From an uncultured Bacteroidia bacterium (GTDB taxonomy: Bacteria; Bacteroidota; Bacteroidia; Bacteroidales; F082), in contig CACZQL010000084.1 in NCBI GenBank assembly GCA_902783365.1, positions 1-32,167 on the forward strand: DNA of 32,167 nucleotides. Reading direction: 5' to 3'. The first letter of the stretch is position 1. Each line of letters starts with the position of its first letter. Of this stretch, positions 1 through 32,167 are shown piece by piece. A program made the position numbers and the translations under genes. The notes beneath the pieces were generated by a model that ran no database searches, was not told the DNA's origin, and worked only from the letters and a program-made list of their open reading frames with translations.

Positions 1-606
1 TGTATGACTGCCAACCTGTTGATTACCAAGACTTATCTCTCTCTCGGCGAAGCTTTCAGGATGGCCTCGTTCCAGATGTGTTCCATTACCACGACCACGG
101 GATTCGCCACCACTGACACGAATCTGTGGCCGACGTTCTGCATGGCGGTTCTCATCATGGGTTCCATGGTGTGCGGTTGCTCGGGCTCGACTTCGGGAGG
201 CATGAAAATCGACCGTGTCTGGCTGGCTTTTAAGGGGACTTCGGAGATGTTCAAGTCGTTGACCCACACCTACAAATATGGTTATGTGAGGATGGACGGC
301 AGCACCAAGACGGAAGGAGAGGTGACCTCGGTGATGTCGTTTATCCTGCTTTATATGTTCTTTATCGGTTTCGGCATGGTGGTTTACACCTTGAGTGGCA
401 TGGATTTCCTGACAGGGTTGTCGGCCTCTATCGCTTGTCTTGGCAACGTGGGACCGGGTTTTGGGGTCGTCGGGTCCATGGGCAACTATGCGGGTCTTTC
501 GGATTTCATGAAGCTGTTCAGCACGGCGATGATGCTGCTTGGCCGTCTTGAAATCTATCCGATTTTGCTTGTCATTGGAAGTGTTTTCAAGAAAAAGCTA
601 CATTGA
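1..606 (+). CDS. trkH: TrkH-family potassium uptake protein, C-terminal part (5' end outside window)
   Basis: Membrane subunit of a Trk/Ktr-type potassium uptake system, which normally works with a cytoplasmic TrkA NAD-binding partner that is not in this window. The frame is open at the left edge, so the N-terminal part is missing. About 200 residues are seen. They include the selectivity-filter-like TTTTGFATTD, the conserved stretch CGCSGSTSGGMKIDR, a second pore-like loop CLGNVGPGFG, and the typical TrkH ending MLLGRLEIYPILLV. Several hydrophobic segments lie between them. The stop overlaps the 3' end of the convergent DNA alkylation repair gene by 9 bp. Family assignment is firm. The exact ion and partner are inferred from the family. 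Confidence 0.93.
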   Translation, partial: CMTANLLITKTYLSLGEAFRMASFQMCSITTTTGFATTDTNLWPTFCMAVLIMGSMVCGCSGSTSGGMKIDRVWLAFKGTSEMFKSLTHTYKYGYVRMDGSTKTEGEVTSVMSFILLYMFFIGFGMVVYTLSGMDFLTGLSASIACLGNVGPGFGVVGSMGNYAGLSDFMKLFSTAMMLLGRLEIYPILLVIGSVFKKKLH

Positions 607-1320
607 TCTAGGTTTTAGATAGGCGGCTCGTTCTTCTTCGGTGAACTTCTCGATGGCGTAGCGGAGCATGGTGCGGGGCATGGATGGATACCGGTTTTGG
701 AGCCAGTCTTTTAACCGTTGCGCGTCACGTTTGCCCGCCTCACGGAGAAGCCAGCCGACGGCTTTCTGCAACAAGTCGTGCAGGGGATGAGGCTTGCCCA
801 AAAAAATCTCCGCAATGGCGTATGTGTCGTCCAGCTGGCCATGACGGAGAAACATCATGGTGCTCACCATTCCGATACGCTGTTCCCAAATGGTTTTTCC
901 GTCACGGGCCAAATCATACAACAACGTGCGGTCTTTGTCCAAAAGCCAAACGCCAAGCAGCTCGTAGCAAGAGAGATCGACCAAATCCCAGTTGTTAATG
1001 AACTCGGTATGTGCCAGATAGAAGTCGATGCATCGTTGTTGCAATCCGATGTCTTTTTTGGCGTGCTTGAAGATTTGCACCAAAGTTAGCAGTGCCGCCA
1101 ATCTGATTTCGTGGTATTCGGAGCGGATGCAGGCTTCCAAGTCATCAAACGAGGTCTCCTGCCAACATTGTTTCACCACCTCTCGTGTGACGGGCACCTT
1201 GATACCTAAAAACTTGTCGCCCTCGCCATATTGCCCTTTTCCCGTCTTGAAAAAACGTGATAAACCTTCAACCTGACCAGGGTCTTCGTGAGTGAGTATT
1301 TCTGTATAAAGTTGATTCAT
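598..1320 (-). CDS. AlkD-like DNA alkylation repair protein
   Basis: A 240-aa protein of the DNA alkylation repair (AlkD/AlkC) family, HEAT-repeat DNA glycosylases that remove alkylated purines. It shows the family's opening around KFLGIKVPVTREVVKQ, repeated helical segments, FINNWDLVDLSC in the middle, and the late stretch KAVGWLLREAGKRD with RTMLRYAIEKF near the end. I chose the Met at 1318-1320. The frame stays open to 1593, but that extension lies wholly inside the upstream acyltransferase gene and contains low-complexity repeat translation. The start lies 11 bp after the acyltransferase stop, so it is probably the third gene of the AbrB-acyltransferase operon. It converges on trkH. Confidence 0.88.
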   Translation of the reverse strand: MNQLYTEILTHEDPGQVEGLSRFFKTGKGQYGEGDKFLGIKVPVTREVVKQCWQETSFDDLEACIRSEYHEIRLAALLTLVQIFKHAKKDIGLQQRCIDFYLAHTEFINNWDLVDLSCYELLGVWLLDKDRTLLYDLARDGKTIWEQRIGMVSTMMFLRHGQLDDTYAIAEIFLGKPHPLHDLLQKAVGWLLREAGKRDAQRLKDWLQNRYPSMPRTMLRYAIEKFTEEERAAYLKPRSM

Positions 1321-1325
1321 ACCCT

Positions 1326-1353
1326 TCCTTCTTACTTCTTCCTTCTTACTTCT
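1326..1353. repeat. Two exact tandem copies of a 14-bp unit at a gene junction
   Basis: The unit TCCTTCTTACTTCT occurs twice back to back. It spans the acyltransferase stop codon (1332-1334) and extends towards the start of the alkylation repair gene. On the coding strand it creates the lysine/arginine-rich tail KTEVRRKK of the acyltransferase. It looks like a simple-sequence expansion rather than protein-constrained sequence. Confidence 0.85.
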
Positions 1354-2474
1354 GTCTTCTTCACCCCCAACACACACCATCTGACAAACGGAATCCTCCT
1401 GACAATCTCGTAAATGGCCGGCGAGAGCAGCATCACGGCGAAGAAGAGGATGACATACATCATCCAAGGAGCCAGCGAGGTGTATCTTTTCATCATGTAG
1501 CCCAATGAGGCCACCACCAGATAATGGACGATATAAATACCGAAGCTCGATCGGGTCATGTAGGTGGCGAAAGGTGAGGTGGTGTCGGCCCATGCCTTGA
1601 AGCAGCCCAGCATGGCGAGCATGGCAAACCAGGCATAGAGGTTGCAGAGCCAGCCTTTCAGCACGATGGGGTCGGTGTCGTTCTTGCCATACATCATCAC
1701 GGTGAAGATGCTCCCGGTGACTACGGCGGCGATCAACACGGGAATACGTATCTTGGCGATCATCTCTTGCACCGATTCATGCGAAAACACGAAATACCCC
1801 AAGAGGAAAGGCACGAAATAGGCCAGTGGACGATAGAGGTTCCACAAACCATCGGCACTCTCGGGATTCGGATGGGAGATGGAACACTGGGCACCAGCCA
1901 AAATCAGGAGATAGCCAACCACCACAAGACCGATGGTCAGGCCCATCGAGGGCTTTTGAAAAAGCCTGCCGATACGCTCGTGGAGTTTCCCTTTTTCGAT
2001 CTTCCTTATTAATACAAGGAGTAACGAGAACAGCCATAAGTCCTGAATGAACCAAAGTGGACCGATGCCGCTGAAGGCCCGAAGGATGTGTTTGACCGGT
2101 TGGGGAACGGAACTCAGCACGTCCACTCCAGCCACCTGGGTGTTGAAGTAGCCCGTCATCCACTGAAACACCAAAAGGCCTATCGTGGAGGGAACCAGCA
2201 ACTTACGGGTGCGATCCTTGATAAAACGCCGGTGGGTGTCCCCCTCACTTCCGGAGAGGCTATACTTTGAACTGATGCCCGCCACCAAAAACAGCAACAT
2301 CATGAACCAAGGATAAAGGATCGACATGATGGCATCCCACGGCTGCGTCTCGTAAAAGCCACCGATACCGCCAAACACGCCTTTGGCATTATAGAAATAA
2401 ATGACGTGGTAAAACAATACCAGCAACACCGTCACCCAACGGATGTTGTCCAAAAAGTGTTTGCGTTCCATCAT
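1332..2474 (-). CDS. Acyltransferase family 3 membrane protein
   Basis: A 380-aa polytopic membrane protein of the acyltransferase_3 (OafA/NodX-like) family, which transfers acyl groups, often acetyl, to surface sugars or other envelope substrates. It opens with RKHFLDNIRWVTVLLVLFYH, the usual N-terminal block with the arginine and catalytic-site histidine, followed by about ten hydrophobic segments. FGIYIVHYLVV is the typical late helix. The start ATG overlaps the upstream AbrB-like stop codon (ATGA), so translation is probably coupled. The C-terminal tail (TEVRRKK) is encoded by a 14-bp tandem repeat and is probably not functional sequence. The substrate cannot be read from the sequence. 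Confidence 0.88.
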   Translation of the reverse strand: MMERKHFLDNIRWVTVLLVLFYHVIYFYNAKGVFGGIGGFYETQPWDAIMSILYPWFMMLLFLVAGISSKYSLSGSEGDTHRRFIKDRTRKLLVPSTIGLLVFQWMTGYFNTQVAGVDVLSSVPQPVKHILRAFSGIGPLWFIQDLWLFSLLLVLIRKIEKGKLHERIGRLFQKPSMGLTIGLVVVGYLLILAGAQCSISHPNPESADGLWNLYRPLAYFVPFLLGYFVFSHESVQEMIAKIRIPVLIAAVVTGSIFTVMMYGKNDTDPIVLKGWLCNLYAWFAMLAMLGCFKAWADTTSPFATYMTRSSFGIYIVHYLVVASLGYMMKRYTSLAPWMMYVILFFAVMLLSPAIYEIVRRIPFVRWCVLGVKKTEVRRKK

Positions 2475-2677
2475 TTTCCCTCCCCTAAGATTTCATCGAT
2501 TTTGTCCTGAAATATTTCGGTCTTCAAGATGGCCATGCCTTTTGCGTCGCCAAGCACCAACAGGCTGTCACCGGCTTTGATGCCATAAATCTCACGTGCG
2601 TCCTTGGGGATGACGATTTGTCCGCGGTCGCCTACCTTCACGACCCCGAAGATGTATTTGTCGTTTTCTTTAAGCAT
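2471..2677 (-). CDS. AbrB/MazE/SpoVT-type DNA-binding protein
   Basis: A 68-aa protein with the swapped-hairpin AbrB-like fold: VGDRGQIVIPKDAREIYGIKAGD is the diagnostic block at about residues 16-38, followed by LLVLGDAKGMAILK. Members are transition-state regulators or MazE-type antitoxins. No toxin gene is adjacent. It overlaps the acyltransferase start by 4 bp and leads that operon, so a local regulator is more likely than an antitoxin. A 12-bp inverted repeat (11 of 12 matching) brackets its promoter, which suggests autoregulation. Confidence 0.88.
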   Translation of the reverse strand: MLKENDKYIFGVVKVGDRGQIVIPKDAREIYGIKAGDSLLVLGDAKGMAILKTEIFQDKIDEILGEGK

Positions 2678-2688
2678 AATTAATTTGA

Positions 2689-2738
2689 TTTGTGTGAAAA
2701 TTCATATTTTTTTGCAAAAATACACTTTTTCTCACAAA
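2689..2738 (-). promoter_or_regulatory. AbrB-operon promoter inside a 12-bp inverted repeat
   Basis: On the reverse strand TATTTTTG at 2715-2722 matches the Bacteroidota -7 box (TAnnTTTG) and lies about 38 bp before the AbrB start codon. The arms TTTGTGTGAAAA (2689-2700) and TTTTCTCACAAA (2727-2738) form an inverted repeat matching at 11 of 12 positions and flank that box symmetrically. This geometry suits an operator. Binding by the AbrB-like product is an inference. Confidence 0.55.
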
Positions 2739-2751
2739 TGCAAGAAAAAAA

Positions 2752-3168
2752 CTAGTAAAAAGGGAAGAAAAAGAAATATGCGGCTACCCATTCGCGGGGG
2801 ATGCCTGAGGCTTTGCCGATGCTGGAGCCGGAGCTGTTGCGCACGGTGCCGTCGTTTTCGACTTTGCCGATACTGGAGCCGGAGCTGTTGCGGACCGTGC
2901 CATCACTGTCGAGCTTGCCAATGCTGGAACCGGAGCTGTTGCGGATGGTGCCGTCCCGATCAATCTTTCCGATGCTGGAGCCTGAACTGTTGCGAATGGT
3001 GCCATCGCTGTCGAACCGGCCGACGCTGGAACCGCTGGAGTTTCGGATGGTGCCGTTGTTTTCAATCTTTCCGCAACTTGATCCACTGCTGTTGTAAACG
3101 GTTTGGGCGGACACGGCGGAAAACATCACGGTGGCTAATGCCAACAATATAATACGAATCGCTTTCAT
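2752..3168 (-). CDS. Secreted 17-residue-repeat protein, probable '5-fold beta-flower' protein
   Basis: A 138-aa protein with a clear signal peptide (MKAIRIILLALATVMFSAVSA, cleavage probably before Gln22). It carries five tandem 17-residue units of the form NSSGSSxGKxxxxGTxR, starting at residue 26, plus a sixth NSSGSSIGK. It ends in an aromatic run (WVAAYFFFFPFY). The DNA repeats with a 51-bp period. Small Bacteroidales proteins of this pattern are annotated as '5-fold beta-flower' proteins, and the five units fit that name. I match it from memory of the repeat pattern. Function is unknown; the location should be periplasmic or surface. It lies just upstream of the AbrB operon on the same strand. 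Confidence 0.8.
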   Translation of the reverse strand: MKAIRIILLALATVMFSAVSAQTVYNSSGSSCGKIENNGTIRNSSGSSVGRFDSDGTIRNSSGSSIGKIDRDGTIRNSSGSSIGKLDSDGTVRNSSGSSIGKVENDGTVRNSSGSSIGKASGIPREWVAAYFFFFPFY

Positions 3169-3229
3169 TTTATTATAAGGTTAAACGAACTCAAAACCGC
3201 TCAACAATCATTCCAAACTGTTTTTTTAT

Positions 3230-3237
3230 TATCTTTG
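3230..3237 (+). promoter_or_regulatory. Bacteroidota -7 promoter box for the nitroreductase gene
   Basis: TATCTTTG matches the TAnnTTTG consensus and lies 24 bp before the ATG at 3262, implying a short leader. No clear TTTG -33 box is present at the expected spacing. The box also supports ATG 3262 over a TTG at 3235, which lies inside the box itself. Confidence 0.6.
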
Positions 3238-3261
3238 CCCTCACAAATCAATCTTTATATC

Positions 3262-3903
3262 ATGGCTGACGGATATTTGGAAAAACGTTACGAGGAAGTC
3301 TTTGGCCGGGGTGCCAGGAAGACCGTGGTGCGTCATGCATCCTTAGAATCTATCATGGAGAAAAACCGCAGTTATCGCGGATATCAAAAGGATTTCGAGG
3401 TGAAGCGGGAGATGCTGGAACGCATCGTGGCGGTCAACGCCAAGATTGCTTCGGCGAAGAACCAGCAGGCACTCCGCTTCAAGCTCGTCACCCGCGACAC
3501 AGGTGCCGACTTCATCGTGCAAAACATCAAGTTGGGCGGCCTGCTGCCTGAGCTGCATCTGCCTTTCCCTGATACTGAGCCCAACGCCTTCATTATCATT
3601 TGCGGCACGGTGCCTGAAAATAAGTTCGTGGACATCGACCTTGGCATCGCCGCACAGAGCATGTTGCTGAAAGCCACAGAGATGGGTCTTAACGGCATCA
3701 TGATTGGAGCTTTCAACAAGGCGAAGATTACCGAAGCGTTCCAACTTCCTTACGAACCCTTGCTGCTCCTGGCCATCGGCAAAGGCTGCGAAACCATCAA
3801 GCTTCAACCGGTTGATGAAGGGGAGAAGCTGGCTTATTACCGCGACGAGCATGGTGTGCAGTATGTGCCAAAAATCCGTTGGGAACAGTTGCTCATTCCC
3901 TAA
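3262..3903 (+). CDS. Nitroreductase family protein
   Basis: A 213-aa FMN-dependent nitroreductase-fold protein, expected to reduce nitro or other electron-poor substrates with NAD(P)H in the cytoplasm. The N-terminal RSYRGYQKDF is the usual FMN phosphate-binding region (normally RRSxRxF). SAKNQQALRFKLV matches the 'N-x-Q-x-x-x-F' flavin segment, DIGIAAQSMLLKA-like DLGIAAQSMLLKATEMGLNG is the conserved helix, and LLLLAIGKG the closing strand. The N-terminal 25 residues before this core are an extension. ATG at 3262 is chosen because of the promoter box just upstream. The substrate is unknown. It converges with the MBOAT gene with an 8-bp gap. Confidence 0.88.
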   Translation: MADGYLEKRYEEVFGRGARKTVVRHASLESIMEKNRSYRGYQKDFEVKREMLERIVAVNAKIASAKNQQALRFKLVTRDTGADFIVQNIKLGGLLPELHLPFPDTEPNAFIIICGTVPENKFVDIDLGIAAQSMLLKATEMGLNGIMIGAFNKAKITEAFQLPYEPLLLLAIGKGCETIKLQPVDEGEKLAYYRDEHGVQYVPKIRWEQLLIP

Positions 3904-3910
3904 ATCCATT

Positions 3911-5788
3911 TTAGAATTGGAAATAAATAAACGACTGTAAATCAGCGGTGATAAACTGATAAATCACAAAAACAATCAGGGAGCAGACCACGACCATCAC
4001 GGGCAAGGGCATCTGGGCGAACCATATCCGGTAACGACGCTTGAAGTTCTCAGGAAGCCAATGGATGACCATCCCGATGAGGATCATCAGAAACACATTG
4101 CGATATTGATGGACCATGGCGGGAATCTTGTCGAGGTCCCAATGGCTGCCAATCTGGTTGACCATGTTCTTGGCAGTGTTCCAGGCCGTTTCGTTGGCCT
4201 CGGCAGGGTCGAGGTTGGAGCCGCTGCGGAAAAACAGACGGGTGAAAGTGATAAAAGTGAAGGTTTGAAACACCGCCCAAGCATCAGCCAGCCATTGGAA
4301 AGCCTCGGTTTGTGATTTCTTCCTGAAAATCAAATTGTAAGATAGTCGGATGACATTGCCGATGAGGATGATGAAACACCATACAAAGAACATGTTGAAC
4401 ACGGGCTGCGGCACATAGATGCTCAACAGCCGCAGGGCGAACGACACCACGAGGATGAACAGCGTCCGCACGGGCAGGCTCCAGTCCTTCCAGAACTTGT
4501 AGAACACCATGCCGAGGCCGTTCAAACCACCCCATATCATGAAGTTCCACGAAGCTCCGTGCCACAAACCGCCTAATAGCATGGTGTCCATGGAGTTGAG
4601 GTTGGTGGTGATTTTCTTGCGTTTTTCAGGTTTGAAAACGGCCACCAGGGCAATGACGAGAAACACCACGCCCACTCCTAAGCCTACCCACCAGCTGCCA
4701 CTCAGAAACACCGCGATGGCGGCAATCATGAGGATGATGCAATAGGTGCCGAAGCTTGCGTTGCGGTTGCCTCCCAAAGGGATGTAAAGATAATCCTGCA
4801 ACCACTTCGAGAGCGAGATGTGCCAGCGTTTCCAGAACTCGCCGGGATGCTTGGCCTTGTAGGGCGAGTTGAAGTTCTTGGGCAGGTAAAAGCCCATCAG
4901 CATGGCCACGCCAATGGCAATGTCGGTGTAACCCGAGAAGTCGGCATACACTTGCAGCGAGTAGCCGAACAGGGCGCAAAGGTTCTCGAAACCCGAATAG
5001 AGTAGGGGGTTCTCAAACACGCGGTCGATGAAGTTCACGGCGATGTAGTCGCTCAACACGATCTTTTTTGCCAGACCGTTCATGATCCAGAACACCGCGA
5101 TGCCGAATTGTCTCCGGCTCAGGAAGTATTTCTTGTGGAGCTGCGGGATGAACTCGTTGGCCCTCACGATGGGACCGGCCACCAACTGCGGGAAGAAACT
5201 CACGTAGAAGCCGAAGTCGAGGATGTTGCTTACCGGCTCGATGCGTTTGCGATAGACATCCATGATGTAGCTGATGGCCTGGAAGGTGTAGAACGAGATG
5301 CCCACGGGCAACAGGATGTCATCGACGCTGAATCGGGAACTTCCCGTTACCGTGTTGCCCACCCACGCAAACACGTCGAACACCTTGAAATGGGCGCCGA
5401 ACAGGTTGTTGACCACGTCGGTGAGGAAATAGGCGTATTTGAAATAACACAACGTGGAGAGGTTGACGACGACGCTCAGCGCCAGCACCCAGTTGCGGCT
5501 TCGGTCTTTCTTCCTCGAATGCAGCCACTTGGCTCCGAAGAAGTTATAGAGGGTGACGAAGATGAGGATGAGGGTGAAGAGGCCGCTGGTCTTGTAATAA
5601 AAGAAGAGGCTGACGAAAAACAGGAAGGCGTTGCGGAGCAGGCATCTGTTTTTGACCAAGGTGAACACGGCGAACACAAGGGCAAAAAAAGCCCAGAAAT
5701 AGAACTGCGTGAACAACAAGGGATGGGCCTTGTCGAACGAGAAGAGCTTTTGCAGGAAGTCGAGTGCTATTTCCGGGAAAGTCATCAT
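3911..5788 (-). CDS. MBOAT-family O-acyltransferase (AlgI/DltB/PatA-like)
   Basis: A 625-aa polytopic membrane acyltransferase that moves acyl groups across or at the inner membrane to extracytoplasmic polymers. Family hallmarks: LLPVGISFYTFQAISYIMDVYR, FFPQLVAGPIVRA, QVYADFSGYTDIAIG, the motif FWKRWHISLSKWLQDYLYIPLGGNR, and GGLWHGASWNF with the presumed catalytic histidine at residue 410. It is longer than many AlgI proteins because of extra hydrophobic segments in the middle and C-terminus. Its start overlaps the preceding SGNH gene (ATGA). MBOAT plus SGNH partners are the usual composition of polysaccharide or peptidoglycan O-acetylation systems, so it is the probable acyl translocator of this operon. 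Confidence 0.93.
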   Translation of the reverse strand: MMTFPEIALDFLQKLFSFDKAHPLLFTQFYFWAFFALVFAVFTLVKNRCLLRNAFLFFVSLFFYYKTSGLFTLILIFVTLYNFFGAKWLHSRKKDRSRNWVLALSVVVNLSTLCYFKYAYFLTDVVNNLFGAHFKVFDVFAWVGNTVTGSSRFSVDDILLPVGISFYTFQAISYIMDVYRKRIEPVSNILDFGFYVSFFPQLVAGPIVRANEFIPQLHKKYFLSRRQFGIAVFWIMNGLAKKIVLSDYIAVNFIDRVFENPLLYSGFENLCALFGYSLQVYADFSGYTDIAIGVAMLMGFYLPKNFNSPYKAKHPGEFWKRWHISLSKWLQDYLYIPLGGNRNASFGTYCIILMIAAIAVFLSGSWWVGLGVGVVFLVIALVAVFKPEKRKKITTNLNSMDTMLLGGLWHGASWNFMIWGGLNGLGMVFYKFWKDWSLPVRTLFILVVSFALRLLSIYVPQPVFNMFFVWCFIILIGNVIRLSYNLIFRKKSQTEAFQWLADAWAVFQTFTFITFTRLFFRSGSNLDPAEANETAWNTAKNMVNQIGSHWDLDKIPAMVHQYRNVFLMILIGMVIHWLPENFKRRYRIWFAQMPLPVMVVVCSLIVFVIYQFITADLQSFIYFQF

Positions 5789-7026
5789 GGGCGGTAACTA
5801 TGCTTCAAGTGTTCGAGGTAACGGTCCATCAGGGCGTTGTAAAGCAGGTCGCCGATGAGGGCGTAGCCGGTGTTGGTGAAATGCACCTTGTCCTTTTTGG
5901 CCAAGTTGTTGTCCTGCCATTCGGCCATCGACTTGAGGCCGCCCATGATGTCGAAGAAGTCCCACACGGCGCCGTTATACTGTTTTCCGAGGGTCATGAA
6001 AGCCTCTTGGGCCACCTTGCCATTGGGGTTCACCGCATATTTGTTACGCTTGACGCTTTTATAGCTGTCGTTGTTGGTGATGAAGATCAGGGCGCAGTCG
6101 GGGCTGACTTCGTGGATGATATCGATGAGGGTGTTGTAGTCGTTGATGAATTTCTCCTTGGTGAAGCTGTCGCTGGCGGCGTCGTTGATGCCGATGCCGA
6201 AGATGACCAGGTCGGGGCGCACCAGTCGGAGGTCGCGCTCCAGGTCCTCACAGCTGAGGTACGATTCCACCTTGGCGCCGTTGACGCCGATGTCGTGGTA
6301 GGTGATGCCGGGCATCCCGTTGTCGAGATAAACGCCGGTGACGGTGAAAGTGCCTTTCATCCCGTTGAAATCGACGTAGAGCGAGTCGGTGTAGCCGGGA
6401 AGACGGAAGGTATAAGAACCTTCCTCTTTGCTGTAAACGCCCTGGAGGGTGTCGCTGTTGAAGTGAACCACCGGGGTCATGTCGCCATAGCCGAGGATCT
6501 TCACTAGGTTGAAATCGAAAAGCGGGGTGATGTCGCGGGGGTTCTTCTCGCGGGTAACGATGCAAAAGCTGGCAGTGGTGTCGGAGGTGGTGACGGAGGC
6601 GCCGGCGAGGCCCATGCGGGTGGTGAACGGCACGGCGTTGCGGCAGTAGTCCCACTCTCCGGTGCGACTGATGACAAGGCTCGCTGGGGTGTTGGTCTTC
6701 ATGAAGGGGAAGACCAAGCCTCTGCCGGCAGTGAGACCAGGAGCAAGGTTGAGCAGGTGGTCGCGCATCTGTTGCGAGAACACCCCTGCCTGCACGTGCG
6801 AGCCTCCGATGTGGAGGATGTTGAGATGGCCCTGGCCGGTGAAAAGCAGCTCGTCGAGCTTGTCGAAGAACCGCTCCATGGAGAGGCTGTCGCCGGGATA
6901 AAGGAGCCGGTTGCGGTCGAAATGGGCTCCGCTCACCTCAGGCAAGTCGAGCTTCACTGGCCCTTGGCCAAAAGACCAGGTGATGCCTGCCAGCAATAAC
7001 AATATGATGGGGATGATCCGTTTCAT
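5785..7026 (-). CDS. Secreted SGNH/GDSL-type hydrolase or acetyltransferase (second of two)
   Basis: A 413-aa protein with a signal peptide (MKRIIPIILLLLAGITWSFG). The SGNH fold is indicated by block I ILHIGGSHVQAG with Ser76, block III GIGINDA with Asn281, and block V DKVHFTNTGY with Asp379 and His382, giving a complete Ser-Asp-His set. The usual aspartate of GDS is glycine here. In PatB and AlgX/AlgJ systems such proteins transfer acetyl from an MBOAT partner onto the polymer. An esterase is the alternative. It starts 2 bp after the first SGNH gene ends and overlaps the MBOAT start by 4 bp. Confidence 0.87.
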   Translation of the reverse strand: MKRIIPIILLLLAGITWSFGQGPVKLDLPEVSGAHFDRNRLLYPGDSLSMERFFDKLDELLFTGQGHLNILHIGGSHVQAGVFSQQMRDHLLNLAPGLTAGRGLVFPFMKTNTPASLVISRTGEWDYCRNAVPFTTRMGLAGASVTTSDTTASFCIVTREKNPRDITPLFDFNLVKILGYGDMTPVVHFNSDTLQGVYSKEEGSYTFRLPGYTDSLYVDFNGMKGTFTVTGVYLDNGMPGITYHDIGVNGAKVESYLSCEDLERDLRLVRPDLVIFGIGINDAASDSFTKEKFINDYNTLIDIIHEVSPDCALIFITNNDSYKSVKRNKYAVNPNGKVAQEAFMTLGKQYNGAVWDFFDIMGGLKSMAEWQDNNLAKKDKVHFTNTGYALIGDLLYNALMDRYLEHLKHSYRP

Positions 7027-7028
7027 TC

Positions 7029-8519
7029 TCAGTAGTAATTTGGGGAGTTGAAGGGTTTCTTGCGCGATGAGGCGTTCTTGCGCATGAACTCTTTGATGGT
7101 GCTGCCGGGCAGCCGCTGCCGGAGTTTGTAGAAGTCGTAGTAGGTGGTAAACGACTTGGCGAGGTCATCGCCGATTTCTTGGGCGCCGATGAAGGTGAAG
7201 TGGATGTAGTCAGGACCGGCGAGGGCGGGTTTGTGTTTCACGTATTGGGCCATGGAGCCTTCACCGCCCATCACGTGGAACATGTCCCAGTAGGCGACGT
7301 CGCAGCGGAGCGCGGTGGCTTTGATGGAGTCGTTAAGCTCGGGCAAGCCTTTCCATGTGCCCACTTTGCCGTTGTAGCTCTTGCCCATGTCGGCGGGCCC
7401 GATGAAGAGCATGGTGGCCTGCGGAGCCACCTCCTTGAGGTATTTGATTTGCTGCTCCAACTCACGCATGTAGCTGCTGATGCTTTTGGTGCCGTGGATG
7501 CCCGGCATCCGGTTGCCGCCGAATTGCAGGATGATCATCCGGGTGTCGAGCAAATCGAAAGACTCCCTCATCACCTCTTTGTTGACCCGGGTGAAGATGG
7601 TGCCGGAGCATCCCCTCAACGGGGTGTTGTCCAAGGCCACGCCATAGTCGCCGTCGAGCAGCACGGCATACACCTCGGCGCTGCCTTGCAAGGTGATGGT
7701 GCCGCGGCTCACGTTGGCGGGAAGGTCCCAGCTGAGCAGGGTGACGCCCGGCTTGGCAGGGGCAAAGAGTGGCTCGGTCTTGAGCGTGTCGGCCCGCAAA
7801 GTGGCCTTGAAGTTGTCGCTGTTATAACCGATCAGCAACGATACCCTAGAGATTTGTTTGGCTTTTTCGAAAGCTTTGCTGTTGCGGGTTCTGTTGAAGG
7901 TGATGGTCGATTGTCCTTGGGTCTGCGAGAACTGGGTCATGGGACCGTAGCGCTTGTGCGGCGCGCGGCGGGTGGTGGAGTCGCCATACACCGTATAGCG
8001 GGTGAGACCTCCCGAGTAGCTTTGTGTCACCGAAATGGAAGCCACGCGCTGGATGGCGGGGATCATGTTCGGCCCGGAACCTCCAAAGAGCTCCTGCAAC
8101 CGCTGGCGGAACACCGACGAGATGCGGTCCATCTCTATCTGCGAGTCGCCGTAATGCATCACCCTGTAAATCTTCTTTTTGCTCTTGGCACCCTCCATGA
8201 GCCTGAATAAGCTGTCGAAATACGTATAGTCGTCGTTGGGAAGATAGATGCGGTTGGGGTTGGCAGTGAGGTAGTCGCTGAAAAAGGCCAGGCTGTCCAT
8301 CAGGGTCTCGGAATAGCGCATCTCGAAACTCCTGCTCACCTCGTCGAGGATGGCATCCACGTCCATCTCCTCCTGCTCCCCCTCTCGGGCCTCGGCATAC
8401 GAGGGAAAGCGTAGCTCATGCTTGCCTATGGCGACACCTTCCGCCGGGAAGAAAAACCATCCGATACCCAAGATCAGGAAAACGGACAGGATAAACCATA
8501 GTGTGTGGGAAGCTTTCAT
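7029..8519 (-). CDS. Membrane-anchored SGNH-type hydrolase or acetyltransferase (first of two)
   Basis: A 496-aa protein with one N-terminal membrane helix (about residues 6-26) and an extracytoplasmic SGNH-like domain. Block I is VMHYGDSQIEMDRI with Ser126, an LQFGGNRMPG block supplies the glycine/asparagine position, and the C-terminal GPDYIHFT gives Asp437 and His440. Between blocks I and III lies a long beta-rich insertion. It differs clearly from the downstream SGNH protein in length and motif context, so the two are probably not recent duplicates. Its start overlaps the LysM gene stop (ATGA). The role inferred from context is envelope polymer O-acetylation or deacetylation. Confidence 0.85.
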   Translation of the reverse strand: MKASHTLWFILSVFLILGIGWFFFPAEGVAIGKHELRFPSYAEAREGEQEEMDVDAILDEVSRSFEMRYSETLMDSLAFFSDYLTANPNRIYLPNDDYTYFDSLFRLMEGAKSKKKIYRVMHYGDSQIEMDRISSVFRQRLQELFGGSGPNMIPAIQRVASISVTQSYSGGLTRYTVYGDSTTRRAPHKRYGPMTQFSQTQGQSTITFNRTRNSKAFEKAKQISRVSLLIGYNSDNFKATLRADTLKTEPLFAPAKPGVTLLSWDLPANVSRGTITLQGSAEVYAVLLDGDYGVALDNTPLRGCSGTIFTRVNKEVMRESFDLLDTRMIILQFGGNRMPGIHGTKSISSYMRELEQQIKYLKEVAPQATMLFIGPADMGKSYNGKVGTWKGLPELNDSIKATALRCDVAYWDMFHVMGGEGSMAQYVKHKPALAGPDYIHFTFIGAQEIGDDLAKSFTTYYDFYKLRQRLPGSTIKEFMRKNASSRKKPFNSPNYY

Positions 8520-9154
8520 TGGTAGATCTTCAGTTTTTGATGCTCACGGATGAGGTCGCTTTTCAGATGGTTCCAGCTCTTGAGGTCTTTGATGGACACA
8601 TGGTACTTTTGGGCGATCTTTCCGAGGGTGTCGCCGCGTTTTACGGTGTAGGTGATGCAAATGGGCTCTTTGGGCGCCGTGGCGGCGGCTTTTTTGCGGG
8701 CGATCTCGGCTTTCTTGGTCATCTCGGCTCTTTTCTCACGTTCTTCTCTTTGCCGTTCGGCGTAGCGTTGCTTGTTGAAGCCTTTGATGACGGCGCCTTG
8801 ATGCCGGGCTTGCAAGTTCTTCACATAGACGGGACTGTAGAGGTAGGCCATCATGCATTGGTCCCAGTCGCCGAAAACATGGTAAAGGTCGCTGAGGTAA
8901 CGCATGGCCGCCTCTTGGGCAAGTTGCTCGTCGAGTCGCTCGTCGCGCTCCTCGCTGACTTCCAAACCATAACGAAGTGCCACTAAGGTGGGAAGCCCCC
9001 AGGGCCCCACACGGTCGCCACCGCGCGACACCATCGAAGGAAGCTCCATGACCCTCCCCGGAATCTCTATGGAATCAGCTCCATGATGCGTTTGGCCATG
9101 CCCGACAAGGCAAACCAAGGTTAACAGGAAGCTTAAAAACAAAGGGTGTTTCAT
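8516..9154 (-). CDS. LysM protein with a decayed MltD-like transglycosylase domain
   Basis: A 212-aa exported protein. It has a signal peptide (residues 1-20), then residues 37-110 that read like the middle of an MltD/SLT lytic transglycosylase: VGPWGLPTLVALRYGLE, then DERLDEQLAQEAAMRYL, then FGDWDQCMMAYLYSP. In intact enzymes the last block is a GDW...AYNAGP type. Here the NAGP is lost, and the catalytic Glu region is shortened (Glu37 is the only candidate). A charged helix (about 115-160) leads to a C-terminal LysM domain (YTVKRGDTLGKIAQKYHVS...LKIYQ). It probably binds peptidoglycan without cutting it. As first gene of the SGNH-SGNH-MBOAT operon it may anchor the O-acetylation machinery to the wall. 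Confidence 0.85.
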   Translation of the reverse strand: MKHPLFLSFLLTLVCLVGHGQTHHGADSIEIPGRVMELPSMVSRGGDRVGPWGLPTLVALRYGLEVSEERDERLDEQLAQEAAMRYLSDLYHVFGDWDQCMMAYLYSPVYVKNLQARHQGAVIKGFNKQRYAERQREEREKRAEMTKKAEIARKKAAATAPKEPICITYTVKRGDTLGKIAQKYHVSIKDLKSWNHLKSDLIREHQKLKIYQ

Positions 9155-9190
9155 GGCAGCGGCGCTTTTCCTAAGTTAGATGTTTTTTAG

Positions 9191-9226
9191 GCCGCAAAAA
9201 TAGAAAAAAAACTCTAATTTTGCGGC
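9191..9226. promoter_or_regulatory. Divergent promoter pair in a perfect inverted repeat
   Basis: GCCGCAAAA (9191-9199) and TTTTGCGGC (9218-9226) are perfect 9-bp inverted arms. Each arm contains a Bacteroidota -7 box: TATTTTTG on the reverse strand (9195-9202), serving the LysM operon, and TAATTTTG on the forward strand (9215-9222), serving the MATE gene. The boxes lie 41 bp and 26 bp from the respective start codons. No good TTTG -33 box was seen for either. Confidence 0.6.
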
Positions 9227-9247
9227 TTAAAAATTCGGGAGAAAAAA

Positions 9248-10615
9248 ATGGAACAGTTAGATAAGACTAAAGAGCTGGAAACCAAGAGTATAAAACGACT
9301 TCTGTGGGCTTATGCATTGCCTTCGATTGTGAGCCAAATCATCGCGTCGGTCTATAATATCTGCGACCGTGTGTTCCTCGGCCAGTGTGTCGGGGCTTTG
9401 GCCATCGCGGGTTTGGCCATCACTATGCCCATCATGAACATCGTCCATGCCTTCGGCTCTTTAGTGGGAGTGGGCTCCTCGGCCAGAATGTCGATCGTGT
9501 TGGGCAAAAAAGATGTGAACTGGGCGGAGAAAATCCTGGGCAACAGCTTGATATTAACTTTTATCCTGGGCTTCCTGTTTGTCACGGGAGGCTATGTGTT
9601 CATGGACCGCATCCTGACCATGTTCGGGGCCTCGGAGGAGACCATCAGCTATGCGAGGGAGTATATGGACATTGTGCTTCCGGGAATGTTCATGACCACG
9701 GTGACCTTCAACCTGACGGGCTTGATCCGTGCCTCGGGTTATCCCACCAAGTCGATGTGGATTCTGGCGGGTGGCGCCATCCTGAACATCGGGCTCGACG
9801 CTTTGTTCATCTATGCGTTGGACTGGGGCATCGCGGGTGCCGCCTGGGCCACCACCATCTCCATGACGGCCTCCGCCATCGTGGCGGTGTGGCATTTTTT
9901 GCAACCCAAGTCGTTCATCCGTTTCCGCCGTCATGCCTGGCGGCCCAAGGGGTATATCTTCCGTAACATCCTGCTCATCGGCATGAGTCCTTTCCTGATG
10001 AACGTGGCGGCCTCGGCGGTGGTGGCCTTGCTCAACCGGCAGCTGATCCGTTATGGAGGCGACCTCGCGGTGGGTGCCTACGGCATTGTCAACACCTTTG
10101 CCAGTCTCGCGGTGATGCTCATCCTCGGCGTGTGCCAAGGGATGCAGCCCATTGCTGGTTACAACTACGGGGCGGGTCATCCCAAGCGCCTGAAGTCGGT
10201 TTACACCCTGACCTTGAAGGTGAATGTGCTGATTGGCCTTGCCGCCGCCTTGCTGGCTTTGTCCCTCCCTCAGCTATTGTTGCGTGCGTTCACCAAGGAG
10301 TCTGAGTTGATCAACATCGGGGTGCCAGCCATGCGTTTCCTCCTTGTGATGTTCCCCTTGGTGGGCTTCACCATCACCAACTCCAACTTCTTCCAGTCGA
10401 TCGACAAGCCGTGGATCGCCATTGTGACCAGCCTCTCACGCCAGGTGTTGTTCCTTCTCCCGATGATCTACCTCATTCCCAATCTCTTCGTCCGTCTCGG
10501 CGAGGCCGGCTTGACGGGTTTATGGGCCTCATGCACCATCTCCGACGTGTTGGGCGCGCTGTTGGCTTTTGTGTTGATGCTGACCCAGCGGAAGGTGTTT
10601 AGAGAGGTGCAATAA
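9248..10615 (+). CDS. MATE-family efflux transporter
   Basis: A 455-aa polytopic inner-membrane protein, the usual MATE length, with about twelve hydrophobic segments. MATE proteins export drugs or metabolites in exchange for Na+ or H+. Supporting motifs are LLWAYALPSIVSQIIASVYNICDRVFLG at the start of the first half, GVGSSARMSIVLGKKD, the loop NLTGLIRASGYPTKSM, and in the second half GVCQGMQPIAGYNYGAG. A promoter box at 9215-9222 lies just upstream. The SNF2 helicase gene begins 9 bp after its stop, so the two are probably cotranscribed. The substrate is unknown. Confidence 0.93.
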   Translation: MEQLDKTKELETKSIKRLLWAYALPSIVSQIIASVYNICDRVFLGQCVGALAIAGLAITMPIMNIVHAFGSLVGVGSSARMSIVLGKKDVNWAEKILGNSLILTFILGFLFVTGGYVFMDRILTMFGASEETISYAREYMDIVLPGMFMTTVTFNLTGLIRASGYPTKSMWILAGGAILNIGLDALFIYALDWGIAGAAWATTISMTASAIVAVWHFLQPKSFIRFRRHAWRPKGYIFRNILLIGMSPFLMNVAASAVVALLNRQLIRYGGDLAVGAYGIVNTFASLAVMLILGVCQGMQPIAGYNYGAGHPKRLKSVYTLTLKVNVLIGLAAALLALSLPQLLLRAFTKESELINIGVPAMRFLLVMFPLVGFTITNSNFFQSIDKPWIAIVTSLSRQVLFLLPMIYLIPNLFVRLGEAGLTGLWASCTISDVLGALLAFVLMLTQRKVFREVQ

Positions 10616-10624
10616 TCAATTTCT

Positions 10625-13600
10625 ATGGTGAAATCATTTGGAAATACTTGGTGGGGCAATGAATGGTTGAAGGCTTTGACCCATATTGATTACACCAACC
10701 GGATTCCTCGTGGTGCGACCTATGCGCGAAAGGGGGCCGTAAAAAATATTGAGCTGAAAGACAATGTTATCCATGCAACGGTGAGTGGGAGTAGCCCTAA
10801 ACCTTATAAGGTGAGCATCGAAGTGCCTGCTTTCTCACAGAAATCGGTCAACCAACTGATGGAGAAACTGATGGGGCAACCAGCCATCCTCTCAAAGTTG
10901 CTGAACCGCGAACTTGACCCTCAAGTGCTTGCTATCAGCGAAGCGTTGGGGTTAAAGGTTTTTCCCCAACGATGGGACGACCTTAAGATGTCGTGCTCTT
11001 GTCCCGACTGGGCGGTTCCTTGCAAGCATCTTGCCGCGGTCGTTTACATGTTGAGTCGGGAAATCGACAACGATCCGTTTTTGCTGTTTTCGATGCACGG
11101 GATAGATTTGCTGGAGGAGTTGAAGAAACGTAATGTGGGTATTGAGAAAGAGGCAGTGCTGGATGTACCTGAGATGGCTTCGTTGTTGGTGAGACGAATG
11201 CCGAAGGAATTGAATAACGCCCCTGAGGAGTTCCATCGCCTCGACTTCTCCAAGCTGCGCGACATTTCCGAGCCTTTGGCCAGCTTGCTTCCAAAGGAGC
11301 CTGCGTTTGATCCTCAAGCCGACTTCCAGCTGCTTTATCAAACAGAGATAGGGCGCATGTCGAGGATTGCCCGTCGTATCTTGGATGGAAAAATCAAGCT
11401 TTCGTATTATTTCTTGATGGGAGCGAATAATGAATTGTTGCGCAATGATATCGTTCGATTTGAAATTGATGCCGATGCGGTCGTCAAGATGTCATACGAA
11501 TATTACGGTGTAGTGGATCGTTTGCAACATCCATATAATGATGCATTTTTGTTGGCGCTGTCCCTTCTTCCGGAGGACTATCTGTCAGATTATCATCCTT
11601 CGGTGGCTGCCATGCACCAAACGTTGCTATGTGCCCTGCACCTGTTGGCAATGGGTGCGGTGATACCTCAAATTGTCAAGCTGCATTCTGGGTCCTACAC
11701 GGTGCGTTGGTTGCCTGCCACTATTGACTTGGAGGTGGCGCGGGTGATGAAGTCTATGGAGGAAATCCTTCCGCCTATGTTGATGATGGCGCGTTTGCCG
11801 CAACGGAAACTGGCAGTGGCTTTGAAAAACCAAGCGGAATGTATCGTGTCTTATATCCTTGGCCGGCTGATCTCCGTTTTTTCGGCTTCGTCTATGGGCG
11901 ACCGTTTCAGGGAGCTGTTTTTCAAAGGGAAGAGATGCTTGTTCGACCAAGTAGGTGAGACCACCATTCCAGGCAGTGTCCGCTCTTGGCTCGACCGTTT
12001 CTTCCTATCGCAACATAAGTTCCGTCCCTCGCTGCTCATCCAAGAGGCCGAGAAAGGGGTGTTTGCCCTTGATGTGGCCATCGACAGGGAAGGGGAGCCT
12101 GTGTTGCTGAAGGACATCCTGCAAGACAAAGCCATGGAGAAACAACGTTTTGTTATTTTCAAGGAGCTTTCACTGCTCTCCTCTTTCATTCAAGGGTTGG
12201 AGCAATACATCAATTGCCATGGCTCCTCGCCGGTAATCTATTCCTCCGATGAGTTTGTGCCTTTTCTGTTCGAGGTCATCCCTGCAATTAGGCTGTTAGG
12301 CGTGAAAGTGATGTTGCCCAAGTCGCTGCAAGAGCTGATACGTCCGCGGGTCAGTGTGAAACTCTCAAAAAAGCAAACGGATGGCATGACCTACCTGCGG
12401 TTGGACGACTTGTTGCAGTTCGACTGGCAAGTGGCTCTTGGCGACGAGCTGGTGTCGCCCGACAAGTTCCTCAAGTTGGCGCGTCGTGCCCGGGGCCTAA
12501 TCCGTTTCAAGCAACAATACATCTATGTCGATGAATCCGATATCGCACGGTTGACTAAATCTTTGGAGGCTGGTCATACGATGTCGCGTACCGAGATGCT
12601 CCAGTCCGCATTGACAGAGTGTTACGGAGGTGCAAAGGTGGAGCTTTCCAATGAGGTCCGTCAGCTGATACAAGAGCTTACGGCACAAACCGACATCCCT
12701 GTGCCTGCCAGCATCCAAGCCTCCTTGCGCCCCTATCAAGAGCGGGGCTTCGCTTGGATGTATCGCAACATGCGTATCGGCTTCGGAAGCATTATCGCCG
12801 ACGACATGGGATTGGGCAAGACACTGCAAGTCATCACTTTACTGCAATGTGTCAAGGACGAGGGAAAGCTTGATGAGAAAAAGGCGTTGATTGTGGTGCC
12901 AACGGGTCTTGTCACCAACTGGCAGACGGAACTGGAACGATTTGCGCCGAAGCTTTCTGTGTTCGTGTATCATGGCACACAACGATCGTTGAAGGGTTTC
13001 AATGCTGATATCCTGCTGACCACCTATGGGGTGCTTCGTTCCGATGTGGCGAGATTAAAAAAGATGCCATGGAGCATGGTGGTGATCGATGAGGCGCAGA
13101 ACATCAAAAACTCAGACACCGCACAGAGCAAGGCCGTTCGCTCCATCCCCGCCGACACCCATATCGCCATGAGCGGCACCCCCGTGGAGAACCGGCTCTC
13201 CGAATTCTGGTCCATCATGGACTTCTGCAACCAAGGCTATCTCGGCACGGCAAAACAATTCAAGGAAGAGTACGCCAACCCTATCCAGCGAGAGGGCGAC
13301 GTTCAATTGGCAGAACGTTTCCGCCGTATTACCGCACCTTTCATGATGCGGAGGCTGAAGACAGACAAAAGCATCATCAACGACCTTCCTGACAAGGTTG
13401 AACGAAACGAATTGGCCCTGCTGACTGATGGTCAAGCCGCTTTGTACCACGAGACGCTGCAAAACGCCATGGCGGCCATCGAGGCGGTGGAGGACACTGA
13501 CCAGCAATCCCTCTTCAAACGTCAGGGACTGGTGCTACAGATGATTCTTGCCTTGAAACAGATCTGTAACCATCCCTCATTGTTCCTCAAGAATGGGGAC

Positions 13601-14134
13601 TTCAACCCTGAACTGTCAGGTAAGTCGGAGATGCTGCTTTCGTTGTTGGAAAGCAGCATTGAAAGCCGTCAAAAGGTGCTTGTTTTTACGCAGTTCCGTG
13701 AGATGGGTGAAATGCTTTCGTCGATGATAGAACATCGATTTGGTGAGTGTCCCCTTTTTCTGCATGGAGGCTGTAGCATCAATCAGCGGCAAGACATGGT
13801 GCGCCGTTTTCAAGAGAATCCGCGTTCCGACCAGGTATTTCTTCTTTCCTTGAAGGCCGGTGGCACAGGTCTCAACCTCACTGCGGCCAGCCATGTCATC
13901 CACTATGACCTATGGTGGAATCCCGCGGTGGAGGCGCAGGCCACCGACCGCGCTTATCGTATCGGGCAGCATCAGAATGTGATGGTACATCGTTTTATTA
14001 CTCAGAATACCTTTGAGGAACGCATCGACAGGATGATTCAGGAAAAGCGCCACTTGGCCGACCTCACTGTGGCCACTGGCGAGAGCTGGGTTGGCAAGTT
14101 GAGCAATCAGGAACTTCGGGAGTTGTTTGGGTAA
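10625..14134 (+). CDS. SWIM zinc-finger SNF2-family helicase
   Basis: A 1169-aa protein. A SWIM zinc finger (CSCPDWAVPCKH, from residue 124) lies in the N-terminal half. The C-terminal half is a SNF2/RapA-type ATPase: motif I DDMGLGKT from Asp726, motif II DEAQ from Asp822, motif III MSGTPVENRL, and helicase-C motifs VLVFTQF, GGTGLNLTAASHVIHYD and ATDRAYRIGQ. These are double-stranded-DNA translocases that remodel nucleoprotein complexes. Bacterial SWIM-SNF2 proteins (YwqA-like) are poorly characterised and may act at stalled polymerases or in repair. It follows the MATE gene by 9 bp. Nearly the whole length aligns with the expected architecture and no frameshift was seen. Confidence 0.93.
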   Translation: MVKSFGNTWWGNEWLKALTHIDYTNRIPRGATYARKGAVKNIELKDNVIHATVSGSSPKPYKVSIEVPAFSQKSVNQLMEKLMGQPAILSKLLNRELDPQVLAISEALGLKVFPQRWDDLKMSCSCPDWAVPCKHLAAVVYMLSREIDNDPFLLFSMHGIDLLEELKKRNVGIEKEAVLDVPEMASLLVRRMPKELNNAPEEFHRLDFSKLRDISEPLASLLPKEPAFDPQADFQLLYQTEIGRMSRIARRILDGKIKLSYYFLMGANNELLRNDIVRFEIDADAVVKMSYEYYGVVDRLQHPYNDAFLLALSLLPEDYLSDYHPSVAAMHQTLLCALHLLAMGAVIPQIVKLHSGSYTVRWLPATIDLEVARVMKSMEEILPPMLMMARLPQRKLAVALKNQAECIVSYILGRLISVFSASSMGDRFRELFFKGKRCLFDQVGETTIPGSVRSWLDRFFLSQHKFRPSLLIQEAEKGVFALDVAIDREGEPVLLKDILQDKAMEKQRFVIFKELSLLSSFIQGLEQYINCHGSSPVIYSSDEFVPFLFEVIPAIRLLGVKVMLPKSLQELIRPRVSVKLSKKQTDGMTYLRLDDLLQFDWQVALGDELVSPDKFLKLARRARGLIRFKQQYIYVDESDIARLTKSLEAGHTMSRTEMLQSALTECYGGAKVELSNEVRQLIQELTAQTDIPVPASIQASLRPYQERGFAWMYRNMRIGFGSIIADDMGLGKTLQVITLLQCVKDEGKLDEKKALIVVPTGLVTNWQTELERFAPKLSVFVYHGTQRSLKGFNADILLTTYGVLRSDVARLKKMPWSMVVIDEAQNIKNSDTAQSKAVRSIPADTHIAMSGTPVENRLSEFWSIMDFCNQGYLGTAKQFKEEYANPIQREGDVQLAERFRRITAPFMMRRLKTDKSIINDLPDKVERNELALLTDGQAALYHETLQNAMAAIEAVEDTDQQSLFKRQGLVLQMILALKQICNHPSLFLKNGDFNPELSGKSEMLLSLLESSIESRQKVLVFTQFREMGEMLSSMIEHRFGECPLFLHGGCSINQRQDMVRRFQENPRSDQVFLLSLKAGGTGLNLTAASHVIHYDLWWNPAVEAQATDRAYRIGQHQNVMVHRFITQNTFEERIDRMIQEKRHLADLTVATGESWVGKLSNQELRELFG

Positions 14135-14153
14135 CGTTAAAATTGCAAGAGCC

Positions 14154-14453
14154 ATGATCTCGATTTCCAATGCCATCGCAACCCGGGAGTGTACCCGTAT
14201 CCTCGACTCGGTTTTGGTGCGGAGCAGGGAGGAAATGCGCGAGTACCTCCAAGAGGTTCGCTCGGTGTCGTCGCCCGACATGGCGGTGTGTCGCCGTGAT
14301 TTGGAGTCGATGGTCCATGAGTGGCGGGCGCATAATTTCTTTTATCATCTTCATGTATTCCGAAGCCGCACCAAGGATGTCGATTTAGAGTTGCGCCAGG
14401 CATGGTACCGTGAGTGGTTTTGCCGGGTGGTAAGTTTTTTTTATTTTTGGTGA
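14154..14453 (+). CDS. Small conserved Bacteroidales-type hypothetical protein
   Basis: A 99-aa protein of unknown function. I take ATG 14154 as the start, 19 bp after the helicase stop. A TTG further upstream overlaps the helicase end and is less likely. The C-terminal half (EWRAHNFFYHLHVFRSRTKDVDLE, then WYREW) resembles a small protein family common in Bacteroides, recognised by its EWxAHN...L(H/Y)xxRSxTKDxD pattern. This is recalled, not searched. No signal peptide or membrane helix is evident apart from a hydrophobic C-terminal tail. It probably lies in the MATE-helicase transcript. Confidence 0.62.
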   Translation: MISISNAIATRECTRILDSVLVRSREEMREYLQEVRSVSSPDMAVCRRDLESMVHEWRAHNFFYHLHVFRSRTKDVDLELRQAWYREWFCRVVSFFYFW

Positions 14454-14499
14454 TGATTTCAATCGTAACGCAATAATTCGTTTAATTTACAAATGTATC

Positions 14500-15057
14500 A
14501 TGGAAAAGAAAGAAAAAGAAGTTTCAGGTTATCTCATTGGATTCCTGATATTTGTGTTATTGGTACCCGCCTTGATGTGGCTGGTTTCAGGGAGGCCTGA
14601 CCTTTGGATAGTTCCCATGTTGAAGATGCTGTTCGCAGGGAATTCGGGCCTTGGTTTTTTGAATGGGCTTAGGATGGTGATGGTGGTGTTGCTGTCGGTG
14701 CTTGGGCTGTCGTTGAGCGTTTGGTCCATCGTCTATATGCGCCGTAAGGGCGATGGCAATCCCATGGACGCCTTTGGCCATGAGGTGGCGCCTCGCACGA
14801 AGCGTCTGTTGACGGGAGGTCCCTACCGCCTGAGCCGTAATCCCATGTTGACGGGGACTTTCATCTATTATGCCGGTGTGTGTCTGTGGCTTTTGACATG
14901 GCAGGCCTTGCTGGTGTTTGTGGTGTTTTTCGTCATCATGCTGTTCCAGGTGTTCAGCGAGGAGAGGCGTCTCCGCAAGGACTTCGGCGAGGAGTACGAG
15001 GCCTATTGCCGTAAAGTGGGGAGGTTCGGGTTTGGACCGGGAAGCTCCAAGAAATAG
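14500..15057 (+). CDS. Isoprenylcysteine/phospholipid methyltransferase-type membrane protein
   Basis: A 185-aa integral membrane protein of the ICMT/PEMT superfamily. Three or four hydrophobic segments precede the diagnostic block LTGGPYRLSRNPMLTGTFIYYAG, where the RNPM region binds S-adenosylmethionine, and the ending EERRLRKDFGEEYEAYCRKV. Bacterial members have no prenylated protein substrate; they methylate lipids or unknown small molecules. The product is therefore unassigned. The C-terminal GFGPGSSKK is a soluble tail. It ends 1 bp from the convergent YqaA-like gene. Confidence 0.85.
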   Translation: MEKKEKEVSGYLIGFLIFVLLVPALMWLVSGRPDLWIVPMLKMLFAGNSGLGFLNGLRMVMVVLLSVLGLSLSVWSIVYMRRKGDGNPMDAFGHEVAPRTKRLLTGGPYRLSRNPMLTGTFIYYAGVCLWLLTWQALLVFVVFFVIMLFQVFSEERRLRKDFGEEYEAYCRKVGRFGFGPGSSKK

Positions 15058-15058
15058 A

Positions 15059-15496
15059 TTACAGTGCTCCGATAAGGATGTTCCATACAAGAAACCGCAG
15101 GAACTTTCCGATGAGGAGTAGCACTGTGGTTCCGAGGGGCTTGGCTTTGTAGAAGCCCAGCGCGAGGGTGATCATGTCGCCGGCGATGGGCACCCATGCG
15201 AGGAGGGCGAGCCAGATGCCGTAGCGATCCACCTTTTGTCTCTGTTGTTCTAAGGTCTCGGGCTTGACCTTGAACCATTTTTCGATCCACTCCCAGCGTC
15301 CGATCCTTCCGATCCAGTAGGTGGTGACGCTTCCGAGCCAGTTGCCGAGCGTGCCGACGATGAGGCAGGCGACCGGATTTTTGGTGGCCACCAGTACGGC
15401 GATATACAGTGCACTCGAGCTGAACGGCACGATGGTCGCCGCCAAAAAAGTGCCCAAGAACAGGCCCAGCAAACCGAGACTTTCCAACCACGACAT
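15059..15496 (-). CDS. YqaA/DedA-like (VTT-type) membrane protein
   Basis: A 145-aa polytopic protein matching the short YqaA branch of the SNARE-associated/DedA (VTT) superfamily. Seen: an N-terminal helix with LGTFLAATIVPFSSSALYIAVL, the glycine-rich NWLGSVTTYWIGRIG, and the second half WVPIAGDMITLALGFYKAK with its conserved G-D pair. DedA-like proteins act in lipid carrier recycling or membrane homeostasis. The specific role of the YqaA branch is not known to me. It has its own reverse-strand promoter box at 15517-15524. Confidence 0.87.
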   Translation of the reverse strand: MSWLESLGLLGLFLGTFLAATIVPFSSSALYIAVLVATKNPVACLIVGTLGNWLGSVTTYWIGRIGRWEWIEKWFKVKPETLEQQRQKVDRYGIWLALLAWVPIAGDMITLALGFYKAKPLGTTVLLLIGKFLRFLVWNILIGAL

Positions 15497-15516
15497 GGAG
15501 TGAGTTTTTTACGTTG

Positions 15517-15524
15517 CAAAAATA
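15517..15524 (-). promoter_or_regulatory. -7 promoter box for the YqaA-like gene
   Basis: Read on the reverse strand the sequence is TATTTTTG, a match to TAnnTTTG, 20 bp before the start codon. This implies a leader of roughly 14 bases. Confidence 0.55.
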
Positions 15525-15557
15525 GCATATTTAAATAATCCATCAAGTGCAGCAAGG

Positions 15558-15589
15558 TTTGGCTATTATCAAAATAATTACTATCTTTG
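15558..15589 (+). promoter_or_regulatory. Complete Bacteroidota promoter for the SEC-C gene
   Basis: TTTG at 15558-15561 and TATCTTTG at 15582-15589 are separated by 20 bp, matching the canonical -33/-7 arrangement. The predicted transcription start near 15595 gives a leader of about 48 bases that contains the palindrome at 15610-15624. Confidence 0.75.
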
Positions 15590-15609
15590 TTCCATTAAAA
15601 GAGCGAGGA

Positions 15610-15624
15610 GGTCGTTAAACGACC
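15610..15624 (+). promoter_or_regulatory. Perfect 15-bp palindrome in the SEC-C gene leader
   Basis: GGTCGTTAAACGACC is two 7-bp arms around a central A. In RNA it could form a 6-bp stem with a three-base loop; in DNA it is a possible operator. It lies between the predicted transcription start and the ATG at 15643, immediately after a GAGGAGGT purine tract (15605-15612). Confidence 0.5.
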
Positions 15625-15642
15625 GGAGAAAATGATTTTATT

Positions 15643-16860
15643 ATGGAAAAGAAGAAAAACGCCAAAGATACTTTAGAGGTCATCATGACTCGCAATAACT
15701 TCAATAAGGCCGACTTGTTGGAGAATGCCGAAATCATGGGATATAACACGGACCATCAATGGGATGATTTGGGGGTTGAACAAATCAGAAACAAGTTGGT
15801 AAGTGAAATCCTGGCTAATCCTAAAACAATGTTGGTTCGGCTTCCTGCGGAGGAGCTACTGATGTTGAAGATCTTGAAGGATGCGGCTCCGGGCATGAGT
15901 GTGTCGTTTCGCCAGTCGGAGCGAGCTTTTGCAATTTCTTTGTTGGGATTGGCTGAGCAAGTGACTGCTGATGATGAGGAGGAGAAAGTTTTTATCAGTG
16001 AGGATTTCAAAGAAGCCATTCGCCCATTGATTGTTGGGGTGCTCGATGATGAAATGGTTCGATTTCGCATCCTTATCGAGCAGTTTCTTGTGGGGGCATT
16101 GAACCTTTACGGCTTGTTGACTCGTAGCGAGTTGAAAAGAATGTTAAAAGATTATTATGAACTTGAAGACGATGGCAGTGGACTTTTTGAGCATGTATAT
16201 GAACAATCTATCGGCCTTCAGCTCTTGTTCTATGGCGAGAATCGACAAGACGAGGATGGCTTTTTTATTTCGCCATACCTCGTGGATATCGGCTTTGTTG
16301 AAGAAGAGAGGGAGAAACGGCATTTGACAATAGATCTTAAACTTTTTGACGAAAAAACCATTATGGAGGCGGGGGCATGTTTTTTCCCGGTGATACCTAA
16401 CCCCGTCAGTCGAAAGCTGCATAATACCTTTGAGAGGAAGTTTGGTTTCAAGGAGCTGGATGCTTCGTATTGGCAATTCAGGGTATGGCTTGATGTTCAG
16501 GAAGAGAATTCGGTTGATATAGAGGTCATTCAAGAGCTTTTAGATGCTGCTGGATCCCACAACAAAATCAAAGACATTGATGATTTGAATGAGGCGATGG
16601 GTGTAGTGGTGGATTACATGAATCATTCGCCTCGTTGGATTTTTTATGGACGAAGTCCTGTCGATTTGAGGGAGGAGATGCCCCGTTCCACTTCGGCACC
16701 TCGTATTGAGATAGGCCCCAACATGCAGCGTATGGGTTATAGGCAGGAGGAGGTTCAGCATATGGTTGACGCATTATGGAAATCATCGTCGGTTGGCCGC
16801 AATGAGCCCTGTCCCTGCGACAGCGGGAAGAAGTATAAACACTGTTGCGGGAAAGGGTGA
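15643..16860 (+). CDS. SEC-C motif protein of unknown function
   Basis: A 405-aa protein ending in a SEC-C zinc-binding motif (VGRNEPCPCDSGKKYKHCCGKG), the CxC...HC module also found at the end of SecA. In stand-alone proteins this motif mediates zinc-dependent contacts with nucleic acid or protein. The remaining 380 residues are mostly helical and acidic, with no signal peptide or membrane segment, and I recognise no catalytic motif. Base composition is more AT-rich than in the genes to its left, so it may be the first gene of the accessory region. It has a textbook promoter of its own. Confidence 0.85.
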   Translation: MEKKKNAKDTLEVIMTRNNFNKADLLENAEIMGYNTDHQWDDLGVEQIRNKLVSEILANPKTMLVRLPAEELLMLKILKDAAPGMSVSFRQSERAFAISLLGLAEQVTADDEEEKVFISEDFKEAIRPLIVGVLDDEMVRFRILIEQFLVGALNLYGLLTRSELKRMLKDYYELEDDGSGLFEHVYEQSIGLQLLFYGENRQDEDGFFISPYLVDIGFVEEEREKRHLTIDLKLFDEKTIMEAGACFFPVIPNPVSRKLHNTFERKFGFKELDASYWQFRVWLDVQEENSVDIEVIQELLDAAGSHNKIKDIDDLNEAMGVVVDYMNHSPRWIFYGRSPVDLREEMPRSTSAPRIEIGPNMQRMGYRQEEVQHMVDALWKSSSVGRNEPCPCDSGKKYKHCCGKG

Positions 16861-17414
16861 TAAAACCACGGGGGCCAGCGTATTTGTTTTTGCCCCTCAC
16901 TCCAAGACGAGCAATTTTTAAGGCTACAAAAGAGTACATCTTCTGGTGTTTTTTTCACCTTCGGCTACTTTTTTGAGGGCAACAAACCTGAATAATGATG
17001 GAATGATGGAAAGATTCTTTGGCGACTAAAATGCAATGCGTTATTTTACAAAGAAATAATTATATGCCACTACTAAAAGCTTATTTCTTTTTCTCTTCTG
17101 TATTTTTACTCGTTTTACAACACTTTAGTAGCGTAAACGCGTTAGCACTACATAACAGGTATTACAAATACTTTGTCTTTCCTCTTATTCATTCACTATC
17201 TTATAAGTGTTCTCTGAGGCTTTCTCAAGGCTGATTTGCTTTATATAAAACTCAGTTAAACAAACTGCATTATTATTCCTAATAGGAATTATAATTCTTA
17301 TTTTCTAAGTTTTATTTCATTGTATTTCAATATTTTAAAATGTTTAGGAATTATAGTTCCTTGTGTGTATTATGTAATAGATGTTGTTTTGCAATCAAAA
17401 TCAAACTTTCTAAT
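16861..17414. other. AT-rich intergenic region before the RM-like operon
   Basis: About 550 bp with no convincing gene. A 71-codon open frame (17019-17234) is AT-rich and shows no family features. Base composition drops sharply here relative to the left flank. Close to the SEC-C stop is a weak inverted pair (GGGGC / GCCCC) with a T-rich spacer that could help termination. The right part holds the operator-like repeats described separately. No tRNA, integrase or obvious attachment repeat was found. Confidence 0.6.
17275..17361 (+). promoter_or_regulatory. C-box-like operator repeats and putative promoter of the RM-like operon
   Basis: AGGAATTATAATTCTT (17284-17299) and AGGAATTATAGTTCCT (17346-17361) match at 14 of 16 positions. 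Each is an inverted repeat of AGGAA/TTCYT halves. An extra half-site ATTCCT (17275-17280) makes a perfect 15-bp palindrome with the first copy (17275-17289). The copies are 62 bp apart. A candidate promoter (TTG at 17361-17363, then TTGTTTTG at 17384-17391 after 20 bp) would place the right copy over the -33 region. This resembles C-protein operators of restriction-modification systems. Binding by the XRE protein is inferred. Confidence 0.6.
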
Positions 17415-17660
17415 ATGAAAACTGAAATACAGTACAGAAAAGCAATTGGCGGCGCATTACTAGATAAACGCAACTCAATGACCGAGGATGGAATTAAAGC
17501 CACACAAGAAGATGTAGCCTTTCAAGCGGGCATCTCAACTCGTTATTATGGCTCAATAGAACGGGGGATGGTAACACCATCAGTTTACACTTTGGCTAAA
17601 ATTGCCGAGGCTTTCCAGATGTCACTGCATGAACTCTGCGAACTAATTGAGAATTACTAA
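17415..17660 (+). CDS. XRE-family helix-turn-helix protein, probable controller (C) protein
   Basis: An 81-aa single-domain HTH protein: TQEDVAFQAGISTRYYGSIERG is the helix-turn-helix, followed by TPSVYTLAKIAEAFQMSLHELC. Size and layout are those of restriction-modification controller proteins, which first activate and then repress their own operon. The frame is open to an ATG at 17340, but that extension would run through the right-hand operator repeat and reads as cysteine-rich low-complexity sequence, so I chose ATG 17415. It lies 29 bp before the AIPR gene. Confidence 0.85.
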   Translation: MKTEIQYRKAIGGALLDKRNSMTEDGIKATQEDVAFQAGISTRYYGSIERGMVTPSVYTLAKIAEAFQMSLHELCELIENY

Positions 17661-17689
17661 AGAATAAAAACAACATAATAAACAATCAT

Positions 17690-19765
17690 ATGACACAGCA
17701 AGAAAAACAATTTCTCTCCGATTTTATGGAGATGATTAATGAGGCAGCCAGTAATAATGGTACTAAAATCGAAACCGAATTAACCAAAGCCATTATTGAA
17801 TATGTTGTAGATAATGGCGAGGCTCTGTCCCCTGAAATTTGCGAATGCCAAAGTGATTCAATAAGTGAAAAATTCACAGGACGCTATCGCTTAAATGCTT
17901 TTGATTATTCTGAAACCACTGGAATTCTTGATTTATTTGGCACCATCTATTATGAAGGCCAAAGTCCTACCTTACCAATTAGTACTGCTCAACGAATGGT
18001 CAACGATCTTGCAATGCTTTTGCATGTTGCAATAGACGGATCAGAGGCGAAGAAAATCTACCGAGACAAAGACCCGGATGTTGCAGAAGTACTTGATATG
18101 ATGAAGGAAGAATACAAACAAAAGCACATAGAGCTCATCAGATTTTTTGTTCTTTCCAACGGTTTTGCTGCTGATGACCTTGAATTACCAGATGGCGAAT
18201 TCCAACACAAGACGGACAATAATATAATTCCAATAGAATATCATTTTTGGGATATGGGGGAAGTATTAAAAGCCGAGCAACTTCGACAAAACAACAACGA
18301 AATACTTATTTCCTTCCAAGATGAGTACCAAACCAACTTAGAATGTATTGAAACTTATGACGATGTAAACAACATTCGTTCATTCCTCACAATAATGCCA
18401 GCTATTACCCTGGCAAAAATCTACCACAAGTATAAAGTTCGTCTCATTGACAAGAATGTTAGAAACTTTCTTGGCGGGAAAATTAAAGTAAATAACGAAA
18501 TGGCCAAGACTATTGTCGAAACCCCAGAGCTCTTTTTCTCTTACAACAATGGGATTTCATCTACTGCCGCGAATGTCGAGGTTAAAACAGACGAAAACGG
18601 ACGAAAGTATATCGCATCTATTCGAAATTGGCATATCGTAAATGGGGGGCAGACAACATCAACTATTTATAATGCATATCGGCAGAAACAAACTGCACAA
18701 AACCTTTCAAAAGCATTTGTTGCGGTAAAAGTATCAGAAGTTAAAGAAAACGACACCTCACCTCTTGTTGGAAACATTGCAAAATTTGCCAACTCGCAAA
18801 CTAAAATCAAAGACTCGGACTTATCCGCAAATGCTCCATATATGCTTGACCTTGAAAAGCAATCGAGAATACAATGGACTTCATCTACGCATCCAACTTT
18901 GTGGTACTTTGAGCGTTTACGAGGACAATTTCTTACCGACAAAGGAATGGCAGGAGGTCCTGGAACTCTTAAAGTCAAAAAATTTGAAGAAGAACGACCT
19001 CAATCTCAAAGATTCAATAAAACAGATGTGGCAAAACTTGAAATGGCATGGAAAGACAAACCGTTTGATGCTTGTAAAGGTGGGGAAGTATGTTTTGATA
19101 AATTCTGGAAAATAAGCAAAGATGAAACACCAATTGTCGATAGCACATATTTTCAAAATATTGTGGCAAAGTTTATTATATATAAACGCATTGATTCTTT
19201 GCTCAAAATGGAAGGGAACAAAGGCCATGCGAGTATCATAGCCAACTATACTCTAGCATTACTTTCTCTTCGTTCACAGAACAAAATTGATTTACATTAT
19301 ATTTGGGAAAACCAAAATGTACAAGACGACCTCATACCTACCATTAAAGAATGTATTCGTGCAATTTCTGATCAGCTGAGATTAATCGGAAGCGATAGCG
19401 GGAAAAACCCACAAACAGAATCAAAAAAAATAGACTTCTGGAATACTATTCAAAACAAAACATTAAATATTACTATTCCAGAATCAGTGCTTCTTGACGA
19501 ATCTGAAAATGAAATAATAACCGAGGAGCAGAAACAAGCCATTGAGAAAGTAATATCTCGTGGCGCAGATTTCTGGAGAAATCTTTCTGCTTGGAGTAAA
19601 AAGGAAGGTCGAACACGAATGTCAATAATGGAGAAGAAAAAAGTTGACCACCTTGCTTCTTCGATTGAACGAAATAAAGATATTAAAGCAAAATTGGCAG
19701 AAGACTGTGAACGCTCACTCCGCTTAGCCCAAGATGCAGGATTTAATCCTGAGCTCATTTATTAA
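17690..19765 (+). CDS. AIPR-family protein (abortive infection / RM-associated)
   Basis: A 691-aa soluble protein with the AIPR domain. The diagnostic block is FFSYNNGISSTAANVEVK (about residues 280-300), then WHIVNGGQTTSTIYNAYRQ (about 312-331), then FANSQTKIKDSDLSAN. The N-terminal part has the family's typical 'L-x-L-F' strand (TTGILDLFGTIYYE). AIPR proteins were named from abortive phage-resistance loci and often lie inside restriction-modification operons, but their biochemical activity is not established to my knowledge. Here it sits between the controller and the C5 methyltransferase (10-bp gap), so it is the first candidate for the restricting or effector component. Codon and base usage are AT-rich. 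Confidence 0.88.
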   Translation: MTQQEKQFLSDFMEMINEAASNNGTKIETELTKAIIEYVVDNGEALSPEICECQSDSISEKFTGRYRLNAFDYSETTGILDLFGTIYYEGQSPTLPISTAQRMVNDLAMLLHVAIDGSEAKKIYRDKDPDVAEVLDMMKEEYKQKHIELIRFFVLSNGFAADDLELPDGEFQHKTDNNIIPIEYHFWDMGEVLKAEQLRQNNNEILISFQDEYQTNLECIETYDDVNNIRSFLTIMPAITLAKIYHKYKVRLIDKNVRNFLGGKIKVNNEMAKTIVETPELFFSYNNGISSTAANVEVKTDENGRKYIASIRNWHIVNGGQTTSTIYNAYRQKQTAQNLSKAFVAVKVSEVKENDTSPLVGNIAKFANSQTKIKDSDLSANAPYMLDLEKQSRIQWTSSTHPTLWYFERLRGQFLTDKGMAGGPGTLKVKKFEEERPQSQRFNKTDVAKLEMAWKDKPFDACKGGEVCFDKFWKISKDETPIVDSTYFQNIVAKFIIYKRIDSLLKMEGNKGHASIIANYTLALLSLRSQNKIDLHYIWENQNVQDDLIPTIKECIRAISDQLRLIGSDSGKNPQTESKKIDFWNTIQNKTLNITIPESVLLDESENEIITEEQKQAIEKVISRGADFWRNLSAWSKKEGRTRMSIMEKKKVDHLASSIERNKDIKAKLAEDCERSLRLAQDAGFNPELIY

Positions 19766-19775
19766 GGTGTAAGTT

Positions 19776-20783
19776 ATGAACAAGCAGAGTAAAAGAAAAA
19801 AAGCATTAAGAGTCTTTGAGGCTTTTGCCGGGTATGGAGGCGCTTCCTATGGCTTACAACGATCTGGAATCAAATACAAAGTAATAGGCTTTTCTGAAAT
19901 AGATCCTAGTGCCAATAGAATACTCCACCAAAACTTCCCTAATATCAAAAACTATGGAGATATTATTAGTATCAGAGAAGATTTGGAAAGAAACATAAAA
20001 GCTATACCCGATTTTGACTTCTTCACTGGTGGATTTCCATGTCAGCCATTTTCTTCTGCGGGACTAATGCAAGGGGAAAAAGACGAACAAGGACGAGGCA
20101 CATTAATTCACGAAATAATACGTATTTGCCAAATCAAAAAGCCCAATTACATTTTATTAGAAAATGTTAAAGGTTTTCTTGCAGACAGGTTCAAACCGAC
20201 AAGGGAAGCATTAAAAGAAGGGCTAAAAGATTATCATATACGTATGGAAGTGCTCAATTCGAAAGATTATGGAATTCCCCAAAATAGAGAACGGCTATGG
20301 ATTTTTGCAAGTAGAAATGAACTACCCATAGAGTTTACTTTAATTCCACAAAAGCCCGAAGGAGAAAGACCGCGACTAAAAGAGTTTTTAGATGCAAATC
20401 CCCCTGAAGAGGTTTATTTAACAGAAAAACAAGTAGAGCATCTTCAAGTGGTACACGGCAAACATGGACTGAAAAGTTTTGTTGTAGAAGAACCCCTTTG
20501 TTTAGACATTTACAACCATAAAATCAAAACGGATGGTTTATGCAACACGATAACAGAACCAAGCCATAATATTACACGAATTGTTGAACCTGTTGGAGTA
20601 GACGGCAAATTGCGGGTTCGTAAACTATCTATCGCAGAACAATTTCGTTTGATGGGATTTGAAGACGGAGAAATCACCTTCCCAGATGATTTGAATTATA
20701 GACAAATCTCAGCAAGAGCAGGTAACGGATGGGATGTAAATTTGGTAGGTATATTGTTAAACCACATATTTTCACAACTATGA
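19776..20783 (+). CDS. DNA (cytosine-5-)-methyltransferase
   Basis: A 335-aa C5-cytosine methyltransferase with the expected motif order: motif I VFEAFAGYGGASYGL, motif IV GGFPCQPFSSAG with catalytic Cys89, motif VI ILLENVKGF, motif VIII QNRERLWIFAS, a target-recognition region of about 90 residues, CNTITEPSHNITRI, and motifs IX-X LSIAEQFRLMGF and RAGNGWDVNLVGILL. It would methylate a specific sequence and protect the host genome from a partner nuclease. The recognition sequence cannot be read from this. Its stop overlaps the next gene's start (ATGA), so the downstream unknown protein is probably made stoichiometrically with it. Confidence 0.95.
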   Translation: MNKQSKRKKALRVFEAFAGYGGASYGLQRSGIKYKVIGFSEIDPSANRILHQNFPNIKNYGDIISIREDLERNIKAIPDFDFFTGGFPCQPFSSAGLMQGEKDEQGRGTLIHEIIRICQIKKPNYILLENVKGFLADRFKPTREALKEGLKDYHIRMEVLNSKDYGIPQNRERLWIFASRNELPIEFTLIPQKPEGERPRLKEFLDANPPEEVYLTEKQVEHLQVVHGKHGLKSFVVEEPLCLDIYNHKIKTDGLCNTITEPSHNITRIVEPVGVDGKLRVRKLSIAEQFRLMGFEDGEITFPDDLNYRQISARAGNGWDVNLVGILLNHIFSQL

Positions 20784-21376
20784 TTATTGATCTGGCTTCA
20801 TTCGCATTTGGCTGTAATCTCATTGAGGGTACAGGAACTCCTCCATGGGGAACAGCTTTGGGGCAACAAAAACCTGACTATGCTTTCTCACACGAAGGTT
20901 GTAAAGAACTATTAACAAGCATGGTGTATAATATTGTACCTCTTACACAAGTTTATCTTCCAATTGGACGAGGGGGTAATGTTGTGTCAGGGCAAGAAGA
21001 TGCTAATATTCAACTTGCCTCGGTGTTTCATCATGTTTTTGTAAATGGTAAAAAAATCAACAAGCCATTTACGATGATTATCTACAAGGAAGATTCTCTT
21101 TCTCACCCCGGTCGCAGACATCTAAAATACAACCCTAAAATATCTTTTCGACAAAAAAATGGGTTTGTTTGTACAAACGAAGATTTTTTAAGAGATGTTC
21201 GTAATACGTTTTCTCTTTCAGAAAATGCCTGTTGGTTTGTGTATAAAATAGATGCTTCCATTCAAACCGAACTGCATCTTTCTGCCATCTTTGTTGACAA
21301 ACAACACTCTGTCACATATCCTGACAGCCGTACTCGCAAACAAGCTTGGCAACAACTAATCGAATTAGAAAGATAA
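20780..21376 (+). CDS. Unknown protein of the RM-like operon
   Basis: A 198-aa soluble protein that I do not recognise. The start MIIDLASFAFG (ATG 20780) overlaps the methyltransferase stop by 4 bp. A longer upstream frame lies inside the methyltransferase and is rejected. There is no signal peptide, membrane helix or zinc motif. A charged strand-like core (INKPFTMIIYKED) and a basic helical end (DSRTRKQAWQQLIELER) are visible, but no clear PD-(D/E)xK, HNH or GIY-YIG signature. Position suggests an R, specificity or accessory subunit of the system, or an anti-phage effector. Function stays open. Confidence 0.75.
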   Translation: MIIDLASFAFGCNLIEGTGTPPWGTALGQQKPDYAFSHEGCKELLTSMVYNIVPLTQVYLPIGRGGNVVSGQEDANIQLASVFHHVFVNGKKINKPFTMIIYKEDSLSHPGRRHLKYNPKISFRQKNGFVCTNEDFLRDVRNTFSLSENACWFVYKIDASIQTELHLSAIFVDKQHSVTYPDSRTRKQAWQQLIELER

Positions 21377-21407
21377 TTCCTATGCTCTTCTTTTGGGGAG
21401 TTATTTG

Positions 21408-21415
21408 TATTTTTG
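21408..21415 (+). promoter_or_regulatory. -7 promoter box for the AlbA_2 gene
   Basis: TATTTTTG matches TAnnTTTG 37 bp before the ATG at 21453. A TTTG at 21392-21395 is too close (12 bp) to be a standard -33 box. The box suggests the gene can be transcribed separately from the RM-like operon, which ends 76 bp upstream. Confidence 0.45.
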
Positions 21416-21452
21416 TGGTTCAAGGATCTATTAAGCATGAAACGGAATTAAT

Positions 21453-23213
21453 ATGGCACTGAAAAGATTTACAATACCGGAATTGCAGCAAATGCGTGAG
21501 TCAGAAGACCATGTGGAGTTCAAAAAAGGTGAGTGTGGCAATGTCTCATATAATGGCGGCGACAAAGTAAAACCAAAAGACCGTCGCAAATGCATTTTGG
21601 GATATGTTATAGCTCTTTGCAACGAAGGAGGAGGGAGGATGGTCATCGGTATGCATGACGGTTATCCACATAAAGTGACAGGTACCAAACAGAATGAGAA
21701 TTCCCTTGGTGAGTTGGAAAGTAATATCTATCGAGACACAGGCATTCGCCCTGAGGTATATGAATTGTTTGAGGATGAAGTAAACAGAAAGGGACGTGTG
21801 GTGGTTATTGAGGTTCCGTCAAGACCAATAGGTAAGGTATATAGATTTGAAGATGTCGCTTTGATGAGAATTGGAGAAGATTTGATACCCATGGATGACA
21901 AGGTTCTTCTTTCTATCCTTCAGGAACAAGAACCTGATTTCTCCGAACAGTTCTGTGAAGATGCAACACTTGACGATTTGGATCCAGAAGCCATCAAGGT
22001 GATGAAAAAGAAGTACGCAAAAAAACAGAAGAATCCATCGTTCGAATCATTAGAGGACAGACAGGCGTTAAGCGATTTGCATTTAATCGAAGGAAACAAA
22101 ATAACAAATGCCGCTGTATTACTTGTGGGTAAAGAACCATTAATTAATAAACACTTTCCCCAAGCTAAGGTTATGCTTGAATACCGCAATACAGAGGCAC
22201 AGATACATTTTGACAACCGACTGCAGTTTGGAGAACCTTTCTTTATTTTGATTGACAAATTATGGGACGCTATTAATATGCGAAACGGATCGGTGCCGGT
22301 CAGAGAAGATTCATATATTTTTGATATACCATTCTTTAACGAAGATGTAATCAGAGAATTAATAAACAACGCTTTTGCGCATCGTGACTATCGAAAAAAT
22401 AGTGAGATTGTAGTAAAGCAATATCCCGCTAGGCTTGATGTGTTGAATGCTGGAGGTTTTCCAAGTGGGGTCACTGTAGATACATTGTTGACAGCGCCAA
22501 GTACACCCAGAAACAGATTACTGGCCGATGTGCTTTCGAAAACAGGTATCGTGGAGCGTTCTGGTCAAGGTATAGACAAGATTTTTCTTCTCACTTTATC
22601 GGAGGGCAAGCCAAAACCCGACTATTCAAAAAGTGATGACTTCACTGTTGTAGTCAAATTGCTGGCCACAGTAAAAGACAAGGCTTTTGCAATGTTTGTC
22701 CAAGGAATACAAGATAGTTTACCAGAGGACAAAAAACTTAATGTTTTTGATGTGTTGGCTCTCTGCGAGATCAGAGATGGACAAAAAAAGCCAAGTGACA
22801 AGCAAATCACCCATAAGTTAGAACAAATGGGCTACATTGAAAAGCATGGGAAAACAAATGCCATCTACTATATTCTACCACGCCACTACTATGAATTGGC
22901 GGGTGATATGGCAGCATACTCGTTGGCTACTGACTGGGACATAAACCAAGTTTGGGCGGTGATATTTCCGTTTATTCAGAAATATGGCAAAGCAAAACGA
23001 TCGGACATAATAAAAATCATAGGCAATCATCTTTCCGAAAAGCAAATTAGACGATATTTGGAAGTGCTTAAAGCCAATGGATTCCTAAAAAAAGAAGGAC
23101 AGAACAGAGCTACAACTTATTTATTAGGTGAAGCTTATGCCGCCAACAATAAATTAATCAGTAAGGCACTCGCCGTAGGATTACAAGAGCTTAAAGAACA
23201 AGGTGAGATTTAA
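21453..23213 (+). CDS. Schlafen/AlbA_2-domain ATP-binding protein with winged-helix C-terminus
   Basis: A 586-aa protein. Residues about 12-130 form an AlbA_2 (Schlafen-type) domain: EDHVEFKKGECG, then VIALCNEGGGRMVIGMHDG. Residues about 300-380 carry the associated ATPase-like module with ELINNAFAHRDYRKN, AGGFPSGVT, APSTPRNRLLADVL and IVERSGQGIDKIF. The C-terminus has two winged-helix-like segments (about 440-475 and 505-555). Such proteins are widespread in accessory regions next to RM and toxin genes; most are annotated as regulators, and some AlbA_2/Schlafen-type domains act on RNA. This one probably belongs to the defence-like island, but a separate role is possible. Confidence 0.87.
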   Translation: MALKRFTIPELQQMRESEDHVEFKKGECGNVSYNGGDKVKPKDRRKCILGYVIALCNEGGGRMVIGMHDGYPHKVTGTKQNENSLGELESNIYRDTGIRPEVYELFEDEVNRKGRVVVIEVPSRPIGKVYRFEDVALMRIGEDLIPMDDKVLLSILQEQEPDFSEQFCEDATLDDLDPEAIKVMKKKYAKKQKNPSFESLEDRQALSDLHLIEGNKITNAAVLLVGKEPLINKHFPQAKVMLEYRNTEAQIHFDNRLQFGEPFFILIDKLWDAINMRNGSVPVREDSYIFDIPFFNEDVIRELINNAFAHRDYRKNSEIVVKQYPARLDVLNAGGFPSGVTVDTLLTAPSTPRNRLLADVLSKTGIVERSGQGIDKIFLLTLSEGKPKPDYSKSDDFTVVVKLLATVKDKAFAMFVQGIQDSLPEDKKLNVFDVLALCEIRDGQKKPSDKQITHKLEQMGYIEKHGKTNAIYYILPRHYYELAGDMAAYSLATDWDINQVWAVIFPFIQKYGKAKRSDIIKIIGNHLSEKQIRRYLEVLKANGFLKKEGQNRATTYLLGEAYAANNKLISKALAVGLQELKEQGEI

Positions 23214-23584
23214 TAGTCCAAGAAAGGGCAGATAAAAGGGCAGATAAAAGGGTGTAAGAACTTGTAAAACAAAGGCTATTTCTTATATAATGAATTGTAA
23301 ATCAATTAATTTAAAATGGCGAATAAAAGGGCGAATAAAAGGGCTGATAAAAGACAGACAATAAAAGAAAACAATTATCCCCCATGCAAATCCCCCTAGA
23401 CCAATTCGAACAAATGTGGTAATGGAATATGTGTGCGGCTGTCCTTACGACCAAGGTCCTCTGATATAAACTGGTTTAACAGATTTAAATGAAACACGCA
23501 TAATTTAATCAAAAGAGCTTTGCAATATATTGTAAATCAAACAAATACAAAAACAAAGAAATAAACAACTAATACCATAATACC
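23214..23584. other. Repeat-bearing AT-rich intergenic stretch
   Basis: About 370 bp without a convincing gene. It contains dodecamer repeats: GGGCAGATAAAA twice (23226-23249), and after a spacer GGCGAATAAAA-type units (23317-23352: two GGCGAATAAAA and one GGGCTGATAAAA). It also has a 12-bp direct repeat ATTGTAAATCAA at 23294-23305 and 23529-23540. A 27-codon frame at 23316-23399 is driven by the repeats and is not called as a gene. Translated in frame after the AlbA_2 stop, the first repeat gives KKGQIKGQIKG, like repeat linkers often seen in this protein family. Confidence 0.6.
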
Positions 23585-24304
23585 ATGAACGAATACCCCA
23601 ACGAAAGAAAAAGTAACTCAAAAAACTTTCTGCTCGTGATCCTTATCATCGGATTAGTGTTGTTAGCGCTCTGGGCGACTGGGATAATCACCCCCCAAGC
23701 GTCTTCGATAGAACAAACCGATCCAACCGAACAAATGCCAATACAGGTACCAAACTCTGGATTTGTGATTTCAGAAACGGAATGGACTAACATGAATAAC
23801 GAAATTAAGCAACTGCGAAAAGATGTGGAACAACTGAGTAAGGAGTTAGAACAACTGAAAATCACTAACGTTAAGCAAACAAACACTAAGCAACAACCTG
23901 TTCCGAAACAGGAATCTAAACCTCAATCCGAATCCAAACCAACTCAAACTAAAACAGAAGCCGCTTCAACAACTCAAGACCCTAATGCAGTCACTCTTGC
24001 GAACTATAGCCACGATTGGGTAAACTCGGATGCTACAGTGGCTTTAAAAAACAACACAGATCACACCATTGTCCAAGTCACTGGACGAATGATTTATTAC
24101 GATATGAGCGGTAATATGCTGGATTACCAAGATTTCACCAAGTCCGTTACAATAGAACCCGGCATGGTGAAGTCTTTCTCGCTGGAAGGATATAATCATA
24201 ACGAGTATTATGCTTATTATAAAAGTCTGGCCTCAGCCAGCTATCCCAACCGCAAATACAAAGTGCAGTTTGAACTGAAATCGTATAAAACAAAAAATGA
24301 CTAA
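23585..24304 (+). CDS. Membrane-anchored coiled-coil protein of unknown function
   Basis: A 239-aa protein. One membrane helix (about residues 14-34, [20 protein letters not shown]) is followed by a coiled coil (about 68-95, [20 protein letters not shown]), a Gln/Pro/Lys-rich linker (about 96-135), and a C-terminal domain of about 100 residues. That domain is beta-rich ([22 protein letters not shown]...[16 protein letters not shown]) and resembles FxLYD-type extracellular modules that describe how a residue group 'differs when free or bound'. That resemblance is weak. The C-terminal part should lie outside the cytoplasm. The gene overlaps pfkB by 8 bp. Confidence 0.75.
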
Positions 24305-25235
24305 TCCTCGCGTCCTCGGTATCGGAGAAACCGTCCTCGATATCCTCTTCAAAAACGACCAGCCCCAGAAAGCAGTCCCTGGCGGCTCCACTTTCAACAG
24401 CATCGTGTCGCTCGGAAGGGCAGGAGTGAACTGCGCCATTGTGACAGAAGTGGGGGGCGACCATGTGGGCGACCTGATATGCAACTTTTTGAAAGAGAAT
24501 GGCGTTTCATCGGAATACGTCTGCCGTCGCGAACAAGCCAAATCACCCATATCACTGGCTTTCCTCGATGAGCACAACGATGCGCAATATGTGTTCTACA
24601 AAGACCCATCACCCGCTGCACTCAGCGGAAAACTGCCGGAGTTTACTAAGGACGACGTGGTGCTCTTTGGGTCTTTCTTTGCCATCAATCCTGCCATACG
24701 TCAAAAAGTGGGCGGTTTACTACGTAAGGCGCACGAAGCGGGTGCCTGGCTCTATTATGACGTCAACTTCCGTAAAAACTATATTGCCGATATTCCTGTC
24801 CTGAAACCCAATATCGAGGAGAACATGAGCCTGGCAAATGTGGTGCGTGGGTCGATGGAGGATTTCAACTATCTGTACGGGCTCCATGACGGTGATGCCA
24901 TCTATGCGCAGGTGAGCCGCCATTGCAATACCCTTATCCTGACGGACGGAGCTCGTCCCATCCGGGTCTATACGCCCGACGGCTGCGAGACGTATCCCGT
25001 GCAGCCCATCGAGACAGTCAGCACGGTCGGTGCAGGTGACAACTTCAACGCCGGCTATATCTACGCCAAAATCATCGCCTCAGAATCTCCACAACCAACC
25101 TCTCACCTTTCACCTCTCACCTCTCACCTTATCATGATGGCCCAGCGGTGGAGCCAGGATGTCTGCCGACAACTGGGCAACAACATCAGCGACGAATTGG
25201 TCGCTTCCCTTCACAATCAAAAGATAACACTATGA
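24297..25235 (+). CDS. PfkB-family carbohydrate kinase
   Basis: A 312-aa ribokinase-fold kinase that phosphorylates a sugar or nucleoside with ATP. Seen: the N-terminal glycine pair [18 protein letters not shown], the conserved VGGDHVGD, the acceptor region [10 protein letters not shown], and the catalytic signature [14 protein letters not shown] with the GAGD anion hole and aspartate. The sugar substrate cannot be told apart. Near residues 262-278 a repeat-encoded stretch ([15 protein letters not shown]) interrupts the normal C-terminal helix region while keeping frame. The start overlaps the upstream gene by 8 bp and the stop overlaps the NUDIX start (ATGA). Confidence 0.9.
25102..25129 (+). 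repeat. Four tandem heptamers (YTCACCT) inside pfkB
   Basis: CTCACCT, TTCACCT, CTCACCT, CTCACCT in a row. A 7-bp unit is not a multiple of three, so the four copies read in changing phase ([11 protein letters not shown]), yet the surrounding frame is intact. Copy-number change would shift the frame of the last 40 residues. Confidence 0.85.
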
Positions 25236-25732
25236 TTCAAAAACATTGCTTTGAATGCGGAGCACCGCTTATAGAGAAGGAACTGGAAGGGGAGGGCATC
25301 GTGCCTTTCTGCCCTCAATGCGAGGAGTTCCGTTTTCCCATGTATAACGTGGCGGTGAGCATGATCGTCATCAACGAACAAACAGGGAAGATCCTGCTGA
25401 TCAAACAGTATGGCCGCCCGTTCTTCATCCTTGTGGCAGGTTATGTGAACCGTGGTGAACCTCTGGAACACGCCGTGGGGCGTGAGATCAAGGAAGAGAC
25501 TGGAATGACGGTGAGTCATATCAAGTTCAACCGCACCAGCTTCTTCGAGCCATCGAACACGCTGATGTGCAACTTCACGGCCTTTGTGAAAGATGCCAGC
25601 GAGCTGTCCCCCAACAGGGAAATCGATTCCTACCAATGGTTCACACCAGTGGAGGCACAACAAAACATCCGCCCCAACAGCCTCGCCGAGCGGTTTTTGA
25701 ACGCCTATCTTGAAGAATGTGGTTACTTTTAG
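25232..25732 (+). CDS. NUDIX hydrolase with N-terminal zinc ribbon
   Basis: A 166-aa NUDIX protein. The zinc ribbon CFECG...CPQC (residues about 5-31) precedes a NUDIX domain with a complete box: GYVNRGEPLEHAVGREIKEETGM fits G-x5-E-x7-REUxEExGU. This arrangement is similar to NudC-type NAD(+)/NADH diphosphatases, although NudC proteins are longer. The substrate is therefore probably a nucleoside diphosphate derivative, possibly NAD(H) or a sugar nucleotide. ATG 25232 overlaps the pfkB stop, replacing a longer open frame that would run inside pfkB. Coupling suggests that both act on the same metabolite pool. Confidence 0.9.
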   Translation: MIQKHCFECGAPLIEKELEGEGIVPFCPQCEEFRFPMYNVAVSMIVINEQTGKILLIKQYGRPFFILVAGYVNRGEPLEHAVGREIKEETGMTVSHIKFNRTSFFEPSNTLMCNFTAFVKDASELSPNREIDSYQWFTPVEAQQNIRPNSLAERFLNAYLEECGYF

Positions 25733-25738
25733 TAATAA

Positions 25739-26602
25739 TCAATTCTTAAACACTTCCTTGAAAAACTCCACCGTCGCCTCCACAACCTGTTTCCTGCGCC
25801 GGGTGATGGTGTGGTTCTCGCCTTCGACCACCTGAAGGGTGGCATGGGAGCCGTAGGTCTCCAGATATCGCTCACTACACCACATCGGCACGATGCCGTC
25901 ACGGTCGCCGTGAAGGAGGAGCACTGGACCCTTGTACGCAGCCGAAGTGCCAAAGATGTCGAGCTGCTGGGTGGTGACGAGATATTCTCTACCCAGCTTA
26001 TAGAGACCCCAACAGCGGATGTACTCCGGAGGATCCTTGGGGTCGAAGGTGGCATTGAAAAACTTGCCGCCCTGACAGGCCTCCTTGATCACAGAGCCTG
26101 GAGCAATCAACACCACGCCTAACGGTGTCTTGTTGTTATCAACCGACGATAAGCTTTCCGTGGCTAGTCTCCCAGCGGCCATCGAAGCGATGACACCACC
26201 TTGTGAGTGGCCTAACAAGCCCACCTCACTCACATACGGCAGGCGCTGCACATAGTCCCATACGGCCTTTGCATCAGCGATCTCCTTCTCGATGGTCATG
26301 TCCTGCTTGCGACCCTCGCTCTTGCCGTGCCCGTCGAAATCGAAGCGGATAGAGGCAATGCCGGATTCGGCCAAACCTTTTGCCAACTGTGGCATGGGAC
26401 CGTAGTCCTTACTGGAAAAGATGCCATGCATCAAAATCACCATCGGACATTGTTCTGTCGCTGTGTCGAACCCTTCGGGCAAGGTGATTTTATAGGCAAT
26501 ATGGCCTTCAGGACCCCGAATGGGGCCTTTCTGCACCCGGCAACCTGCCAAAAGCAACAGCCCCACCAAAGCTGATAAGAAATAGTTAACAAGTTGTTTC
26601 AT
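25739..26602 (-). CDS. Lipoprotein alpha/beta hydrolase
   Basis: A 287-aa serine hydrolase with a lipoprotein signal (LLLLAGC, lipidated Cys21). The start ATG 26600-26602 is chosen because it places this signal at the N-terminus; the frame extends 17 codons upstream. The alpha/beta hydrolase core shows the oxyanion region MVILMHGIFSSKD, the dipeptide FDFDGHGKSEG, the nucleophile elbow GHSQGG, then LLLHGDRDGIVP with the acid residue and EGENHTITR with the catalytic histidine. It resembles feruloyl-esterase/cinnamoyl-esterase-like or BAAT-like lipases. The substrate is unknown. It would sit on a membrane facing the periplasm. It converges with the NUDIX gene with a 6-bp gap. Confidence 0.9.
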   Translation of the reverse strand: MKQLVNYFLSALVGLLLLAGCRVQKGPIRGPEGHIAYKITLPEGFDTATEQCPMVILMHGIFSSKDYGPMPQLAKGLAESGIASIRFDFDGHGKSEGRKQDMTIEKEIADAKAVWDYVQRLPYVSEVGLLGHSQGGVIASMAAGRLATESLSSVDNNKTPLGVVLIAPGSVIKEACQGGKFFNATFDPKDPPEYIRCWGLYKLGREYLVTTQQLDIFGTSAAYKGPVLLLHGDRDGIVPMWCSERYLETYGSHATLQVVEGENHTITRRRKQVVEATVEFFKEVFKN

Positions 26603-26666
26603 AAGCAGATAACTATAATCTTCGCATATTATTGTATTGGAATGTCCTGTCATTGATATTTATTTA

Positions 26667-26674
26667 TAAATTTG
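26667..26674 (+). promoter_or_regulatory. -7 promoter box for the membrane methyltransferase gene
   Basis: TAAATTTG matches TAnnTTTG 20 bp before ATG 26695. The genes from here to the Vsr gene follow at 28-30 bp spacing and could share this promoter. Confidence 0.5.
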
Positions 26675-26694
26675 TGTCTTCAATCCTCATTCGA

Positions 26695-27366
26695 ATGAAA
26701 TCAAACTTACTCTTTCAAGCTTTCACCAAGTTTTTTCTCGGGGTCATCCTTTTGGGAACGCTGGTCTTTTTGCCCGCCGGGTCATTCCACTACTGGCAAG
26801 GCTGGTTGTTAATGGGTGTCCTGTTCATCCCTATGTTCATCGCGGGTCTAGTCATGATGGTCAAAAACCAAGAACTCCTCCGTAAACGGTTGAACGCCAA
26901 AGAACAAGAGAAAGAGCAAAAGACGGTCGTGGCACTCAGTGGTTTGCTGTTTATCGCGGCTTTTGTTGTGGCTGGCCTCAACTGGCGCTTCCAATGGTGT
27001 GTGCTTACCAACTGGGCGGTTTGGGTGGCTGCCGCGCTCTTCCTGCTATGCTATGGTCTTTATGCTGAAGTCTTGCGCGAAAACACCTACCTCTCACGCA
27101 CCATCGAAGTGCAAGAACACCAAAAAGTCATCGACACAGGCCTCTATGGGGTGGTCCGTCACCCGATGTATATGGCTACCACCGTCCTTTTCCTGATGAT
27201 GCCCTTAGTGCTGGCTTCACCCATCTCTTTTGCCATCATGTTGCTCTATATCCCATTGATAGCCAAGCGTATCCGTAACGAAGAAGCTGTCTTGGAACAA
27301 GGACTGGAAGGCTATGGCGAATACAAACAACGGGTGAAATACAAGGTTCTGCCTTTTATCTGGTAA
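26695..27366 (+). CDS. ICMT-type isoprenylcysteine carboxyl methyltransferase-like membrane protein
   Basis: A 223-aa integral membrane protein with about five hydrophobic segments. The C-terminal block VIDTGLYGVVRHPMYMATTVLF contains the RHPMY S-adenosylmethionine site, and RIRNEEAVLEQGLEGYGEYKQRVKYKVLPFIW is the classical ICMT ending. Unlike the PEMT-like protein at 14500, this one has the RHPMYxA variant of the motif and is longer. The start ATG 26695 follows a promoter box; the frame extends upstream but through AT-rich leader. The substrate in bacteria is not known. Confidence 0.86.
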   Translation: MKSNLLFQAFTKFFLGVILLGTLVFLPAGSFHYWQGWLLMGVLFIPMFIAGLVMMVKNQELLRKRLNAKEQEKEQKTVVALSGLLFIAAFVVAGLNWRFQWCVLTNWAVWVAAALFLLCYGLYAEVLRENTYLSRTIEVQEHQKVIDTGLYGVVRHPMYMATTVLFLMMPLVLASPISFAIMLLYIPLIAKRIRNEEAVLEQGLEGYGEYKQRVKYKVLPFIW

Positions 27367-27394
27367 TATACAAATCACGCATAATACTAAACAC

Positions 27395-29446
27395 ATGAAA
27401 AAAACAATGACCATTTTGCTCACAGCGACAATCGTTTGCTTGACGGCTTGCTGTAACAAGAACCAAGAGACAACGATGAACCGTATCGATAAAAATTGTA
27501 TTGAGAAAACAGTGAAAACCCTTTGCGACAAGTATGCCGATGTGGAAGGTGGTGCAGACCGTATCAAACGTGGCGTGGAGCAGGCGGCGGCCTTCTGGAC
27601 GGAGGCCGACGGCACTCCGGCGGAATTCGAGGCTTTCTGCACGGAGAACTTTGTGGCTGAACCGGATGAAAGGGCTCGCATGGCGGCACAGCTGGAAAGG
27701 AACTTCGAGAGCCTATGGGGCTGCTTCAACAAGATGAATGTGGATCTTAACCTCCCCATCCATCTGGACGGACCCGACCCCACTCCACTCGATGAGCTGT
27801 TTGGCGCTTATAGCCCTTCGGCACATTTCACCGATGACATGTTCGAACAGAAGATCGCTTTCATCGTGGTGTTGAACTTCCCCTTCTATTCTTTGGAAGA
27901 AAAGAATACCCTGGGAGGAGACTGGAGCCGCCAACAATGGGCATACGCCCGACTGGGCGACGTCTTCACGGCTCATGTGCCCGCCGAATGCCAACAGGCT
28001 CTGTCGGCACAGCTCTCAGCGGCTGATAACTACATCTCGAGCTACAACATCCAGATGGGGCATCTGCTGAACGAAAAGGGCGACCGTCTCTTTCCTGACC
28101 TTTCGCTGATCACCCACTGGGGACTGCGCGATGAACTGAAAACGCATTACAATAAAGGTGAGGAGGGACTGGCCAAGCAACGCATGATCTATCAGGTGAT
28201 GCGCCGTATCATTGATCAAAGCATCCCTGAAGGTGTCATCAACAATCCCGACTATGACTGGAATCCTTACGACAACACGGTCACCAAGGATGGTAAAGAG
28301 GTCAGCATGAAGGCGGAACCTGACACGCGCTATCAATATTTCCTCGATAATTTCCACGCCATGCAGCAGGTCGATCGCTACAATCCAAGGTATCCTACAG
28401 CCATCGCCCGCGCCTTCGACGAGGACATGGAGGTGAGCTTCGACGAGATTGAGAAATTGTTTGATGCCTTTTGCAGTTCGCCGCAGGTAGGTGAGGTGGC
28501 TCAGCTTATCGAACAGCGCATGGGTCGCAAACTGGAGCCGTTCGATATCTGGTACGACGGATTCAAGAGCCGCAGCACCCTGAACGAGGATGACCTCTCG
28601 ACACAGACTCGTAAGCTTTATCCTGACCGAGAGGCTTTTGCCACCCAAGGGATGCCCTCGATCTTGAAACAGTTGGGTTTCAGTCAGGAGAAGAACGACT
28701 TCATCTGCTCGCATATCACCGTTGACCCCTCACGGGGTGCCGGTCATGCCTGGGAATCGAACATGCGTTCCGACAATGCCCGCCTGCGCACCCGTATCGG
28801 CAAGGACGGCATGGACTATAAAGGCTATAACATTGCCGTGCATGAATTCGGCCACAACGTCGAGCAAACCATCACCCTCCACAATGTGGATCACTACATC
28901 ATGAAAGGTGTTCCCAATACCGCCTTCACCGAAGCGCTCGCCTTCGTCTTCCAGGTGCGCGATCTTGACTTCTTGGGCTACAAAAACGATGATCCCACCC
29001 GCGAGGCTATGGAGACCCTCGACATCTTTTGGGGTTGCTACGAGATTATGGGAGTGGCGCTTGTTGATATGTACAGCTGGCGTTGGCTCTATGAGCATCC
29101 TGATGCCACGGTGGCACAGCTCAAGGAACAGGTCATCCGCACGGCACAAGAGGTCTGGAACAAATACTACGCTCAATATCTTGGCGAAAAAGACTCACCT
29201 ATCCTGGCCATCTATAGTCACATGATCGACTCACCACTCTATCTGGCTAACTATCCTTACGGGCATATCATCGAATTCCAACTGGAACAACAGCTGAAAG
29301 GCAAGTCGGTGGCCGCCGAGATTGAGCGCATCTATCCTGTGGGTCGTCTGACCCCGAAACACTGGATGCGCCACGCCGTGGGCGGCGAAGTGTCAACGCA
29401 ACCGTTGCTTGATGCCGCTTCCCTCGCACTCCAAACCGTGAAATAG
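27395..29446 (+). CDS. Lipoprotein zinc metallopeptidase (HExxH...E, gluzincin type)
   Basis: A 683-aa lipoprotein with a signal ending LTAC (Cys19). The zinc site is HEFGH with His483, Glu484 and His487; Glu513 in NTAFTEALAFVFQ, 26 residues later, is the likely third ligand, a gluzincin arrangement. The sequence around it (KGYNIAVHEFGHNVEQTI) resembles M3-type oligopeptidases, but the rest does not match well enough for me to name a family. DPP III (M49), common in Bacteroides, needs HExxGH and is excluded. Its N-terminal half is helical and acidic. It would trim peptides in the periplasm or at the surface. Confidence 0.85.
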   Translation: MKKTMTILLTATIVCLTACCNKNQETTMNRIDKNCIEKTVKTLCDKYADVEGGADRIKRGVEQAAAFWTEADGTPAEFEAFCTENFVAEPDERARMAAQLERNFESLWGCFNKMNVDLNLPIHLDGPDPTPLDELFGAYSPSAHFTDDMFEQKIAFIVVLNFPFYSLEEKNTLGGDWSRQQWAYARLGDVFTAHVPAECQQALSAQLSAADNYISSYNIQMGHLLNEKGDRLFPDLSLITHWGLRDELKTHYNKGEEGLAKQRMIYQVMRRIIDQSIPEGVINNPDYDWNPYDNTVTKDGKEVSMKAEPDTRYQYFLDNFHAMQQVDRYNPRYPTAIARAFDEDMEVSFDEIEKLFDAFCSSPQVGEVAQLIEQRMGRKLEPFDIWYDGFKSRSTLNEDDLSTQTRKLYPDREAFATQGMPSILKQLGFSQEKNDFICSHITVDPSRGAGHAWESNMRSDNARLRTRIGKDGMDYKGYNIAVHEFGHNVEQTITLHNVDHYIMKGVPNTAFTEALAFVFQVRDLDFLGYKNDDPTREAMETLDIFWGCYEIMGVALVDMYSWRWLYEHPDATVAQLKEQVIRTAQEVWNKYYAQYLGEKDSPILAIYSHMIDSPLYLANYPYGHIIEFQLEQQLKGKSVAAEIERIYPVGRLTPKHWMRHAVGGEVSTQPLLDAASLALQTVK

Positions 29447-29476
29447 TAACTTCACCTATCAAAAACACGTTCTGTC

Positions 29477-30031
29477 ATGACCGATACCATGAATCCTGCT
29501 CAGCGGCATTATTGTATGTCGCAAATCAGAAGCCGCAACACCAAACCTGAACTGAAGGTTAGGCAATGGTTGTGGCATCATGGCTACCGCTACCGCCTGA
29601 ACGTGAAGTCGGTGCCAGGGAAACCGGACATCGTGATGCGGAAATACCATACGGCAATCTTCGTGAATGGATGCTTTTGGCATGGACATGGCCTCACCCC
29701 CAACCCCTCTCCATCAGGAGAGGAGGGATTTGAGAACTCGGAATGCTGTAGGATTCCGGAGACGAATAGGGAGTTTTGGATCAATAAGATCCGTCGAAAT
29801 CAAGAGCGTGACCTGAGGAATTACCAAGTGTTGCGCGAAAACGGATGGCAGGTGCTTGTCATCTGGGAATGTGAACTCAAACCCAAACGCATGGAGGAAA
29901 CGATGAATCGGGTGGAACTCCAACTCAATGACTATTTCCTGCAACTTCACACCCGCAAACGCAAGCCCATCCGCTATCATCAAGATAGCGAAGTGCCTAT
30001 GGCGGCTGAAAAATCTAGTTATAATATATAG
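29477..30031 (+). CDS. vsr: Very-short-patch (Vsr-type) mismatch endonuclease with an in-frame insertion
   Basis: A 184-aa Vsr-family protein, which nicks DNA at T:G mismatches left by 5-methylcytosine deamination. The family opening QIRSRNTKPELKVRQ, GKPDIVM with Asp51, FVNGCFWHGH (residues 62-71), ETNREFWINKIRRNQERD and VLVIWECEL are all present. Numbering matches E. coli Vsr up to His71; the position of E. coli His64 is Asn64 here, a variant I believe occurs in other homologues. Between His71 and the next cysteines about 17 residues are inserted (LTPNPSPSGEEG...). This falls between zinc ligands His71 and Cys73, so zinc binding may be altered. Whether it serves the methyltransferase 9 kb away is unknown. 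Confidence 0.88.
   Translation: MTDTMNPAQRHYCMSQIRSRNTKPELKVRQWLWHHGYRYRLNVKSVPGKPDIVMRKYHTAIFVNGCFWHGHGLTPNPSPSGEEGFENSECCRIPETNREFWINKIRRNQERDLRNYQVLRENGWQVLVIWECELKPKRMEETMNRVELQLNDYFLQLHTRKRKPIRYHQDSEVPMAAEKSSYNI
29694..29744 (+). repeat. Palindromic repeat element inserted in frame in vsr
   Basis: About 51 bp of insert relative to the family. It contains the hairpin arms CCTCTCC (29706-29712) and GGAGAGG (29717-29723) around ATCA. The translation LTPNPSPSGEEG is a widely recurring one from small GC-rich palindromic repeats in Bacteroidota genomes (recalled, not searched). Limits are estimated from the protein alignment. Confidence 0.7.
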
Positions 30032-30058
30032 TTATATACAATATAAATAATATAAAAA

Positions 30059-31456
30059 ATGAAACGTTTTTTCTTTTGGAGTGTTGCCGCCATCTTGCTG
30101 TGCGGCACCTTTGAGAGTTGGGCACAAAACAACGATGTCACGTTGTATTTCAGCCCCGAGGAAATGCCTGACCTGATCAAATGCCTGCCTCCGCCTCCCG
30201 ATACCCTCGGGTCGGACTTTGCCAACGACATCATGCGCTATATGTGGGGGAAAGCACAACGGCTCGATTCAACCCGTGCCGCTCTCGTGTTTCGCGATGC
30301 CGTGTGGAACTACGACTCTCTGTTTGCCGTGTTTAGCGTGCCTTTCGGACTCGAAATCTCTAAAGATGGCACTCCTGAAATCTATAAGCTATTGATTAAC
30401 AGTTTGTCCACTATCGACCAAACGCGCGTCAAGCCAAAAGCTTTCTACCATCGGAAACGCCCGTTTGAACAATTCAATGAGCACATGCTCACCAAGTATG
30501 AGGAAGTGGAACTGTCGGGGGAGGGCTCCTATCCCTCGGGGCACAGCCAACGTGGCTATAGCGTTGCCTTGCTGCTCTCCGAAATCAACCCCGACAATGC
30601 TGACACCCTCATGGCACGTGGCTATATGTATGGCGAAAGCCGAGTGATTGCCGGTGCGCACTGGCAAAGCGATGTGGAGGCCAGCCGTCTTTGTGGCGCC
30701 ATCGGCCTGAGCCGACTGCATACCAGCCCCGAATTCCTCGCTCAACTCCAAAAAGCTCGTGAAGAGTTCCAACGACTGACAGGTGCCTTGTCGCCCACCG
30801 ACGATGCCAGCCAGTTCGTGAACCTGGCCGAGGTCATCCCTGATGCCATCCTCGAAATCCGTTACTACGGCACCTACAACTTCGTGGGGACTCGTGTGGA
30901 TGGCTACCTCGAACCTGTCGCCCTGCTCACCCGTCAGGCCGCCGATAGCCTGCGCGCCGTGAGCGAGGACCTGAAACGACAAGGCTACCGCATCAAGGTG
31001 TTCGACGCTTACCGCCCGCAATGTGCTGTTGATCACTTTATGCGCTGGGGCGCCGACACCAATGACACCCTTATGAAACAATATTTCTATCCCCAAGTGC
31101 CAAGAGAGAAACTCTTTGAACTACATTACATCGATGAACGGAGTAGCCACACACGAGGATCTACTGTCGATTTGACGCTCTTCGACATGGCTACGGAAAA
31201 AGAAGTCGATATGGGTGGCACCTTCGACTGGTTTGGACGCGAAAGCCATCCCGATTTCGGAGGAAATCCCAAGACCGGGAAATACAAGAAAAACGATCGC
31301 ATCACCGCCGAACAATTCCACAACCGAATGATTCTCCGCGAGGCCATGCTGCGTCACGGCTTCAAACCTTACAACGAGGAATGGTGGCATTTCACCCTGA
31401 AAAACGAGCCCTTCCCCGACACCTATTTCACCTTCCCGGTCAAAACACTCCGGTAA
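30059..31456 (+). CDS. Fusion of class A acid phosphatase (PAP2) and VanX-type D-Ala-D-Ala dipeptidase
   Basis: A 465-aa exported protein with a signal peptide (MKRFFFWSVAAILLCGTFESWA). Residues about 120-210 carry the full class A acid phosphatase signature: KAFYHRKRP (K-x6-RP), GSYPSGHSQRG, and SRVIAGAHWQSD (SR-x5-H-x3-D). From about residue 255 a VanX/DdpX peptidase follows: VIPDAILEIRYYGTYNF, FDAYRP with the catalytic arginine, SSHTRGSTVDLT with zinc-binding His and Asp, and NEEWWHF with the Glu-x2-His end. Both sets look intact. The two enzymes would work in the periplasm, perhaps recycling peptidoglycan peptides and lipid phosphates or salvaging D-alanine and phosphate. Confidence 0.92.
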   Translation: MKRFFFWSVAAILLCGTFESWAQNNDVTLYFSPEEMPDLIKCLPPPPDTLGSDFANDIMRYMWGKAQRLDSTRAALVFRDAVWNYDSLFAVFSVPFGLEISKDGTPEIYKLLINSLSTIDQTRVKPKAFYHRKRPFEQFNEHMLTKYEEVELSGEGSYPSGHSQRGYSVALLLSEINPDNADTLMARGYMYGESRVIAGAHWQSDVEASRLCGAIGLSRLHTSPEFLAQLQKAREEFQRLTGALSPTDDASQFVNLAEVIPDAILEIRYYGTYNFVGTRVDGYLEPVALLTRQAADSLRAVSEDLKRQGYRIKVFDAYRPQCAVDHFMRWGADTNDTLMKQYFYPQVPREKLFELHYIDERSSHTRGSTVDLTLFDMATEKEVDMGGTFDWFGRESHPDFGGNPKTGKYKKNDRITAEQFHNRMILREAMLRHGFKPYNEEWWHFTLKNEPFPDTYFTFPVKTLR

Positions 31457-31486
31457 GATGCGTTGAAACACCGACGGGGCGGCGGG

Positions 31487-32167
31487 TCATTCCTTCACCA
31501 GCTTGACGGTGCTCGTGCCTGTCTCCCCGGTGATACGGGTTACATAAACCCCTTGAACGAGACCGCTGAGATCGAGCTCAACACGGCCTTTTGTAACTTC
31601 GCCAAAGGCCACCTGCCGACCCATCAGGTCGAACACCACAACTTCCCCCTCGGAGATGTTGCTCGTGACCACAACCTTGCCGGTGGTGGGATTGGGATTG
31701 ACGTTCGCCGTGACCGTAGGCGTGTCATGAACGGCCAGGATGGACGCACCTACAAACACGTCATCGACATAAACACCATCCGCTCCGTTGGAAAACGCCT
31801 CAAAACCAATCTGATACTCCGTCGAGGCTTCGGGCAACACAAGGGTGACCGTCTCCCAATCTTCGGCGATGTCTGTGTAAGTGCCCAACATGGTCCATTC
31901 TTCCGAAGGAGAGGTGCGATAGCCCACAAACAGATAATCCACCTGGTTTGAAATCGCCCGCTGCTTGTGCTTGAACTCTAGAATTGGATTCGTGACCGAG
32001 GAAATGTCCAACGGCGCTGAAATGAGCATCGCGTCTTCGTTCAGCCAAATAAAGAACGCCGTGTTATTCAGGATAAGAATTCCGGGGTCCACCACCCATC
32101 CGCCATCGCCCGAGATGATGAGGTCCTGCCAGCATACAAACTCGTCGGAGGCCTCAAAGTCATCAAA
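31487..32167 (-). CDS. C-terminal part of a type IX-secreted protein with choice-of-anchor-J-like domain
   Basis: At least 226 codons; the frame is open at the right edge. The visible N-terminal part (FDDFEASDEFVCWQDLI, then LISAPLDISSVTNPILEFKHKQ, WTMLGTYTDIAEDWETVTLVLP, GVYVDDVFVG) is a jelly-roll of the choice-of-anchor-J/MAM-like kind common in secreted Bacteroidota adhesins and proteases. The last 70 residues are a type A Por-secretion sorting domain: VNPNPTTGKVVV, VVVFDLMGRQVAFG, LDLSGLVQGVYVTRI and a final KLVKE. The protein should be secreted by T9SS and attached to the surface. Which enzyme or adhesin it is lies outside the window. It converges with the phosphatase-dipeptidase gene. 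Confidence 0.88.
   Translation of the reverse strand, partial: FDDFEASDEFVCWQDLIISGDGGWVVDPGILILNNTAFFIWLNEDAMLISAPLDISSVTNPILEFKHKQRAISNQVDYLFVGYRTSPSEEWTMLGTYTDIAEDWETVTLVLPEASTEYQIGFEAFSNGADGVYVDDVFVGASILAVHDTPTVTANVNPNPTTGKVVVTSNISEGEVVVFDLMGRQVAFGEVTKGRVELDLSGLVQGVYVTRITGETGTSTVKLVKE

What the first reader, a model, noticed from the sequence alone, without database searches (positions are those of the whole stretch)
17275..21376. RM-like operon with controller, AIPR protein, C5 methyltransferase and an unknown 198-aa protein, but no classical restriction enzyme
The order C protein - AIPR - Dcm - unknown, with 29-bp and 10-bp gaps and a final 4-bp overlap, is laid out like a type II restriction-modification operon. 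AIPR proteins are known from abortive infection and RM operons. Here none of the four has a nuclease motif I recognise, so the AIPR protein or the unknown protein may be the restricting component, or the system acts in another way, for example methylation-guarded abortive infection. This is the strongest candidate in the window for an undescribed defence system.
Basis: partly seen in the sequence, partly recalled or inferred. Interest (0 to 1): 0.75.

Follow-up and report, generated by a model that had tools for sequence, protein, structure and literature searches.

The report
Modular DNA-methylation defence operon with AIPR
A four-gene bacterial operon pairs a DNA methyltransferase with a small, free-standing relative of the DNA-reading part of another restriction enzyme and an AIPR protein, and looks like a mix-and-match phage-defence system whose cutting or killing step is still unknown.

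Summary
In detail: 17415-21376 encodes an HTH controller, an AIPR protein, a C5-cytosine methyltransferase and a 198-aa protein (X), with the stated gaps and overlap. The order recurs in two other genomes of the genus, at a chromosomal spot where 7 of 14 other regions examined carry different C5-methyltransferase genes. Two copies of a palindrome precede the controller.

X matches no family library searched. In three Prevotellaceae/Bacteroidales operons its homologue is the N-terminal domain of an McrB-like protein, directly after the same methyltransferase and before an McrC-like nuclease: the layout of LlaJI-like RM systems, whose McrB-like subunit sets specificity. X is therefore most likely a free-standing target reader. 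In the window the controller-AIPR half is closest to one relative and most of the methyltransferase-X half to another.

Verdict: new variant of a known kind, an RM-like operon with reader and effector on separate proteins. Nothing biochemical is shown.

The parts
17284..17299 (.). palindromic operator-like box 1 (AGGAATTATAATTCTT)
   Evidence: present in G082 and G086, 62 bp from box 2 in all three
17346..17361 (.). palindromic operator-like box 2 (AGGAATTATAGTTCCT)
17415..17660 (+). HTH controller-like protein, 81 aa
   Evidence: Pfam HTH_3 6.3e-11; PADLOC HTH_VI 1.9e-8 and Control_protein 1.7e-7; start conserved in 3 genomes
17690..19765 (+). AIPR protein, 691 aa, MzaE-like branch, N-terminal domain without the QxK lysine
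19776..20783 (+). C5-cytosine DNA methyltransferase, 335 aa
   Evidence: Pfam DNA_methylase 4.2e-56; dcm superfamily TIGR00675 195 bits, cut-off 100.65; HhaI methylase in PDB 1.7e-29
20780..21376 (+). X, 198 aa, free-standing homologue of the N-terminal domain of McrB-like proteins; putative target reader
   Evidence: no Pfam, NCBIfam, PADLOC or PHROG match
20780..20783 (+). ATGA overlap of methyltransferase stop and X start
   Evidence: same overlap in 9 of 9 loci compared
19753..19775 (.). best-fitting boundary between the controller-AIPR half and the methyltransferase-X half, which differ in nearest relative
   Evidence: not sharp, the first third of the methyltransferase is mixed
21384..21401 (+). 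terminator-like hairpin after X (weak: 8 such sites in the stretch, 5.4 expected)
14500..15057 (+). PEMT-like gene, left flank of the variable locus
29477..30031 (+). Vsr-type endonuclease, in the right flank of the variable locus
   Evidence: Pfam Vsr 4.8e-31; near the same marker genes in G082, G086 and other relatives

Best explanation
A modular RM-like defence operon. The HTH protein controls the operon through the two palindromes (inferred). The C5 methyltransferase marks host DNA at a target site (inferred from family). X, a free-standing copy of the domain that McrB-like proteins of LlaJI-like operons carry at their N-terminus, reads the unmethylated form of that site (inferred). Reading it switches on the AIPR protein, which is the effector in place of McrBC (inferred). 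The AIPR N-terminal domain lacks the lysine of the QxK motif, so I lean, about 55 to 45, to an abortive or DNA-blocking action over target cutting. Shown here: gene content, homology of X to McrB-like N-terminal domains, its overlap with the methyltransferase gene, conservation, the different nearest relatives of the two operon halves, and the location among other RM genes.
For: X is 46-50% identical to the first ~195 aa of McrB-like proteins in L009-L011 and 44% to a free-standing X in L012-L013. Of the fused proteins I scanned two: L009 matches AAA_5 over its cut-off (24.8 against 22 bits), L013 below it (15.9), both match PADLOC PDC-M26A (1e-37, 1e-39), and their next genes match DUF2357 and PDDEXK_7; L009 also matches E. 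coli McrB weakly (E 0.005). Profile comparison of window-type X with the N-terminal domains of L012/L013: probability 99.5%, E 3e-22. ATGA overlap methyltransferase-X in 9 of 9 loci. In LlaJI the McrB-like R1 is the sole specificity subunit (PMC1459862, abstract and discussion), and the McrB family varies its reader domain (PMC12707154, passage). Operon halves differ in nearest relative: left 427 of 535 informative sites side with G086, right 244 of 384 with G082, best break 19753, 0 of 200 shuffles as good. dN/dS 0.034-0.072 in 11 of 12 comparisons. Locus holds other C5 methyltransferase genes in 7 of 14 regions of relatives. GC 0.37-0.42 in the operon genes against 0.50-0.58 in 15 of the 20 other genes.
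Against: No fold match supports DNA binding by X: the B3 domain FUS3 is at E 0.27, probability 0.20, and X shows no profile similarity to EcoRII-N (probability 0.8%, 5 sequences). No experiment or structure of a complex. Which protein X works with is inferred from genome context only. The AIPR activity is unknown. X is rare: 3 of 173 family genomes with a strong match, own included. In one search the first third of the methyltransferase is mixed (29 sites with G086, 33 with G082), 45 of 137 sites in X side with G086, and the shuffles ignore correlation between neighbouring sites.
Confidence: 0.55

Rival explanations
1. X itself is the restriction endonuclease, of a new fold, and AIPR is an accessory.
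For: Type II-like layout with the unknown gene beside the methyltransferase; invariant H109, R112, K116, H166 in 10 aligned sequences; no nuclease family found in the other three proteins.
Against: The same domain is fused to McrB-like proteins whose operons carry a PD-(D/E)XK McrC-like protein; no family match and no useful PDB match.
Confidence: 0.15
2. X works with the methyltransferase only (specificity or regulatory partner of modification), and AIPR acts separately.
For: ATGA overlap in 9 of 9 loci; methyltransferase and X lie on the same side of the best-fitting break.
Against: In 5 of the 5 bacterial loci found outside the window clade (L009-L013) an X-type domain is part of the McrB-like protein.
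Confidence: 0.13
3. AIPR does cut DNA by an unrecognised active site, so this is a type II-like restriction system with reader and nuclease on separate proteins. This overlaps with the best explanation and differs in the outcome.
For: The AIPR N-terminal region aligns with that of AIPR proteins that keep a D...QxK motif (hhalign 96%, E 1e-9), and its predicted helix-strand order seems compatible with a PD-(D/E)XK core (recalled topology).
Against: Lysine absent at the aligned column and both neighbours in 26 of 26 sequences; no profile similarity of residues 1-215 to the McrC-like, MzaD-type or Vsr nuclease profiles (probability 0.2% each); no significant structure match.
Confidence: 0.25
4. 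A decayed remnant of an MZA or McrBC system without function.
Against: The four genes are intact in three genomes with dN/dS below 0.08 in 11 of 12 comparisons and conserved palindromes.
Confidence: 0.04

Closest known systems
LlaJI-type RM systems (McrB/McrC-like R subunits with C5 methyltransferases)
   Same: C5 methyltransferase; X is homologous to the N-terminal domain of McrB-like proteins in LlaJI-like operons L009-L011
   Different: No McrB or McrC match in the window; X stands alone; one methyltransferase, LlaJI has two; AIPR in place of McrBC. Similarity of X to LlaJI.R1 itself was not tested (sequence not obtained)
[not shown]
   Same: AIPR of the MzaE-like branch beside a C5 methyltransferase
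Type II RM operons with a C protein
   Same: controller-like HTH, palindromes upstream, C5 methyltransferase, tight operon
   Different: no recognisable restriction endonuclease
CglI/NgoAVII RM systems (PMC4267653, passages read)
   Same: C5 methyltransferase; restriction split over two proteins, R (reader and nuclease) and N (ATPase); a B3 domain does the reading
PADLOC candidates PDC-M26 and PDC-M33
   Same: scanned proteins of the X-type operons match them: L009 and L013 PDC-M26A, L012 PDC-M33A-C
   Different: none of the five window proteins scanned shows a match to either (only 25 of 63 families are shown for the methyltransferase)

Membership tests
AIPR family (PF10592) | AIPR domain over the curated cut-off | tested here: met
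   255.7 bits, cut-off 25
Classical AIPR with nuclease-like N-terminus | lysine of a QxK-like motif, kept in 17 of 17 other AIPRs aligned (as QxK in 14); nuclease meaning of the motif is recalled | tested here: not met
   no lysine at the aligned column or its neighbours in 26 of 26 MzaE-like rows
MZA system | MzaE over NCBIfam cut-off | tested here: not met
   263.1 against 1050 bits
[not shown]
   [not shown]
LlaJI-like RM | C5 methyltransferase | tested here: met
LlaJI-like RM | McrB-like GTPase and McrC-like nuclease | tested here: not met
   no McrB or McrC match in the window; whole genome not searched for them
LlaJI-like RM | B3-type reader domain | tested here: inconclusive
   weak B3 hit (E 0.27); EcoRII-N profile comparison negative; LlaJI.R1 not compared
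Type II RM | cognate restriction endonuclease | tested here: not met
   no nuclease family in the four proteins
Type II RM | restriction of unmethylated DNA at the methyltransferase site | not testable with these tools
   needs an assay
C-protein-controlled operon | small HTH gene first, with palindromic boxes upstream | tested here: met
   binding itself not tested

The most novel reading that the evidence does not exclude
Methyltransferase plus X is a portable address module that bacteria couple to different effectors: AIPR (window clade), McrBC by fusion (L009-L011), and PDC-M33-type genes with McrBC (L012, L013) or with an HNH gene (L004; there and in L013 the M33-type genes were recognised by eye only). 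With AIPR it makes a methylation-guarded abortive system without cutting, a kind of self/non-self switch that I have not seen described for AIPR.
Probability: 0.3. Interest if true: 0.82.

Novelty: new variant of a known kind. Interest (0 to 1): 0.62.

Why it matters
AIPR genes were noted in RM operons in 2008 (PMC2292703, legend seen), and I saw no established role for them in the passages read. Here AIPR stands with only a methyltransferase, a controller and a candidate reader, so its role becomes testable with four genes. It would also suggest that target reading, modification and effector can be exchanged between RM classes, and it gives a first functional hypothesis for the X family.

Tried and rejected
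B3 fold for X: Foldseek against PDB and viral models gave nothing significant, and X against EcoRII-N gave probability 0.8%. The first EcoRII-N run mixed in methyltransferase rows by mistake and is not used.

AIPR core as a GmrSD/DUF262-like domain (NGGQTT recalled as resembling DGQQR): no profile similarity (probability 0.2%). Foldseek's highest probability for AIPR among the 50 rows shown is ParB-N 5k5d (0.60, E 0.18), too weak to claim. HEPN domain in AIPR (stated in PMC3506569, passage): not tested.

The 193-aa gene after the methyltransferase in the Rhizobium etli MZA-type locus as an X homologue: rejected (probability 0.1%). G024 match to X (E 7e-4): rejected as chance; it lies in an ATPase-like ORF (by eye) and none of my other profiles matched in 16 kb even at E 10. 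X-like N-termini in the McrB-like proteins of L158/L162: not found.

Downstream gene 21453-23213 (SLFN AlbA_2 and HATPase_c_4 domains) as a fifth component: G082 has only a distant relative there (29% over 111 aa) and no match was seen in the G086 region, so left out. My early belief that the window operon sits at another place than in G082/G086 was wrong: searches show the same locus.

X in viral contigs: two scans, none. X in plasmids: none. X in phages: one record. These scans reach close relatives only. Searching for MZA by name returned unrelated papers. That I saw this gene set described nowhere rests on searches of an open-access library.

Full report
Anatomy. The operon runs 17415-21376 on the + strand: HTH (81 aa), AIPR (691 aa), C5 methyltransferase (335 aa), X (198 aa). 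The controller probably begins at ATG 17415, a start conserved in G082 and G086. Upstream lie two palindromes, 17284-17299 and 17346-17361, 62 bp apart. A 16-letter pattern allowing two mismatches finds these two places and no others in 32 kb (0.02 matches expected), and related boxes stand at the same spacing in G082 and G086. The operon genes have GC 0.37-0.42. Of the 20 other genes measured, 15 have 0.50-0.58 and five 0.40-0.49, among them the two genes just after the operon (0.40 and 0.41).

Conservation. X was found in 3 of 149 relatives (own genome included), with a strong match in 3 of 173 genomes of the family (own included; a fourth, weak match was rejected) and in 2 of 393 genomes drawn evenly from the order (own included). 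G082 and G086 hold the whole four-gene order. Protein identity of G082 and G086 to the window: HTH 90 and 95%, AIPR 82 and 96%, methyltransferase 90 and 83%, X 87 and 77%. dN/dS is 0.034-0.072 in 11 of 12 comparisons; the twelfth, X between G082 and G086, was saturated, and dS exceeds 1 in 9 of the 11, so the ratios are rough.

What X is. X has no match in Pfam, NCBIfam, PADLOC or PHROGs; member scans of its alignment gave one Pfam match at E 0.21. By sequence the PDB gave two matches at E 0.76 and 1.4 and none for the profile. A scan of genome contigs gave 7 loci, two of them G082 and G086 again. In L009 (Prevotella sp. tc2-28), L010 and L011 the order is methyltransferase, X fused to an AAA+ McrB-like protein (588-600 aa), McrC-like protein. 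Of these I scanned L009: AAA_5 over its cut-off, then DUF2357 and PDDEXK_7. In L012 and L013 the order is three PDC-M33-type genes, methyltransferase, free-standing X, McrB-like protein with its own X-like N-terminus, McrC-like protein (the M33 match was scanned in L012 only; the L013 McrB-like protein is below the AAA_5 cut-off but matches PDC-M26A at 1e-39). The two X copies of L012 are 32% identical over 179 columns. A gut phage scaffold (MT837792.1, L004) has an HNH protein, methyltransferase and the first 117 residues of X; the frame then departs and the record ends. The stop of the methyltransferase overlaps the start of X by ATGA in 9 of 9 loci compared. In LlaJI the McrB-like R1 subunit alone sets specificity and R2 is believed to cut (PMC1459862, abstract and discussion read). 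A review says that LlaJI reads an unmodified site by a B3 domain and that McrB relatives vary their reader domain (PMC12707154, passages read). By this parallel X is a reader; its fold stays open. The model is good (best of five pLDDT 86, pTM 0.84; the others 58-77) but matches no solved or viral structure significantly.

A side case fits reader modularity. At the same hotspot L162 has a methyltransferase, then, overlapping it, a 320-aa protein with a C-terminal HNH_2 domain and an N-terminus related to that of the next gene, an McrB-like protein (26% over 85 aa, E 3e-7 for a single comparison). The McrB-like N-termini of L158 and L162, taken together, show no profile similarity to X.

Two halves. 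Along the aligned operon, informative sites left of 19753 side with G086 in 427 of 535 cases and right of it with G082 in 244 of 384. This best single break lies about ten bases before the AIPR stop codon, and 0 of 200 shuffles of site order reach its likelihood. By region (with G086: with G082): upstream 46:18, HTH 27:14, AIPR 354:71, methyltransferase thirds 29:33, 24:50 and 23:41, X 45:92. So the boundary is not sharp and the right half is less one-sided. Shuffling ignores correlation between neighbouring sites, and rate differences could add to the signal; but the change in nearest relative fits an exchange that kept methyltransferase and X together and separated them from AIPR.

Mechanism. 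Controller, methyltransferase and reader are assigned by family and context; AIPR as effector is the step of least support. The order of events proposed is: host sites methylated, X bound to unmethylated incoming sites, AIPR triggered. I lean slightly to an abortive or blocking outcome because no nuclease motif was recognised in the operon.

Known or new. AIPR in RM operons is known (PMC2292703 and PMC5608340, passages read). McrB proteins with methyltransferases are known; the census of McrBC systems defers them to a later paper, and the term AIPR does not occur in its held main text (PMC11090510, passages read). In searches I saw no description of AIPR with a free-standing McrB-type reader; the library holds open-access papers only, and I read passages, not whole papers.

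Noticed in passing
L162:4571-12770: Relative G072 at the same hotspot: methyltransferase, then an overlapping 320-aa protein with HNH_2 domain whose N-terminus resembles that of the following McrB-like protein, then an AlbA-like protein (25% identity to the window one) and an McrC-like protein.
   Followed up: partly
L084:3715-8965: G097: EcoRII-like endonuclease and its methyltransferase divergent from an AIPR gene followed by an unknown 222-aa gene.
   Followed up: partly
L005:12643-14634: G082 carries a second C5 methyltransferase (432 aa) with an unknown 219-aa neighbour on the minus strand, a few kb from the AIPR operon.
   Followed up: no
L155:2221-7151: G061 at the hotspot: three C5 methyltransferase genes around a GHKL ATPase with a Hypoth_Ymh domain.
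   Followed up: no
21453-23213: Low-GC gene (0.40) with Schlafen AlbA_2 and HATPase_c_4 domains just after the operon.
   Followed up: partly
29477-30031: Vsr-type endonuclease found near this locus in many of the relatives' regions, whatever RM genes the hotspot holds.
   Followed up: partly
10625-14134: Large SNF2-type helicase with DUF3670 and SWIM domains upstream of the hotspot.
   Followed up: no
27395-29446: 683-aa protein without a Pfam match at E 0.001; relatives with 84% and 89% identity, at least in part, in L165 and L164.
   Followed up: no
L021:4158-8878: Viral contig with a HerA-like ATPase (label by eye), AIPR and C5 methyltransferase in tandem.
   Followed up: no
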